NCBI GenBank assembly: GCA_905478325.1
Contig: CAJQIB010000032.1
Location: 1 to 59,160, forward strand
Direction: 5' to 3'
Source of the DNA: an uncultured Flavobacteriales bacterium
GTDB lineage: Bacteria; Bacteroidota; Bacteroidia; Flavobacteriales_D; Sanyastnellaceae
DNA: 59,160 nucleotides
Part shown: positions 1 to 59,160 of the stretch, piece by piece
Layout: each line of letters begins with the position of its first letter
Position numbering within the stretch: the stretch's first letter is position 1
Program-made: the position numbers and the translations under genes
The notes under the pieces: generated by a model
The model's database searches: none
Told to the model about the DNA's origin: nothing
Seen by the model: only the letters and a program-made list of their open reading frames with translations

Positions 1-1
1 G

Positions 2-9
2 CAAATATA
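2..9 (-). promoter_or_regulatory. Possible -7 promoter box reading out of the window
   Basis: Read on the minus strand this is TATATTTG, a perfect match to the Bacteroidota -7 consensus TAnnTTTG. It would drive a divergent gene left of the window. I find no TTG at the usual -33 spacing, so support is weak. Confidence 0.3.
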
Positions 10-51
10 CGAAAACCCTTAGCAGAGGTTACATTCTAGTCTAGGCAAATG

Positions 52-59
52 TATTTTCG
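52..59 (+). promoter_or_regulatory. -7 promoter box abutting the pssA start
   Basis: TATTTTCG (TAnnTTYG form) is followed by four bases and then the ATG at 64. In this geometry transcription would begin at or next to the start codon. The same arrangement recurs at other genes in this window, and it favours ATG 64 over ATG 49 for pssA. No clear -33 TTG is seen. Confidence 0.45.
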
Positions 60-63
60 CACC

Positions 64-894
64 ATGCAAGTTCGCCGATACCTCCCCAACGCTCTGACAA
101 TGGGGAATTTACTTTCCGGAGTGTTGGTCATCATCGGACTGTTTATTTGGCCATATGGGGCTCAACTCAATGAGTTTCAAGGCGCGCAAATCTCCGAAAT
201 CGGGGCGCTCTCGCAACGGCTTCATGGACAAGGCATGCTGGCGCTGGCGCTAATTTGGATTGCAGGGCAGCTCTGTGACTTGCTCGATGGGATCGCCGCA
301 CGGTGGGCGAAGACTGAAGGGCCCATGGGCATTCAACTGGACAGCATGGCCGACCTGGTTTCCAGCGGCATTGCGCCGGCTGTGGCGGGCATTGCGTTTT
401 TGCACACGTGGGCGCCGGCCCTTCCAACAGCCGCCAAGTTTCTTCCTTTGACCATGGCCATGGCAGCCGCCTGGCGTTTGGCTCGATTCAATGTGGAAGT
501 CCATGCGCCAAAAGCAGCACAAGGCTTTTCTGGCATGCCTGCTCCGGCGGGAGCTCTTTGGTGGATTGGCGTCTTGCTCACTGGAGCGCAATACGAGATG
601 TTTGGATCGTTTGGCTTGTACGGGATGGGCGGTGTGGTGGCCGTGGTGGGGAGCATTGTTTTGGGGAGCACCATCATTCCTTTGCTCATGATCAGTCGTG
701 TCCCCATGATGGATTTAAAAGGCTGGAAGAAGCATCCCGCTTATGACCGAAAACGCATCCTCTGGTTGAGCTTGTTGATCATTGTGGGAACAGTGGTGGC
801 AATTTCCGCTCGGGCAGTAGGATTGGGTTTGCAAGCCGCTTTACTTTTGTACGTGTTGGGAGGCAAATTCATTGTGCCTTCCGCCAAAACCTAA
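64..894 (+). CDS. pssA: CDP-diacylglycerol--serine O-phosphatidyltransferase
   Basis: Transfers a phosphatidyl group from CDP-diacylglycerol to L-serine, the committed step to phosphatidylserine and phosphatidylethanolamine, at the inner membrane. The CDP-alcohol phosphotransferase signature D-G-x2-A-R-x8-G-x3-D-x3-D is intact around residues 75-97 (DGIAAR ... GIQLDSMAD). Several hydrophobic segments span the rest of the protein, as expected for a polytopic enzyme of about 276 residues. An upstream ATG at 49 adds five residues. I prefer 64 because the protein then begins MQVRRYLPNALT, like relatives, and because a promoter box lies 4 bases before it. purS follows after 13 bases on the same strand. 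Confidence 0.9.
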   Translation: MQVRRYLPNALTMGNLLSGVLVIIGLFIWPYGAQLNEFQGAQISEIGALSQRLHGQGMLALALIWIAGQLCDLLDGIAARWAKTEGPMGIQLDSMADLVSSGIAPAVAGIAFLHTWAPALPTAAKFLPLTMAMAAAWRLARFNVEVHAPKAAQGFSGMPAPAGALWWIGVLLTGAQYEMFGSFGLYGMGGVVAVVGSIVLGSTIIPLLMISRVPMMDLKGWKKHPAYDRKRILWLSLLIIVGTVVAISARAVGLGLQAALLLYVLGGKFIVPSAKT

Positions 895-907
895 AGACGT
901 TACTACC

Positions 908-1171
908 ATGACTTTTCGCGCTTCCATTGACATCATGCCGCTTCCTGCATTGCTCGACCCGCAAGGCAAGGCCGTTTCAAGCAACATGCACAACATCGGA
1001 TTGGCAAGCATCTCCAATGTGCGCATTGGCAAGCACATCACGTTGGAAGTCGAAGCCGCTGATCAAGCGAGCGCTGAAGCTCAAGTGAAAGAAGCTTGTG
1101 AGAAGCTTTTGGCCAACCAAATCATGGAGGCGTTCACCTTCACGATGGAAGCCGTCGAGACGGTCGCCTAA
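908..1171 (+). CDS. purS: Phosphoribosylformylglycinamidine synthase subunit PurS
   Basis: Small subunit of the three-part FGAM synthase (PurS-PurQ-PurL), which makes FGAM from FGAR, glutamine and ATP in purine synthesis. The 87-residue protein carries family motifs: LLDPQGKAV near residue 16, the stretch NVRIGKHITLEV, and CEKLLANQ before the C-terminal strand. The length is normal. An upstream ATG at 872 lies inside pssA and would add a non-homologous tail, so 908 is chosen. Its presence suggests that this organism has the small PurL plus PurQ form rather than one large PurL; those genes are not in the window. It ends 14 bases from the convergent PLP enzyme gene. Confidence 0.88.
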   Translation: MTFRASIDIMPLPALLDPQGKAVSSNMHNIGLASISNVRIGKHITLEVEAADQASAEAQVKEACEKLLANQIMEAFTFTMEAVETVA

Positions 1172-1185
1172 TCTGACTGATTTAC

Positions 1186-2421
1186 TTAATGGGCCGAACC
1201 CTCTAAGGCTTGGTCCAAGTCTTGGATGAGGTCCTTCGGGTTTTCCAGGCCGATGCTCAGTCGAATCAATCCTTCTGAGATTCCGAATTTCTGCTTCACC
1301 TCATCGGGCACCGCCACGTGCGTCATGGAAGCCGGGTGCTGGGCCAACGATTCTGAGGACCCCAAACTCACCGCAAGTTGGAAGGTTTTGAGACGATTCA
1401 ACACGCGAAACGCTCCTTCTCTTCCACCACGAACGGTGATGGCCAACATGGCTCCTCCACCCGTCATTTGCTCTGCTGCAATGGCTTGATCGGCTGCAGG
1501 CAGATCTTCGTTCCAGGCAGATTGCAACAATTCAATGGCCGGATGCACACGCAGAAAATCCGCGACGTGCTTGCAATTTTCCTGCTGCCGCTCCACACGC
1601 ACATGCAAGGTTTCCATGCTTCGGCTCAGCATCCACGCCGTCCACGAGTCAATCATACCGCCCAAAAATGTGCGGTAGGCTTTCACTCCACCCATCAATT
1701 CCTTGTTCCCGCTGGCCGCTCCCGCGACGAGGTCACTGTGGCCTCCCAAGTATTTGGTCGCCGAATACAAAAGCAGGTCCACCCCCAATTCCAGCGGACG
1801 CTGGAGAATGGGCCCGAGGTACGTATTGTCGACATAGGTCCACACCGGATGTTCCTCGGTGCGATGCCGATGCGCAAATTCCACAGCCGTCCGCATCCGA
1901 TGCAGTTGCATCGTTGGGTTGGCTGGGGTCTCGATGTAAATCACTCCCGGTATTTCATTCCATTCAACCGACTTGGCTTCGAGCTCATCCAAACTTTCAA
2001 GTTCGCGCACAGTGACTCCCATAGTGGGAAGAATTTCCCGAACGAAATGCTCTGTTCCTCCATAGAGTGGCGAACAAAACCAAAGGGGTCGATTTGGACC
2101 CGTTCCCGCTAAAATTGCTGTTGTAATCGCCGCCATCCCCGTGGAGAAGAAGGCCGCATCCTCCGCTTCATCCCAAGCGGCTAAGCGCGCCTCAGCAACG
2201 TCAACGGTGGGGTTCGTGAGCCGACTGTAAATGTGGCCTTGAGGGGGGTCGTTGGGTTCCAATCCCGTCGGTAAGCCATAAGCCGCGGCCATAATGGCAG
2301 CGCCCGCTTCAGCGGTTGGGAAGACAAACGTAGAGCTCGGCTGCATGGCCGGCTTGACGGCACCATCCCCAGAAGCAGGGTGGTACCCCGCGAACATTGC
2401 GCGGGTTTCCAATTCATTCAT
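1186..2421 (-). CDS. Cys/Met metabolism PLP-dependent enzyme (cystathionine gamma-synthase / methionine gamma-lyase family)
   Basis: Fold-type I pyridoxal-phosphate enzyme of the trans-sulfuration family, 411 residues. The N-terminal part has the substrate-channel motif IYSRLTNPT, and the glycine-rich cofactor loop is FFSTGMAAI. The Schiff-base lysine lies in YSATKYLGGHSD near residue 223. SLGSSESLAQHPASMTH, close to residue 360, is the typical C-terminal segment. The sequence does not separate gamma-synthase, gamma-lyase, beta-lyase and O-acylhomoserine sulfhydrylase, so no gene symbol is given. It starts 36 bases downstream of the small secreted protein gene and is probably the last gene of the glyQS-pgk transcript. 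Confidence 0.85.
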   Translation of the reverse strand: MNELETRAMFAGYHPASGDGAVKPAMQPSSTFVFPTAEAGAAIMAAAYGLPTGLEPNDPPQGHIYSRLTNPTVDVAEARLAAWDEAEDAAFFSTGMAAITTAILAGTGPNRPLWFCSPLYGGTEHFVREILPTMGVTVRELESLDELEAKSVEWNEIPGVIYIETPANPTMQLHRMRTAVEFAHRHRTEEHPVWTYVDNTYLGPILQRPLELGVDLLLYSATKYLGGHSDLVAGAASGNKELMGGVKAYRTFLGGMIDSWTAWMLSRSMETLHVRVERQQENCKHVADFLRVHPAIELLQSAWNEDLPAADQAIAAEQMTGGGAMLAITVRGGREGAFRVLNRLKTFQLAVSLGSSESLAQHPASMTHVAVPDEVKQKFGISEGLIRLSIGLENPKDLIQDLDQALEGSAH

Positions 2422-2457
2422 GTCCGCAAGTTCGGGCGAAATCGACCGATTGATGCC

Positions 2458-2961
2458 TCAAAGTAACCCTTGCGCAAGGAGCAACGCAAACAGTTGTTCT
2501 GCACTTGGGGCTCCTTGAAAAACACATACCCGATCAAACGTGCTGATACTGTCTTCTGTGTACAATCCGATGACCTCCGGGTCGAAGGGCGCTGGCCGCA
2601 AGGTGTACACCAAATCCAGGGGGAACGTGCTGTCTCCGATGTAGACGTTGGGACCATCCAGGGTATACAAAATGGCGTCACTGAATTGGCTATCGCCTTG
2701 AATCAGTTGGTCGTTCTGGACCGTAAAGGCCAAGTCAAACGAACTCGAAGAGTAGCCAGCGAAGATCTTTCCCGGTTGCAACGTCCACAGAACCTGTCCC
2801 CTCCACTGATTGCCTTCACGCACCAAGCCGTTCTCCGCATGAAACAACGTTTCACTCCAGATCAAACGGTCGTTGGGGTAAACTTCCACACGACCCTGGC
2901 CCCAAGTTCCGAGGCTCGTCAAGCAGGCCACCAAGACCAACCATGTCCCCGCGAATTTCAT
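2458..2961 (-). CDS. Secreted protein with short internal repeats, function unknown
   Basis: 167 residues, not assigned to a named family. A signal peptide is clear (MKFAGTWLVLVACLTSLGTW, cleavage after GTWGQ or close by). The middle holds about three diverged 20-residue units of the form [IV]xxG[YD]SxxxxDx[AIV][FLV]T, seen as IFAGYSSSSFDLAFT, LIQGDSQFSDAILYT and VYIGDSTFPLDLVYT. Such units suggest a small repetitive beta structure. The ATG overlaps the pgk stop codon as ATGA, so the two are translationally coupled, but nothing links the protein to glycolysis. Confidence 0.7.
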   Translation of the reverse strand: MKFAGTWLVLVACLTSLGTWGQGRVEVYPNDRLIWSETLFHAENGLVREGNQWRGQVLWTLQPGKIFAGYSSSSFDLAFTVQNDQLIQGDSQFSDAILYTLDGPNVYIGDSTFPLDLVYTLRPAPFDPEVIGLYTEDSISTFDRVCVFQGAPSAEQLFALLLAQGLL

Positions 2962-4145
2962 GATTCCATCGCTGCAATGCCCGGCAATTCCTTGCCTTCG
3001 AGATACTCCAACATCGCTCCACCGCCGGTGCTCACATAGCTCACACGATCGGCGAGTCCTGCTTGGTTGATGGCCGCCACGGAATCGCCGCCACCAATCA
3101 AGGTAAACGCACCGTGTTCTTCGGTTGCTCGGGCCAACGCCTCCGCAACTTGATTGGTTCCAGCCGCAAACGCTTCCATCTCAAACACACCCATGGGCCC
3201 GTTCCATAATATCGTTCGAGACGTGGAGACGGCCTCTACAAATTTCACACGTGTTGCAGGGCCGATGTCCAATCCCATCCAGTCGTCCGGTATCGCGTCT
3301 GTAGGAACGACTTGAGTCGCGGCGTCCGGCGCAAACTGATCTGCCACGAGCGTATCTGTTGGCAACAACAATTCGGTTCCCGTCTCTTCTGCTTTTCTCA
3401 ATATGTTCAACGCTTGGGCGTGCATCTCCGATTCGACCAAGCTATTGCCGATGCTACCGCCCTGGGCCTGAACGAATGTGTACGCCATGCCACCGCCGAT
3501 GATGAGGCGATCAACGCGGCCAATAAGGTGCTCGATGATGCCCAATTTTGAGCTCACTTTCGCACCGCCAATGATGGCGGTCAGTGGTTTTTCAGGGTGA
3601 GCCAATACTTTCTTCAACGCATCAATTTCGGATGCCAAGAGCCTGCCATAGGCCTTGTCTTCGGGGAAGAAGCGCGCGATGATCGCGGTGGAGGCGTGAG
3701 CGCGGTGAGCCGTGCCAAAGGCATCATTGATGTAGACGTCTCCGTTCTCAGCCAGCTGGCCTGCGAAGAATTCATCGCCTTCCTTCTCTTCTTTGTGAAA
3801 ACGCAGGTTTTCCAGCAAGGCTACTTCACCGGGCTTCAGTGATTGGCTCACGTCCAGCGCGACGTCATCCACGCAATCCGCAGCGAATTGAACCGAACGG
3901 CCCAGTAATTTTTCCAAGGTGGAAACGATGTGCCGCAAGCTCCATTCAGGTTCAATGCCCTTGGGCCTTCCAAGATGTGACATCAGCACGACGGAACCGC
4001 CTTGCGCCAGCACATACTCAATGGTCGGTATGGCCGCACGAATTCGCGTATCGTCGGTGACTTCACGATTCTCGTTGAGTGGAACATTGAAATCCACACG
4101 GATCAAAGCGCGGCGACCCGCGAGTTCAAGTGATTCGAGTTGCAT
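2958..4145 (-). CDS. pgk: Phosphoglycerate kinase
   Basis: Cytoplasmic glycolytic enzyme converting 1,3-bisphosphoglycerate and ADP to 3-phosphoglycerate and ATP. At 395 residues it is the usual bacterial length. Landmarks in order are RVDFNVPL near residue 16 (N-domain substrate site), SHLGRPKG near 57, GGAKVSSKLG near 195 and GGGDSVAAI near 352 in the nucleotide domain. It starts two bases after the end of glyQS and overlaps the next gene by four bases, so it sits inside a minus-strand operon. Confidence 0.97.
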   Translation of the reverse strand: MQLESLELAGRRALIRVDFNVPLNENREVTDDTRIRAAIPTIEYVLAQGGSVVLMSHLGRPKGIEPEWSLRHIVSTLEKLLGRSVQFAADCVDDVALDVSQSLKPGEVALLENLRFHKEEKEGDEFFAGQLAENGDVYINDAFGTAHRAHASTAIIARFFPEDKAYGRLLASEIDALKKVLAHPEKPLTAIIGGAKVSSKLGIIEHLIGRVDRLIIGGGMAYTFVQAQGGSIGNSLVESEMHAQALNILRKAEETGTELLLPTDTLVADQFAPDAATQVVPTDAIPDDWMGLDIGPATRVKFVEAVSTSRTILWNGPMGVFEMEAFAAGTNQVAEALARATEEHGAFTLIGGGDSVAAINQAGLADRVSYVSTGGGAMLEYLEGKELPGIAAMES

Positions 4146-4147
4146 AA

Positions 4148-5683
4148 TTAGGATGCTTTAAACAATTGAGCAATACTGACTTTCCCAGCCACCACCGCAA
4201 CCAATTGGTCAATGGCAACGCGCTCCTGGGTCATGGTGTCGCGATCTCGGATGGTCACGGCATGGTCTATCAACGTGTCGTGGTCCACTGTAATACACAA
4301 CGGCGTTCCAATGGCATCCTGTCGACGGTAGCGTCGGCCAATGGCATCCTTTTCATCGTATTGAACATTGTGATCCATTTGCAGCATGGCCATGATTTCA
4401 CGTGCTTTCTCAGGCAAACCATCCTTTTTAAGGAGCGGTAAAATCGCCACCTTAACCGGAGCCAAAGGTGCCGGAATCCGCAAAACCGTCCGGGTAGAGC
4501 CGTCTTCTAAGGTCTCTTCTTGAAGCGCAGCGCTCAGCGTCGCTAAGAACATTCGATCCAATCCAATCGACGTCTCTACGACATAAGGAACGTAGCTCTC
4601 TTGCGTCTCTGGGTCGAAATAGCGCAACTTCTTATTGCTATGCGCCTCGTGCTGATTCAAGTCAAAATCTGTTCGTGAATGCACCCCTTCAAGCTCCTTA
4701 AAGCCCATGGGAAAGTTGAACTCGATGTCACTCGCGGCATCGGCATAGTGAGCGAGCTTAATGTGGTCGTGAAAACGGTACATGTCCTCTCCCAATCCCA
4801 ATGCGTTATGCCATTTGATTCGGGCCTCCTTCCAGTAAGCGTACCACTCTGCTTGCGTGCCTGGCTTGACAAAAAACTGCATCTCCATCTGCTCAAACTC
4901 CCGCATGCGGAAAATGAACTGACGGGCTATGATCTCGTTGCGAAACGCCTTGCCAATTTGAGCGATTCCAAAGGGGATTTTCATCCGCCCACTTTTCTGC
5001 ACATTGAGGAAATTGACAAAAATCCCCTGGGCCGTTTCTGGACGCAAGTAGATGACTCCACTTTCTCCACTCACCGCTCCCAATTCCGTCTTGAACATCA
5101 GATTGAACTGGCGCACGTCCGTCCAATTGCGGCTTCCTGTATCCGGATCAGCAATGTCCAGATCTTCGATCAATTGCTTGACGGCCACCAAGTCCTCCGC
5201 TTCCATGGCTGATTTAAACCGGACATTGATGTCATCAATTTGTTTCTGCCGATCCAAAACCCGTCCGTTGGTCGAGCGAAATTCAGCTTCATCAAAGGCA
5301 TCCCCAAATCGTTTCAGCGCCTTCGCCACATCCTTCTGGATCTTGGCTTCAATTTTTCCGATGTGATCCTCGATAAGAACATCCGCGCGGTAACGCTTAT
5401 TCGAATCCTTGTTATCAATCAAAGGATCATTGAATGCGTCAATGTGTCCTGAGGCTTTCCACGTCTTGGGGTGCATGAAAATGGAGGCGTCGAGGCCCAC
5501 AATGTTGTCATGCATGCGCACCATGGCGGTCCACCAATAGTGCTTGATATTGTTTTTCAGCTCTGCCCCCAATTGACCGTAGTCATAGGCCGCGGATAGG
5601 CCGTCGTATATCTCACTTGATGGAAATACAAAGCCATATTCCTTGGCGTGGCTGATGACTTTTTTCAGAAGATCGTCGCTCAT
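4148..5683 (-). CDS. glyQS: Glycine--tRNA ligase, single-subunit class II
   Basis: Charges tRNA-Gly. This is the homodimeric, eukaryote-like type rather than the alpha2-beta2 type. The 511-residue protein starts with KKVISHAKEYGFVFPSSEIY. The class II core includes YLRPETAQGIFVNF (motif 2 region), FRMREFEQMEMQFF and ETSIGLDRMFLA (motif 3). The anticodon-binding domain follows at about 410-511. It heads the glyQS-pgk-2458-1186 transcript; a TACCTTTG promoter box lies about 28 bases upstream. It is divergent from gpsA. Confidence 0.96.
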   Translation of the reverse strand: MSDDLLKKVISHAKEYGFVFPSSEIYDGLSAAYDYGQLGAELKNNIKHYWWTAMVRMHDNIVGLDASIFMHPKTWKASGHIDAFNDPLIDNKDSNKRYRADVLIEDHIGKIEAKIQKDVAKALKRFGDAFDEAEFRSTNGRVLDRQKQIDDINVRFKSAMEAEDLVAVKQLIEDLDIADPDTGSRNWTDVRQFNLMFKTELGAVSGESGVIYLRPETAQGIFVNFLNVQKSGRMKIPFGIAQIGKAFRNEIIARQFIFRMREFEQMEMQFFVKPGTQAEWYAYWKEARIKWHNALGLGEDMYRFHDHIKLAHYADAASDIEFNFPMGFKELEGVHSRTDFDLNQHEAHSNKKLRYFDPETQESYVPYVVETSIGLDRMFLATLSAALQEETLEDGSTRTVLRIPAPLAPVKVAILPLLKKDGLPEKAREIMAMLQMDHNVQYDEKDAIGRRYRRQDAIGTPLCITVDHDTLIDHAVTIRDRDTMTQERVAIDQLVAVVAGKVSIAQLFKAS

Positions 5684-5710
5684 GTTGCTGGTGTTCTACG
5701 AATGCGATTG

Positions 5711-5718
5711 CAAAGGTA
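5711..5718 (-). promoter_or_regulatory. -7 promoter box for glyQS
   Basis: The minus-strand reading is TACCTTTG, a perfect TAnnTTTG. It lies 27 bases before the glyQS ATG, so the predicted leader is about 22 bases. There is no good TTG at -33. Confidence 0.5.
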
Positions 5719-5758
5719 GCGCCTGCAAACGGGACTCCACGTAATTGATGGAGTAGAC

Positions 5759-5766
5759 TACATTTG
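5759..5766 (+). promoter_or_regulatory. -7 promoter box for gpsA
   Basis: TACATTTG, a perfect TAnnTTTG, ends five bases before the gpsA ATG. Transcription would begin at or one base from the start codon. No -33 TTG is present at normal spacing. Confidence 0.5.
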
Positions 5767-5771
5767 TCCCC

Positions 5772-6770
5772 ATGGCAGAAAATCTCCGTTTTGGATTGCT
5801 GGGCAGTGGATCTTGGGCAACAGCAATCGCTAAGATGCTTTTGACCAACGTTGATTCTTTGAATTGGTGGGTTCGACGGGAGGAAACCAAATCGTACTTG
5901 GAGCAGCATGGGCGCAATCCCAACTACATCCAGAGCATTTCGTTTGATGCCAACCGATTGGTTGTGAGCACTTCGATGCAGGAAATCATTGACCAAAGCG
6001 ATGTGATCATTTTTGCCATTCCATCCGCCCACTTGGATGATGCCATCCAAGATCAACAGGTGACAGGAATGGAAAACAAATTGCTCATCAGCGCGATCAA
6101 GGGCATGGTGGTCAAATACGATAGCATTCCTGCCCGCTATTTACACAAAGAGTTTCAAGTGCCTTATGATCGCATTGGCCTGATCGCGGGTCCTTGCCAT
6201 GCGGAAGAAGTCGCGCGGGAAAAACTGAGTTACCTCACGGTCGCTTGTCCCAATTTGGAGAATGCACAGACGGTGGCAGATGCGCTAAAAACGCGCTACA
6301 TCAAAGTCAGTACAAGCGAAGACGTCTTTGGAACAGAGATCGCCGCGGTGCTTAAAAACATTTACGCCATTGGTGCTGGCATTGCATTAGGGCTCGGGTA
6401 TGGAGACAACTTTTTGAGCGTACTCATTAGCAATGCCTCACAAGAGATGAAGGCTTTTTTGGCCGCCGTTCATGAACTCGACCGTGACGTAAAAAAAAGC
6501 CCCTATTTGGGTGACTTGTTGGTCACAGCGTACAGTCCGCATAGCCGGAATCGCAACTTGGGCATGATGATTGGCAAGGGGTACAGTGTGAAAGGAGCCA
6601 TTATGGAAATGAGTATGGTGGCGGAGGGATACAATGGGTCCGAAGGCATCTTCGAAATGAACAAACGCTTTCAAGCCCACTTGCCCATCGCAGATGCCGT
6701 CTACCGGATTCTGCATGAACGCATGTCACCCGTGATCGAAATGCGCTTGCTCATCGATGAGCTTTCCTGA
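5772..6770 (+). CDS. gpsA: NAD(P)H-dependent glycerol-3-phosphate dehydrogenase
   Basis: Reduces dihydroxyacetone phosphate to sn-glycerol 3-phosphate, the backbone for phospholipids; cytoplasmic. The Rossmann motif GLLGSGSWATAIAKML is at residues 8-23. The N-terminal domain continues through VIFAIPSAHL, and the C-terminal catalytic domain contains GTEIAAVLKNIYAIGAGI with the conserved lysine. At 332 residues it is a normal length. It is a single gene divergent from glyQS and followed by a terminator-like hairpin. Confidence 0.95.
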   Translation: MAENLRFGLLGSGSWATAIAKMLLTNVDSLNWWVRREETKSYLEQHGRNPNYIQSISFDANRLVVSTSMQEIIDQSDVIIFAIPSAHLDDAIQDQQVTGMENKLLISAIKGMVVKYDSIPARYLHKEFQVPYDRIGLIAGPCHAEEVAREKLSYLTVACPNLENAQTVADALKTRYIKVSTSEDVFGTEIAAVLKNIYAIGAGIALGLGYGDNFLSVLISNASQEMKAFLAAVHELDRDVKKSPYLGDLLVTAYSPHSRNRNLGMMIGKGYSVKGAIMEMSMVAEGYNGSEGIFEMNKRFQAHLPIADAVYRILHERMSPVIEMRLLIDELS

Positions 6771-6795
6771 AGAAGGCCGTTCAAAATGAAGCGAT

Positions 6796-6829
6796 AAAAA
6801 AACGCCCCGACCCAAGGGCCGAGGCGTTT
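6796..6829 (-). terminator. Intrinsic terminator between gpsA and the secreted hydrolase gene
   Basis: The hairpin pairs GCCTCGGCCC with GGGTCGGGGC around a TT loop. On the minus strand it ends in a run of seven T. It is best placed to end the minus-strand gene at 6849-8411 and could also stop gpsA read-through, although the plus-strand T tract is short. Confidence 0.8.
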
Positions 6830-6848
6830 CACTTCGCGTTTTCTATAA

Positions 6849-8411
6849 TCAGTGTGCGATGTTGACCATTTGGGTCATGCCATCCACACTCAAAATGTAC
6901 GTTCCAGCAGACAAGCCGGCTACCTCAAGGACAATGCGCGTTGCGCCTTGTAGAGATTGATTGTAGACACGTCGTCCATCCAAGCTAAATAAAGCAAGCT
7001 GTTGTCCCGGTGCGTTCAATTCAATTTGCAATTGATCCGATGCTGGATTCGGATACGCCCACAAACCGTTTTCTTCAGCTGCAGATTCTGCAATCGAAGA
7101 GGTTTCGACCAAGCCCAAAGCATAGGCCATGCGGGGAGCGGTGTATCCTTGGATGATATCCAACCAAGCCATTGCCTCTTCCACTCCCATCGTCGGATTT
7201 AAACCCAGTTGGGTTGCCGCAATGTTGGAGCTGTTTGCTGAATCAACCGCTTGCGTCGTTGCAACATCCCACCACTGCCAAGGGGAGCTGTCATAAGGCT
7301 CCGTTGGTGCGCCATCGACGTAGTTATTCAAAACAGGATACAATCCGTCCATGCCGTCGTTGATTTCCAACGCTTGCAAAGACAAGGCATCGGACAAGTT
7401 TTGACTTTGGAAAGAAGCGTTGTTGTTGGGATCGTCAAATGCATTGATCGCAAGGTGAACATTGTAAGCACCTGTTGCTTCAATGACCGGCTCACCAGTC
7501 GTTGGAACGACAACAATACCGGATGTATAGGGAGCAAATGGATCATGAGGACAATGGAAGCTGACCATCGCAGGGTCGCCTGAATCCAACCATTCTTGTG
7601 AGCCCAAAGCGCCTCCCATGTTCATTTGAAACTGGATATCCGAATTGTAATCTGGATAGTGGCCAATGCAAAGCTGCAGGCTATCTGGAGTATACCCGTC
7701 AAACTTCGCCTCCGGGTCTCCGTTGATCGATTCAATTACCATCGGAATGGAAGAGCCGTTTCCTGGATCATACCACAAGCTCTCGATGGGCGCTCCAGAA
7801 GCATCCACAAAAATGTCGTTGTAATCCGCAATGGAGGCCGACGCGAGCGATACATATCCACCTGTTCCATCACCAAAATAAGCGACTTTCTCGGTGTCAA
7901 TTCCAAACTCGTTGCCCATCTCTGCCGCATTCATGCGGAAGTAACGAACGGCCGTTCGTGCATCCTGTACCCCACGGTACGCCGCGTTGATTAATTGGTA
8001 GGTTCGCTCAACTTGCGTTCCTGCTAAAGGGTTCCATCCCAATCGGTAATCAACAGAGGCTGTAACATACCCCATGCGCGCAAAACGATTGCATAATTCC
8101 ACAACGGAGCTGTCTGTTCGGCCACCAAGAGCGGAGCCGTTCATGTATCTCGGAAGGAAGTTGCCCGTGTGAAAAACCAAGATCAATGGACGGTTGGTTT
8201 CTGTGTCGCCTTCAGGCTCGTAAACATCCATAAGCTGAGGCAGCGCCATAGGAGGTTGTCCCCCTAAGGCGGGTAGAACAGAGACATTGGTCGCGTAGAC
8301 CACATCCGTGGTGACGACGACAGACTCAAAGACTTCATCCAAGTAACGCTCCTGGGCCTGCATCGACAGGACGCCCAAAGCACACAAGGCTAGCGTAAAA
8401 AAATTTTTCAT
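6849..8411 (-). CDS. T9SS-exported alpha/beta-hydrolase-fold protein lacking the serine nucleophile
   Basis: 520 residues with a signal peptide (MKNFFTLALCALGVLSMQAQ), an alpha/beta-hydrolase domain at about 40-320 and a T9SS C-terminal sorting domain at about 450-520 (WAYPNPASDQLQIE ... LSAGTYILSVDGM). The fold markers are LILVFHTGNF, replacing the usual HGGxF oxyanion motif, DYRLGWNPL, and the helix DARTAVRYFRMNA. The nucleophile elbow reads YFGDGTGGY at 179-187, so the GxSxG serine is glycine (codon GGA). The protein may therefore be non-catalytic or use different chemistry. It stands alone between a terminator and a divergent secreted gene. Confidence 0.75.
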   Translation of the reverse strand: MKNFFTLALCALGVLSMQAQERYLDEVFESVVVTTDVVYATNVSVLPALGGQPPMALPQLMDVYEPEGDTETNRPLILVFHTGNFLPRYMNGSALGGRTDSSVVELCNRFARMGYVTASVDYRLGWNPLAGTQVERTYQLINAAYRGVQDARTAVRYFRMNAAEMGNEFGIDTEKVAYFGDGTGGYVSLASASIADYNDIFVDASGAPIESLWYDPGNGSSIPMVIESINGDPEAKFDGYTPDSLQLCIGHYPDYNSDIQFQMNMGGALGSQEWLDSGDPAMVSFHCPHDPFAPYTSGIVVVPTTGEPVIEATGAYNVHLAINAFDDPNNNASFQSQNLSDALSLQALEINDGMDGLYPVLNNYVDGAPTEPYDSSPWQWWDVATTQAVDSANSSNIAATQLGLNPTMGVEEAMAWLDIIQGYTAPRMAYALGLVETSSIAESAAEENGLWAYPNPASDQLQIELNAPGQQLALFSLDGRRVYNQSLQGATRIVLEVAGLSAGTYILSVDGMTQMVNIAH

Positions 8412-8604
8412 GAGAAAAGGGTGTTGTTTGAAGCCAAATTACCTTCAGATTCTGGTGGAATTCTGCCTGATCAAAAATTATATGAACCATGGTTTTCAAC
8501 AAAATTGCGGTCAAATTGATTTTCTAAAATCTCGATTTGGTGTTAAACCGCGCGTGATTTCGTGCGTCAAAAGGGTGTATTCTTATCTTCACAAAGTGAC
8601 CTCT

Positions 8605-9951
8605 ATGAAACACCTCTTCTCCAGTATTGCGATTCTTATTTGGACGTGTGCCGCAATCGCTCAGCCTGAAATTGTTTCTTGGCAAATCAACGCCGACGGA
8701 GCCAACGGGCAATTTTGGAACAACGGACAATTGACTGACAATGGAGTCTCCTGCGATGTTCAGCTTGTTCAATTCTCGGACGACAACGTGTATATCACCT
8801 CTACAGGTGTTCCCCGGTATGCCACAGCCCCATTTGGTGACGGGAATCCCTCACAAGCTTCTGAAACAGCCTATTTGTTCCGGATTCCGCGTCAACCCGA
8901 GCAGGGACCTGCGGGCGGAACTGCGACAGGTCTCGGCCATACAGCGGTCTTGATCAACGGAGTACCGACCTTCAATGCCCTCGATGCCTTTTCCTACAAC
9001 AACCAAGATATCTGGCATCAGAACGGTGGCTTTTTTGAGTTGGCCGGGTTTGATTGCGCCAAGGGTCACCCAGCGATGGGGCGGTACCATCATCATTTGA
9101 TGCCCAATCCGTTTAGTGATTCACAAGATGTGATCAATCCGGTTTGTGCGGAGTACCCCAGTGACGGATTGCTGACCATAGACCCCAGCAATCACAGTCC
9201 CATTATTGGGTATGCGTTTGATGGCTATCCAATCTATGGGCCGTATGCGTTTGACAATGAAGACGGATCGGGAGAAATCGTTCGTATGGAGTCGAGTTAC
9301 GCTGTTCGTGATATCCTCGTTCGGCATGAGCTCGCCGATGGAACCCTACTCAATCCCAATCAATTCGGCCCCGATGTCGGTGCTTTAGTCACTCCAGCCA
9401 TTCCCCCTGGTGCCCAACCTGTTGAAGCGGTCTTGGGGGCCTACATCGAAGACTTCGAATTCATTGAAAATTCCGGGCATTTGGACGTTCACAACGGACG
9501 GTTCAGCATCACCCCGGAATACCCCAACGGCACGTACGCTTATTTTGCAACGGTCGATGAAAATTGGAACCCGGCATTCCCTTATTTCTTCGCCTCTTAT
9601 TACGGTGTTGTCGCAACAGACAACTTTGGTCAAGGCCCTCCCGGCCAAGGCGGTTCAGCCACCAATGTCACCATCAACGAGACGGTCGAAACGTATGATT
9701 CCACCTCAAGCCTCGAGCAGCCAAAGCCGACCGAATCCGGGCATTGGTTTCCCAATCCCGCGACACGGGAAGTTTCTTGGCAGGGGGAACACATCCCCGT
9801 GGAATGCCATTTATTCGATGCCCAAGGCCGCCTGGTTAGTCGCTGGTCACAGAACGTGGGGAATACTTGGAGTCTCGGTCATCTCTCACCTGGCATGTAC
9901 TTCATTTCATCAGAAGGTGCTGCACGCTCACCGCTTTGGATCATAAAATAA
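8605..9951 (+). CDS. YHYH domain secreted protein with T9SS sorting domain
   Basis: 448 residues starting at ATG 8605 (MKHLFSSIAILIWTCAAIAQ signal peptide). The longer frame from 8410 would overlap the divergent gene and lacks a signal sequence. The YHYH domain is recognisable by MGRYHHHLMPNPF and by IIGYAFDGYPIYGPYAF, followed by an acidic linker. A T9SS C-terminal domain ends the protein (HWFPNPATREVSW ... HLSPGMYFISSEGA). The biochemical role of YHYH proteins is not established; many are extracellular. The upstream 193 bases hold TATCTTCA at 8584-8591 as a weak -7 candidate. The next gene starts two bases after the stop. Confidence 0.8.
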   Translation: MKHLFSSIAILIWTCAAIAQPEIVSWQINADGANGQFWNNGQLTDNGVSCDVQLVQFSDDNVYITSTGVPRYATAPFGDGNPSQASETAYLFRIPRQPEQGPAGGTATGLGHTAVLINGVPTFNALDAFSYNNQDIWHQNGGFFELAGFDCAKGHPAMGRYHHHLMPNPFSDSQDVINPVCAEYPSDGLLTIDPSNHSPIIGYAFDGYPIYGPYAFDNEDGSGEIVRMESSYAVRDILVRHELADGTLLNPNQFGPDVGALVTPAIPPGAQPVEAVLGAYIEDFEFIENSGHLDVHNGRFSITPEYPNGTYAYFATVDENWNPAFPYFFASYYGVVATDNFGQGPPGQGGSATNVTINETVETYDSTSSLEQPKPTESGHWFPNPATREVSWQGEHIPVECHLFDAQGRLVSRWSQNVGNTWSLGHLSPGMYFISSEGAARSPLWIIK

Positions 9952-9952
9952 C

Positions 9953-11557
9953 ATGTGCTTACGCCGGTTGATTCTCGTTCTTTTTTGCAGCCTGAGCTTC
10001 ACAGTTTGGTCTCAAAACGACGCCTGGCAGCACGACACGAGTTGGGTCAACACCGGGTGGGCAAGTGCAGATATCGGTTGGTGGGAAGACGTTCGTGACC
10101 TCTGTCCTTGGGGCACTGATGCCGGGGCATCTGCGATTCAAGTGTATGCCGCTGAAGGAGGATCTCACCCTGCGATCATTCGGATGACGTTGGACTCCGA
10201 AATGCACATTCTTTTTCCGTTTGAGGAAGATGTAGAGCGCCCGATTCAAATCGAAAAAATCGCTTCAGACACTGCCAATCGCCTGTGGTGTGCTATGAAT
10301 CAGCAGTCGCACGATAGCGCCTTAACTTCATTGGGAGGTCTATGGGTTTTAGACCACGAAGGTCAGCCCCATGACGCATTTGGTTCAGACAGTCTGCCCG
10401 GGTGGATTCCTATCACATTCGGAGGTCCCTTTCAAGAATTGCATGGATTGAACAGGACCTCTGATGGGCAATGGATGGTTAGCGGGATGGCGCTTGACCC
10501 GTGCTGTTTTCATCGTGAGATGCCCACTTTGGCGCTGCTCGATGCGGACGGTCAGTGGGTCAATTCGTTTGGAAACAACGGCCGTCTTATCCTCGATGTC
10601 GGTGCGGCTGAAATCCTGGATACGCTCGGAATGCGGCCTGTTGTAAACCGCCATGAAATCGGAGGGTTTTACAGCTCAGCTGTGGCAACCGACGGCGGAT
10701 GGATCGCCGGAGGAGCCTATTCCAATGCAACCCACTATGAAGTTTTAGTCGTCAAACACACGAGCGATGGGACGTTGGACTCCACGTTTGGAGACAATGG
10801 GATTGTGCATCTCAATTTAAATCCTGGGGTGAATCATTGGGTTTCCGACGTGCGCATCGAGTCCAACGGCTTGATTTCAGTCAATGTCGTATCCCATGCA
10901 GCAGGGGATTTACCCACTGGATGGCACGCCTTGATTTTAGATGCAACGGGAACACCTCTTCAATGGGAAACCACAGAAAGTACCGCCACGTGGACAAGTC
11001 TCGGGTTTCTAGACACCTCCGATTCCTGGCCCTCGGGGTTTGGTTTTGAAGAAGGCGCTTCAAGCCCCTCGTTGATTTCGTACGACGGCGATTTGGAGGA
11101 TGCTCCAGAAATGATTCTGTTAGAGCCCCTATTGAGCCCCGAAGGCTCGTGGGGTGGATTTCGCGCTGAATACCATCCTGATTGGGATCGGCTCATGATC
11201 GCTGGTCACTGGCAAGCCCCCCCAAACGGGAGTGATCCCGACCCTCAAATCCTAATTTCCCTCTGGGAACAAGACCTCTCCACAGCATTGCACAACCGAC
11301 CACATCGTTCTAATAAAAGCAACCCATATCCCAACCCGATCCAAGCCGGGGAAGCGTTGCACATTGAGCAAATTTCAGGCCTTGTGGGAGGTTCCGAGGA
11401 GTGGAGTTTGGCCTCATTGAGTGGGGTTGAAATCTGGCATTGGCGTGTGCTACCGGGCATGAAAACATTGGTGATCGACCCCGCTATTCCATCAGGCGCA
11501 TACATTTTGAAGTCTCCTTTCCAATCCGCTCAACGATTTCAACTGATAGTTGAATGA
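9953..11557 (+). CDS. Secreted delta-60 repeat protein with T9SS sorting domain
   Basis: 534 residues. The signal peptide is MCLRRLILVLFCSLSFTVWS. The body shows repeats of the delta-60 type, clearest at WVNSFGNNGRLILDVG and DGTLDSTFGDNGIVHLN, which usually form a beta-propeller-like surface domain. The C-terminus from NPYPNPIQAGEAL to PSGAYILKSPF is a T9SS sorting domain, so it should be exported to the surface. It starts one base after the YHYH gene stop and is probably cotranscribed with it. No enzymatic motif is visible and the function is unknown. Confidence 0.7.
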   Translation: MCLRRLILVLFCSLSFTVWSQNDAWQHDTSWVNTGWASADIGWWEDVRDLCPWGTDAGASAIQVYAAEGGSHPAIIRMTLDSEMHILFPFEEDVERPIQIEKIASDTANRLWCAMNQQSHDSALTSLGGLWVLDHEGQPHDAFGSDSLPGWIPITFGGPFQELHGLNRTSDGQWMVSGMALDPCCFHREMPTLALLDADGQWVNSFGNNGRLILDVGAAEILDTLGMRPVVNRHEIGGFYSSAVATDGGWIAGGAYSNATHYEVLVVKHTSDGTLDSTFGDNGIVHLNLNPGVNHWVSDVRIESNGLISVNVVSHAAGDLPTGWHALILDATGTPLQWETTESTATWTSLGFLDTSDSWPSGFGFEEGASSPSLISYDGDLEDAPEMILLEPLLSPEGSWGGFRAEYHPDWDRLMIAGHWQAPPNGSDPDPQILISLWEQDLSTALHNRPHRSNKSNPYPNPIQAGEALHIEQISGLVGGSEEWSLASLSGVEIWHWRVLPGMKTLVIDPAIPSGAYILKSPFQSAQRFQLIVE

Positions 11558-11576
11558 AATATTCCTACATTTCAAC

Positions 11577-12032
11577 ATGAGAATTTCATTCCCTTCCCCC
11601 CTCGTTCTTGGCTTGTCATTGATGGTTACTTCTGTTTCCTCATTTGCCCAAACTGGCCTGCAATATCCTGAAGACAACTCCGCTGTGAAGGTTGCTGAGG
11701 TGATGCCTGTATTGATCAGTTGCAACGACATGGTTGATGTTGAAAAGCGGCAATCCTGCACGAATGATGGCATCATGAGTCACATCATGAGCGAATTGGT
11801 CTATCCCGAAGAGGCACGTGATAAAGGCCTCGAAGGAACCGTTGTTGTTGAATTTGTTGTGAACCAAAAGGGTCTCGTGAGCGACGTTAAAATTCTCCGG
11901 GGCTTAGGTCCGTTGGATGAAGCAGCGTTGGAAGTTGTACGGGGCTTGCCCACATTCAGCCCCGGAACTGAAAATGGAAAGGCTGTGAATGTGAAATACG
12001 CTTTGCCCATTCGTTTTTCTCTTTCCGAGTGA
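11577..12032 (+). CDS. TonB C-terminal domain protein (energy-transducer family)
   Basis: 151 residues. ATG 11577 gives a clean signal or anchor segment (MRISFPSPLVLGLSLMV ... SFAQ); the in-frame ATG at 11550 overlaps the previous gene. The C-terminal 85 residues form a TonB-C domain: LVYPEEARDKGLEGTVVVEF, VSDVKILRGLGPLDEAAL and VKYALPIRFS. It lacks the long proline-rich spanner of true TonB, so it is more likely a short periplasmic TonB-like protein than the main energy coupler. It is followed directly by the PhoD-like lipoprotein gene. Confidence 0.8.
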   Translation: MRISFPSPLVLGLSLMVTSVSSFAQTGLQYPEDNSAVKVAEVMPVLISCNDMVDVEKRQSCTNDGIMSHIMSELVYPEEARDKGLEGTVVVEFVVNQKGLVSDVKILRGLGPLDEAALEVVRGLPTFSPGTENGKAVNVKYALPIRFSLSE

Positions 12033-12064
12033 CCTTTTCACTGTCTACAGCGCGCACAATACAA

Positions 12065-13183
12065 ATGCGTTGCTACTTGGGCTGCGCGGTCTTTCTCATC
12101 GGGTGCGGTCAAGAAGGCCCCCCCATCGTCATTCGAAAGCAGGCGCAAAAAGCGCAGGCAGATTTAACCGTCCGCAAGGAGGTCAAGACCATCGCTTTTG
12201 GCAGTTGTGCGCATCCGCATTCTCCCATGCCGGCATTGCAGGTCGCCATTGAGCAAAAAGCCGATGTCTTCATCTGGCTCGGAGATAACATCTATGGGGA
12301 CACCCAGGACATTGAAACCTTGATTTCAGAGTACCAGGCGCTCGGTGAGCATGATGCTTTCAAGGAACTCGCAGATAAGACGAGAATGCTCGCCACGTGG
12401 GATGATCACGATTATGGCTGGAATGACGCTGGGAGGCACTACCCCCTTCGAGAAGCCTCAAAAGAAGCGTTTCTCTCCTTTTGGAAGGAGCCTGCTCAAT
12501 CCCCAAGACGCGAACGCCCCGGGATCTACATGAGTTATTTGTTTGACGGTGGGCGCAAGGATGTACACGTCATTCTACTCGACACGCGTTCCTTCAGAGA
12601 CGATTTACTCCCCGCTTCTAACATCGCATTCCAAGGAACCAATGGCATTGGATACGCTGCAGATTACGTACCATACACGACTGCAGATTCAACCCTGTTG
12701 GGTTCTGCTCAATGGAAATGGCTCGAGAAACAACTCGAAGTGAAAGCAGACGTTCGGATCATCGGTTCTTCCACCCAGTTTGGTATTGAATGGAACGGAT
12801 ATGAGTGCTGGGGCAATTTTCCGCATGAGCGAGAAAAAATGGCGCACATGATTCAACAATCCAACGCACTCAACAAGACCATGGGACGGCCTGTTGTTCC
12901 CGTCATTTTCATTTCCGGTGATGTCCACTACGGTGAGATTTCCGGCTGGAACTCAGCCAATAACGCGCACCAAACATCGCTAGATACCTTGTTTGACGTG
13001 ACCTCTAGTGGAATCACTTCCAAATGGGACTTTGCTACCCCCAACTCCAATCGACTGGATGGTCCCGTGATGGAAAACAACATTGGCATGCTTCAAATCG
13101 GGCGGCCGAGACAGGCTTTCGTCGTTGCCGAATTGTGGGATGCTGAAGGAGAGAAACGGGTGTCACGGGTCTTGGTTCCCTAA
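12065..13183 (+). CDS. PhoD-like metallophosphatase lipoprotein
   Basis: 372 residues from ATG 12065, which gives a lipoprotein signal peptide (MRCYLGCAVFLIGCG, lipobox LIGC). A GTG at 12029 would add twelve residues and spoil it. Metal-ligand motifs of PhoD-type alkaline phosphatases are present: IAFGSCAHPH, WLGDNIYGD near residue 77, TWDDHDYGWND near 118 and FISGDVHYGE near 280. It likely hydrolyses phosphate mono- or diesters in the periplasm or at the surface. It may be cotranscribed with the preceding genes. Confidence 0.85.
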   Translation: MRCYLGCAVFLIGCGQEGPPIVIRKQAQKAQADLTVRKEVKTIAFGSCAHPHSPMPALQVAIEQKADVFIWLGDNIYGDTQDIETLISEYQALGEHDAFKELADKTRMLATWDDHDYGWNDAGRHYPLREASKEAFLSFWKEPAQSPRRERPGIYMSYLFDGGRKDVHVILLDTRSFRDDLLPASNIAFQGTNGIGYAADYVPYTTADSTLLGSAQWKWLEKQLEVKADVRIIGSSTQFGIEWNGYECWGNFPHEREKMAHMIQQSNALNKTMGRPVVPVIFISGDVHYGEISGWNSANNAHQTSLDTLFDVTSSGITSKWDFATPNSNRLDGPVMENNIGMLQIGRPRQAFVVAELWDAEGEKRVSRVLVP

Positions 13184-13250
13184 CTTCATCTAATCCCTTG
13201 TTTTTCATTGGTTTAAGATGACGTGTTTTGGCATTTCCCAAAAAAAAACG

Positions 13251-13279
13251 TTGATTTTGAAGATTACGCCTCATCTTTG
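13251..13279 (+). promoter_or_regulatory. Promoter of the DEAD-box helicase gene (-33 TTG, -7 CATCTTTG)
   Basis: TTG at 13251-13253 and CATCTTTG at 13272-13279 are 18 bases apart, the normal Bacteroidota -33/-7 spacing. The predicted start near 13285 leaves a leader of about 165 bases before the TTG start codon at 13451. Confidence 0.6.
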
Positions 13280-13325
13280 CACAGCGGATAGGTCGGGTTG
13301 TTGATAACCTTTGAAACCATCGCAG

Positions 13326-13433
13326 GCGCGTTATCCCGAGTTGAACGCGCAATCGGACGACACCGAATGGCTCTCCCGAATTACAATCAAAACTATTCGA
13401 CTTGGGACGTTTACCGCACACGTTTTTGTGCGG
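13326..13433 (+). promoter_or_regulatory. Structured 5' leader of the helicase mRNA (two hairpins)
   Basis: Two perfect 7-bp stems lie in the leader: GCGCGTT (13326-13332) with AACGCGC (13344-13350), and CCGCACA (13414-13420) with TGTGCGG (13427-13433), the second ending 17 bases before the start codon. Leaders of cold-shock and helicase genes often control their own translation. That this one does so is inference. Confidence 0.45.
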
Positions 13434-13450
13434 ACTGATTCCTTTCATTT

Positions 13451-15247
13451 TTGACTTTATTTACTGACTTGGGCCTATGCCCTGAAGTGCTTGACGCACT
13501 CAAACCGCTCGGATATTCTGAGCCCACCCCTATTCAAGCCGAAGCCATCCCCGTTGTGATCAACGGACAAGATGTACTCGGTTGCGCTCAAACGGGAACC
13601 GGCAAAACTGCTGCGTTTTCCCTTCCAATGATTCATCGGCTAATCCAACAAGAATTGCCGCAAAGCGGTCGTCGACAGCCCCGCGCTTTGATCCTAACTC
13701 CAACCCGCGAGTTGGCGACACAGATTGGCGTGAACCTCAAAGATTACAGCACCCAAACACGATTGCGATCCACCACCATTTTTGGAGGTGTTTCTCAAAA
13801 TCGCCAGGTGGATGCGTTGCGTCGCGGTATCGATATCGTTGTGGCAACACCGGGTCGATTATTGGATTTGGTGAATCAACGTCACCTTGACTTGCGCGAC
13901 ATCAACACGCTCGTTCTTGACGAAGCAGATACCATGTTAGACATGGGGTTCATCAATGACATTCGCAAGATCATCGCGATGCTACCAGTAGAACGACAAA
14001 CGTTGTTTTTCTCTGCGACCATGCCTCCCAACATTGTGAAGCTTTCGAACGACATCCTTCGGTCACCTGTCCGTATCGAGGTCGCTCGTCAAAGTTCTGC
14101 AGCCGAAACCGTTGAGCAGACCATTTATTCGATTCGTCAAAACGACAAGCGTGACTTGCTCGTGGCAATCTTAAAAGACGACGACGTGGATTCCGCGCTC
14201 GTTTTCACTCGAACCAAGTACGGAGCGGATAAAGTTGCCAAACACCTGAGCAACTCAGGGATTCAGGCTGAGGCGATTCATGGAAACAAAAGCCAACCCC
14301 AACGGGACCGGGCTATGAACGGGTTCAAAAAAGGAAAAATTCGCGTTTTGGTTGCTACGGACATTGCGTCACGTGGTATTGACGTCGATGAGCTGAGCCA
14401 TGTGATCAATTTCGAATTGCCCAATATTCCTGAATCGTATGTTCACCGCATCGGACGAACAGGTCGTGCTGGGTCAAGTGGAAAGGCCCTCAGTTTCTGC
14501 AATGAAGCTGACGAGCGAAAGTATCTGCGTGACATTCAAAAGCTGATTCAAAAGGAGCTCCCGATTGATTCTTCCCATGAGTGGCATTTGGAGATGCCTC
14601 CCGTGAGTACGATCACTGGAGCAACGTCGAAGAAAAAGGCAGGCCGCTCAGGACAGGGTCAATCCCGATCCAATGACGGTTCGCGAGGACGCAGTTCAGA
14701 CGGTCGTCGCGATCGCCCTCAAGGAGGCGGACGCAGCGGTGGTCGTAACGCCTCATCCCGCCATTCGGATTCTGACCGATCAGACAGCCGTGGCGGCCGT
14801 TCGGGAGGAAATGGAGGAGGCCGTTCAAGCTCAGACCGAAGACCCAGTACTTCAGGCAGCCAGCCTAGAAAGCAGTGGGAAGACCGATCCAACGACCGCA
14901 AGCCGCAAACTTCTCGTAATGATGGCCGTTCAGACGATCGCCGCAGTCCAGATCGTAGAGGCCAAGGCGGCGGACGTTCTGATAACAGACAAGGTGACCG
15001 AAGAAGAGATGATCGGCCAGTTCGTCAAGGCGAGCGTCGCGACAACTCTCGTGGAAGCGCCGCAGGATCAGATCGACCAAAACGTCAAGAAGGACGTCCA
15101 GAACAACGCAGTGGAAGAACGGCTGATTCGCGCAATCAAAGGAGTGATTCTAGCTCAAAACCTAAAAAAGCCGTGTTCAAACCCAACGAGCCAAGCAAGG
15201 CCCGTCGGACTTTTGGAGGCTTCTTTGGATTTGGTAAAGATGAATAA
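13451..15247 (+). CDS. DEAD-box RNA helicase, RhlE-like, with long RGSD-rich tail
   Basis: ATP-dependent RNA helicase of 598 residues for ribosome assembly, RNA decay or cold adaptation. Motifs in order: Q motif PTPIQAEAIP (26-35), AQTGTGKTAAF, PTRELATQ, VLDEADTMLDMGF, SATMPPN, VATDIASRGIDV and HRIGRTGRAG. Residues from about 390 are a low-complexity tail rich in R, G, S, D and Q, likely to bind RNA. The start is TTG: the frame is closed by TGA at 13436 and no ATG or GTG lies between it and TTG 13451, which directly precedes the conserved TLFTDLGL. The gene has its own promoter and a structured leader. Confidence 0.92.
   Translation: MTLFTDLGLCPEVLDALKPLGYSEPTPIQAEAIPVVINGQDVLGCAQTGTGKTAAFSLPMIHRLIQQELPQSGRRQPRALILTPTRELATQIGVNLKDYSTQTRLRSTTIFGGVSQNRQVDALRRGIDIVVATPGRLLDLVNQRHLDLRDINTLVLDEADTMLDMGFINDIRKIIAMLPVERQTLFFSATMPPNIVKLSNDILRSPVRIEVARQSSAAETVEQTIYSIRQNDKRDLLVAILKDDDVDSALVFTRTKYGADKVAKHLSNSGIQAEAIHGNKSQPQRDRAMNGFKKGKIRVLVATDIASRGIDVDELSHVINFELPNIPESYVHRIGRTGRAGSSGKALSFCNEADERKYLRDIQKLIQKELPIDSSHEWHLEMPPVSTITGATSKKKAGRSGQGQSRSNDGSRGRSSDGRRDRPQGGGRSGGRNASSRHSDSDRSDSRGGRSGGNGGGRSSSDRRPSTSGSQPRKQWEDRSNDRKPQTSRNDGRSDDRRSPDRRGQGGGRSDNRQGDRRRDDRPVRQGERRDNSRGSAAGSDRPKRQEGRPEQRSGRTADSRNQRSDSSSKPKKAVFKPNEPSKARRTFGGFFGFGKDE
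14620..15235 (+). repeat. Low-complexity region coding for the helicase RGSD tail
   Basis: Degenerate short repeats such as cgn-tcn-ggn-ggn code for GGRSG, DRRSP and RRDDRP-type stretches. The biased composition also leaves another frame open across 14673-15281, which I read as a by-product. Confidence 0.6.
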
Positions 15248-15284
15248 CATCAACTTTGGCCTGAGAATTGCACCTTTGTAGGGT

Positions 15285-16154
15285 ATGGACTCACAACGCA
15301 TTCTTATTATTACCTCAGCGGCACTGGCATTAGCCTGTGCTGTTTTGGGTTACCAACTTTACGAGCGAACTGGCGATGTCGAAAAGGGTGAAGCCGACCT
15401 TGTCGCCCTTTCTCTCGAAAAAGACCACGTGCTTTTTGACCTTGAAAAGCTCAGATTCAGCTACGATACGCTGAACACGGAAAACGCGCTTATCATCGCA
15501 GAAATTGCAGATCAGCGCGCGCAGATTGACGGCCTTGTTCAACAAGTCCGCAATGGAAACTGGTCCTTATCCCGTGCGAAAAAGGAAGCGGAAACCTTGC
15601 GGACAATCATGAAAGGTTACGTTGCCACCATTGACTCTCTGAATCAGCTCAACTTGGCTTTGATTGATGAGAATGATCAAATGAGAGCCCGCGTCGAGGA
15701 GGTCCAAGAACGCAATGCCAATCTGGTCATTCGGCAGCAAAACATGGAGGACATCATCAGCACAGGGCAAACACTGCAGGCCTCTGAATCGAGTGCTTCA
15801 GGCATTCGTTTGTTGAGCAACGGCAAGCAACGCGAAAGCAACCGAGCAGCTCGAGCAGACATGGTTCGTGTCTGCTTTACGTTATTGGAAAACAAGATTG
15901 CTCCTCCAGGAAACAAAACACTCCACTTGCAAGTGACAACAGAAAGTGGAGAAATCCTTCTTGGAAGTCAAACAGAATCCACATCCGAAGATCAAATTCC
16001 AATCAGTGCTACCCGCCAACTGGAGTATGCAAACGAACGGTTGGAAGCGTGTGTTTTCTTCATGCCGATTGAACCCTTGTCAGAAGGCATTTATGCCATT
16101 TCCATACTCGAAGGTTCGGTGAAGATTGGGGAGGCCCAGCTGGTTTTATATTGA
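15285..16154 (+). CDS. Membrane-anchored coiled-coil protein, function unknown
   Basis: 289 residues. One N-terminal membrane segment (ILIITSAALALACAVLGYQL) is followed by a coiled coil at about 30-165 with regular heptads (LEKLRFSYDTLNTENALI, LRTIMKGYVATIDSLNQL). A compact C-terminal beta domain covers about 185-289 (VCFTLLENKIAPPGNKTLHL, LEACVFFMPIEPLSEGIYAI). This layout resembles hypothetical envelope proteins of Flavobacteriales; I cannot name a family. CACCTTTG at 15271-15278 is a possible promoter box. The gene is convergent with the barrel protein gene. Confidence 0.7.
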   Translation: MDSQRILIITSAALALACAVLGYQLYERTGDVEKGEADLVALSLEKDHVLFDLEKLRFSYDTLNTENALIIAEIADQRAQIDGLVQQVRNGNWSLSRAKKEAETLRTIMKGYVATIDSLNQLNLALIDENDQMRARVEEVQERNANLVIRQQNMEDIISTGQTLQASESSASGIRLLSNGKQRESNRAARADMVRVCFTLLENKIAPPGNKTLHLQVTTESGEILLGSQTESTSEDQIPISATRQLEYANERLEACVFFMPIEPLSEGIYAISILEGSVKIGEAQLVLY

Positions 16155-16167
16155 CCTGAAGCCTCTG

Positions 16168-17046
16168 TTAGCGTCCCCACTTGGGGCATGTATCACACGC
16201 TCTTTTGCTATTGCGGTGGTTGCCCCCGATGAGGTAGCCCAAAGCGAAGGCTCCTTCAAAATAACCGATGCGTTGCTCTGCACCAGCATCCCCTGGTCCT
16301 TGTATCCGAATCCAAGGAAGCGAAACGCCCCCCATATGAGCTGTCGTTTGGATGAAGAACCGACGGTGCAATTGCATTCTCAGCCCCGCGTGGAAACCCA
16401 TTCCCAATCCGCTGATGCGTTGTGGATTCTTTTGACGAACATCGGCCCATCGAAAATCCGTACTGCACACGACTATACCTGCACCAGCCGCGCTGAACCC
16501 GCTCAACGCGATGTTCGCCTGACGCGCCTCCCAAATGGACCATTCCCGCTCGAAACTGAACCGCACAAAGTTCATTCCATCGCTGTGCTCCAAGTTGAAT
16601 CCTGGACCCCAATAAATCGGCTCATCGACATAGTCCAATACGGGATCAGTTGGGGAAACAATCCCCATGTCACTTGCGCTAGCAAACCCTGAGACGTTCA
16701 CCGTTTGCTTGGTTAGCTTGTATTTCATGTGGTCCCAACCGGCCGAAAACCACCACTTTTTAGATATTTTCTTCCCAAAACGCGCATTGTATTGTGGAAT
16801 GGTAAATAGGCCTGGATGAAAATACACTTTCGCTTGAAACCGCTCCGGCATATCGTTCGCTTCGACATCTTCAAGCGTGAGGTCAAAAGCACCACCAGGA
16901 CCTGTTCCCCAGATGCGCACATCAGACGTCGTATACATGGAGCGATTGTATCCCCAAGTGATGTACCAATCCCCCTCCTCTGTTTGCCCCACGGCATCCA
17001 TTGAGACCAAGCCCAAAAGGACGAGCAGGATCGCTGGGACCTTCAT
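16168..17046 (-). CDS. Probable outer-membrane beta-barrel protein
   Basis: 292 residues from ATG 17046, which gives a signal peptide (MKVPAILLVLLGLVSMDAVG). A longer frame from 17268 would overlap yraN and lacks a signal. The rest alternates aromatic-rich strands (WYITWGYNRSMYT, KWWFSAGWDHMKYKL, GFHAGLRMQLHRRFFIQTTAHM), as in a small outer-membrane barrel of unknown ligand. It ends CDTCPKWGR rather than in the aromatic residue typical of porins. A TACTTTTG box lies about 40 bases upstream. Confidence 0.65.
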   Translation of the reverse strand: MKVPAILLVLLGLVSMDAVGQTEEGDWYITWGYNRSMYTTSDVRIWGTGPGGAFDLTLEDVEANDMPERFQAKVYFHPGLFTIPQYNARFGKKISKKWWFSAGWDHMKYKLTKQTVNVSGFASASDMGIVSPTDPVLDYVDEPIYWGPGFNLEHSDGMNFVRFSFEREWSIWEARQANIALSGFSAAGAGIVVCSTDFRWADVRQKNPQRISGLGMGFHAGLRMQLHRRFFIQTTAHMGGVSLPWIRIQGPGDAGAEQRIGYFEGAFALGYLIGGNHRNSKRACDTCPKWGR

Positions 17047-17086
17047 TCGTCTATCAATTCCTTCCGTGCACTGAAAAATCATGCCC

Positions 17087-17094
17087 CAAAAGTA
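17087..17094 (-). promoter_or_regulatory. -7 promoter box for the beta-barrel gene
   Basis: The minus-strand reading is TACTTTTG, a perfect TAnnTTTG. It would give a leader of about 35 bases to ATG 17046. Confidence 0.45.
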
Positions 17095-17119
17095 AGCGCT
17101 TCCCGTCTTCATTTGGGAC

Positions 17120-17512
17120 ATGACCAAACACAACAAATGTGCTCCTCCAATGCGGACCACAAAAAGAGGCCTGTGGGGGGAGGGGCTCGCAGCGAAGTAT
17201 TTACAATCCAGCGGGTATACCATCGTCGAACGCAATTGGAGGTGGCGAAAATTGGAGATTGACCTCATCGCCCGGCTTCACGATGAATGGGTCTTCATTG
17301 AAGTAAAAACCCGGAAAAAAGGATACTTAGCCAGTGCTTTGGAAGCCGTAGACCTCCACAAACAACAGCGTATTATTGAGGCATCACACCACTTTATTCG
17401 GCGTCTTTCCAAGCCCCCGATGTCCATTCGCTTCGACATCGTTTGTGTTGAATTCGACGCTGTAGGATCTCGAATTCAACACATCCCGGATGCTTTCATT
17501 TCACTGCCCTGA
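17120..17512 (+). CDS. YraN/UPF0102 family nuclease-like protein
   Basis: 130 residues with the UPF0102 core: GEGLAAKYLQSSGY near residue 20, ERNWRWRKLEIDLIAR, then FIEVKTRKKG. E-x-D plus E-V-K form the catalytic set of the restriction-endonuclease-like fold. The family has been linked to Holliday-junction and recombination functions, but its role is not settled. TTCATTTG sits four bases before the ATG, one mismatch from the TAnnTTTG box. The rluB-like gene starts 21 bases downstream. Confidence 0.87.
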   Translation: MTKHNKCAPPMRTTKRGLWGEGLAAKYLQSSGYTIVERNWRWRKLEIDLIARLHDEWVFIEVKTRKKGYLASALEAVDLHKQQRIIEASHHFIRRLSKPPMSIRFDIVCVEFDAVGSRIQHIPDAFISLP

Positions 17513-17518
17513 AGCCGT

Positions 17519-17526
17519 TATCTTTG
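17519..17526 (+). promoter_or_regulatory. -7 promoter box for the pseudouridine synthase gene
   Basis: TATCTTTG, a perfect TAnnTTTG, ends seven bases before ATG 17534. It overlaps the end of the yraN region. No -33 TTG is found at normal spacing. Confidence 0.45.
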
Positions 17527-17533
17527 CTGCATC

Positions 17534-18460
17534 ATGAGGAAAACTCCTTCAGCAGGCCGACGCGCCTCAACTACCGGTTCAAAAGGCCAATCGAAGTCGA
17601 CGAAAAGAACGACAACGGGCGGGCGAAAAACCGGCGTTTCCAAAACATTCCGACCAGGTACAACAGGGAAACCGCATACAGGAAAGTCTCCTCATGCTTT
17701 TGGTGGGACCAAAAAAGTCCCTTCCGTAAAAAAGCCGTTGCCCAACAGCAACGCACCTATGCGCTTGAACCGTTTTGTCTCCAACGCAGGGATTTGTTCA
17801 CGCCGAGAAGCCGATGTGCTGATTGAATCAGGAGCCGTTATGGTCAATGGTGAAATCGTTACATCGATGGGCTTCAAGGTGGCGTCTACCGATGTGGTCC
17901 ATGTTGGTGGGGAAGCCATTCGCCCTGATGCCAAAAGGTATGTTCTGTTGAACAAGCCCAAAGGTTTTGGGACCTCCATTGCGGATTTCAATGCCCGAAG
18001 AGGGGTTATGGAATTGGTTCAAAAAGCATGCAAAGAAGAAATTCGACCATTGGATAAGTTGGATCGCGAGAGCACCGGCTTGATGCTTTTCACCAACGAC
18101 GAGCCGCTCGCCGTTCGTCTCAATGATCCACGAAGTGGCATGAAGCGCCTGTACCACGTTGTGCTTTCTGATAAGTTGAGCGCAACTCACTTGGAAGCCA
18201 TGAAAGCTGGGTTCGTCCTCGACGAAGGATTCGTTAAGGCTTCCGCAGTAGAAGTTGTGGGCGAAGACCGACACCAAATCGGCTTAGAGATCATGTCCAG
18301 TAGAAGTCGAATTGCCCGTCGCATGTTTGAGCATTTCGGTTACAAGGTGCACAAAGTCGACCGTGTAATTATTGGTCCACTTTCTAAGAAAAACGTACCC
18401 CGTGGCACCTTCCGGCACTTAACGGAAGCAGAAGTCAACATGCTTCTCATGTCATCCTAA
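17534..18460 (+). CDS. RluB/RsuA-family rRNA pseudouridine synthase
   Basis: 308 residues. A basic, disordered N-terminal extension of about 75 residues (K/T/G/S rich) precedes an S4 RNA-binding domain (RLNRFVSNAGICSRREAD ... MVNGEIVTS, about 77-120). The catalytic domain has RPLDKLDRESTGLMLFTND near 175-193, with the essential Asp in the LDRES block. The C-terminal GTFRHLTEAEV is also typical. It should modify a uridine of 23S or 16S rRNA; the exact target cannot be told. The long basic extension is common in Bacteroidota homologues. The mannosyltransferase gene follows 12 bases later. Confidence 0.9.
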   Translation: MRKTPSAGRRASTTGSKGQSKSTKRTTTGGRKTGVSKTFRPGTTGKPHTGKSPHAFGGTKKVPSVKKPLPNSNAPMRLNRFVSNAGICSRREADVLIESGAVMVNGEIVTSMGFKVASTDVVHVGGEAIRPDAKRYVLLNKPKGFGTSIADFNARRGVMELVQKACKEEIRPLDKLDRESTGLMLFTNDEPLAVRLNDPRSGMKRLYHVVLSDKLSATHLEAMKAGFVLDEGFVKASAVEVVGEDRHQIGLEIMSSRSRIARRMFEHFGYKVHKVDRVIIGPLSKKNVPRGTFRHLTEAEVNMLLMSS

Positions 18461-18472
18461 GAGACCTTGCCG

Positions 18473-19201
18473 ATGCGTAGTTTAGTGATCATCCCAACGT
18501 ACAATGAAATCGAGAACATCCACAAGATGCTCGACACTGTTCTTGGGCTTCAACCGTCATTTGACTTGCTTGTTGTTGACGATGGCTCTCCAGATGGCAC
18601 CGCAAAAGCCGTTCAGTATGTGCAGGCGAACCATCCGCAACAAATCCACCTGTTAGAGCGCTCTGGAAAGCTCGGATTGGGGACCGCTTACATTGCTGGT
18701 TTTCAATGGGCTTTGGAGCGAGATTATCAGTTGGTTTATGAAATGGATTGCGATTTTTCACACAATCCAATGGACTTGGTTCGACTCCGTCAAGCGTGCA
18801 TCGATGGGGCCGACGTCGCTGTTGGTTCGCGTTACGTCAAGGGAGGAGCCGTGAGCAATTGGCCCATCGGTCGCGTTCTCATGAGTTACTTCGCATCCGT
18901 ATATGTGAACAGCATCCTGTGGCTCGGCGTCCGCGATAGCACCGCCGGATTCAAATGCTATCGTCGCGAGGTATTGGAGAAAATTGATTTGACCCGCATC
19001 CGTTTTATCGGATACGCCTTTCAAATCGAAATGAAATACAACGCCAAACAACTGGGGTTCACAATTGAAGAAGTCCCGATCACGTTTGCCGATCGCGAAC
19101 TGGGCACGAGCAAGATGAGTATGGGTATTTTCAAAGAGGCTTTTCTCGGTGTTCTTCAAATGCGCCTTCGCGGTGTTAAACCGGCATCTAACGCGTCATG
19201 A
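18473..19201 (+). CDS. Polyprenol monophosphomannose synthase (DPM1-like GT2)
   Basis: Family 2 glycosyltransferase of 242 residues that should transfer mannose from GDP-mannose to polyprenyl phosphate at the inner-membrane face. Motifs are IIPTYNEIENI (8-18), VVDDGSPDGTA, EMDCDFSHNP (the DxD-like site), GSRYVKGG and DSTAGFKCYRREVLE. It lacks C-terminal membrane helices, like the single-domain DPM1 form. A TTG at 18467 is in frame, but ATG 18473 begins the conserved core better. Its stop overlaps the pyrC start as ATGA. Confidence 0.88.
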   Translation: MRSLVIIPTYNEIENIHKMLDTVLGLQPSFDLLVVDDGSPDGTAKAVQYVQANHPQQIHLLERSGKLGLGTAYIAGFQWALERDYQLVYEMDCDFSHNPMDLVRLRQACIDGADVAVGSRYVKGGAVSNWPIGRVLMSYFASVYVNSILWLGVRDSTAGFKCYRREVLEKIDLTRIRFIGYAFQIEMKYNAKQLGFTIEEVPITFADRELGTSKMSMGIFKEAFLGVLQMRLRGVKPASNAS

Positions 19202-20565
19202 GTGCCGCACAACCAACCCTTTTCAGCCAAGCCATCATCGTCACAGACGGGAAGAGCGAGGTAGGTGATGTTCTCATTGGTTCAAATGGAACGATTGTAG
19301 CCGTTGGTGGGGACCTTTCGGAGCATCCAGGAGCGAATCAGGCCATCGTTATTGATGCGAAGGACCAGTGGTTAATGCCTGGCTGCATTGACGATCAGGT
19401 TCACTTCCGCGAGCCAGGCCTTACCCACAAAGCAGAAATTGCTACGGAATCAGCAGCGGCAGCAGCCGGGGGGATTACCTCCTTCATGGAAATGCCCAAT
19501 ACGGTTCCTCAGGCACTCACCCAGCAGCTGTTGGAGGATAAGTATGAGAGAGCCGCTGAGGTCAGCGCTGTGAATTATTCCTTTTTCATGGGTGCCTCCA
19601 ATGACAACTTGCCAGAGGTTCTCAAAACAGACCCCAAACGGGTTTGTGGAATCAAGGTTTTCATGGGCTCCTCAACAGGAAATATGCTCGTAGACAATCG
19701 CGAGGTATTGGAAGCAGTCTTCAAGGAAAGCCCAATGATCGTCGCCACACATTGCGAAGACGAACAAACAATTCGGAGAAACACCGAACAGGCTCGAGCG
19801 CTTTTTGGAGAAGCGGTTCCCATCAACCATCACCCCATCATTCGGAGCGCTGAAGCCTGTTACCGTAGCTCGTCAATGGCTGTCGAATTGGCTGAGAAAT
19901 GGAATACACGCTTGCACATTCTCCACATTTCTACCGCGAAAGAGGTGGGGCTTTTTCGAAACGACATTCCAACGAGTGAAAAGCGCATAACGGCTGAGGC
20001 GTGTGTACACCATCTCTGGTTTACCGATGCCGATTACGATGAGAAAGGAACTTTCATCAAGTGGAACCCTGCGGTAAAGACCCTTGCGGACCGGGCAGAA
20101 ATACGCGCTGGTTTGCTTGACGGTCGAATCGATGTCGTAGCCACAGACCATGCGCCTCACACCTTGGAAGAAAAGCAACAGTCCTATTTCAACGCTCCTT
20201 CGGGCGGGCCGCTCGTTCAACATGCATTGGTAGCGATGCTGGAGCTCGTCCATCAAGGTGTATTGCCGATACATGAGGTCGTAAACCTTATGGCACATCG
20301 GGTTGCAACGGTCTTTGACATCCCCAATCGAGGGTATATCCGTCCAGGTTATCAGGCCGATTTAACCCTTGTATCACCGAATAGTCTTTGGACGGTTGAG
20401 CGACAAGATTTGCTGTACAAATGCGGATGGTCACCGTTTGAAGGAACGGCCTTCAAGTCACGAATCGCTGGAACTTGGGTCAACGGCGTTCATGTGTTTG
20501 ATGGACAATCCATTCAGACCACTCAAGGCAACCACGCTGGGCAACGGCTAACTTTTGACCGATGA
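19198..20565 (+). CDS. pyrC: Dihydroorotase
   Basis: Cyclises N-carbamoyl-aspartate to dihydroorotate in pyrimidine synthesis. The 455-residue amidohydrolase shows the metal-ligand set: DDQVHFREPGLTHK near residue 64 (HxR), VFMGSSTGNML (carbamylated lysine region), VATHCEDEQ, LHILHISTAKE and ATDHAPHTLEEK near 315. Allantoinase belongs to the same family, but in Bacteroidota this form next to a polyprenol mannosyltransferase and a DUF4296 lipoprotein is normally dihydroorotase. It is coupled to both neighbours by 4-base overlaps. Confidence 0.92.
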   Translation: MSAAQPTLFSQAIIVTDGKSEVGDVLIGSNGTIVAVGGDLSEHPGANQAIVIDAKDQWLMPGCIDDQVHFREPGLTHKAEIATESAAAAAGGITSFMEMPNTVPQALTQQLLEDKYERAAEVSAVNYSFFMGASNDNLPEVLKTDPKRVCGIKVFMGSSTGNMLVDNREVLEAVFKESPMIVATHCEDEQTIRRNTEQARALFGEAVPINHHPIIRSAEACYRSSSMAVELAEKWNTRLHILHISTAKEVGLFRNDIPTSEKRITAEACVHHLWFTDADYDEKGTFIKWNPAVKTLADRAEIRAGLLDGRIDVVATDHAPHTLEEKQQSYFNAPSGGPLVQHALVAMLELVHQGVLPIHEVVNLMAHRVATVFDIPNRGYIRPGYQADLTLVSPNSLWTVERQDLLYKCGWSPFEGTAFKSRIAGTWVNGVHVFDGQSIQTTQGNHAGQRLTFDR

Positions 20566-20936
20566 GCCGGTTGATCCTTGTGCTCTTACTAGCGGGTTTG
20601 GGGGCGTGCTCATCATCCAAACAACCCGAGCCCACGCCACCTTCTCACATTCTCTCCCGTGACAGCTTTTTATTGATGCTCACTGAAGTGCAGTTGATTG
20701 AAGGTGTCTCCAAACAACGGTTGTTGCGCAATGATGATGAAGAGGCGCTCTTAACCGGTCACTATGCCGAACTTTTTCAGCGCTTTGACATCTCCGAGTC
20801 GACATTTTTAGAGAGCTACCGCTGGTGGTATACCCAGCCAGCGGCAATGGATGCGCTGTTGCAAGAGGCCGCTGAAGCATTGACCGCTATGGAGCGCATT
20901 TCTGTTCAATCCGAAACCGACGAGCGCAAGCGCTAA
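20562..20936 (+). CDS. DUF4296 lipoprotein
   Basis: 124 residues with a lipoprotein signal peptide (MSRLILVLLLAGLGACSSS, lipobox LGAC). The mature part is helical, with FLLMLTEVQLIEGVSKQRLL and FDISESTFLESYRWW, which match DUF4296. Role unknown. It is the last gene of the set GT2-pyrC-DUF4296, overlaps pyrC by ATGA, and overlaps the convergent reductase gene by 4 bases. Confidence 0.85.
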   Translation: MSRLILVLLLAGLGACSSSKQPEPTPPSHILSRDSFLLMLTEVQLIEGVSKQRLLRNDDEEALLTGHYAELFQRFDISESTFLESYRWWYTQPAAMDALLQEAAEALTAMERISVQSETDERKR

Positions 20937-21949
20937 TTGGAGCCCAATTGCTCCTTGCAGATTCTAGCAGTCTCGGAAATAACCGCGTTGATGGATTGGT
21001 ATTTCCAGACGATACCGGCTTCCCCCAGCGTCTTTTCCAATCGGTCACTTTGGTAGCTGTGGTTTTTATGGGTGGTGGCTACGGATTCCTTTGTTGCTTT
21101 TGCGCGTTTTCCCGAAATGAACTCCAGCGCCATGGATAAACGCCAAACCGCACCCATCATCCAAGGTTTGACCGGTCGAGAAGGCCGTGGTATCTTAAAA
21201 TCGTCCGCCATTTGATCGAATACAGATTGGTACGACCTGTTTTCTGCATTCAGTAGATACCGTTTTCCCCAGCATTTCTGATCGCCTAACACATGGCATG
21301 CACGGGCTACATCATGTGCCGCAACAAAGCCATTTGACCCCGTAGGATGCCATTTCAATCCCTTGTAAACCATGGCAAACAAGGCCGATGAACTTCGGTT
21401 AAAATCGCCCGCTCCAAGGATGACTGTTGGGTTCAATGTCAACACCTTCAATCCCTCTTCCTGGCCGCGCCAAACCTCAAGTTCTGACTCAAACTTACTG
21501 TGTGCATAGGCCGTTACATTTGGCCCGCTTTCAAAGGGAACTTCTTCGTGCACCGGCTCACCGGTCACCCTGCCTAAGGCTGCCACAGAACTCAGGTGTA
21601 CCAACTCTTCCACTCCTACGTGCAACATCGCGTTTACAAGTATTCTCGTGGCATCGCGATTGACCCGCATCATGTGTTGGGCATCCTTGGGGTGAAAAGA
21701 AACGACCGCAGCGAGATGATAGACACGGGAGCATCCTGCGATGGCCTCTTCCATAAAAGAACCATCCAAGAGGTCTCCTTCGCACCATTCTACTCTTTGG
21801 CCGTCCAAACCACGATGATTTAGAAAGCGAAGCAACGCCTCTCGATCAGACTGTGGACGACACAATAGGCGTATTTCACGGCCTCCAGCCACCAATTCAG
21901 CCACCAAGTAGCGGCCAACCAAACCTGTTCCACCCGTAACGAATTCCAT
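20933..21949 (-). CDS. NAD-dependent epimerase/dehydratase (dihydroflavonol-reductase-like SDR)
   Basis: 338-residue extended short-chain dehydrogenase. The cofactor motif FVTGGTGLVGRYLV lies at residues 3-16, VYHLAAVVSF follows near 75, and the catalytic Y-x3-K is in TAYAHSKFESE near residue 150. Substrate unknown: relatives reduce aldehydes, ketones or act on sugars and sterols. It is a single-gene unit convergent with the DUF4296 gene and divergent from uvrC, and has a promoter box four bases before its ATG. Confidence 0.87.
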   Translation of the reverse strand: MEFVTGGTGLVGRYLVAELVAGGREIRLLCRPQSDREALLRFLNHRGLDGQRVEWCEGDLLDGSFMEEAIAGCSRVYHLAAVVSFHPKDAQHMMRVNRDATRILVNAMLHVGVEELVHLSSVAALGRVTGEPVHEEVPFESGPNVTAYAHSKFESELEVWRGQEEGLKVLTLNPTVILGAGDFNRSSSALFAMVYKGLKWHPTGSNGFVAAHDVARACHVLGDQKCWGKRYLLNAENRSYQSVFDQMADDFKIPRPSRPVKPWMMGAVWRLSMALEFISGKRAKATKESVATTHKNHSYQSDRLEKTLGEAGIVWKYQSINAVISETARICKEQLGSN

Positions 21950-21953
21950 GATT

Positions 21954-21988
21954 CAAATTTAGTTGGAGAATAGGCCCGAAATTCGCAA
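21954..21988 (-). promoter_or_regulatory. Promoter of the epimerase gene, -7 box abutting the start codon
   Basis: On the minus strand TAAATTTG (21961-21954) is followed by AATC and then ATG. A TTG (21988-21986) lies 24 bases upstream as a -33 candidate. Transcription would begin at or beside the A of the ATG. Confidence 0.55.
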
Positions 21989-21993
21989 CTCCG

Positions 21994-23802
21994 ATGGCAC
22001 GTTCTACGCACATTCAACAAATCCTTGATCGCCTCCCGCATCAGCCAGGAGTCTACCAGCATTTTGATGCCGTAGGCAAGCTGCTTTACGTCGGTAAGGC
22101 CAAGGATTTGAAAAAACGTGTGACCAGCTACTTTACCAAACAACAACATGAAAACGGGAAAACCCGTCTACTGGTTTCCAAAATCGCGGACGTTCAGTGG
22201 TTGATTACACCCACGGAAGCTGATGCTTTATTGTTGGAGAATAGCTTGATCAAGGAGCACAAGCCCATTTACAACATCCAGCTCAAAGACGATAAGACCT
22301 ACCCCTATATCGTCATTAAAAAAGAGCCGTTCCCTCGGGTTTTTGCCACGCGCCAATTCATTCGCGACGGCAGTGAGTACTTCGGTCCGTTTCCGAGCGT
22401 AAAAACCATGCACACGGTGTTGGAGTTATGCCGCAAGCTCTACCCCATCCGAACATGCAGCCTGTCTCTGACTGCTGAAAACATCGAATCCCAAAAGTTT
22501 CGAGTGTGCTTAGAGTACCACATCGGGAATTGCCTCGGTCCCTGTGCGGGGCACCAGCACACCGAATCCTATGAAAAAAGCATTGACGCCATTCGCTTTC
22601 TCCTCCGAGGGAATCTTGCCGAAGTCGTGCGCCTGCTGGAACGGCAAATGAAGACCGCCGCTGACGCGCTCGCATTTGAAGATGCCGAGCGTTTCAAACT
22701 GCGCCTGCAATCCGTTCGGAAGTACCAGGCAAAAAACACCATTGTGCACCCGACGATCACCGATGTGGATGTTTTTTCTGTGGTCCAGGACGCTCGTTGC
22801 GCCTATGTGAACTTCCTGAAAGTGCAAAACGGCTCCATCATTCAAGGACATACAGCCGAAGTGAAGCGAAAGCTAGGAGAGGAAAACAGAGAGGTTCTCG
22901 AAGCCGCAATCGTGCAAATGCGCGATCGATTTCAAAGCGAATCAAAAACAATTTACACGCCTTTCCTCATTGAGTTGGCCTTGCCTGGGGTCACGAGTCA
23001 CGTGCCGCAACGAGGCGATAAATTGAGGTTGGTAGAGCTCTCCGAACGCAATGCCAAGTTTTACATGCGTGACCGTCAAAAACACCTGGAGCAGACCAAT
23101 CCCGAAGCATCTACACAACGTCTTCTCGAGACAATGCAGGAAGACCTTCGCTTGACTGCATTGCCCGTTCACATCGAATGCTTTGATAACAGCAACATCC
23201 AAGGAACCAACCCAGCGTCAGCTTGTGTCGTGTTCAAAAATGGAAAGCCAGCGAAATCAGATTATCGGAAGTTCAATATTCAAACCGTGGTCGGCCCCGA
23301 TGATTTCGCCTCGATGCGTGAGGTCGTTTATCGACGGTACAAGCGGTTATCTGAAGAAGGTGAGCCCTTGCCGCAATTGATTATCATCGACGGCGGAAAG
23401 GGGCAGTTGTCTCATGCCATGGAGGCCCTTGAGGAATTGGGGCTTCGCGGGGAAATTGCCATCATAGGCATTGCCAAACGGCTTGAAGAGATCTTCTTTC
23501 CTGGCGATAGCTTGCCGTTATTCATTGACAAGCGTTCGTCCACACTGAAGCTTATTCAGCACTTGCGGAACGAAGCTCACCGATTCTCCCTCGCGCACCA
23601 TCGGGATTTACGAAGCAAAGCCGCATTGCATTCAGAGTTGGACGACATCCCGAGCGTTGGCAGCGTGACCCGACACAAACTCATGGCTCACTTCAAAACA
23701 ATCCTCGCCATTCGACAAGCTTCTGAAGACGAGCTGTTGGAGGTGGTCAACTTGAAGGTTGCTAAAAACATCTTGAAGTTCTTCAAGGCTTCCGATTCCT
23801 GA
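21994..23802 (+). CDS. uvrC: UvrABC system protein C
   Basis: Excision nuclease subunit making the 3' and 5' incisions in nucleotide excision repair. At 602 residues it is standard length. The GIY-YIG domain is at 15-95 (PGVYQHFDAVGKLLYVGKAK), followed by the cysteine cluster region, the UVR domain near 200-235 and the RNase-H-like C-terminal nuclease (HIECFDNSNIQG, IIIDGGKGQL). Tandem HhH motifs close it (SELDDIPSVGSVTRHKLM). It ends five bases before the convergent DCC gene, with no visible terminator. Confidence 0.97.
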   Translation: MARSTHIQQILDRLPHQPGVYQHFDAVGKLLYVGKAKDLKKRVTSYFTKQQHENGKTRLLVSKIADVQWLITPTEADALLLENSLIKEHKPIYNIQLKDDKTYPYIVIKKEPFPRVFATRQFIRDGSEYFGPFPSVKTMHTVLELCRKLYPIRTCSLSLTAENIESQKFRVCLEYHIGNCLGPCAGHQHTESYEKSIDAIRFLLRGNLAEVVRLLERQMKTAADALAFEDAERFKLRLQSVRKYQAKNTIVHPTITDVDVFSVVQDARCAYVNFLKVQNGSIIQGHTAEVKRKLGEENREVLEAAIVQMRDRFQSESKTIYTPFLIELALPGVTSHVPQRGDKLRLVELSERNAKFYMRDRQKHLEQTNPEASTQRLLETMQEDLRLTALPVHIECFDNSNIQGTNPASACVVFKNGKPAKSDYRKFNIQTVVGPDDFASMREVVYRRYKRLSEEGEPLPQLIIIDGGKGQLSHAMEALEELGLRGEIAIIGIAKRLEEIFFPGDSLPLFIDKRSSTLKLIQHLRNEAHRFSLAHHRDLRSKAALHSELDDIPSVGSVTRHKLMAHFKTILAIRQASEDELLEVVNLKVAKNILKFFKASDS

Positions 23803-23807
23803 GGCTT

Positions 23808-24212
23808 CTAACTCAAAAACTGGGGCCCCGATTCCAGTGCGCAGTGATCTGCGGGGAACCGATGTCTGTTGGCTACTACGCGGCGGTATCCCCATCGAGT
23901 CAACGGTTTAAACAAAGCTGAACACGCCAAAACAATCGCTTCCTGAAGCGGAGAACGCAAGGTCTTGGCAAGGCAGCGCAAGGCGTCCAATTCGATCAAA
24001 GCCTGAGCATCGGTGTAGACAACCAAAGACGCAAACGGTGCAGTGCGAAGATTCGCTGGAAGCACCTTGAGGGCTGTTTCTCCTTGAAGCGATGCAAACC
24101 GCAAGCCGCTTTCTTTTTTTTGCCAAGCAATGCACTGGCGAACGGCTCGACTGCACAAACCACATGCGCCATCATAAAACAAGATGGGTGAGCCCGTGGC
24201 TTCACTCACCAT
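23808..24212 (-). CDS. DCC family thiol-disulfide oxidoreductase-like protein (DUF393)
   Basis: 134 residues from ATG 24212; a longer frame lies inside the upstream gene. The family motif is at the start: PILFYDGACGLCSRAVR, where DGxCxLC gives the CxxC pair. The C-terminal part (RWGYRRVVANRHRFP) is also typical. The family has a thioredoxin-like fold, but substrates are unknown. It overlaps the preceding nitronate monooxygenase gene by 7 bases, and so is the last gene of the thiL operon. Confidence 0.82.
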   Translation of the reverse strand: MVSEATGSPILFYDGACGLCSRAVRQCIAWQKKESGLRFASLQGETALKVLPANLRTAPFASLVVYTDAQALIELDALRCLAKTLRSPLQEAIVLACSALFKPLTRWGYRRVVANRHRFPADHCALESGPQFLS

Positions 24213-25156
24213 CGGAAATGCGGGTCTTTCATCCCCGTTGTGAGTTCCTGATAAGCGGAGACAAGCTCTTCGACAATTGAAGCTGCGGGTTGAATCCATT
24301 TAATTTGATCGCTCACTTGACCAATTTCAAGTTCGCCTTCGTTTAAGTCGCCCTCGAACATGCCTTTTTTAGCGCGGCCTCGACCCAGCAAACTGCGCAA
24401 TGCCTCGACCCCAACTCCGGCCTCTTCAGCTGCTGCGACTTGCTTGGAAAAGGGATTGTCCAATAAACGCACCGGCGTCAAGTCTTTGAGACGTAAAAGC
24501 GTTTCTCCCTCCCCGGCTTCTAAAATGCGCTCTTTGAATGCGCGGTGGGCCGACGATTCAGGTGTCGCCACAAAGCGACTTCCTATTTGTACACCCTCCG
24601 CTCCCAAGGCAAAGGCTGCGAGCGTGGTTCGGCCATCATGAATTCCTCCAGCAGCGATGACCGGAATTTGGAGTGCATCCGCAACTGCGGGGACCAGACA
24701 CATGGTGGTCGTTTCTTCTCTTCCATTGTGACCGCCTGCCTCAAACCCTTCGGCGACTACGGCATCCACCCCAGCCGCCTCGGCTTTCAAAGCAAACTTC
24801 ACGCTGCTGACCACATGGACCACACGAATGCCCTTCGCTTTGAGCACTGAAGTCCATTTAGACGGGCTTCCCGCGCTCGTAAATACAATCGGAACACCAA
24901 GCTCCACAATGGTCTGCATGTGCTCTTCTATGGCCGGATAAATCAAAGGGACGTTTACAGCAAATGGCCGATCTGTTGCAGCCTGGCATTTCACTATTTG
25001 GTCGCGCAAGACTTCGGGATACATGGATCCCGCTCCAATCACTCCCAAGCCTCCCGCGTTTGAAACCGCACTGGCGAGTTCCCAACCGCTGCACCAAATC
25101 ATTCCTGCTTGAACTACGGGCCATTGCACTCCAAAAAGGGCTTGTAGACGGTTCAT
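24206..25156 (-). CDS. Nitronate monooxygenase family flavoprotein
   Basis: 316-residue FMN TIM-barrel of the nitronate monooxygenase/FabK-like family. Visible motifs are PVVQAGMIWCSG near residue 13, NAGGLGVIG, PFAVNVPL, VVAEGFEAGGHNG (catalytic His region, near 130-150), PVIAAGGIHDG and ALGAEGVQIGSRF (FMN phosphate binding). It probably oxidises toxic nitronates; a FabK-type enoyl reductase role is less likely but not excluded. Its start overlaps the glycosyltransferase stop as ATGA. Confidence 0.87.
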   Translation of the reverse strand: MNRLQALFGVQWPVVQAGMIWCSGWELASAVSNAGGLGVIGAGSMYPEVLRDQIVKCQAATDRPFAVNVPLIYPAIEEHMQTIVELGVPIVFTSAGSPSKWTSVLKAKGIRVVHVVSSVKFALKAEAAGVDAVVAEGFEAGGHNGREETTTMCLVPAVADALQIPVIAAGGIHDGRTTLAAFALGAEGVQIGSRFVATPESSAHRAFKERILEAGEGETLLRLKDLTPVRLLDNPFSKQVAAAEEAGVGVEALRSLLGRGRAKKGMFEGDLNEGELEIGQVSDQIKWIQPAASIVEELVSAYQELTTGMKDPHFRW

Positions 25157-26307
25157 CGTTGAAAGAGTTTGAGGTTGTCCTGTTCAACGGCCGGGTTCCG
25201 GACTTCCGTATTGAAAAATGTGCGAGACTTCTCTGATTGCACTTTCCATTCCGTAAGACCCACATTCAGCGCAATGCTTAAGCCTTGCAGCCAAGCCGTC
25301 TGATCCAATGGCCAATCCCATCCCACTCCCTTTGTCTCCAGGTCACGCCATGGTGTGCGATCACTGATCAAAACCGGACATCCATGGGCCCATGCCTCCA
25401 CAATAGAATGTCCAAAGTTTTCTTGCGTGGTCGACGACAAGAAGTAATGCGCTTTCTGCCAAAAAGGGGCCAATTCCGTCGGAGCCATTCCACCGACAAA
25501 CTCCACGACGACTCGATCCTGATTTCGAGCCATGGCAACCAATTCCTTTTGATACGCCTCATCCTCAACAGGACCGATAAAGGTCATCTTGATTGGACGA
25601 GAACTCGGAGCATTCAGCAGGGCCTCCAGTCCAAAGTGCAGGTTCTTGACGCGGTGAATCCGACCGACCGAAACCACATTCCAATTCTCCGTATCCCTCG
25701 GAGATCCCTCCAAAATGCTACCTCCTGGGATATTTTGAGCCACCCGGCAATCCGCATTCATAAACTGTCCCAACACCTCATCTCGCTCCATGGCTGTTGA
25801 AGCATGCCAACGCATATTTCGAAACAATCCCGTAGCACGTGCATACGACAAGAACAATCGCTTTTTCAACGGTTTCAAGCTGAGAGCAGCAGAACCCAGC
25901 ATTCCTCTTGGCGCCAAAACGATCCGCAGATTGCCCCTTTTTCGAGCAGCGCGCAAAGGAATCAACGTAAAGTGTTTCGAAAAGACGCTGTTCAAATGCA
26001 ACCAATCTGGATTCAGTTCACCCAAGATTTGGGTCCATGCCTTGACATTCCAATTCGATCGGGTCCAATGCATCACCTGAATGCTTCCAGCGCCACATTC
26101 GACTGTTTGCCACGTATCCAAAGGGATATCCAAAGGGCGGTCCTGTCCCAAGTCATATGCTCCAGAGATGACCCAAACATCGTACGTATTTGCGAGCAAA
26201 GACACCAGATTAAACGTACTTCGTATGGGTCCTCCCGCTCGGAATGCCGGGGGAAACCAGTCCACCGAAACCACGATCCGTTGGCGATTGGTTTCAGACA
26301 ACCCCAT
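25153..26307 (-). CDS. Family 4 glycosyltransferase
   Basis: 384 residues with a GT-B fold. The N-terminal acceptor domain begins VVSVDWFPPAFRAGGPIRS. The C-terminal nucleotide-sugar domain has VVSVGRIHRVKNLHFGLEAL, TFIGPVEDE, then STTQENFGHSIVEAWAHG, the E-x7-E site, near residue 300. Sugar and acceptor are unknown; surface polysaccharide or glycoprotein is likely. It overlaps the asnB gene by 14 bases. Asparagine synthase plus glycosyltransferase often occurs in surface-glycan loci, although here there are only these two. Confidence 0.85.
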   Translation of the reverse strand: MGLSETNRQRIVVSVDWFPPAFRAGGPIRSTFNLVSLLANTYDVWVISGAYDLGQDRPLDIPLDTWQTVECGAGSIQVMHWTRSNWNVKAWTQILGELNPDWLHLNSVFSKHFTLIPLRAARKRGNLRIVLAPRGMLGSAALSLKPLKKRLFLSYARATGLFRNMRWHASTAMERDEVLGQFMNADCRVAQNIPGGSILEGSPRDTENWNVVSVGRIHRVKNLHFGLEALLNAPSSRPIKMTFIGPVEDEAYQKELVAMARNQDRVVVEFVGGMAPTELAPFWQKAHYFLSSTTQENFGHSIVEAWAHGCPVLISDRTPWRDLETKGVGWDWPLDQTAWLQGLSIALNVGLTEWKVQSEKSRTFFNTEVRNPAVEQDNLKLFQR

Positions 26308-28186
26308 GTCGCTTCATCCAGTTTCCGAGTACGACAAGCATCCAAATACGAGAAAAAGTCCAGCGGGCATCTCCCGCCAGAAAAGCCTCCCAAATGCGGT
26401 CAATGTGTTTTGCGTTGATCGAACCCAACCCAGACAACGCATCCAATCCCTCTTCGCAAAGAGGCTTCAATTCGGCACGCATCCATTGCTCCCACGGTAG
26501 GGTGAATCCCATTTTGGGACGGTTGACCACTTCTTTGGGCAACAAGTCAGGCAACGCATCGGTCAGTAATTTCTTGGGAGTATGGGGCCACTTCTCCTCA
26601 TCGGACGCGGCCAAAGCCTCGACAACCAGGTGATGGTCTAAAAATGGAACGCGCACTTCAAGGGCATGTGCCATGGACATCTGATCCGTATCACGCAACA
26701 AGGTATGCCCCATATATGTGTGCATTTCTGCCAAACCGACCTTACTCAAAAAAGGCAAATTAAACCCAGCTGTTCCGGGCTCCAAGGCCTGCTGCATCCA
26801 ACCAAAAACAGCATTGGGATGACGCGCCAAACCTGGAGCAACTTTACGCAAATCCCGCTCCAAAAGCATTTGACGAGATAGCGGGTACGTGTGCTCCAAA
26901 TCGAAGTAATCGCCCGCTAGGATGTCCGCCATCTTGCGCGCCGTTCCCGTGGATTTAATGGCGGCATAAACTGAGCCAACCAATTTCCTCAACCCCTTGG
27001 GCCAAGAGGCAAGCCACCGTTTTTGAACGAGGTCATGGGAACGGATAAATACGGGGTAACCTGCAAACAATTCGTCTCCACCCAAACCACTCAAAGCCAC
27101 CGTAATTCCCGCCTTTTTCGTTGCTTCGCTCACCACGAATGTGTTGGGTCCATCTCCTGATGGGTGATCCATTGCTGCGAGAGCTGCAGGAACCTGTTCC
27201 AAAAAGTTTTCTGCGGTCAATCGAATTTCGTGGTGGTTCGTATTGAAACGCTCTGCAATGAGACGTGAATAAGGGCTCTCATCAAATTCGCCTTCATTGA
27301 AGGTGACACTAAACGTTGAGATCTGGTGTTCCGAAACCTCTTGCATCAACCCGACGATTGCGCTCGAATCAATTCCTCCAGACAAAAACGCCCCAAGTGG
27401 AACATCGGCGCGCATACGCAACCGGACGGCCTCTTTCAATTGCGTGCGAATGCGATCGGTGCGTTCTTTTCGAGAGGAGACCGGCGGCAATAAAGATGCT
27501 TCATGCGCGGCATCCCACCATTTCTCCATCTGCATCTCTTCCCCCTGCAATCGGATCCAATGTCCCGGTTCAAGGAGCTTGACATCTTTGAGAATGGTGC
27601 GGGGCGCGTGCACCGTTTGGTACCGCAAATAATCCGCCAACCCGACAGGGTCGTGCTCTCGTTTGACGCGATTCGAAGCTAACAGGCTGCGGATTTCACT
27701 GGCAAACAACAACGCACCATTCGACTCCGAATAGTACAGCGGCTTAATTCCGAGGCGATCGCGGACCAGCAACAATTCGCGCTGCTCCGAATTCCACCAG
27801 GCAAACGCAAACATCCCGTTGAACCGGTGAAGCGCTGAACGACCCCATTGGTGCAGTGCAACTAAAACCACTTCCGTGTCGCTATCCGTTTGAAAATCGT
27901 GGTGCGCTTCGAGCTCAACGCGTAATTCTCGGTAGTTGTACACCTCCCCGTTGAAGACCAAAGCATCACCTGATTTCGCGTCCAAAAACGGCTGATTGGA
28001 AGCCTCTTGTGTGTCAATGATGCTCAACCTTTGGTGGCCGAGTACAAGCTCTACATCCGTATCCCAAATACCTGAAGCATCCGGTCCTCGATGGGCCAGA
28101 GCGGCATTCATGCCCGCTATCGTTTCACGCGCCTCATCACGCGCTTGTTGACCGGTTAAACCATATATGCCTGTGATACCGCACAT
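26294..28186 (-). CDS. asnB: Asparagine synthase (glutamine-hydrolysing)
   Basis: 630 residues from ATG 28186, chosen because the mature enzyme must expose Cys after Met removal (MCGITGIYG); an upstream start would bury it. The N-terminal class II glutaminase domain has LAHRGPDASG and LVFNGEVYNYRELR. The C-terminal synthetase domain has the PP-loop LSGGIDSSAIVGL near residue 255. AsnB-like enzymes either make asparagine or amidate other carboxylates, for example in sugar modification. It starts one base after thiL ends and overlaps the glycosyltransferase gene. Confidence 0.9.
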   Translation of the reverse strand: MCGITGIYGLTGQQARDEARETIAGMNAALAHRGPDASGIWDTDVELVLGHQRLSIIDTQEASNQPFLDAKSGDALVFNGEVYNYRELRVELEAHHDFQTDSDTEVVLVALHQWGRSALHRFNGMFAFAWWNSEQRELLLVRDRLGIKPLYYSESNGALLFASEIRSLLASNRVKREHDPVGLADYLRYQTVHAPRTILKDVKLLEPGHWIRLQGEEMQMEKWWDAAHEASLLPPVSSRKERTDRIRTQLKEAVRLRMRADVPLGAFLSGGIDSSAIVGLMQEVSEHQISTFSVTFNEGEFDESPYSRLIAERFNTNHHEIRLTAENFLEQVPAALAAMDHPSGDGPNTFVVSEATKKAGITVALSGLGGDELFAGYPVFIRSHDLVQKRWLASWPKGLRKLVGSVYAAIKSTGTARKMADILAGDYFDLEHTYPLSRQMLLERDLRKVAPGLARHPNAVFGWMQQALEPGTAGFNLPFLSKVGLAEMHTYMGHTLLRDTDQMSMAHALEVRVPFLDHHLVVEALAASDEEKWPHTPKKLLTDALPDLLPKEVVNRPKMGFTLPWEQWMRAELKPLCEEGLDALSGLGSINAKHIDRIWEAFLAGDARWTFSRIWMLVVLGNWMKRHGVV

Positions 28187-28187
28187 A

Positions 28188-29246
28188 TCAGTCTTCGCCC
28201 GCTGTGTTTTCTTTCCTTGCCGCCACGATCCCATCCCACCCTTGTGCCTTGAGAGGGGTTTCCATTCCGTTCCGCGTGATCAATAGATGTTCACTAGGGT
28301 CTTCCGTAATGTGGCCAATGACCGAGAATTTTGGGTGGTTGTGCACCTTGTCATAATCCTCCTGGCTGATGGTGAACAAAAGCTCGTAATCCTCCCCTCC
28401 GCTCAACGCGCAAAGTGTCGGGTCGAGGTTGAATTCTCGGGCCGTCTCATACGTCTCTTCGTGGACAGGGATCTTCTCCTCAAACAACTTTACACCACAT
28501 TGAGAGGCCGTACACAAGTGAAACACCTCCGAGGCCAAACCATCTGAAATATCAATCATGGAAGTGGGCTTCAGCCCCAAATCGGCCATTTCTTGGATGA
28601 CATCTGTTCGTGCTTCTGGCTTGAGCTGCCGTTCCAAAATGCCTTCGTGACCTTGCAGTTCTGGCTGGGTCGTAGGCGCTGATTTGAAGACCTCTTTTTC
28701 TCGCTCAAGGACTTGAAGACCCATATATGCTCCGCCCAATTCTCCGGTAACAACCAACAAATCATTTGCCTTTGCGCCGGAGCGCGAAACGATGGAATTG
28801 GAATCTGCCATGCCAATGGCCGTGATGCTCAGTACCAATCCTGCCTTCGAAGAGGTGGTGTCTCCCCCCACTAAATCCACTCCATACACTTCGCAGGCTT
28901 TCAAGATTCCAGCGTACATCTCATCCACTGCTTCAACAGAAAACCGGCTACTCAAAGCCATGGAAACTGTTATTTGCGTTGGCAAAACGTTCATCGCACA
29001 GATGTCCGAAAGGTTGACAACGACGGCTTTATAACCCAGATGCTTTAGCGGCATGTAAGACAAATCGAAATGAATGCCTTCGCACAACATGTCCGTTGAT
29101 ACGACCACTTTGCGATCTCCGCTGTCCAAGACAGCGGCATCGTCTCCAACACCAACTAAAGTTGACGATTGACGATGTTTCAAGCCTTCGGTCAATCGAC
29201 GAATCAACCCGAATTCTCCGATTTTTTCTATCTCCGTACGTTCCAT
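28188..29246 (-). CDS. thiL: Thiamine-monophosphate kinase
   Basis: Phosphorylates thiamine phosphate to the active cofactor thiamine diphosphate. 352 residues: VGVGDDAAVLDSGDRKVVV near 32-50 (Mg-ATP site), LVGGDTTSSKAG near 120, MIDISDGLASEV near 230 and LSGGEDYELLFT near 275 are family motifs. It heads the operon thiL-asnB-GT4-NMO-DCC, and its own promoter box lies four bases before the ATG. Confidence 0.95.
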   Translation of the reverse strand: MERTEIEKIGEFGLIRRLTEGLKHRQSSTLVGVGDDAAVLDSGDRKVVVSTDMLCEGIHFDLSYMPLKHLGYKAVVVNLSDICAMNVLPTQITVSMALSSRFSVEAVDEMYAGILKACEVYGVDLVGGDTTSSKAGLVLSITAIGMADSNSIVSRSGAKANDLLVVTGELGGAYMGLQVLEREKEVFKSAPTTQPELQGHEGILERQLKPEARTDVIQEMADLGLKPTSMIDISDGLASEVFHLCTASQCGVKLFEEKIPVHEETYETAREFNLDPTLCALSGGEDYELLFTISQEDYDKVHNHPKFSVIGHITEDPSEHLLITRNGMETPLKAQGWDGIVAARKENTAGED

Positions 29247-29250
29247 GCGT

Positions 29251-29258
29251 CAAAGTTA
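29251..29258 (-). promoter_or_regulatory. -7 promoter box abutting the thiL start codon
   Basis: Minus strand reads TAACTTTG, then ACGC, then ATG. This is a perfect TAnnTTTG four bases before the start codon, so a leaderless transcript is predicted. Confidence 0.55.
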
Positions 29259-29304
29259 CCCAATCCCAAGCAGAACCGGTCGTCCCAAACGCTATGGGGT
29301 TCGG

Positions 29305-29781
29305 TCAGTTGGAAGCGGGTGGTGCAGCTGAAACCAGTTTGATTTTACCGGCGAAATGCAATGGCATCCCAGCAAATGGATGGTTGAAGTCAACGATAAC
29401 AGAATTCAATTGAACTTCTGCAACAACTCCAATCATTTCTTCGCCGTCCTCTGTCTCCATTGGAACAACTGAATCCACTTCAAAAATGCTTTCATCCAAC
29501 TCCCCATCTACGATGAAAGCTGATTTAGGTACCTCAACAAACCCTTCTGGATCCTCAGGACCGTATGCATCCTCTTCAGAAAGCACGAATTCAAAGGAAT
29601 CTCCTCCTTTTTTACCCATCAATGCGGCTTCAAAAGCAGGCAAAACCTCATCCTGTCCAATCGTAAATCCAAAAGGGTCCTCAGCCGGACACACCTCCAG
29701 TTCTTCTCCTTCAGGGCCGTCTTCGCGAAGCACATAGGTGATTTCAACGTAAACACCATTTGAGATATTCAATTCCTTCAT
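29305..29781 (-). CDS. SlyD-like FKBP-type peptidyl-prolyl cis-trans isomerase
   Basis: 158 residues. The FKBP half begins with VYVEITYVLREDG, and IGQDEVLPAFEAALMGKKGG near residue 41 is the hallmark. The insert-in-flap chaperone domain is at about 70-125 (SEEDAYGPEDPEGFVEVP). The end FNHPFAGMPLHFAGKIKL completes the FKBP fold. It lacks the His/Cys-rich metal-binding tail of E. coli SlyD and is very acidic. A monocistronic unit, divergent from the M1 peptidase gene. Confidence 0.88.
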   Translation of the reverse strand: MKELNISNGVYVEITYVLREDGPEGEELEVCPAEDPFGFTIGQDEVLPAFEAALMGKKGGDSFEFVLSEEDAYGPEDPEGFVEVPKSAFIVDGELDESIFEVDSVVPMETEDGEEMIGVVAEVQLNSVIVDFNHPFAGMPLHFAGKIKLVSAAPPASN

Positions 29782-29785
29782 ACGG

Positions 29786-29793
29786 CGAAAGTA
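29786..29793 (-). promoter_or_regulatory. -7 promoter box abutting the slyD-like start codon
   Basis: Minus strand reads TACTTTCG, then CCGT, then ATG. It is the TTCG variant of the box in the same four-base geometry seen at other starts here. Confidence 0.45.
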
Positions 29794-29816
29794 GTCAGTT
29801 GAAGTAAATTGCCGAC

Positions 29817-32309
29817 ATGACCCATCCCAATCCTTTTCACTTGCTGCGTTTTTTGCTGATTTGTGCCGGCGCTTTGGTCTTCCAACCTGCCATCGGGCAA
29901 GAAAACATGGATGATCAACGGCCTCTTCGATCGCCTCGGGTTTTCAACCCCGTCCCGTGCCACCATTATCGGCACGCCCGCGCACCCCGAACAGAGGAAG
30001 CCCCAGCGGCGCCAAGATGGATGCTGAATTACGATATGAGTGAATCCATTGCGCGGAGCGATTCGTTTGATGTGGCGACCTACGCGCTCGATCTGGATGT
30101 GACCGAATACAATCTGCACCAGCTCACAGCTCACGCCACCATCGGCTTCAACGCTCTCAATTCCGAAGCGACCGACCTGTGGTTTGATTTGGTTGAATTG
30201 ACCGTTGATAGCGTGCATCTCAATGGCATGGCCATCGGTTTTGAACAAGGTGAATTTCAATTGCACGTGGATGCTCCGGAATTGGGGTGGGAAACGAACA
30301 GCACGTATGAATTGGAAGTGTGGTACGGCGGGATTCCCTACCAAGACCCGTATTGGGGAGGCTTCTATTTCGTGAGCGATTACATCTACAATTTGGGCAT
30401 CGGCTTGACGACCATCCCTCCCAATTTTGGAAAGGTGTGGTATCCGTGTTTTGACAACTTTGTCGAGCGCGCCACCTATACCTACAACGTGACAAGCGCC
30501 GGAGGACGCACCGCTCACTGCCAGGGCACTTTCCTCGGGGAGACGCAACTCGGAGGCGACACAGTGACACGGAGTTTTAATTTGGCGCATCCCATTACGA
30601 CGCATCAATCGGCCATTGCAGTCGCTCCCTATGTTGATTCCAACATGGTGCACATGGGAGCGTTTGGAGAGGTTCCCATTCGCTTGACTGGAAAAGCGGA
30701 ACACATCAACGCAATGGTCACAAAATTCCAAGAACTGGGATCCGCTATTGACGCCCTAGAGTATTGGTGGGGACCGTATGCATGGGAACGTGTGGGATAT
30801 GTTTTGACGACGGATGGTGCCCTGGAAATCCCAACCAACATCGCCTATCCGCAATTCATGGTCGGCGAAGGATTGGTGCAGAATGGGGATCTGTTTAGCC
30901 ATGAATTGGGCCACCATTGGTGGGGTGATTTGGTTGCCCCTACTCTTCACAACCACATGTGGATCAAAGAAGGACCGGCCGAATACAGCTCCCACTTGTT
31001 CGTTGAGTGGAAAGATGGGCAGGAGGCATTTATCGACGTGGTGAAGGACAACCAGTTGTACGTGCTAGAAGAGACTCATCTACAAGACGATGGTTTTCAC
31101 CCACTATCCCCGATGCCGGATGAGCACATTTATGGGCGGCACACGTATTACAAAGGAGCTTCCATCCTGCACAATCTGCGCGCTTATCTCGGGGATGAAT
31201 TGTACCGCAGTGCCATGCAATCGGTGTTGGCGACGCACATGGATAGCCACATGGATGCAGCGGTGTTTGAATCCACGTTGGAAGACATTACAGGAGTGGA
31301 CATGACTCCTTGGTTCGAAGCTCAGGTCTTGCAACCGGGGTTTTCCACATGGCTCATTGATTCAACCGCTCAAGCCGCTTCCGACATGTCCACGACCTTG
31401 TTCCTCCAGCAGAAATTGAGGGCGTGTGAGAATTATCACAACGCGGAACCTTTGGACGTGACTGTTTGGGATGCCGATTGGAATCGCTACGACACGCAGA
31501 TTGGCGCAAGTGGGCAAACCGATGTGATCACCATTGATCATCCCGGCATCACAGATCCTGTGTTGTTCGCGTTGAACGCCAATGGCCGTTTGAACCAGGG
31601 CCGCATGGACTTCACGTATACCATCAACGATACGGAGGGAATTCAAAATCTACCTTGGGTTGCAATGCGGGTGGGATGCGATGTGATGCCTGAAGGCGAT
31701 TCAGCTTTGGTGCGCATTGAACACCATTGGGCCGCCCCGGATGCGGGACCCGTTGAGCCTTATGTCGATGAACTCAGCACCACCCACTTTTGGACTGTTG
31801 GTGGCATCTGGCCTGCCGGTGTTTTGTTGGACGCTCGGCTGCAGTATTATGGAAACAACGCCGATCAGCTGGATTTCGAATTGTACGGAAACACAGAAGA
31901 AAATGGTTTCTTAGCGTGGCGACCTGACGCAAGTGCTGCATGGCAAGAGTGCTTGGATTACGAATGGCAACCGGGGTCTTTAACCAATGGAGCAGGCTTG
32001 TTCCGAGTATTGAATTTACGCCAAGGGCAGTATGCATTTGCCAAGGGAGATGTGGCGGCGGACGTGTCCACATTGGAGCCAAATCAAACCCTACAACTTT
32101 GGCCCAACCCTGTTCAGGAAACCTTGAATTTACAACTCGAACAACCGGTTGAATCCGTGCGGATCACCGATGCTTTGGGGCGCACTGTATACAGAATGCA
32201 ACTGACAGAAAATCAGAAAACCCTCGCCATTCCTGTCCAACGATTGGAAGCGGGTTTGTATCACATCCTTCTTCCCACAGGAACAACGCAGTCCTTCATC
32301 AAGAATTGA
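29817..32309 (+). CDS. T9SS-exported M1 family metallopeptidase
   Basis: 830 residues. A signal peptide (LLRFLLICAGALVFQPAIGQ) is followed by the M1 N-terminal beta domain and the catalytic domain. The zinc site is HELGHHWWGD at 362-371 with the third ligand Glu 18 residues on, in MWIKEGPAEYSS. HTYYKGASILHNLR holds the transition-state Tyr. The aminopeptidase GAMEN motif is replaced by DGALEIPTNIA, so exopeptidase specificity is uncertain. A T9SS sorting domain ends it (LWPNPVQETLNLQ ... LEAGLYHILLP). It overlaps the convergent gene by 11 bases. Confidence 0.9.
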   Translation: MTHPNPFHLLRFLLICAGALVFQPAIGQENMDDQRPLRSPRVFNPVPCHHYRHARAPRTEEAPAAPRWMLNYDMSESIARSDSFDVATYALDLDVTEYNLHQLTAHATIGFNALNSEATDLWFDLVELTVDSVHLNGMAIGFEQGEFQLHVDAPELGWETNSTYELEVWYGGIPYQDPYWGGFYFVSDYIYNLGIGLTTIPPNFGKVWYPCFDNFVERATYTYNVTSAGGRTAHCQGTFLGETQLGGDTVTRSFNLAHPITTHQSAIAVAPYVDSNMVHMGAFGEVPIRLTGKAEHINAMVTKFQELGSAIDALEYWWGPYAWERVGYVLTTDGALEIPTNIAYPQFMVGEGLVQNGDLFSHELGHHWWGDLVAPTLHNHMWIKEGPAEYSSHLFVEWKDGQEAFIDVVKDNQLYVLEETHLQDDGFHPLSPMPDEHIYGRHTYYKGASILHNLRAYLGDELYRSAMQSVLATHMDSHMDAAVFESTLEDITGVDMTPWFEAQVLQPGFSTWLIDSTAQAASDMSTTLFLQQKLRACENYHNAEPLDVTVWDADWNRYDTQIGASGQTDVITIDHPGITDPVLFALNANGRLNQGRMDFTYTINDTEGIQNLPWVAMRVGCDVMPEGDSALVRIEHHWAAPDAGPVEPYVDELSTTHFWTVGGIWPAGVLLDARLQYYGNNADQLDFELYGNTEENGFLAWRPDASAAWQECLDYEWQPGSLTNGAGLFRVLNLRQGQYAFAKGDVAADVSTLEPNQTLQLWPNPVQETLNLQLEQPVESVRITDALGRTVYRMQLTENQKTLAIPVQRLEAGLYHILLPTGTTQSFIKN

Positions 32310-33342
32310 CCGGTCGTCTCGAGACAACGCCTTTTCCTGCCAGCCAAACACAGTTTCCATCGGGTGTAAACCTCACGGTATAATAGCTAGAGTCTTGCTC
32401 TGTTACCCATGTTTTGCCTCCGTTTTGAGAACGGTGTATGCCAGGAATTCCCACAGCCCAAATGCCTTGTCCGGCTGTATTGGGTACAAATTGAACAGAT
32501 GAACAGTAGCCCGGTCCCTCATCTGGGGTGAGAAGTTCCCAACGTTCTCCTCCATCGTGCGTCACAATTTTATTTGCGGCATTGTCTGACATGGACTCCC
32601 AGTCTCCTCCCCAAGCGATGCCATGCTCGGCATCCAACATGTCCACACTGAACATCCCTGTCATGGTTCCGCCTTGCACAATGGGGGTGGTGAACACCTC
32701 CCATGTGTGGCCGCGATCTGCAGAATAGAAAATCCGAGAGGCCATTCCGCCGGTTGCAATCCACACTGCGCTATCGGACACCGCGATGTTGCCGTTGGAT
32801 GCGGCAAAAGCCGCTTCGCCCTCCATCGCTTCAGGGAGCTGTTCACACGGGATTTTTTTCCACGAAGCGCCTCCGTCTTGGGTGAGGATGATGCTGAGAC
32901 AACCGTCAATCGCATCGCCCATAGCAATCCCATTCTCGTCATCCCAAAACGCCATGCTGTCGTAAAAAACATCGGGGTGATGCTCCGTATACACTGAATC
33001 CCAATGAACTCCTGAATCGGTGGTTCGGAAGAGCACGGCTGGATTGGAAATGGTCAGTGCGTGAACCGCCCTTCCTGTTGCTGCAATGGACCGAAATGCA
33101 GGCAATGTTCCGTCGACGAGTCGCAGGGTGTCCTGGCTCCAAGTTGCCCCTCCATCCATCGTAAATCCAACGATTCCATTGGCACCTGCGTACCATATTT
33201 CTTGATCACTGACTACCTCCAAAGCCCGAATACTCGTGCCCATTTGCCACGTATTCGACGTGCAGTTTTGGTCAATCTTTTGATCCGAATTCGGAACGGT
33301 GCATCCCGTAAAGACCAGTAGGGCGACAAATAGCGCTCTCAT
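32299..33342 (-). CDS. Asp-box (BNR) beta-propeller lipoprotein
   Basis: 347 residues with a lipoprotein signal (MRALFVALLVFTGCTVPNSD). Six Asp-box motifs (S/T-x-D-x-G-x-x-W type) are visible: TMDGGATW, TTDSGVHW, TQDGGASW, SADRGHTW, THDGGERW and QNGGKTW. These mark a sialidase-like or YCF48-like propeller. No sialidase catalytic residues can be identified, so a binding or scaffold role is as likely as an enzymatic one. It starts within the stop of the DUF4837 gene (ATGA). Confidence 0.8.
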   Translation of the reverse strand: MRALFVALLVFTGCTVPNSDQKIDQNCTSNTWQMGTSIRALEVVSDQEIWYAGANGIVGFTMDGGATWSQDTLRLVDGTLPAFRSIAATGRAVHALTISNPAVLFRTTDSGVHWDSVYTEHHPDVFYDSMAFWDDENGIAMGDAIDGCLSIILTQDGGASWKKIPCEQLPEAMEGEAAFAASNGNIAVSDSAVWIATGGMASRIFYSADRGHTWEVFTTPIVQGGTMTGMFSVDMLDAEHGIAWGGDWESMSDNAANKIVTHDGGERWELLTPDEGPGYCSSVQFVPNTAGQGIWAVGIPGIHRSQNGGKTWVTEQDSSYYTVRFTPDGNCVWLAGKGVVSRRPVNS

Positions 33343-34415
33343 GGTGTGGAAGGTTCTTCAGCTGCAACAAGAACCGGATTCAAATTCAGAGAACGGACCG
33401 CCGCTTCCACTTCCCGCATGTATTCCCGCTTATCGAAATAAGGAGCATAGGCATAGCCTTCAACGGTGATCAATTGACCACTCTTTTCATCAAACGTCGT
33501 TAAACTGTAAAACGGGCCGCCCATGTAGTCGTTTTGCATTTTCCAAAGCCCCCTCAATTCAGAGGCAAATCCTCCCTTGAATACGACCTCCTCATACGAC
33601 GGCACGTAGCGCATCTCCGTGGTCATATACGAGCCAGGAGTTGGGCCGCTCACGTTTTTCCTCAACACCGCATTCCGCTTGGATAGTCTCGCCTGCATAG
33701 AGAAGAGAGAGTCGCTTGTATAAGGCTCGGTGTAGATCAAATATCCCTGCTGAACATCATGGTTGTCTCCACCTTTCAATCGCGTGAGTTGCCGATCAAT
33801 CCAACCAAAATCCTCTAGTTTCTTTGCCCACCGCGCGTCACGAGGAACGATCAACTCAATCCCCATCCACTCCACCAGTTCCTTTTGAATGACCTCGTTC
33901 TTATCCAAACGAACCAACGCTGCGAAACGCTGCACTTCCGCCCGATGCAACACGCCTAACATGTCCATGCCTTTATCCGCTATGGCCAAGGCCAAGGCCT
34001 CTGAATTCCGCGCTTTTCCCTCCATATAAATCTGGTGGCGAGAATACTTCTCTCGGAATATGTTCAATTGCGCCTCCTGCGTGTCTACGCGATCGGCTAA
34101 CTCCAATTCAAGAACGTTGCGATGAGGTTTCCAAAAGCGGTCAAACGCATCCGGTGTCAAATGCACCAAATCAAACCACGGTTCATATTGGGGGAGCACC
34201 GGAAACGGTTGTCCGAAAATGCTTCGAACGGTATCACCGGCAGCGCCTTTCCAGACCGCGTTTGAGCAAACCACCACCAACTCACCCGAAGCGCCTACTT
34301 TCCCAGGAAGCGCATACCGCGCGCCCTCTTGACTTCCGCATCCTGCACTCAAAAGCACAGAACAAAAAATCACTGCGCCAAAAAATAGGCCACTAAAGGG
34401 AGCGTGGATTTGCAT
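33339..34415 (-). CDS. DUF4837 family lipoprotein
   Basis: 358 residues. The lipoprotein signal is strong (FFGAVIFCSVLLSAGCGS). The mature part matches DUF4837 by GKVGASGELVVVCSNAVWKG and FPVLPQYEPWFDLVHL near the start and YLIYTEPYTSDSLF in the middle. Function unknown; Bacteroidota-restricted as far as I know. Its 5' end overlaps the transglycosylase gene by 23 bases, so it belongs to the tatA-mltD-DUF4837-propeller transcript, an envelope-related set. Confidence 0.8.
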   Translation of the reverse strand: MQIHAPFSGLFFGAVIFCSVLLSAGCGSQEGARYALPGKVGASGELVVVCSNAVWKGAAGDTVRSIFGQPFPVLPQYEPWFDLVHLTPDAFDRFWKPHRNVLELELADRVDTQEAQLNIFREKYSRHQIYMEGKARNSEALALAIADKGMDMLGVLHRAEVQRFAALVRLDKNEVIQKELVEWMGIELIVPRDARWAKKLEDFGWIDRQLTRLKGGDNHDVQQGYLIYTEPYTSDSLFSMQARLSKRNAVLRKNVSGPTPGSYMTTEMRYVPSYEEVVFKGGFASELRGLWKMQNDYMGGPFYSLTTFDEKSGQLITVEGYAYAPYFDKREYMREVEAAVRSLNLNPVLVAAEEPSTP

Positions 34416-35619
34416 GAATTTTCAGTTTTTGTCCGACCCGAATCATCGTGCCTTTCAAGCCATTCCATTCCTTGAGTTGCTTCACGCTGACCCCATAGCT
34501 CGACGCAATGCCACCCAAGACATCCCCGCTTTTCACCCGATAGATCACGGGCTCGGGCACGAATACAATTTTAGGCGTTCGTTCGGGCTCATGGAGAATC
34601 ATGTCCTTTTGGTAAGCCAAGAAAGATGGAATTAAATTCTGTGGAAGCACAAGGGGCCATTTTTCAGGCGGTCCAGGAATGATGTCCAATCGGAACATCG
34701 GATTCAGTTGTGATAGACTCTCAACATCCATGTTCAAATGCGCAGCGATCTGGTCAAAGCGCAGTACCGTATTCACCTCAACGGTATCCAAAGCAGCATA
34801 CGGTGTGAAGAGCTCAGCTGGGAAAATATTGTGCTCCGCATGGTATTCCATCAGATACAGGACAGCCATAAAAGCCGGGACATAGTTCCGTGTTTCTCGG
34901 GGTAAAAAGTACCGGATTTCCCAGAAATTCTTTTTGCCGCCGCTTCTACGAATGGCCTTGTTGACATTTCCTGGTCCGGCATTGTAGGCCGCCAATGCCA
35001 AATACCAATCACCGTATTGATTGTACAGTTTTTTCAAAAACACGCATGCCGCTTCAGAGCTCCGAACGGGGTCTCTTCTTTCGTCGATGTACGAGTCGAT
35101 GCGCAGTCCTTGTCCTCGCGCGGTCGCATACATGAACTGCCACAGTCCTCGCGCACCTGCATGTGAGCGTGCTTTGGGGTTCAGTCCACTCTCGACAACC
35201 GCCAAATACTTTAACTCCAAAGGCAGATCATGACGGTCGAGTGCTTCCTCGAATAATGGGAAGTAAAGCGGGACCCTTCCGAGCATGCGTCCTAAATGAA
35301 TTGGACGATTGGCAGCGTAAAATGCGATCCGTGAGTGTGCTATCGGATTCCACGACAAGTCCATGGGAGATGCTGCGTCCAACACGTGCATGCGCATCTG
35401 TATTGTCGCGGTATCTAGCAGCGGTGTTTCTCCCTTTACAAAATCGCGAATGTTCCAAAGCGCAGTATCGTTGCTCGCACAAGCGGTTGCTTGGCACCAC
35501 TCCAGCCACGAGCTCTCTACAACAGAAAGCTCAACATTCGTGCTCGTTGAATCAGCAGTCTGAGCACCGAGTAATCCCGATACAAGCACTGCAGTCAATA
35601 CCATTAAAGACCGAATCAC
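34393..35619 (-). CDS. MltD-like lytic transglycosylase with LysM domain
   Basis: 408 residues. A signal peptide is followed by a GH23/SLT domain at about 115-260, with the catalytic Glu in VVESGLNPKARSHAGARGLW and AYNAGPGNVNKAIR behind it. One LysM peptidoglycan-binding domain closes it (YRVKSGDVLGGIASSYGVSV ... IRVGQKLKIH). It cleaves the glycan strand to 1,6-anhydro-muramyl ends in the periplasm. The start is GTG at 35619, overlapping the tatA stop as GTGA; an ATG five codons later is an alternative. Confidence 0.9.
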   Translation of the reverse strand: MIRSLMVLTAVLVSGLLGAQTADSTSTNVELSVVESSWLEWCQATACASNDTALWNIRDFVKGETPLLDTATIQMRMHVLDAASPMDLSWNPIAHSRIAFYAANRPIHLGRMLGRVPLYFPLFEEALDRHDLPLELKYLAVVESGLNPKARSHAGARGLWQFMYATARGQGLRIDSYIDERRDPVRSSEAACVFLKKLYNQYGDWYLALAAYNAGPGNVNKAIRRSGGKKNFWEIRYFLPRETRNYVPAFMAVLYLMEYHAEHNIFPAELFTPYAALDTVEVNTVLRFDQIAAHLNMDVESLSQLNPMFRLDIIPGPPEKWPLVLPQNLIPSFLAYQKDMILHEPERTPKIVFVPEPVIYRVKSGDVLGGIASSYGVSVKQLKEWNGLKGTMIRVGQKLKIHANPRSL

Positions 35620-35786
35620 GCGTCTTTATTGCCTTCTTTTGAATCCTCTTCTGAATTCGTAGCGTCTTTAAATTCTTTGACCCCCTTTCCTAAACCCCGC
35701 ATCAATTCAGGAATTTTCTTGCCGCCAAAGAGCAACAAGACAATCAAAGCAATGAGAATAATCTGTCCTGGACCTATGGCTCCCAT
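35616..35786 (-). CDS. tatA: Sec-independent protein translocase TatA/E
   Basis: Small gene of 56 codons. The translation starts MGAIGPGQIILIALIVLLLF, then GGKKIPELMRGLGKGVKEFK, then an acidic tail. That is the TatA layout: a short N-terminal membrane helix, an FG(G)xKxP hinge, and an amphipathic helix. TatA oligomers form the pore for folded twin-arginine substrates. ATG 35786 is the only suitable start. The stop overlaps the GTG of the transglycosylase gene (GTGA), so they are coupled. About 80 bases separate it from panC. Confidence 0.93.
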   Translation of the reverse strand: MGAIGPGQIILIALIVLLLFGGKKIPELMRGLGKGVKEFKDATNSEEDSKEGNKDA

Positions 35787-35865
35787 GATGGCTGTGTTTT
35801 GTGCGAAGTTCTAAAGAAAAACCGAATATCAGCATCCCTGCTGAGAAATTACGAATCCTTTTGAT

Positions 35866-36711
35866 TTAACCCATAAAAAGATTATCGATCAATCGAACTG
35901 ATCCCACTTGCGCGGCGATCACAGCATGACCTTCATTCCACTTTTCTTCGCCAACTTCTTCAAAGGATTCAGCATCGATGATGGCGAGATATTCCAGTTC
36001 TAAATCATCAAGACTTTCCAACGCACTGCGCTCTGCTTCCAAATCAACACTTCCCTCAACGGATTCGTTTACAGCGGCTTTCAATCGATTCAACGTACGA
36101 TTCAATTCCAGCGCGATGATCCGCTCTTTTGGATTCAATCGAACGTTTCTCGAACTCAAAGCAAGGCCATCGACATCGCGAACCAGCGGGCAACGAACGA
36201 TTTCCAATTGAGCGAATTCGCGCTTGCACAACGTTTCAATTACCGCAAGTTGCTGCAAGTCCTTTTCTCCAAAAAAAGCTTTTTCTGGATTGATAATTTG
36301 AAACAACCGTCTCACAATGGCTACGACTCCGTCAAAATGGCCTTTTCTCTTGGATCCCTCGAATGCAGCCGTCAAGGCCCCGTAATCCACGGAATTAGCG
36401 TTGGGGACGCCTTCGTACATGTCTTCTGTTTTCGGTGAAAACACCACGTCCACACCCAATGAACGCGCCAGGTCTAAATCCGCCTGCATGGCATTCGGAT
36501 ACGCTTTGAAATCGTGTTGATTGTCGAATTGAGTTGGATTCACGTAAATGCTCAACACGACTACATCCGATGCGTTTCTTGCATGACTGATCAACGTGCC
36601 GTGACCTGAATGCAAGGAGCCCATTGTCGGAACGAAACCAATTATTTCGTTTCGACCCTTGATTTCGCTCAATCTCTCTTTGAGCTCTTTCGACGTGTAG
36701 AATATCTCCAT
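35866..36711 (-). CDS. panC: Pantothenate synthetase
   Basis: Joins pantoate and beta-alanine with ATP to give pantothenate for coenzyme A. 281 residues with VPTMGSLHSGHGTLI (28-42, the HxGH ATP site), VLSIYVNPTQFD, FFGEKDLQQLAVI and LALSSRNVRLNPKE, all conserved. It is divergent from the glycogen-synthase-like gene. This pairing, with DUF4270 and glmS next, is a conserved Bacteroidota neighbourhood. Confidence 0.96.
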   Translation of the reverse strand: MEIFYTSKELKERLSEIKGRNEIIGFVPTMGSLHSGHGTLISHARNASDVVVLSIYVNPTQFDNQHDFKAYPNAMQADLDLARSLGVDVVFSPKTEDMYEGVPNANSVDYGALTAAFEGSKRKGHFDGVVAIVRRLFQIINPEKAFFGEKDLQQLAVIETLCKREFAQLEIVRCPLVRDVDGLALSSRNVRLNPKERIIALELNRTLNRLKAAVNESVEGSVDLEAERSALESLDDLELEYLAIIDAESFEEVGEEKWNEGHAVIAAQVGSVRLIDNLFMG

Positions 36712-36748
36712 AAGCGCTTCAAAATGCCTGATTTTAACAGGGTTTTAC

Positions 36749-36779
36749 TTGATTTATACCTCAAAAAAACGTATCTTCG
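36749..36779 (+). promoter_or_regulatory. Promoter of the glycogen-synthase-like gene
   Basis: TTG (36749-36751) and TATCTTCG (36772-36779) are spaced by 20 bases, as in Bacteroidota promoters, with a C in the third box position. The predicted leader is about 28 bases. Confidence 0.55.
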
Positions 36780-36812
36780 TTATTCCTCCTTTTCAACTTT
36801 AACCTGGCCGAT

Positions 36813-37643
36813 ATGAGCAAAGCTCGGATTCTCTACATTTCGCAACACATTGTTCCTTTCCTGCCAGCGACTCAAATGAGTTCAGTAAGTAGGAATCTAC
36901 CACAAGGGGTTCATGAAAAAGGAAGGGAAATCCGTGTCTTCACTCCGCGATTTGGAAAGATAAATGAGCGTCGGCATCAGTTGCACGAAGTTATCCGATT
37001 ATCTGGGATGAACCTCATGGTAGACGATACCGATCACCCTTTGGTGATTAAGGTCGCGTCCATCCCGACAGCTCGAATGCAAGTATACTTCATCGACAAC
37101 GATGAATACTTCAAGCGCAAAGCTGTATTGCATGATGGAGATGATAAGATGTTTCCAGACAATGACGAACGTGCTTTGTTCTTTGTTCGCGGTGTTTTGG
37201 AGACTGTGAAGAAATTGGGTTGGGCTCCAGATATCATCCATTGCAATGGCTGGATGACCAATGTTGTTCCTGTTTACCTCAAGCAGCTTTTCGGTCAAGA
37301 TCCTTATTTTGCCCAAAGCAAGGTTGTTTGTAGCATTTATGACGAAGGTTTCGAAGGCTCATTGAACAAGCGCATGGCTGAAAAAATGGTCAAGGACGGG
37401 ATCTCTGCAGAGACTGTTGAAGGCATGCAAGATCCTACGTTTGACGCCCTGAATCATTTGGCAATACAACACGCTGACGGGTTAATTGTTGGGTCCGAGG
37501 ATCTCAGCGATGAACTGCAAGACGCTATCAAGAGTGCCGGTGTTCCAACGCTTTCTTACCACGGTGAGGAGGGGTATGTTGGAGAAATAAACAATTATTA
37601 CGATACGATTCTTGAGGGAAAGGCTGAGACTGTCCCGGAATAA
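36813..37643 (+). CDS. Short glycogen/starch synthase-like protein (GT5 N-terminal domain only)
   Basis: 276 residues related to the N-terminal half of family 5 glycosyltransferases; true glycogen synthases have about 480. It starts ILYISQHIVPFLPAT and continues INERRHQLHEVIRLSGMN, VYFIDNDEYFKRKAV, FPDNDERALFF and DIIHCNGWM. The KxGGL ADP-glucose motif is absent, and the C-terminal nucleotide domain is missing altogether. The short form beside panC is conserved across Flavobacteriales, so it is not a broken gene here. A regulatory or binding role seems likelier than synthesis. The DUF4270 gene follows after 14 bases. Confidence 0.8.
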   Translation: MSKARILYISQHIVPFLPATQMSSVSRNLPQGVHEKGREIRVFTPRFGKINERRHQLHEVIRLSGMNLMVDDTDHPLVIKVASIPTARMQVYFIDNDEYFKRKAVLHDGDDKMFPDNDERALFFVRGVLETVKKLGWAPDIIHCNGWMTNVVPVYLKQLFGQDPYFAQSKVVCSIYDEGFEGSLNKRMAEKMVKDGISAETVEGMQDPTFDALNHLAIQHADGLIVGSEDLSDELQDAIKSAGVPTLSYHGEEGYVGEINNYYDTILEGKAETVPE

Positions 37644-37657
37644 CGGAACTTCGCACC

Positions 37658-38983
37658 ATGTTGAAGTTACGTGCTGGTTTTCTCGCGACAGTCATGGCAT
37701 GCCTATTGGGATTCGCCACCCTATCCAGTTGCAATCGACCTGAAACAGAGGTTGGATTGGACTATGCACAGGATGATTTACTTGGATTAAGTCAAACTGA
37801 CACCCTCACATTGCGCTGCAGAACAGTGCGAGAGGATAGCTTACAGTCCAACAGTTTAAGCACCGCCGTGCTTGGACGCATGTATCACCCCGATTTCGGG
37901 TGGCACACCGCCGGGTTCGTAACCCAGTTCAGATTAAGTGCTCCAGACATCGACTTCGGTTCCAACCCTCAAGTGGACAGCGTCTACTTATCCTTGCGCT
38001 ATACAGGGGATTCATACGGACAGCTCTCTCCGCAGCACATCAACGTTTATCAGCTCGAGGATTCCTTGCAGTTTGATTCGACGTACTATTCGAATCATGT
38101 ATTCGCACACTCCATTGAAAACCTCGCAGATCCAGAATTTCAGCCCATTCCGCTGAATCAAAATCAAACGTTGTACTTCGCAAATGATACTGTGAATCCA
38201 GAGGTTCGTGTTTATTTAAACGATGCCTTTGGACAACACATTCTTGAGGCCGGAACAGACGTCTATGATTCAAATGAAGCCTGGAATTCTTTTTTCCATG
38301 GCTTGCACATTGCACCGGACCCTTTCATGGGGGGTGAAGGGGCTGTTGGTATCGATATGATCAGTGGATTGAGCTACATGCGGATGCACTACCACAATGA
38401 TGCTGACACAGCATATTATGATTACATCATCAACCCTTTAAGTGCACGGTCTAACCTGTTCACTCACGAATGGCAAGGTCCATTTCAAGGACTCTCTGAA
38501 TCCTTCATTGATGAGGTAGAAGCTCCCCTTCTTGGTGTTTTCTCAGGAGCAGGATTGAAGACACAAATCACGCTACCTCATCTTGCGGAGTGGAAACAGG
38601 TCATCGGAGAAAACAGTGCCATCCATAAAGCTGAGCTCTGGCTACCGGTGGATCCAAGTCACAACGACGCGCGCTACCCCATTCCCAATCAACTCTTCAT
38701 TCTAACGGAAAACGCTTTGGGAGAAGTCATCTCTACACCCGACCAAAGTTCAATTGGGTTGAACATCAATGGGGATTACGATGCGGGAGAGCAGGCTTAT
38801 CGCTTCAATATTTCCCAAACGATGCAGCGTATGCTCAATGGCGAGTTGGATAGTGACCTCTTGCATGTTGTCGCATCTCGCGCAGGCATCTCACTTCAAG
38901 GGGTTGCGATCAATGGTCCCTCAGTAGCATCAGGAGACTCCATCCCACGACATGCCCGATTGGTTGTCACTTGGAGTGATTGA
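37658..38983 (+). CDS. DUF4270 lipoprotein
   Basis: 441 residues. Lipoprotein signal (FLATVMACLLGFATLSSCNR). The N-terminal mature part EVGLDYAQDDLLGLSQTDT and the block LGRMYHPDFGWHTAGFVTQF identify DUF4270, a Bacteroidota envelope family of unknown role with mainly beta structure. GAACTTCG four bases before the ATG resembles the promoter box with one mismatch, though the gene is probably also cotranscribed from 36780. glmS follows 25 bases later. Confidence 0.85.
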   Translation: MLKLRAGFLATVMACLLGFATLSSCNRPETEVGLDYAQDDLLGLSQTDTLTLRCRTVREDSLQSNSLSTAVLGRMYHPDFGWHTAGFVTQFRLSAPDIDFGSNPQVDSVYLSLRYTGDSYGQLSPQHINVYQLEDSLQFDSTYYSNHVFAHSIENLADPEFQPIPLNQNQTLYFANDTVNPEVRVYLNDAFGQHILEAGTDVYDSNEAWNSFFHGLHIAPDPFMGGEGAVGIDMISGLSYMRMHYHNDADTAYYDYIINPLSARSNLFTHEWQGPFQGLSESFIDEVEAPLLGVFSGAGLKTQITLPHLAEWKQVIGENSAIHKAELWLPVDPSHNDARYPIPNQLFILTENALGEVISTPDQSSIGLNINGDYDAGEQAYRFNISQTMQRMLNGELDSDLLHVVASRAGISLQGVAINGPSVASGDSIPRHARLVVTWSD

Positions 38984-39008
38984 TACAACACGTTAAAACG
39001 GCAAAACT

Positions 39009-40859
39009 ATGTGCGGAATTGTTGGTTACATCGGTGAAAAGGATGCCTTTCCCATTTTAATAAAAGGACTACAACGTCTTGAATACCGCGGGTATGACAG
39101 CGCTGGAATTGCGCTGTTGGATGGTGACGGTAAGTTGAATTTAGGGAAAAAGAGAGGGAAGGTCTCGGACTTGCTGGAACACATTGGCTCGGATCATGCC
39201 TTGCACGGTTACGCTGGAATTGGTCACACACGTTGGGCCACTCACGGACCGCCCAACGACATCAATGCCCACCCCCACCAAGCACGATCAGGAAGTTTGG
39301 CTTTGATCCACAATGGTATCATTGAGAATTACCAGACCATTCGAAAAAGCTTGGAAGCCAATGGCCACACCTTCATCAGCGATACTGATACCGAGGTATT
39401 GGTTCACTTGATTGAGGAGGTTCAAAAGCGTTCAAATTCGACCATTTGCGAGGCCGTTCAAATTGCCTTGAAAGAGGTGGAGGGTGCGTATGCCATTGTC
39501 GTCATCGATGAGAACGAACCCGAGGTGTTGATTGCTGCACGAAAATCCAGCCCATTGGTGATCGGCGTGGGAGAAGAAGGTGAGCACTTCGTTGGATCAG
39601 ATGCTACCCCCATCATTGAGTACACGAACAACGTAATCTATTTGGATGACGAAGAAGTCGCCGTGATGCATCGGTCAATGGGGTTGACCATTCGCAACTT
39701 ACACAACGTGGTAATCTCTCCAGAAATCCACGAATTGGAGCTGCAAATCGAAGAGTTGGAAAAAGGTGGCTACGAGCATTTCATGCTCAAGGAAATCTTC
39801 GAACAACCACGGTCCATTTTCGATTCCATTCGGGGAAGAATGAGCCTCCAGCGCGGCGAAATTCGCATGTCCGGCATCGACGATCACTGGAACAGATGGG
39901 CAAAGGCTGAGCGGATCATCATCATCGCCTGCGGCACAAGCTGGCACGCAGGTCTCGTGGCGGAATATCTCTTTGAGGATCTCGCTCGCATTCCTGTTGA
40001 AGTTGAATATGCTTCTGAATTTCGGTATCGAAATCCTGTCATACGCCCCACGGATGTCGTCATTGCCATTTCCCAATCTGGTGAGACCGCGGACACGCTT
40101 GCCGCCATTCAATTGGCTAAGTCCAGCGGAGCTCATGTCTTTGGCTTGTGCAACGTGGTCGGATCGAGCATCGCTCGCGAAACGGATAGCGGTGCGTACA
40201 CCCATGCCGGTCCTGAAATTGGCGTAGCGTCTACCAAGGCCTTCACCGCACAAGTCGCCGTTCTGACTTTGATGGCCATGTTGGTTGGAAAACGGAACGG
40301 GAATCTCTCAGCCAAACACTTCAGTCGACTGCTTGTCGAAATCAATTCCATTCCTGAGAAGGTGGAGACTTTACTGAAACAGGATGGGGAAATTCAAAAA
40401 ATCGCACGGGCTTTTAAGGATTCTACCAACGCCCTTTATTTGGGCCGTGGATACAACTTCCCGGTTGCTCTTGAAGGTGCCTTGAAATTGAAAGAGATCA
40501 GCTACATCCATGCCGAAGGATATCCATCAGCAGAAATGAAGCACGGTCCGATTGCTTTGATCGATGAGCACATGCCTGTTTTCTTCATCGCTACTCTCGA
40601 TGACGTTTACGACAAAGTGGTTTCAAACATTCAAGAAGTCAAGGCCCGTGGCGGCCGGTTGGTCGCGCTCGTTTCCAAGGGCAATTCAGACTTGAAAGAG
40701 CTCGCAGAGTTTGTGATACCCATCCCGAAATGCGATCAAGCCCTGGCCCCATTGTTGACGACCATTCCATTGCAATTGCTGAGTTACCACATCGCGGTAT
40801 TGCGTGACTGCCACGTCGATCAACCCCGGAACTTAGCCAAGAGCGTTACGGTGGAGTAG
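39009..40859 (+). CDS. glmS: Glutamine--fructose-6-phosphate aminotransferase (isomerizing)
   Basis: First step of UDP-N-acetylglucosamine synthesis for peptidoglycan and lipid A. 616 residues: N-terminal class II glutaminase with Cys1 exposed (MCGIVGYIGEKDA), GHTRWATHGPPNDINAHPH, and two SIS domains (IACGTSWHAGLVAEYLFED; SQSGETADTLAAI; LGRGYNFPVALEGALKLKEI). The C-terminus PRNLAKSVTVE is the standard active-site lid. No glmS riboswitch is apparent in the 25-base gap before it. It is cotranscribed with the DUF4270 gene. Confidence 0.97.
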   Translation: MCGIVGYIGEKDAFPILIKGLQRLEYRGYDSAGIALLDGDGKLNLGKKRGKVSDLLEHIGSDHALHGYAGIGHTRWATHGPPNDINAHPHQARSGSLALIHNGIIENYQTIRKSLEANGHTFISDTDTEVLVHLIEEVQKRSNSTICEAVQIALKEVEGAYAIVVIDENEPEVLIAARKSSPLVIGVGEEGEHFVGSDATPIIEYTNNVIYLDDEEVAVMHRSMGLTIRNLHNVVISPEIHELELQIEELEKGGYEHFMLKEIFEQPRSIFDSIRGRMSLQRGEIRMSGIDDHWNRWAKAERIIIIACGTSWHAGLVAEYLFEDLARIPVEVEYASEFRYRNPVIRPTDVVIAISQSGETADTLAAIQLAKSSGAHVFGLCNVVGSSIARETDSGAYTHAGPEIGVASTKAFTAQVAVLTLMAMLVGKRNGNLSAKHFSRLLVEINSIPEKVETLLKQDGEIQKIARAFKDSTNALYLGRGYNFPVALEGALKLKEISYIHAEGYPSAEMKHGPIALIDEHMPVFFIATLDDVYDKVVSNIQEVKARGGRLVALVSKGNSDLKELAEFVIPIPKCDQALAPLLTTIPLQLLSYHIAVLRDCHVDQPRNLAKSVTVE

Positions 40860-40925
40860 AATACCGGTTTAGCGATTCGTTCCGCAATGTCTTTCACCCG
40901 ATATTGATCATCAAATCGCACGTTC

Positions 40926-41300
40926 ATGAGCTACATCGAAAAAACATTGACCACCGGCGAAGAGGTTGTCTCCATCTTTTCCATCCATAAGCTCTTCTAT
41001 GTGATTCCTGCTCTGACATCACTGATTCTGATCGGAATTCCTGCCTTTTTCAAACTCATATTCACAGAATATGGCCTCACCAATAAACGCGTGATTGTAA
41101 AAACTGGTGTCATTGGCCGAAGCACAGAAGAGTTGAATCTCACTAAAGTGGAAACAGTGGAGCTTCGCCAAACCATTCTTGGGCGCATCTTTGGGTTTGG
41201 TGATGTTGTGCTCAGCGGGACTGGAAACAGTACGCTTGTTTTCAAAAACGCTTCCAATCCGATTGCGGTCAAAAAGGCCATCGACAACCAATTGATCTGA
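40926..41300 (+). CDS. Bacterial PH domain (bPH2) membrane protein
   Basis: 124 residues. It begins YIEKTLTTGEEVVSIFSIHK. A hydrophobic hairpin follows (LFYVIPALTSLILIGIPAFF). The bPH2 (DUF304) domain then starts at YGLTNKRVIVKTGVIGRSTE and runs through LNLTKVETVELRQTILGRIF and GDVVLSGTG. Membrane-associated, function unknown. It lies 66 bases after glmS and convergent with the decarboxylase gene, with a six-base gap. Confidence 0.85.
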   Translation: MSYIEKTLTTGEEVVSIFSIHKLFYVIPALTSLILIGIPAFFKLIFTEYGLTNKRVIVKTGVIGRSTEELNLTKVETVELRQTILGRIFGFGDVVLSGTGNSTLVFKNASNPIAVKKAIDNQLI

Positions 41301-41306
41301 CTGCTT

Positions 41307-42758
41307 TCAAGATTTGGTGAGATTGCGTCCAATCTCTTCCAACCCTTCCAACAATCCCTTCATGTCCTCATCGTTGGTCAAGGGGTTTTGAAATGTGCAC
41401 CGGAGCCATGTTTGTCTCCCAAAAACAGTCTTCACCAAGTAATAGGGCCCTTGATCAATCATCTGCCGGCGCAGTGCGTCGTTGTCAAAATCCATTGATC
41501 GAAAGCAGACAATGTTGGAGTGGGGGTGACTGAAGAGTTCCCATCTCGGCCGTTGATCCACTTTCAAAGCAAAGGATTGCGCGTTCTCGATGAGCCGATC
41601 AACCAGGCTCTCCCACAGATTCGGTCCGTGGTTTTCCCAAATGCCATAGACCGCTGCACTGAGCATGCGCTTGGTGCATTCAAACGTGCGCTTGCTGAAA
41701 TTCCACCACTCTTCCTCCTGGGATTCGTAGAGGTAATTCGCTTCGTGAGAAAACGCCGCATATCCGTCTTGTCCATTGCGGTAAAACAGCCCGGTACACA
41801 AGGCTGGAACTCCCAACATCTTGTGGAAGTCCATGGCAATGGAATCAGCGCGTTCCATGCCCTTCAAAACCGTACGATGCTTTTTCGAGAAAATCTGGGC
41901 TGCGCCGTGGGCGCCGTCCACATGAAACCACATGTCATGCTGTGCAGCAAAATCAGCCATCATCTCCAAATCATCAAACGATCCGGTCGACGTCGTACAC
42001 GCGCTTCCCACGATGGCCAATACTTCAAACCCCCAATTTTTGGCTTCTTCATATGACTCCAACAGGGCCTTCCCGTCCATCTGATGCTGTTCATTCGTGG
42101 CCACTTTAAAGATGCCCCCATCTCCCCAGCCCATGACCTGAGCCGCACGCGCCACGCAATAGTGTGCCTGATCGCTGACCAAAAGCGCACAGGGCTTGCT
42201 TGTGCCATCTCGCCAGGCGTTGCCAGGATAACGCCGCTGTCGCGCCGCTAGAAGCGCCGTTAAATTAGCCAAGGTGCCGCCATGACATAGCACGCCATTG
42301 GCCTCTGGACCAAGCCCCATGAACTCAGCAATGGATCGCATCACCGCCTCCTCCATTGGGGACGATGCTGGACCCATTTCATCGATGGCCATGCCGTTAT
42401 TCAAAAGTGAGGTGGTGGCCTGCAACCAAGCGAGCTCAGGAAACGGCACTGCCACTTGGTGTCCTGCGTAGCGAGGATCATGCAATTTATTCGATCGATC
42501 CACCATCCTTTCGATCAGGTCCTTTCGAATGAGACCCGTGTCAGAAACGTCCTTCGGTCCTTCCAGTTCCAATTGCCACTGAGCCAATCGCTCTTCTGGC
42601 GACCCCTGTGGCAAGACGCGGTCAAACTCACGGGACCAAGCCGCTTCTAGGTATTGAGCCAATTGTTTCTGAACAGATTCACCGCTTTGTTCGAAGTCTT
42701 TGAGGCGATAATGATTGGCCCAATGAGAACGATCCGACAACTTAGAAAACTCTTCCAT
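41307..42758 (-). CDS. PLP-dependent amino-acid decarboxylase (group II)
   Basis: 483 residues from ATG 42758; an upstream frame has no homologous sequence. Group II decarboxylase landmarks are HDPRYAGHQVAVP near 80, GVLCHGGTLANLTALLAAR, WFHVDGAHGAAQIF, and the Schiff-base lysine in SIAMDFHKMLGVPA near residue 310. Relatives act on aspartate, glutamate, diaminobutyrate or aromatic amino acids; the sequence does not tell which. A single-gene unit, divergent from the barrel protein gene. Confidence 0.87.
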   Translation of the reverse strand: MEEFSKLSDRSHWANHYRLKDFEQSGESVQKQLAQYLEAAWSREFDRVLPQGSPEERLAQWQLELEGPKDVSDTGLIRKDLIERMVDRSNKLHDPRYAGHQVAVPFPELAWLQATTSLLNNGMAIDEMGPASSPMEEAVMRSIAEFMGLGPEANGVLCHGGTLANLTALLAARQRRYPGNAWRDGTSKPCALLVSDQAHYCVARAAQVMGWGDGGIFKVATNEQHQMDGKALLESYEEAKNWGFEVLAIVGSACTTSTGSFDDLEMMADFAAQHDMWFHVDGAHGAAQIFSKKHRTVLKGMERADSIAMDFHKMLGVPALCTGLFYRNGQDGYAAFSHEANYLYESQEEEWWNFSKRTFECTKRMLSAAVYGIWENHGPNLWESLVDRLIENAQSFALKVDQRPRWELFSHPHSNIVCFRSMDFDNDALRRQMIDQGPYYLVKTVFGRQTWLRCTFQNPLTNDEDMKGLLEGLEEIGRNLTKS

Positions 42759-42841
42759 GAGTGAAAGTTCGCAGGTATAAGGCGGAATTCGGTGTTTTTT
42801 CCGTTTCTTGCATTCGAAATTTAGAAACACAACACACTATC

Positions 42842-43708
42842 ATGAAAAAACTCATGTTCACACTTGCGCTTTCAGCGCTGGTAACAATGGGCACTCAGGC
42901 CCAAAAGCAGATGGGAGATGAGCACAACATCGAGGTGAGCTTCACCCCGTTCTCAGGCAGCCCTATTGACGGATCGACTATCAAGTATCGAAACTTCTTG
43001 GAAGACAACCGCGCGATCCGTTTGTCTTTGTCCATTTCTAACTCCAATGATTTACACGCATACGCTCAGGATGGAGAGTTAGACGCAGCAGATCCTGTGA
43101 GCCCACAATTGAACATCACAACCAAGACTTCCTCTTTTGGCATCTATCCTGGTTATGAGCTTCACTTTGACGGTACAGACAACTTGTCTCCATACTTCGC
43201 TTTTGAAGTGCCCATCGTTTTGGGCAAGCGCACTGACACAAAGGATTTCTGGTCAGCAGGTGAAATCGACGATATAGGTGAGCCTGAAGATTTTATCATT
43301 TGGGAGTTGCAAAACGAGCAGGGCACTAGGTATCTTGGTTTGAACCTTTTGTTCGGAGCGGACTACTACTTCTCTGACGCGATCTATCTTGGTTTTGAGG
43401 CTGGCATTGGTTTTGGAAAAACAACCTTCGGAAATCACAGCATCACAACAAACAACTTGACTGCTTTCAACATGGAGTTCAACAATGCGACCTTCACTGA
43501 AGACGCAGGCGCAGAACTCATGGGTGAGTTCGTTGGTGAATTGCCTTTTAGCGCCCTTGGAGAGAACGAACTTGACATTTATTCCGAATACTTCGAGAAC
43601 GCCGAGGATGGCGTCGATCCATACTACTCGGGGCCGAATCACATCTCCAACACCACATTGGGCAACATGTTCCAAGGTGCGTTGCGTGTTGGTTTCTTGT
43701 TTGACTAA
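42842..43708 (+). CDS. Outer-membrane beta-barrel protein
   Basis: 288 residues from ATG 42842 (MKKLMFTLALSALVTMGTQA signal peptide). The mature part has alternating strand patterns (NIEVSFTPFSGSPIDGSTIK, NRAIRLSLSISNSND, SSFGIYPGYELHFD, YLGLNLLFGADYYFSDAIYL) and ends ALRVGFLFD, with a C-terminal strand usual for small barrels. Probably a structural or binding outer-membrane protein. A strong terminator follows. Confidence 0.75.
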   Translation: MKKLMFTLALSALVTMGTQAQKQMGDEHNIEVSFTPFSGSPIDGSTIKYRNFLEDNRAIRLSLSISNSNDLHAYAQDGELDAADPVSPQLNITTKTSSFGIYPGYELHFDGTDNLSPYFAFEVPIVLGKRTDTKDFWSAGEIDDIGEPEDFIIWELQNEQGTRYLGLNLLFGADYYFSDAIYLGFEAGIGFGKTTFGNHSITTNNLTAFNMEFNNATFTEDAGAELMGEFVGELPFSALGENELDIYSEYFENAEDGVDPYYSGPNHISNTTLGNMFQGALRVGFLFD

Positions 43709-43726
43709 ACGATTTGCACGTATTTT

Positions 43727-43758
43727 AAAGGCGACTCCTATGGGGTCGCCTTTTTTTT
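43727..43758 (+). terminator. Intrinsic terminator after the beta-barrel gene
   Basis: GGCGAC pairs with GTCGCC (43730-43750) around a nine-base loop, flanked by an A run and followed by eight T. Confidence 0.9.
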
Positions 43759-43774
43759 GCTCCAATAAATTCGC

Positions 43775-44533
43775 ATGCAACTATCCATTCATTTCGAGGG
43801 CGTTGACTTCACTTCAACTGGCGATGCGCCCGTCGATCTCAGTTTAGCTTTTCAAGAAGCCGGAGGCCCCAGTGCTTGGTACGTTGAGCCCATGCAGGTT
43901 GAGCCTGTCCGAGCAAATGGGTTTCTTGGCTCAGTCGCAGAAGGTGGTGATGTCAATTTTCGGGATGTGACGTTCAATCCACACGGAAATGGCACCCATA
44001 CCGAGTGTGTCGGGCACATTTCTGAGGCAGCTCACTCTGTGAACAGAATCTCGATTCCCCCTCTGATGCCGTGCTTGGTCGTGTCCATACAGCCAGAGTT
44101 CAAAAATAAAGACCACGTCATCACGGCCAAGGCGCTAGAATTGGCTTCAGGCAGCTATTGGGGTGACCAGGCCATACCGCCAGCCCTTGTTCTTAGAACG
44201 CTCCCTAATAGCCCTGAAAAGCGCTCTAAAAACTGGTCCAACACCAATGCTCCCTACCTAGAAGCTCCGGCGGCTCAATGGTTGGTTGATCGTGGAGTCG
44301 AACATTTGCTATTGGACTTGCCCTCTGTTGATCGTGAGCAAGATGGCGGTGCCCTCGCTGCACATCATATTTTTTGGCAATGGGCCGCAAGTCCGAGAGA
44401 GCAGGCCACCATTACCGAATTCATCTTCGTTCCAGATACATTGAAGGATGGATTGCACTTGTTGAATTTACAAACGGCTCCATTCGAATTGGATGCTACA
44501 CCGAGTCGGCCGGTGATCATCCCCTGTTCTTAA
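43775..44533 (+). CDS. Cyclase family protein (kynurenine-formamidase-like)
   Basis: 252 residues. The metal site is FNPHGNGTHTECVGHI near residues 69-84, a variant of HxGTHxDxPxH with Glu and Val at the D and P positions; all three His remain. AHHIFWQWA near 194 holds the other conserved His. The family hydrolyses amide or ester bonds, for example N-formylkynurenine. No neighbouring kynurenine gene supports that substrate. TAAATTCG one base before the ATG is probably too close to act as its promoter box. Confidence 0.82.
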   Translation: MQLSIHFEGVDFTSTGDAPVDLSLAFQEAGGPSAWYVEPMQVEPVRANGFLGSVAEGGDVNFRDVTFNPHGNGTHTECVGHISEAAHSVNRISIPPLMPCLVVSIQPEFKNKDHVITAKALELASGSYWGDQAIPPALVLRTLPNSPEKRSKNWSNTNAPYLEAPAAQWLVDRGVEHLLLDLPSVDREQDGGALAAHHIFWQWAASPREQATITEFIFVPDTLKDGLHLLNLQTAPFELDATPSRPVIIPCS

Positions 44534-44736
44534 GTTATCGGTTGTTACAACGATCAATTTCGATTGCGACGAATGAAACGTTGGGCCAATTCGCGTTGTT
44601 CAATGTCCAAAAGCCAATTGGATCATTAAATCGAGCTGGCACCGACCCCTCCGCCTTGCAATGCACATTCTTGCAACAAATCGAAATGCACTTGACGCTA
44701 TTCCGGCCATGCTTCGGACCCCCGATTTTAAAAAAC

Positions 44737-46170
44737 TCAAAATTCAACCTTTGGAAACCAAAGACTAAACGTAGTCAAATGACCGTGGTCCTTGGACACG
44801 CCAATAGACCCTCCTAATTGGTTTACTACGGATCGTGTAATTGTCAAACCCAAACCCGCTCCCTCTTTTTTCAACGTGAAATGCGGCTGAAAGACCTGTT
44901 CTAGCTGAGACTCTTCGATTCCTGAGCCGTTGTCTTGGACTGTGATTTGCCATCCATCATTTCGATTCTCACAGACAATGCGAATGACCTTGTTCGGTTG
45001 GTCAACCATTGCTTGTATTGCGTTAGAAATGAGGTTGTTGAAAACTCGAAGCAGATGGGGCATCGAACCCCTCACAACGACATGATCTCCAAAACCTTCG
45101 ACTTCCCAATGAATGTGGTCATCTCCAATTTGGAAGAGGCCCGTGACCTCCTCAATCACGCTGGACAGATTGACGGGTTCTAAATCTTGAATTCCGATAT
45201 CCGCCAAAAGGGAAAAGTCCTGAGCGATTTCAGCCAACACATCAATTTGCGTCGAGGCTGTTTTGCAAAAACGTTTCAAGCGAGCGTCAAAATCTGGACT
45301 TTGGTCCACCCATGAACGCTCCAATTGTTGTACGCCCAATTTGATTGGGGTCAATGGGTTTTTAATCTCATGTGCGACTTGCATGGCCATCAAGCGCCAC
45401 GCTCCCTCCCGTTCCTTTTGTGCCAACTCCCCTATCGTCTTTTGCAAATGCCTTAAGAGCGTATTGTATTCCTCAACCAACCCTCCAATCGCGTCGGATT
45501 GTTGGTATGCAATAGGAAGTTGTTCTTGGGTGGGGTCAAGCTCACTCATTCGATCGCGTATGAGTGTCAAGATTCGAATCAGTCGATTCGAAAGAAGCGC
45601 AGCAATGAGCGCACCTCCCAATATCAAAACCACGTAGAGTGGAGCCAACTGAATCAAGAAGCTTTTAAAGTCTCCTGTTTCTACTGTGCGTTTTTCATAG
45701 CGCACTTGCGCTATACCGACCACCTTGTCTTCAGAGTTTTTGACATTCCAGTATGCCAACACCACTTGACCTAAGTCCATGCGTTCAACACTCTCCGCAG
45801 AATGACCCAATGGGGAGAGAATCGCGTCTGGCAAGCGCATATCAGCCGCTTCATTTGCTTCAACAGAGGATTGCGTTAGCAGCCTACCGTCCGGCGCATA
45901 CAATGAAATATCCAAACCGTGGACATCCGATAACTCACAAATCCGATCGGAGAAAACCAACGGAATGTCCTCTGTATAAAATGGTCCGGGTATGCGGTCC
46001 AACACATACGTCATGCTTCGCTCAATGGCCGCTTCCTTTCTTAATAGGCGCTGCTCATTGTATTGCGCGTCTTGTCGAACTGCGAATTGCCATGCCACCC
46101 AGATCGTGCCCGTCATTGACAGCACCATCAGGAGCAACATCGAAAGAAGTATACGAAAATGAAATCCCAT
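44737..46170 (-). CDS. NtrY-like sensor histidine kinase
   Basis: 477 residues. TM1 (LSMLLLMVLSMTGTIWVA) and TM2 (APLYVVLILGGALIAALLSN) enclose a periplasmic sensor of about 130 residues. A HAMP-like linker precedes the dimerisation helix with the H box QVAHEIKNPLTPIKLGVQQL. The N box is RVFNNLISNAIQAM, G1 is VQDNGSGI, and G2 is GAGLGLTI. It autophosphorylates on His and passes phosphate to a response regulator; none is adjacent, so it is an orphan here. The gene has a good promoter abutting its ATG. Confidence 0.9.
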   Translation of the reverse strand: MGFHFRILLSMLLLMVLSMTGTIWVAWQFAVRQDAQYNEQRLLRKEAAIERSMTYVLDRIPGPFYTEDIPLVFSDRICELSDVHGLDISLYAPDGRLLTQSSVEANEAADMRLPDAILSPLGHSAESVERMDLGQVVLAYWNVKNSEDKVVGIAQVRYEKRTVETGDFKSFLIQLAPLYVVLILGGALIAALLSNRLIRILTLIRDRMSELDPTQEQLPIAYQQSDAIGGLVEEYNTLLRHLQKTIGELAQKEREGAWRLMAMQVAHEIKNPLTPIKLGVQQLERSWVDQSPDFDARLKRFCKTASTQIDVLAEIAQDFSLLADIGIQDLEPVNLSSVIEEVTGLFQIGDDHIHWEVEGFGDHVVVRGSMPHLLRVFNNLISNAIQAMVDQPNKVIRIVCENRNDGWQITVQDNGSGIEESQLEQVFQPHFTLKKEGAGLGLTITRSVVNQLGGSIGVSKDHGHLTTFSLWFPKVEF

Positions 46171-46174
46171 GGCC

Positions 46175-46204
46175 CGAATCTACGTAGAGCGAACTGGAAT
46201 CAAA
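46175..46204 (-). promoter_or_regulatory. Promoter of the histidine kinase gene, abutting the start codon
   Basis: Minus strand: TTTG (46204-46201), 18 bases, TAGATTCG (46182-46175), GGCC, then ATG. Both boxes are at normal spacing, and the -7 box is four bases before the start codon. This is the best-supported leaderless candidate in the window. Confidence 0.65.
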
Positions 46205-46232
46205 CGTCATGCCACAACCCGTGGGGTTGGTT

Positions 46233-47108
46233 TTATGCACTCAATGCCTCCGACCCCGCTACAATCTCCAAGATCTCCGTTGTGATGGATGCCTGACGAG
46301 CCTTGTTGTATGAGATGCGCAAGTCTCGCAGCATGTCACCCGCATTCTCCGTCGCTTGGTGCATCGCTGTCATCCGCGCGCCGTGCTCAGCTGCATTGCT
46401 GTCAAGTATGCCCTTATACAACTGCACTTTCAGTGAGCTCGGGATAATTTGCTCTACAATTTCCGCTTGAGAAGGCTCAAATAAATAGTCCGTATCCATA
46501 GCGCTCTCATCCTCAGAAGCTGAAGCTACCAGCGGAAGGAAGTTCTCTGTCGTTACATCTTGAACCGCAGCATTTACAAAACGATTGTAAATGATTTTAA
46601 CGTCATCGTATTGACCATTGACAAACTGGGTCATGATATCCTCACCGATCTTTTGAGCGCGCTCAAAATTGAGGTCATCGTAAATCTTCCACGCGTCTTC
46701 GTCAAACCCAACTGCCTTCAATTCACTGCGCTTCAAAAAGGCTTCATACGCCTTCTTTCCAAGCGGCAATACATGGTATTCAACCCCTTCGTCTTGCATC
46801 AACGTGTTTGCCGCTTTGATGATGTTGTTGTTGAAACCTCCACACAAACCCCGGTTCGACGTAATGGTCACGATTAAAACCCGCTTTACGTCCCGCTGTT
46901 GCGAGTAAACTCCGTCACTGCTATCCAATGAGGCACTTACGTTCGAGAGAACGCCTTGTAACTTCTCAGCATAGGGGCGCATGCGCGTAATCGCGTCTTG
47001 GGCCCGGCGAAGCTTCGCTGCGGCAACCATTTTCATGGCCGACGTGATCTGCATCGTGTTTTGCACCGATGTGATCCGCTCCCGTACTTCTTTGAGACCT
47101 CCAGCCAT
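46233..47108 (-). CDS. atpG: ATP synthase F1 gamma subunit
   Basis: Central rotor stalk, 291 residues. The N-terminal helix LKEVRERITSVQNTMQITSAMKMV is split here as KEVRERITSVQNT and ITSAMKMVAAAKLRRAQ. TITSNRGLCGGFNNNI begins the Rossmann-like part. The C-terminal helix has GARMTAMHQATENA and YNKARQASITTEI. Last gene of the operon, eight bases after atpA. A small hairpin lies just downstream but has no T tract. Confidence 0.96.
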   Translation of the reverse strand: MAGGLKEVRERITSVQNTMQITSAMKMVAAAKLRRAQDAITRMRPYAEKLQGVLSNVSASLDSSDGVYSQQRDVKRVLIVTITSNRGLCGGFNNNIIKAANTLMQDEGVEYHVLPLGKKAYEAFLKRSELKAVGFDEDAWKIYDDLNFERAQKIGEDIMTQFVNGQYDDVKIIYNRFVNAAVQDVTTENFLPLVASASEDESAMDTDYLFEPSQAEIVEQIIPSSLKVQLYKGILDSNAAEHGARMTAMHQATENAGDMLRDLRISYNKARQASITTEILEIVAGSEALSA

Positions 47109-47116
47109 GATTCAGA

Positions 47117-48694
47117 TTATGCGTATTGAGCTGTCAATTCGTTCGCTGCCTTCGTCAACACTTCAATTTGAGCGTCTCCATACTTTCCGCTCTTCAGTTC
47201 AGCCATCACGTCCTCATGCTTCGAATGCATGTAAGACAAAAACGCTGTTTCAAACTCACCTACTTTGTTTACCGGAACGGCCTTTAACAAACCACGTACT
47301 CCGCAAAAGATGATCGCAATCTGATCTTCAACCCGCATTGGGCTGTTCAGATTCTGCTTCAGAATCTCCACGTTACGCTCTCCCTTGTCCAATACTGCCT
47401 TCGTAGCGTCATCCAAGTCAGAACCAAATTTCGCAAACGCCTCGAGTTCTCGGTATTGCGCTTGGTCCAACTTCAAGGTTCCAGAAACCTTCTTCATGGA
47501 TTTGATCTGAGCGTTTCCTCCTACTCGGCTTACCGAGATACCCACATTAATCGCTGGTCGAATACCACTCAAAAACAGATTGGACTCCAAGAAAATCTGG
47601 CCATCCGTAATCGAAATCACATTCGTTGGAATGTATGCAGATACATCGCCCGCTTGTGTTTCAATAATCGGAAGTGCTGTCAATGAACCTCCTCCCTTGA
47701 CCTTGTCTTTCAAAGAGGCCGGTAGATCGTTCATCTGGGACGCAATGCCTTGCTCGCTAATCACCTTTGAAGCTCGCTCCAACAATCGACTGTGCAAGTA
47801 GAATACATCCCCTGGGTATGCCTCACGTCCTGGAGGACGACGCAACAACAGGGATACCTCACGGTATGCAACAGCTTGCTTCGATAAATCATCATACACT
47901 ACCAATGCTGCATTTCCCGTATCACGGAAAAATTCGCCTACTGCTGCACCTGTAAAGGGAGCGTAAAACTGAAGTGGCGCTGGGTCTGATGCTGTAGCTG
48001 CTACAACGACCGTGTAAGGCATTGCTCCGTTCTCTTCAAGCATCTTCACGATACCCGCAACAGTCGATCCTTTCTGACCGATGGCTACATAGATGCAGAA
48101 TACAGGTTCACCCGCTTCGTAAAATTCTTTTTGATTGATAATGGTATCAATCGCGACAGTCGTCTTGCCTGTTTGACGATCACCAATGATCAACTCACGT
48201 TGGCCCCGTCCAATTGGAATCATTGCGTCAATCGCCTTGATTCCTGTTTGCAACGGCTCACTTACTGGCTGACGATAGATGACACCAGGAGCTTTACGCT
48301 CGATTGGCATTTCGTACAAATCACCCGTGATTGGTCCCTTACCGTCAATCGGCTCGCCTAACGTGTTCACAACACGCCCCAACATGCCATGACCGGCCTT
48401 GATCGAAGCAATACGACCCGTTCTCTTCACTGAAGAGCCCTCTTTGAGGTCCCCGGAAGGAGCAAGCAATACAGCTCCCACATTGTCCTCTTCGAGGTTC
48501 AATGCAATGCCACGAACCCCGTTGTCGAATTCGATCAACTCACCGGATTCAACATTACTAAGTCCGTAAATTCTAGCAATACCGTCACCGACTTGCAAGA
48601 CGGTTCCTACTTCTTCCAATTCTGCGGCTGACTTTACGCCGGCCAATTGCTCACGCAATATGGAAGAGACTTCTGCTGGATTGATTTCTGCCAT
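47117..48694 (-). CDS. atpA: ATP synthase F1 alpha subunit
   Basis: Non-catalytic nucleotide-binding subunit of the F1 hexamer, 525 residues. Walker A is [15 protein letters not shown] near 170. Other landmarks are [33 protein letters not shown], and [16 protein letters not shown]-terminal barrel at 25-95, C-terminal helical domain from about 385. It is 31 bases downstream of atpH. The beta subunit is not in this operon. Confidence 0.97.
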
Positions 48695-48725
48695 GATAAA
48701 GGCGTTTCAGTTTCGTTTGACCGGA

Positions 48726-49283
48726 TTAAAATTCCGGTTCGTAATCGTGGTCATTGATGTGGCGACGGAGAAGTTCAATTTCGCGTTTGATTGATGCATC
48801 AATCATGCGGTTGTCCATGAACAATTGGAATCCCCCAATCAAGCTAGGGTCTACTTGTTCTTCCAACTCTACTTCGCCTTCGTGCATTTTCTTAAGCGCT
48901 GCTGTAACGCGAGCACGAATCGCGTCATTCATAGGCACAGCAGTCCTCACCTCCGCTGCTTTCACATTCCGCATGTTGCGCAAAAGCCCTAGTGCTTCTT
49001 CCATAATGGAAGGCAATAGAGATTCACGGCCCTTGCGAACGAGAATGCTCAAAAAGCCCATTGACAATTCGCCAATGTTGTCTTTGAATACAAGCTGCAG
49101 GATTCGCTCTTTCACATCCGGTTTCACAACCGGCGATTTGAGCATGAGCTCAAGCTCTTCTGTGCCTGAGATCGCTGCTTGCATCGTCCTTACATCATCC
49201 TCCATCACCTCCAAGACACCTTGCTTTTCAGCAAGACTGTAAAGTGATTTAGCATATCGTATGGATGCACGTGAGGTAGCCAT
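48726..49283 (-). CDS. atpH: ATP synthase F1 delta subunit
   Basis: Peripheral stalk subunit linking F1 to b, 185 residues. It starts SRASIRYAKSLYSLAEKQG and ends with the conserved DPSLIGGFQLFMDNRMIDAS block. Four bases after atpF. Confidence 0.93.
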   Translation of the reverse strand: MATSRASIRYAKSLYSLAEKQGVLEVMEDDVRTMQAAISGTEELELMLKSPVVKPDVKERILQLVFKDNIGELSMGFLSILVRKGRESLLPSIMEEALGLLRNMRNVKAAEVRTAVPMNDAIRARVTAALKKMHEGEVELEEQVDPSLIGGFQLFMDNRMIDASIKREIELLRRHINDHDYEPEF

Positions 49284-49287
49284 AGTC

Positions 49288-49785
49288 TTAGTTCAATGGG
49301 GATTCGTCAATGAGACGGTTTACCAAAGCTTGCTGTTCATCCGTAGACTTCAGCTGGTCTCGTAAGAGACGCTCGGCAATTTCCAAGGACAACGTACCGA
49401 CCTCTGCCTTCAATTCGACAATCGCCGCCTTCCGCTCCAAAGCAATGGCATCTTTTGCAGATGCTACTTCTTTGTCTGCTTCTTCCTTGGCTTTGCCTTT
49501 GGCTTCAGAAATCATTTTGTCCACCATTTCGCGCGCTTCTCGCAACATGCGATCACGCTCGGCTCGGGCTTCCTTCAACTGGCTCTCATTGCTACTAGCC
49601 AATTCCGCCATTTCAAGGCGAACTTTCTTGGCTTCGTCCAATGCGCCGGTGATGGTCTCTTCACGATCACTGAGGGCCTGTAAAATAGGTCCCCATGCGA
49701 ATCGACGAAGCAACATCAGCACCACAAGGAATGCGATGGACGCCCAGAAGACGGTCCCGAATGCGGGTGTCAGTAACGCTCCCAT
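49288..49785 (-). CDS. atpF: ATP synthase F0 b subunit
   Basis: 165 residues. One N-terminal membrane helix (GTVFWASIAFLVVLMLLRRF) is followed by WGPILQALSDREETI and a long charged coiled coil to the end, which forms the peripheral stalk. Six bases after atpE. Confidence 0.95.
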   Translation of the reverse strand: MGALLTPAFGTVFWASIAFLVVLMLLRRFAWGPILQALSDREETITGALDEAKKVRLEMAELASSNESQLKEARAERDRMLREAREMVDKMISEAKGKAKEEADKEVASAKDAIALERKAAIVELKAEVGTLSLEIAERLLRDQLKSTDEQQALVNRLIDESPLN

Positions 49786-49791
49786 AGTCTC

Positions 49792-50037
49792 TTATCCGAG
49801 TGCTACAAGCAAGCAGATGATGATGCCGAAAAGGGCAACACCCTCAACCAAGGCTGCAGCTACAATCATGTTAGAACGCAGATCACTGGTCGCTTCTGGT
49901 TGGCGTGCCATCGCTTCCAAGGCAGAGCCTCCGATACGACCTACACCAATACCAGCGCCAATCGCTGCTGCTCCTGCGCCAAGACCTGCAAGGCCTTGAC
50001 CAATTCCGACTTCAAAAAGAATGCTCAACAATTCCAT
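49792..50037 (-). CDS. atpE: ATP synthase F0 c subunit
   Basis: 81 residues from ATG 50037; the longer frame overlaps atpB and is not homologous. Two membrane helices: helix 1 with GAGAAAIGAGIGVGRIGG, the loop ARQPEATSD, and helix 2 with the ion-binding Glu in ALVEGVALFGIII. The Na+ signature residues (Gln in helix 1, Ser/Thr after the Glu) are absent, so proton coupling is expected. Confidence 0.95.
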   Translation of the reverse strand: MELLSILFEVGIGQGLAGLGAGAAAIGAGIGVGRIGGSALEAMARQPEATSDLRSNMIVAAALVEGVALFGIIICLLVALG

Positions 50038-50068
50038 AATGTTGGTTTTTATTGGATGGATTTCAAAC

Positions 50069-51337
50069 TCAATGGTGTGCTGGTTCATGTGTGGCATCAC
50101 CGAAGTAGATCGCCGCCAGCAGGGTAAAAACAAATGCTTGAAGGAATGCAACAAGCAATTCAAGGCCATACATGAAAATCATAAACAAGGTGGAAAAAAC
50201 ACCCATTCCTGTACCAGCTCCAATCGCCTCACCTCCATTGCCGAAGATGAAAATCAAACTGGAAAAGGCTAAAATAATGATGTGACCCGCCGAGATATTG
50301 GCGGTCAATCGAATCATCAAAACAGTTGGCTTCATGATGATGCCAAACACTTCAATAGGAACAAGGATGAGCTTCACAGGAAGCGGAACACCAGGAGGCC
50401 ACATGATGTGACCCCAGTAGTGCTTGTTTCCGTTGAGGTTCGTCAGCAAGAACACAAGCGTCGCCAAAACAATGGTCACTCCGATCGTTCCTGTAATGTT
50501 GAATCCTCCCAGGAAGGGAACCAATCCAAGCAGATTACAGAAGAATATGAAGAAGAATGAAGTCAAAAGGAACGGCATGAACTTATCGGCCTTGTCTCCA
50601 ATTGATGGCTTTGCAATTTCATCCCGAATGAATAGAATCAAAGGTTCCAACGCATTCGCCATGCCTTTGGGTGCGCTTCCTGGATTCTTTTTGTACTGCG
50701 ATGCGATGCTACCGAACATCCAGATCATAATGGACAAGATCATCAACATGCCGAAAACAGATTTGGTGATGGACACATCCCAAACACTTAGTTTTTGACC
50801 GTTGAAGGCTGCAGAAATAGAACCCGCTGAAGCCAACGCTACGCCCTCTGCATCCACCACGTCTTCTGCATGCATGGTGTAGCTCACCCCCTCCGATGCA
50901 TCGTAGTGACGATCTCCATGACCGTGACCTTCCAAAGCACTGCTCATAAACACCTTTAACCCATGCCCTTCGATATACAGAATGACAGGTAGTGGAATAT
51001 GAACGTCACCGAAAAGGTGGATGTCATGCGCATCAGCAATGTGATGAATGATGAAGTCTCCCGCTTTAAATTCTTTACTCTCGGCGTGATCCGCGTGGTC
51101 ATGGCCTGAGTGATCCGCGTCAGCTTCTTCAGCGTGCGTTGCGTGGTCATGGTCAGCTCCATCTGCGTGGTCATGCGCTGCATGATCCGTGTCTGCTTCT
51201 TCAGCATGCGCTGCGTGGTCATGGTCCGCTCCTTCTGCATGGTCAGCATGCCCGTGATCTTGCGCAACAGCAACTGTGCCTGTCGAAGAGACGGCAAATG
51301 CAACCAACACAACTAGAGATAAGATCAAGCGATTCAT
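50069..51337 (-). CDS. atpB: ATP synthase F0 a subunit with His-rich periplasmic extension
   Basis: 422 residues from ATG 51337. A signal-like segment (LILSLVVLVAFAVSSTGTVA) precedes a His/Asp/Ala-rich repeat at residues 27-86 with 16 His. A further extramembrane stretch with EGHGHGDRHYD follows, then the usual membrane core from about 200. The core has the proton-path Arg in LMIRLTANISAGH and ends in the final helix LLVAFLQAFVFTLLAAIYFG. E. coli AtpB has 271 residues, so the extension is long; extended forms are known in Bacteroidota. It has a promoter box 27 bases upstream and sits in the operon between the 4-TM protein and atpE. Confidence 0.95.
   Translation of the reverse strand: MNRLILSLVVLVAFAVSSTGTVAVAQDHGHADHAEGADHDHAAHAEEADTDHAAHDHADGADHDHATHAEEADADHSGHDHADHAESKEFKAGDFIIHHIADAHDIHLFGDVHIPLPVILYIEGHGLKVFMSSALEGHGHGDRHYDASEGVSYTMHAEDVVDAEGVALASAGSISAAFNGQKLSVWDVSITKSVFGMLMILSIMIWMFGSIASQYKKNPGSAPKGMANALEPLILFIRDEIAKPSIGDKADKFMPFLLTSFFFIFFCNLLGLVPFLGGFNITGTIGVTIVLATLVFLLTNLNGNKHYWGHIMWPPGVPLPVKLILVPIEVFGIIMKPTVLMIRLTANISAGHIIILAFSSLIFIFGNGGEAIGAGTGMGVFSTLFMIFMYGLELLVAFLQAFVFTLLAAIYFGDATHEPAHH
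51080..51259 (-). repeat. In-gene tandem repeat coding for the His-rich AtpB extension
   Basis: About two diverged 72-base units code for HAEEADTDHAAHDHADG-type and HAEEADADHSGHDHAD-type blocks; a shorter partial unit precedes them. The similarity is visible at DNA level, so expansion by slippage or unequal exchange is likely. Confidence 0.7.
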
Positions 51338-51363
51338 GAAAGTCCGTTCATCAGAATTCGGCG

Positions 51364-51371
51364 CAAAAGTA
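51364..51371 (-). promoter_or_regulatory. -7 promoter box upstream of atpB
   Basis: Minus strand TACTTTTG, a perfect TAnnTTTG, 26 bases before the atpB ATG. It may give an internal promoter for the ATP synthase genes proper. Confidence 0.45.
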
Positions 51372-51450
51372 GTCAACTAAATCCGTGCTGCATAAAGGAA
51401 ACTCGATTTTCTTCATCGAAAAGGCACACACCTCAATGTTGATGATTCCT

Positions 51451-51819
51451 TCAACCATGGCTTATTTTCTGAGAAGACGCTACGAGTAAAAAAGTGTTCG
51501 CTGCAAAAGCACCAAATAAGCCCAAGGCAAAAGGAATCCGATGGACGCCGCCAACCGCTACCAGGTAGTAGGTTACGATCGCGAGAGATGTCAACATTTT
51601 GGCCGCAGTCGCACCATTTACGGCTGTTACAAACTGCATCGGAGACTTTGTTGCGGCGCGCACGATCCAATGAAACAACAGAAGTGTTAACACCGCATAA
51701 CCGACAACCAACATTGCCCATGCCCACGTCGATGCAAATTCCGAGAAAGCCGGAATGACATGACCGACAGCGTAAAGACCGAGGTTCACGAGTATGGACG
51801 TTTGAATAAAAGCCTTCAT
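51451..51819 (-). CDS. Four-helix membrane protein of the ATP synthase operon
   Basis: 122 residues with four predicted membrane helices (about 8-25, 32-52, 68-85 and 95-112) and no known catalytic motif. It lies between the AtpZ-like gene (ATGA overlap) and atpB, where other bacteria have atpI, so a role in F0 assembly or ion supply is plausible but unproven. It is not clearly homologous to AtpI by eye. 113 bases separate it from the atpB start. Confidence 0.7.
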   Translation of the reverse strand: MKAFIQTSILVNLGLYAVGHVIPAFSEFASTWAWAMLVVGYAVLTLLLFHWIVRAATKSPMQFVTAVNGATAAKMLTSLAIVTYYLVAVGGVHRIPFALGLFGAFAANTFLLVASSQKISHG

Positions 51820-52034
51820 TTAGAAAGTTCTCTAATGACCAACCATATTGCGAAAACAGTTCCTAAAACCCCACCAATCAATGTTCCGATCGGTATTTGA
51901 TGGTTTGACTGCTCATCCCATCTTCTGCCCAACCAAACAAAAAAACCAATGCTCCCGGCCATGGTAAACACCATGCCAGAGAATCTCAGAATTCCATTCC
52001 GATTGTCAGAATCTCGCTTTGGAGGGGTTGGCAT
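51816..52034 (-). CDS. AtpZ/AtpI-like small membrane protein
   Basis: 72 residues with two membrane helices (FSGMVFTMAGSIGFFVWLG and IPIGTLIGGVLGTVFAIWLV) joined by RRWDEQSNH. This matches the short AtpZ-like family found before F-type ATPase genes and proposed to aid F0 assembly or Mg2+ supply. It starts 13 bases after the bactofilin gene and overlaps the next gene by four bases. Confidence 0.8.
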   Translation of the reverse strand: MPTPPKRDSDNRNGILRFSGMVFTMAGSIGFFVWLGRRWDEQSNHQIPIGTLIGGVLGTVFAIWLVIRELSK

Positions 52035-52047
52035 TGACCTTTTGAGG

Positions 52048-52509
52048 TCAGACCGCTGCAGGTTGCTGAGCGCGAACCTTGTCCTTCGAACGTGCTGAGT
52101 CGCCTTGTGTCTTATCCAAGTTGCGATCTTGTCGCATGTCCTTGACTTTAGAGGCTAGGTGCAAGTTTCCGGTAGCCTGAGCGCCATTCTCAACAGACAA
52201 TTGTCCGTATTGAATCTCACCGTGGACACGGGCTGTAGACTTCAACACAAACAATTCTTGAACGATGATTTGGCCTTCAATAGCGCCTTCGATTTCACAA
52301 TGAGCGCAAGAAATATTTCCTTTTACGCGTCCTGACGCGCCGATGACCAAACGTCCTTTAGTGACCAACTCACCTTCAAACGTACCGTCAATGCGCACAT
52401 TGTTTTCACTTTTCAATACACCTTCAAAAGAGGTGCCTTCAGCAATCCGATTGACCACATGATCTGAGGTCGATTCGTTGCGATTTGATTTCTTAGACGT
52501 ACCAATCAT
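52048..52509 (-). CDS. Bactofilin
   Basis: 153 residues. The central beta-helix domain is made of short repeats (FEGVLKSENNVRIDGTFEGE, VIGASGRVKGNISCAHCEIE, LFVLKSTARVHGEIQYGQL) between short disordered ends, as in bactofilins. These self-assemble into filaments without nucleotide and help in cell shape and polarity. It starts the transcript leading to the ATP synthase genes and has a promoter box abutting its ATG. Confidence 0.92.
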   Translation of the reverse strand: MIGTSKKSNRNESTSDHVVNRIAEGTSFEGVLKSENNVRIDGTFEGELVTKGRLVIGASGRVKGNISCAHCEIEGAIEGQIIVQELFVLKSTARVHGEIQYGQLSVENGAQATGNLHLASKVKDMRQDRNLDKTQGDSARSKDKVRAQQPAAV

Positions 52510-52513
52510 GAGA

Positions 52514-52521
52514 CAAAGTTA
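52514..52521 (-). promoter_or_regulatory. -7 promoter box abutting the bactofilin start codon
   Basis: Minus strand reads TAACTTTG, then TCTC, then ATG: a perfect TAnnTTTG four bases before the start. It would drive the bactofilin-ATP synthase operon as a leaderless transcript. Confidence 0.55.
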
Positions 52522-52548
52522 ATTCACAAGGTTCATTTTTCAGCCGAA

Positions 52549-55230
52549 TCATTTGGTTCCCTGCAAGTAAACCTCTTCAAACCAAGTGATGTAGCTATCG
52601 AGTTCCTTATTCTTGAATAATTCCACGTAATTCTCAGTTGAAATTACAAAGTTCCGATAGCCCGAAGAGTTGATCTCTTTCAAGGCATCGCTGTTGTTAT
52701 TGAAAACCTCGAAGTAGTCCAGACTGTAGTCCTGACGTATGAAGCTTTTGATCAATACAATTTGAAAATTGCGGTCAATCAGGTTGGCTGTGACCCGCAG
52801 CTCTTGGGATTTGTAGTATTCCGTATTGAAGTCCGCGATCGTCGCTCGCAATTCTTCTACGTTTCCACGTCCCACGGGAACCAGCATGCCAAAGTAGTGT
52901 TCGAGATAAGGTTTGTGTTCCCAGGGGACATCAACAACCTCCTCTGTTTTTTCCTCCGACTCCTTTGGCTTCTTCGGTCCTCCCTGCCCCAACGCCAGCA
53001 ACACCTCTTGAGCGTATATTCCTTCCTCTGTTTCCTCACATTCACGAACAACTGTGTTCAACGCATCGTAATACGCTTTTCGATCACCCCCGGCATAAGC
53101 ACTCAATCCTCCAATACATTGCGCCCGTAACAAGCGATAATGGCACAAATAACTGTTTGTTGGTTCGAACTGTAGAATGTCATTGCACTCCAAAAGGACT
53201 TCTTGATAGGCCTTGCCGTAATAGCGCAATAAATGACCTTCGTAAACCAAACGCTGTTCCTCCTTGATCATTTCCTGTTCATCCGCAAACTCCGGATTTT
53301 CAATGAGCAAAGACCACTCCGTGTTGGGGTACCGTTCCAAGACCAACGCCGACCAATGTTCCGAGTTGCAGGTCTCGCAAAACGGACTCATGAAGTTTTC
53401 CTCCACCTCCCGCTGCAAGTAGGTGCGGTAGAGTTGATAGTATGTCGTTGGGTGAAACTCACTGTCTTCCATACGTTCCACCAATTCGGTCCACGTGTCG
53501 ATGGCGTTTTCTAAGTCACTCAGCTTCTCCTTATAGTCAAGCCCAGCGTTGTAATACGCCTCCGCGATCATCGCTACCGAGGCTTCCCGTTCGATGCTAT
53601 CACAAGGCAGTCCTGCTAACAACTCCTCTTCAGAAGGAATCCCAACAACCTCTGTTTCGCCCCCCTGATCTGTTGCTCCCAACCCGCCTTCGCTTCCATC
53701 ACTCAATTCGCTCGAAAATGCGGCCATCATTTTCATCGACCTTCTCCAATTGTCCTCTAAAATCCGGTCACCCCAAAAGTCTCTAAAGTTCCTTCTCCCA
53801 GCAACCCTTAACTGGCTGTTGTAAGGCCACCCCATCCCAGAACCGACATTGCCGGCAGATTCCATCTCCGCGGCGGCGGCCTGCTCGGCTGCAACGCGCT
53901 TCCGCTCCTCTTCCGCCTCCAAATCTTCGATAATCTGCGCAATTTTATCATCGCGTTCTTCATCGGTCATGTCACAAATCGCAAGTAGGCTGTCTTGTGT
54001 TGAAATGATGACAAGGTTGTCGACCAAATCCGTCAAGTTGTCTGCCATGGCATCTACCTCATCAAATCGCTCGTTATCCTCTTCCATGAAAGTTCGAGCG
54101 CTATCATAGTATGCTTGAGCATTGGTATAATCCAAGTCCTCCATGTAGAGGTCGCCGAGTCGCAAATAACTCTTCATCCGCTGGCGGCTGTTGTCCGTAT
54201 TGGCGAGAAGGGACTCCAATAATAATTCCACCCCGTCATCACGCCGACGTTCTTCCAACGCTAAGGTGGCAAGCGCGTAGAAAATCTGGTCCCGGTAGAT
54301 TTCGTTTTTATCGTCATCCAGCATGTCATCAAGCAGAACAATGATGGGTTCACTGTTTCCACCACGACGGTCAAATGCCATGGCTTGTTTGATTTTTGAG
54401 TAAAACTCCAGCTCATATGGTGTTCTCAAGTCAACGACTTGGTTGTACCGTTCAATCGCATCGAGCGCTTGGTCACTGGCTTCATAACACTGCGCTAAAA
54501 TGAACAGCGTTCGTGCTTTGTCTTGTTTCTTTTCGGTGTATTGCAATGCCTTTTCAAGCATTGTAATGGCAGCCTCTACGTCATCGTTATTGAGATGGTA
54601 AGAGGCGTATACCTGATACACATAAGCGCGGACTGCGGGGTCATCGACTTGGTCAATTTGGGCTGCTTTGATCAAGGTGTTACTCGCACGCACGCGGTCA
54701 CCCATCGCCATATAAGTTCGCGCCATCCAGGCGTTTGACCAAGCTTGGGCATCCGGGTAATCCAAGGTTCGCACGAGATATTGGAAAATCTCAAGTGCTT
54801 TCTCCTCATCACCCTTGATCAAATGCGCACGGGCAATGATATCGTAGTTCTCATCAATCCACTTGTTCAGCTCCGGTCTCTTGAGGTTTTTTTGATCCCG
54901 ACGGGAAGGTGACATGGTGTGTTTATCCACGACATTGGTGCACTTCTCAATCGCGCGTTCCATCAACGGATACACTTCCTGCGCTGTAGACTCATCCACC
55001 GGAGGAAATACAGGCAGGATTTCGTCCCAATTCTCTTCATACCCCTCTTGCAATGTCAACTCAGCCTCTTCCATCGCTTCCATCGCATAGAAGTATCCGT
55101 TGAATCGCGCATTGGTGTTGTGGTACACACGGTACATCACGCCATCCCGCGTATTGGAGCAGCCCGAAAGGGACAACGCAATAAGCGCTGCGACAAACGA
55201 AAAAAAGAAAAACTGTTTTGACTTGTTCAT
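52549..55230 (-). CDS. sprE: SprE/PorW-type lipoprotein of the type IX secretion system
   Basis: 893 residues with a lipoprotein signal (FFFFSFVAALIALSLSGCSN). The mature start resembles SprE/PorW: VYHNTNARFNGYFYAMEAME, then ILPVFPP, MERAIEKCTNVVDKHTM, and LNKWIDENYDIIARAHLIKG. TPR-like helical repeats cover about 110-430 and return at about 560-730; a low-complexity Glu/Ala stretch separates them. In Flavobacterium and Porphyromonas this protein is needed for T9SS secretion, and for gliding in the former. ATG 55230 gives the clean signal peptide. It is followed by the bactofilin and ATP synthase genes. Confidence 0.88.
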   Translation of the reverse strand: MNKSKQFFFFSFVAALIALSLSGCSNTRDGVMYRVYHNTNARFNGYFYAMEAMEEAELTLQEGYEENWDEILPVFPPVDESTAQEVYPLMERAIEKCTNVVDKHTMSPSRRDQKNLKRPELNKWIDENYDIIARAHLIKGDEEKALEIFQYLVRTLDYPDAQAWSNAWMARTYMAMGDRVRASNTLIKAAQIDQVDDPAVRAYVYQVYASYHLNNDDVEAAITMLEKALQYTEKKQDKARTLFILAQCYEASDQALDAIERYNQVVDLRTPYELEFYSKIKQAMAFDRRGGNSEPIIVLLDDMLDDDKNEIYRDQIFYALATLALEERRRDDGVELLLESLLANTDNSRQRMKSYLRLGDLYMEDLDYTNAQAYYDSARTFMEEDNERFDEVDAMADNLTDLVDNLVIISTQDSLLAICDMTDEERDDKIAQIIEDLEAEEERKRVAAEQAAAAEMESAGNVGSGMGWPYNSQLRVAGRRNFRDFWGDRILEDNWRRSMKMMAAFSSELSDGSEGGLGATDQGGETEVVGIPSEEELLAGLPCDSIEREASVAMIAEAYYNAGLDYKEKLSDLENAIDTWTELVERMEDSEFHPTTYYQLYRTYLQREVEENFMSPFCETCNSEHWSALVLERYPNTEWSLLIENPEFADEQEMIKEEQRLVYEGHLLRYYGKAYQEVLLECNDILQFEPTNSYLCHYRLLRAQCIGGLSAYAGGDRKAYYDALNTVVRECEETEEGIYAQEVLLALGQGGPKKPKESEEKTEEVVDVPWEHKPYLEHYFGMLVPVGRGNVEELRATIADFNTEYYKSQELRVTANLIDRNFQIVLIKSFIRQDYSLDYFEVFNNNSDALKEINSSGYRNFVISTENYVELFKNKELDSYITWFEEVYLQGTK

Positions 55231-55328
55231 GACCCGGAGCTCCAACGGAGAATCCGCTAAATTATTCCAAAGAAACTGAGGAATTGCGCAGAAGAGAAGA
55301 TCTCTTCCGAAGACTTCTATGAATCACC

Positions 55329-55336
55329 GATATTTG
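55329..55336 (+). promoter_or_regulatory. -7-like box abutting the M23 peptidase start codon
   Basis: GATATTTG (one mismatch to TAnnTTTG) is followed by CGCC and the GTG start at 55341. Same four-base geometry as at several other genes here. Confidence 0.4.
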
Positions 55337-55340
55337 CGCC

Positions 55341-56237
55341 GTGTCAAAGACCCCGCCCAAGTCCAAACGAACCTGGTGGCTGCAGCCGTTTCGCCTCACT
55401 TTACTAGAAGAACAGTCGTTTTCTGAACGATGGCAAATTTCCGTTACCCGATGGGGAGCCTTGATCGCTTTGATGTTTATTCTTTTTTCAATTTGCGGAT
55501 TGACCTATGCCGTCGTTGCTTGGACGCCACTTCGAGAGAAAATTGTGCCCGGGTATGTGAGTGAGGACTCCCGGCAGCAAGCCATTGTGATGGAAAACCG
55601 TGCGGATAGCGCTCTCCTTGTTCTCGAACAAAATCAGCGCTATCTCGGTGTTTTGAAGGCATTGCTTCAGGGTGAGATCCTGGATGTTCCTGGTGAAGTC
55701 GATCGTTTGATAGAAGCGGCCGAAGACACCGCTGTTATCCCGCTGCAGGGTTGGCAATTGCCCGAAGAGGATGTGTCGCTTCGGAACCGTGTTGAGGAGG
55801 AAGACCGTTTTGTTTTGCAACGCGGACAATCGGATGTTGACCCCAGTCGGAGCATTCCTTACCCTCCAATCCAAGGCACTGTATCGTCTTCGTTTGATGC
55901 GGCATCGGGCCATTATGGCGTGGACTTTGTGGCGCCAGAGGGCTCTATTATCCATGCCGTAGATGACGGCGTTGTTGTCCTCGCCTCCTACACGTCCGAT
56001 GGGGGATACGTGGTGAGTATTCAACACGAAGAAAACCGACTCTCCGTCTACAAGCACAACAAATCATTGCTGGTTGAATCCGGTGATCGCGTGATAGTGG
56101 GCGATCCGATTGCAGTCCTTGGAAGCACTGGTACGCATAGCACCGGCCCTCACTCCCATTTCGAATGGTGGGTTGGCGGACAACCGTTAGATCCCGCCAA
56201 TTGGTTGCCGAATCAACCCGTTCCGATCAATCCTTAA
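55341..56237 (+). CDS. M23 family metallopeptidase, membrane anchored
   Basis: 298 residues with a GTG start. One membrane helix (ALIALMFILFSICGLTYAVV) anchors it with the rest periplasmic. The LytM/M23 domain at about 175-290 has HYGVDFVAPEG (H-x3-D zinc ligands), AVDDGVVV and THSTGPHSHFEWWV (HxH). These are the residues needed for peptidoglycan endopeptidase activity. It is divergent from sprE, a pairing seen in other Bacteroidota, and overlaps the PfkB gene by 11 bases at its end. Confidence 0.88.
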   Translation: MSKTPPKSKRTWWLQPFRLTLLEEQSFSERWQISVTRWGALIALMFILFSICGLTYAVVAWTPLREKIVPGYVSEDSRQQAIVMENRADSALLVLEQNQRYLGVLKALLQGEILDVPGEVDRLIEAAEDTAVIPLQGWQLPEEDVSLRNRVEEEDRFVLQRGQSDVDPSRSIPYPPIQGTVSSSFDAASGHYGVDFVAPEGSIIHAVDDGVVVLASYTSDGGYVVSIQHEENRLSVYKHNKSLLVESGDRVIVGDPIAVLGSTGTHSTGPHSHFEWWVGGQPLDPANWLPNQPVPINP

Positions 56238-57153
56238 GGAGGATATCAAAATCCACGAGATCAACAAACCGTTGAATTCGTGCGTCGAGTTCTTCTTGGG
56301 TCAAATTCATCAAGCGGTCTGTTCCAAACTTCTCACAGGCGAATGAAGCCATTGCGGATCCCAGAACAACCGCGCGTTTCATATTGGTAAACGACGTGTC
56401 TCCTGTATGCGCTAGGTATCCGATGAAGCCTCCAGCGAACGTATCGCCCGCACCGGTAGGATCGAGCACCTCTTCCAATGGAAGCGCTGGCGCAAAGAAC
56501 ACCTCATCCTCATTGAACAGCAATGCCCCGTGCTCTCCCTTTTTAATCACGAGTGTGCTCGGTCCCATGGTTAGGATTTTATTGGCCGCTTTGACCAACG
56601 AGTGCTCTCCTGACAACTGGCGCGCCTCCTCATCGTTTATTGTTAAGACATCGACTCGCTCTATGACTTTTTTGAGAGGCTCAAGTGCGATGTCCATCCA
56701 AAAGTTCATGGTATCGAGCACGACCAGTTTTGGTTTTTGATCCAGCTGATCCAACACACTCGCTTGTACCGTAGGGTCCAAATTGCCCAACATCACAAAT
56801 GCGGCGCCCTGAGCTTCCTGCGGCACTACAGGTTTAAAATCCGCAAGCACATTGAGCTCTGTGGTCAACGTATCGCGGGAATTCATGTCCATGTGGTATT
56901 TTCCTTCCCAGAAAAAACTCTTTTCACCCGCTTTACGCTCCAACCCTTTGGTTTGGACGCCCCGTGATTCCAGTTCTTCAACGAACGATTGAGGAAAGTC
57001 ATCTCCAATCACTGAGATAATGTGTTGTTCCTTGACAAACTGGCTTGCGCTTAGGCCAATATAGGATGCTGCTCCGCCGACCACTTTACCAGAGGATCCA
57101 AACGGTGTTTGAATCGCATCAAACGCTACAGTGCCAACAATAATCAAACTCAT
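56227..57153 (-). CDS. PfkB family carbohydrate kinase
   Basis: 308 residues. The start is IIVGTVAFDAIQTPFG. GGAASYIGLSA near residue 26 is the first PfkB signature, and LDPTGAGDTFAGGFIGY near 233-249 carries the catalytic Asp and anion hole. The substrate (ribose, adenosine or another sugar/nucleoside) cannot be told from sequence. Convergent with the M23 gene. Confidence 0.88.
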   Translation of the reverse strand: MSLIIVGTVAFDAIQTPFGSSGKVVGGAASYIGLSASQFVKEQHIISVIGDDFPQSFVEELESRGVQTKGLERKAGEKSFFWEGKYHMDMNSRDTLTTELNVLADFKPVVPQEAQGAAFVMLGNLDPTVQASVLDQLDQKPKLVVLDTMNFWMDIALEPLKKVIERVDVLTINDEEARQLSGEHSLVKAANKILTMGPSTLVIKKGEHGALLFNEDEVFFAPALPLEEVLDPTGAGDTFAGGFIGYLAHTGDTSFTNMKRAVVLGSAMASFACEKFGTDRLMNLTQEELDARIQRFVDLVDFDILLKD

Positions 57154-57193
57154 GATCTATGATTTCTATCGCCCACTTTCGTCGCGGACGCCG

Positions 57194-57201
57194 CAAATTT
57201 A
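57194..57201 (-). promoter_or_regulatory. -7 promoter box for the PfkB kinase gene
   Basis: Minus strand TAAATTTG, a perfect TAnnTTTG, 40 bases upstream of the ATG, predicting a leader of about 35 bases. No clear -33 TTG. Confidence 0.45.
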
Positions 57202-57312
57202 CGCAGTGAAGCATTGGAAAATAGCGCTGCTTTACTGAAACCTTGAGGAGTTGATCATCGTAACCGAGCATCAACCACCAGGCGGATTGCAGAAAAAGTT
57301 CTTGCAATTCGT

Positions 57313-57339
57313 TTGAATTAACGGAAAGCACTATCTTTG
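57313..57339 (+). promoter_or_regulatory. Promoter of the tRNA-Asn gene
   Basis: TTG at 57313-57315 and TATCTTTG at 57332-57339 (perfect -7 box) with a 16-base spacer, slightly short. It lies 12 bases before the tRNA 5' end. Confidence 0.6.
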
Positions 57340-57351
57340 CCGTCCGAATAT

Positions 57352-57425
57352 TCCTCCTTAGCTCAGCTGGTTAGAGCATCTGACTGTTAATCAGAGGGTC
57401 CTTGGTTCGAGTCCAAGAGGAGGAG
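57352..57425 (+). tRNA. tRNA-Asn (anticodon GTT)
   Basis: 74 bases. The acceptor stem TCCTCCT/AGGAGGA is fully paired with discriminator G. D arm AGCTCAGCTGGTTAGAGC, anticodon stem TCTGA/TCAGA around loop CTGTTAA (GTT at 57386-57388), and T arm CTTGG-TTCGAGT-CCAAG. No CCA is encoded. Confidence 0.97.
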
Positions 57426-57430
57426 CTTCT

Positions 57431-57470
57431 AAAGCCCTTTGTATCATTGATACAGAGGGCTTTTGCTTTT
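57431..57470 (+). terminator. Intrinsic terminator after tRNA-Asn
   Basis: AAAGCCCTTTGTATC pairs with GATACAGAGGGCTTT (one wobble) around an ATT loop, followed by TTGCTTTT. A long stem and strong T tract. Confidence 0.9.
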
Positions 57471-57826
57471 AGCAGCTATACTATCCCAATGTACTGAAAA
57501 AAGTAGCAAACTGCACGTTCACTAGACTTTACTGCCAGCTATATGCCCTTAAATGGGCCGCTAGTGTCCAGAAAAAGCCAAAAAAATGAGAGGTCGTTTG
57601 GGGGCTTCTGCACCCCCCTGGATTGAAGCAATCCGATTTTCTTTTTAGACACTTCATCCTAAAGCTACACATCACCCTTATACAGGGTGGTTTCTAGTCA
57701 TCGAACTTAATGGTTTCAAGAACTGCCATCAAGGGCAGTGTTTGAGGGGTTTATTCCTCGTTCAATCAGCTAAAATGACTCATTGGTTGGTAATGGGTTA
57801 TATTCGTAATCACCAAATTGACTGAA
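57471..57826 (+). other. Non-coding stretch with several small hairpins
   Basis: No convincing gene in 356 bases. Hairpins: GGGGG/CCCCC near 57600-57617; GGATTG-AAG-CAATCC at 57620-57634 followed by GATTTTCTTTTT, which looks like a terminator; CACCCT/AGGGTG near 57674-57690; and ACTGCC-ATCAAG-GGCAGT at 57722-57739. TATATTCG at 57799-57806 could be the -7 box of the next gene. A small RNA is possible but unproven. Confidence 0.4.
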
Positions 57827-58507
57827 ATGAAGCACTTTATGTCGCTAATCGCGCTCGTGGTCGCAGTGACCGCTGGCGCGCAGGGAACGAGTATTTACGA
57901 ATATCCGTGGAACCCTGACTCTAATAACGACACATACATTGGTTCAGAAGACTTGATGGGATTGCTGTCAACCTATGGAACGCAATTTGGTCTTCCGCCT
58001 GAGCCTTGTGATTATGATGGGACGCCTCTGGAGGAGCTCGTTATTGGCATAACGGATGGTTCGATTGTGTTGGACTCAATGTTCATCGAATATGAGTTGG
58101 AAGATGTTTCGACCTACTATATTCTTGGATGCCCTGACCCTGTTACTGACACTCTCATCTTCTCAAACTCGATGATGCTTGATAACTTCAGTGAACAGTC
58201 AAGTAGTTGGGACTTTACAGGTTCTGATTCTTATGGAGAGTTTTTCCGGTTCAGGTTCAATTACAACACGTCATCCGGCACTTACTATTGGAGTTGGGAA
58301 AATTATGCTCTCCTGCACTTAGGGTTTAATAACGATGGCTTTTTTGCAACACATGTAGCAAGTTCGAGTGCAGTCTCAATTCCTTTTCCCGATGAATGGT
58401 ATTTTGATGATGACGGCATACACATTGAATCAGGCTGGGACGGAGGTGATTGGGTTTTTTACGCCAACTACCTCCACATCCTTCCATACTGGCACTACGC
58501 TGAGTAA
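57827..58507 (+). CDS. Secreted protein with N-terminal dockerin-like loop, function unknown
   Basis: 226 residues from ATG 57827 (a TTG at 57818 is also in frame). Signal peptide MKHFMSLIALVVAVTAGAQG. Directly after it comes YPWNPDSNNDTYIGSEDLMG and LLSTYG, which resembles one Ca2+-binding dockerin/EF-hand loop; the next gene has the same module. The rest is rich in aromatic and acidic residues with no family I recognise, and there is no T9SS sorting domain at the end. A beta-rich domain is likely. Confidence 0.65.
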   Translation: MKHFMSLIALVVAVTAGAQGTSIYEYPWNPDSNNDTYIGSEDLMGLLSTYGTQFGLPPEPCDYDGTPLEELVIGITDGSIVLDSMFIEYELEDVSTYYILGCPDPVTDTLIFSNSMMLDNFSEQSSSWDFTGSDSYGEFFRFRFNYNTSSGTYYWSWENYALLHLGFNNDGFFATHVASSSAVSIPFPDEWYFDDDGIHIESGWDGGDWVFYANYLHILPYWHYAE

Positions 58508-58547
58508 TTAAATTGACTATGATGCGCTGCCTCAAAGACACCGAATA

Positions 58548-59160
58548 ATGAAAAAGCTACTGACCATACTGTTTGCTTTTGCGTTGGGGTTGAACCTCAT
58601 TGCGCAGAGTGACACTTGGGATCCCGATTGGGATGGCGATGGCAATGTTGGTGTATCCGACCTGCTTGCGCTTTTGAGTGTGTTTTCAGAGAACGATGCA
58701 GATGGTGACGGCATTTGGGACTCGGTGGACGACTGCGTCGGTGTGTACGATGCGTGTGGGGTATGCGGGGGCACGGGCGAAGACGTTGACAACGACGGCC
58801 TGTGCGACGATGTGGACGACTGCGTGGGCGCGTATGATGAATGCGGCGTGTGCAATGGCCCAGGGCCAGAGATCCCGATCATCGATGAAATCATTTATGC
58901 CACTGATTCAGTATTCCTCGACCCGCTTGACGAATGGTACGTGTTCGAGTATGCGACGGATACCTTGTTCACATACGTGTGCCCTCTTAGCGGTTGCATG
59001 GATCCCGAGGCGGGCAATTACAATCCTGAGGCCGTGATTGAGGACGGCAGTTGTGTATACGGTCCTTTGGAATGCGGCGGCGTTTCCACGGTGACGTATG
59101 ACGGCTACACGTATGATTTGGTAGCCATTGGCGACCAATGCTGGTTTGCAGAAAACCTTC
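58548..59160 (+). CDS. Secreted FISUMP-domain protein, cut by the window end
   Basis: 204 codons visible, 3' end outside the window. Signal peptide MKKLLTILFAFALGLNLIAQ. A dockerin-like loop follows (DPDWDGDGNVGVSDLLALLS), then Asp/Cys-rich repeats of the type DDCVGVYDACGVCGG and DDCVGAYDECGVCNG (thrombospondin type 3-like, probably Ca2+-binding), then GCMDPEAGNYNPEA plus EDGSC, common in marine Flavobacteriales surface proteins. From about residue 180 VTYDGYTYDLVAIGDQCWFA opens a FISUMP domain. The full protein probably ends in a T9SS sorting domain, which cannot be checked here. Confidence 0.8.
   Translation, partial: MKKLLTILFAFALGLNLIAQSDTWDPDWDGDGNVGVSDLLALLSVFSENDADGDGIWDSVDDCVGVYDACGVCGGTGEDVDNDGLCDDVDDCVGAYDECGVCNGPGPEIPIIDEIIYATDSVFLDPLDEWYVFEYATDTLFTYVCPLSGCMDPEAGNYNPEAVIEDGSCVYGPLECGGVSTVTYDGYTYDLVAIGDQCWFAENL

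What the first reader, a model, noticed from the sequence alone, without database searches (positions are those of the whole stretch)
51080..51259. Histidine-rich tandem repeat at the N-terminus of ATP synthase subunit a
After a signal-like segment, residues 27-86 contain 16 His in Asp/Ala/Glu-rich blocks built from a duplicated unit of about 72 bases; more His follow in EGHGHGDRHYD. The stretch would lie on the periplasmic side, next to the proton inlet half-channel. Extended AtpB proteins are known in Bacteroidota, but a metal-binding or proton-buffering repeat of this strength is worth attention. Repeat number may vary between strains.
Basis: partly seen in the sequence, partly recalled or inferred. 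Interest (0 to 1): 0.55.

Follow-up and report, generated by a model that had tools for sequence, protein, structure and literature searches.

The report
Histidine-rich periplasmic tail on ATP synthase
In a group of uncultured Flavobacteriales, the stationary proton-channel subunit of ATP synthase carries a floppy outward-facing tail packed with histidine and acidic residues; such blocks seem to have arisen more than once, at either of two places in the protein, and may help gather protons or bind metal beside the motor.

Summary
atpB (minus strand, 50069-51337) encodes residues 27-86 with 16 His, 14 Asp, 6 Glu and 17 Ala, over a 72-bp repeat (2.2 copies, 85%). No ATG/GTG/TTG codon lies between residues 11 and 129, so the tract must be translated with the conserved domain behind it. 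AlphaFold leaves it disordered, next to the His-His helix that E. coli subunit a also has.

The repeat is local; His density is not. All 18 readable same-genus proteins have a His-rich tail; in the 16 measured it is 21-31% His, although lengths (37-79 aa) and sequences (median 40% identity) differ. Elsewhere in the family a similar block sits just before TM1 instead (33 of 92; both sites in 1). It is absent from 50 sampled loci of other classes. Selection on His beyond its neighbours is not significant; the apparent trade-off fails phylogenetic correction.

Best reading: a disordered acid-base tail that holds protons (and unavoidably Cu/Zn) beside Fo (0.40). Rivals: a metal-binding tail; a weakly constrained spacer. 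A His-rich extension of subunit a is already reported in ice worms, at the other terminus. New variant of a known kind.

The parts
50069..51337 (-). atpB, F-type ATP synthase subunit a, 422 aa plus stop
   Evidence: PF00119 184.7 bits, cut-off 33.9; translation
51263..51337 (-). signal-like segment, residues 1-25; likely cleavage before Gln26 (inferred)
   Evidence: helix 2-18 in the model; loose pattern with Gln in 16 of 16 same-genus proteins, narrower pattern in 9 of 16
51080..51259 (-). His/Asp/Ala/Glu tract, residues 27-86, 16 His, predicted disordered
   Evidence: residues 22-86 have pLDDT under 50
51089..51245 (-). 72-bp tandem repeat, 2.2 copies, 85% matches
51035..51064 (-). His-His helix, residues 92-101 (His98-His99; Asp102 follows), matching the N-terminal helix of E. 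coli subunit a; modelled with moderate confidence only (block mean pLDDT 69)
50777..51025 (-). periplasmic beta domain, residues 105-187; no Pfam match and no convincing solved relative
50900..50932 (-). second small His cluster EGHGHGDRHYD, residues 136-146, inside the beta domain
   Evidence: His138 in 66 of 84 aligned proteins
50090..50764 (-). membrane part, residues 192-416, with Arg343, Asn347, His352, Glu393, Gln400
51451..51819 (-). 122-aa ORF upstream of atpB, no family above cut-off
51816..52034 (-). 72-aa PF09527 (ATPase_gene1, AtpZ-like) ORF upstream of it
   Evidence: 36.6 bits, cut-off 26.6

Best explanation
After signal-peptide removal the mature subunit a starts with a disordered, very acidic, His-rich tail in the periplasm, joined to the conserved His-His helix at the outer face of Fo. 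Shown by sequence: the tract, its recurrence, and its kept His density. Predicted: disorder and joining point. Inferred: it works as a local acid-base reservoir. Carboxylates attract protons and imidazoles (pKa about 5.5-7.5 in a comparable peptide) take them up and release them, so the proton supply at the outer mouth of Fo is buffered; in sea water near pH 8 free protons are scarce. It would also bind Cu2+/Zn2+, probably as a side effect or a modulation. Because flexible tails reach far, the block can sit before the helix or just before TM1.
For: His density 0.21-0.31 in 16 of 16 same-genus tails despite lengths of 37-79 and median pairwise identity of 0.40 (120 pairs); two further genomes read later are also His-rich there. 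Blocks arose more than once: at threshold 9 His, at least 6 changes of the N-terminal state and 9 of the loop state on an AtpB tree of 92. No other match to the tract in its genome. The 16 tails are acidic (13-26 Asp+Glu, 0-1 Lys/Arg), with no Met and one Cys among them. Tail disordered, beta domain and membrane part confidently folded. His codons are under purifying selection against neutrality (N segment 2 nonsynonymous, 7 synonymous of 44 codons). Precedents: the peptide DAGHDHGSAHAGAHAHDA has His log K 7.51-5.47 (PMC13308877 passages); a Glu/His cluster in the Polytomella channel is called a local proton reservoir (PMC5747523 passages); a His-rich extension of ice-worm subunit a, put on the E. 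coli enzyme, raised ATP synthesis, as cited in PMC12796488.
Against: At pH 8.1 the 16 His would hold only about one proton in all (hand arithmetic with the constants), so the buffer is weak. No geometry to the inlet was measured, and the helix that tethers the tail is modelled with moderate confidence. His codons are not significantly more constrained than their neighbours (Fisher P 0.48 in the N segment, 1.0 in the loop, 0.14 against Asp/Glu pooled). Phylogenetic contrasts show no trade-off between the two sites (r -0.09, P 0.41). The states are mostly inherited: 14 changes on the tree against 43 for shuffled labels, so independent events are few. The closest chemical analogue, CopI, is a copper binder. 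36 of 92 family members have neither block at threshold 9.
Confidence: 0.4

Rival explanations
1. A metal-binding tail: it captures Cu2+ and/or Zn2+ in the periplasm, either to keep metal off the proton inlet or to tune Fo.
For: A blocked peptide of nearly the same composition and spacing binds Cu(II) 1:1 through up to two imidazoles and Zn(II) more weakly, while staying disordered (PMC13308877 abstract and passages). Metal on subunit a has precedent: a putative Zn cap in Pseudomonas and a proposed Zn at His248 in Polytomella (PMC12796488, passages and part of section 8). The mature N-terminus would read Gln-Asp-His or Gln-Ser-His in 16 of 16 measured same-genus proteins, an ATCUN-like start if Gln stays uncyclised (motif recalled).
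Against: NCBIfam's zinc-uptake family ZrgA scores only 14.5 bits against a cut-off of 185. No Met in the 16 measured tails (L292, read later, has one), so little for Cu(I). Gln26 may be cyclised, which would block an ATCUN site; that is untested for inner-membrane proteins. Over the family only 13 of 47 proteins with the narrower Gln pattern have His at mature position 3. A pure metal buffer has no need to sit on AtpB in several lineages.
Confidence: 0.3
2. A weakly constrained spacer: the segment before the His-His helix is a disordered linker whose composition drifts by repeat expansion; His is carried along.
For: The 72-bp repeat and strong length turnover. In loci of one family of another class (such as L182, L185, L193) the same position holds an Ala/Pro/Glu-rich tail with little His, so a tail as such does not need His. 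His-specific constraint is not significant, nor is the two-site trade-off.
Against: Density of 0.21-0.31 in 16 of 16 tails at median 40% identity; His blocks at two separate sites in the family and in other families of the order (5 of 38; 2 of 3); His codons well below the neutral expectation.
Confidence: 0.25
3. An assembly or targeting aid: the acidic tail helps export of the first domain or contacts subunit b, the c-ring or another envelope protein.
For: The tail precedes the helix that in E. coli contacts b and c, and truncation of those residues is cited as giving a non-functional enzyme (PMC7251095 passages).
Against: Extreme variation in tail length and sequence does not suit a specific interface; many relatives have no such block.
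Confidence: 0.05

Closest known systems
Ice worm (Mesenchytraeus solifugus) ATP6 with His-rich extension (Dunkley, Shain, Klein 2025)
   Same: A His-rich block added to subunit a; reported to raise ATP synthesis when put on the E. coli enzyme (known here only through passages in PMC12796488; the paper itself is not held)
   Different: C-terminal and in an animal mitochondrion; here N-terminal, behind a signal-like segment, in bacteria, and at one of two sites in different genera
CopI N-terminal His-rich domain (Rubrivivax gelatinosus)
   Same: Disordered His/Asp/Ala/Gly tail of a periplasmic protein, no Met in the 18-residue peptide studied
   Different: Attached to a cupredoxin-like protein, shorter, no link to ATP synthase
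Pseudomonas aeruginosa subunit a with putative zinc cap
   Same: His/Asp/Glu of subunit a gather a cation near a proton channel
   Different: Ordered four-ligand site on the cytoplasmic side, with the C-terminal tail
AtpB of other Bacteroidota
   Same: A segment with the His-His motif before TM1 in the loci read; His99 in 83 of 84 aligned proteins
   Different: No block of 9 His per 40 in 0 of 50 loci from other classes (20 of them one family) and 0 of 45 loci labelled Bacteroidales or Bacteroidetes

Membership tests
F-type ATP synthase subunit a (AtpB) | PF00119 above the curated cut-off | tested here: met
   184.7 bits against 33.9
F-type ATP synthase subunit a (AtpB) | Essential Arg and channel residues | tested here: met
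   Present in the window protein; in the alignment Arg343 in 82 of 84, Asn347 80, His352 82, Glu393 81, Gln400 82; two truncated rows are gaps there
F-type ATP synthase subunit a (AtpB) | Fold of subunit a | tested here: met
   Z 20.9 to E. coli 8dbw_a, 247 residues, rmsd 3.0
His-rich subunit a extension as in ice worm ATP6 | Dense His block on subunit a | tested here: met
   16 His in 60 residues
His-rich subunit a extension as in ice worm ATP6 | C-terminal position | tested here: not met
   Block is N-terminal
His-rich subunit a extension as in ice worm ATP6 | Raises ATP synthesis | not testable with these tools
   Needs an enzyme assay
CopI-type periplasmic metal-binding His tail | Disordered His/Asp/Ala/Gly tail behind a signal peptide | tested here: met
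   the signal peptide rests on a pattern and a hydrophobic segment only
CopI-type periplasmic metal-binding His tail | Cupredoxin domain | tested here: not met
   Only PF00119 passes its cut-off
CopI-type periplasmic metal-binding His tail | Binds Cu(II) | not testable with these tools
   Needs titration
ZrgA zinc-uptake protein (NF047873) | Score above curated cut-off | tested here: not met
   14.5 bits, cut-off 185

The most novel reading that the evidence does not exclude
Flavobacteriales, probably marine ones, have evolved more than once a position-tolerant, disordered His/Asp proton-collecting tail on Fo subunit a, which raises proton supply to the rotor when outside protons are scarce.
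Probability: 0.27. Interest if true: 0.75.

Novelty: new variant of a known kind. Interest (0 to 1): 0.5.

Why it matters
Whether the supply of protons at the outer surface ever limits ATP synthase, and whether flexible charged tails can relieve it, has few natural test cases (my judgement). This lineage offers a removable, transplantable tail, with close relatives that lack it or carry it elsewhere in the same protein. It also points to an uncharacterised periplasmic beta domain that these bacteria add to subunit a.

Tried and rejected
Trade-off between the two His sites: raw Spearman -0.69 (94 proteins) and -0.55 for 21 genus means (P 0.009), but phylogenetic contrasts give r -0.09, P 0.41, with 40 of 67 non-zero contrasts of opposite sign. 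I do not claim a trade-off. Exclusivity (1 of 92 with both at threshold 9) is told as a count only.

His-specific selection: 33 disjoint close pairs, counting only equal-length segments with at least 60% identity; other segments were dropped. dN/dS-like values at an assumed kappa of 3 were 0.07 for His in the N segment against 0.18-0.32 for other classes of residue, and 0.12 against 0.16-0.25 in the loop; Fisher tests on raw counts are not significant. Equal-length pairs favour conserved cases. The first pairwise comparison used gapped alignments that favour matching His, so it is not used as proof.

Solved relatives of the beta domain: Foldseek best E 0.31, VIA-align best Z 3.4, Pfam none for the window domain and four families with one weak hit each in 77 members. 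The domain-alone model has mean pLDDT 77.3, with its helix and both ends low. This does not show a new fold.

Polytomella-type Zn pair: His352 matches His248, but the residue four further on is Leu, not His, so I rejected that site. Literature: ten searches listed no paper, as far as the listed titles and abstract starts show, on a His-rich N-terminal extension of bacterial subunit a; listings were capped and the library holds open-licence papers only. Two ice-worm papers are not held. Papers were seen as abstracts, passages or single sections, none as a whole.

Limits: start codons and signal ends were set by my own hydrophobicity rule. In L150, L169 and L176 it set the start too far upstream, which lengthens the N segment but adds no His; five or so order-level extensions run on into the membrane part because the end motif was missed. 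Of the 50 loci of other classes, 20 are one family, since one search gave out its best-scoring loci. L018 and L036 are taken as genomes G008 and G012 by matching coordinates.

Full report
What is there. The window carries an atp operon on the minus strand. Upstream of atpB lie a 72-aa AtpZ-like ORF (PF09527) and a 122-aa ORF of no family above cut-off. AtpB runs from ATG at 51337 to its stop at 50069. It is an ordinary subunit a by Pfam and by fold, and has the usual channel residues: Arg343, Asn347, His352, Glu393 and Gln400. In front of the membrane part come a signal-like segment (1-25), the His tract (27-86), a helix with His98-His99, and a beta domain. That several of these isolates are marine I infer from their names (recall).

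The tract. Residues 27-86 hold 16 His, 14 Asp, 6 Glu, 17 Ala and no Lys, Arg, Cys or Met. The DNA is a 72-bp repeat in 2.2 copies. The content is far above chance, and the tract has no other match in its genome by sequence search. There is no ATG, GTG or TTG codon between residue 11 and residue 129, so a start behind the tract would also lose the His-His motif.

Is it conserved? I followed AtpB through the genus, family, order and phylum. Of 22 same-genus genomes, own included, 20 gave AtpB and two did not. 18 proteins reach through the tract (16; L291 and L292), and all 18 are His-rich there; the two cut by contig ends (L094, L095) begin inside His-rich sequence. For the first 16, His density is 0.21-0.31, tail length 37-79 and median pairwise identity 0.40 over 120 pairs (range 0.24-0.89). 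So composition is kept while sequence turns over. A family-wide search found AtpB in 109 of 114 genomes. I read 98 of these: 94 used, four dropped as cut or masked. Of the other 11, contig-end fragments or not fetched, two were read later (L291, L292).

Two places. In several genera the N segment has few His, and a comparable block sits in the loop just before TM1. With a threshold of 9 His, 22 of 92 proteins have the N block only, 33 the loop block only, 1 both and 36 neither. Parsimony needs at least 6 changes for the N state and 9 for the loop state; the four-state total is 14, against a mean of 43 for shuffled labels, so the states are mostly inherited. Wider counts of proteins with at least 9 His in some 40-residue window: 16 of 16 in the genus; 31 of 78 in the rest of the family; 2 of 3 and 5 of 38 in two samples of other families of the order (one of the 38, L290, is cut short); 1 of 18 in other families of the class; 0 of 50 in other classes, 20 of those from one family; 0 of 45 loci labelled Bacteroidales or Bacteroidetes. 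The trait is therefore recurrent in this order, strongest in this genus.

Negative results. The apparent trade-off between the sites disappears after phylogenetic correction. His codons are well below neutral expectation in both segments, with P 0.0003 and 2e-7 under an assumed 0.8 nonsynonymous share. They are not significantly more constrained than neighbouring codons.

Where it sits. AlphaFold gives pLDDT under 50 for residues 22-86, about 70 for the helix, about 90 for most of the beta domain, and mostly confident membrane helices. In the domain-alone model the helix is less sure. Structural alignment starts with model residue 88 against E. coli residue 4 (8dbw_a). That agrees with the shared motif: IIHHI here (His98, His99) and IGHHL in E. 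coli (His14, His15). In E. coli, residues 8-16 form a helix on the periplasmic side that touches subunit b and a c subunit, and truncation there is cited as harmful (PMC7251095 passages). The tail therefore probably hangs from the outer face of Fo. Its distance from the inlet is not known.

How it may work. A blocked peptide from CopI with a very similar make-up has His protonation constants from 7.51 to 5.47, binds Cu(II) tightly and Zn(II) more weakly, and stays disordered (PMC13308877 abstract and passages). The AtpB tail should thus both buffer protons and bind metal in a test tube; which one matters to the cell is open. With those constants the 16 His would hold about 1.0 proton at pH 8.1 and 2.8 at pH 7.5 (hand arithmetic, not a call). 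I favour the proton role (0.40) because the blocks recur on AtpB, in either of two outward places, and because a His-rich extension of subunit a has been reported to raise ATP synthesis in E. coli (cited in PMC12796488; original not held). The metal role (0.30) is close behind, and a drifting spacer (0.25) cannot be excluded.

Novelty. Subunit a with a His-rich extension is known from ice worms at the C-terminus, and cations near subunit a channels are known. A periplasmic, recurrent His tail behind a signal-like segment in bacteria did not appear in the listings of the ten searches made (named under Tried and rejected). I file it as a new variant of a known kind, interest 0.5.

Noticed in passing
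window 50777-51064: The 84 aligned AtpB proteins share a periplasmic module: His99 83 of 84, Asp102 84, His104 68, His107 77, His138 66, then a beta domain without Pfam family or convincing solved relative. The H-x2-D-x-H-x2-H pattern could be a metal or structural site.
   Followed up: partly
window 51254-51262 and same-genus loci: The likely mature N-terminus reads Gln-Asp-His or Gln-Ser-His in 16 of 16 measured same-genus proteins: an ATCUN-like site (recalled motif) if Gln is not cyclised, blocked if it becomes pyroglutamate. Over the family 13 of 47 have His at mature position 3.
   Followed up: partly
window 51451-51819: 122-aa ORF between the AtpZ-like gene and atpB, no family above cut-off.
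   Followed up: no
L182, L185, L193 and similar loci: In loci of one family of another class the position before the His-His motif holds an Ala/Pro/Glu-rich tail with little His.
   Followed up: no
   Followed up: no
genome G051: Two near-full AtpB matches on separate contigs; its listed contamination is 7, so this may be a mixed bin.
   Followed up: no
L306, N-terminal part of AtpB: A dense N-terminal His block in another family of the order (11 His per 40).
   Followed up: no
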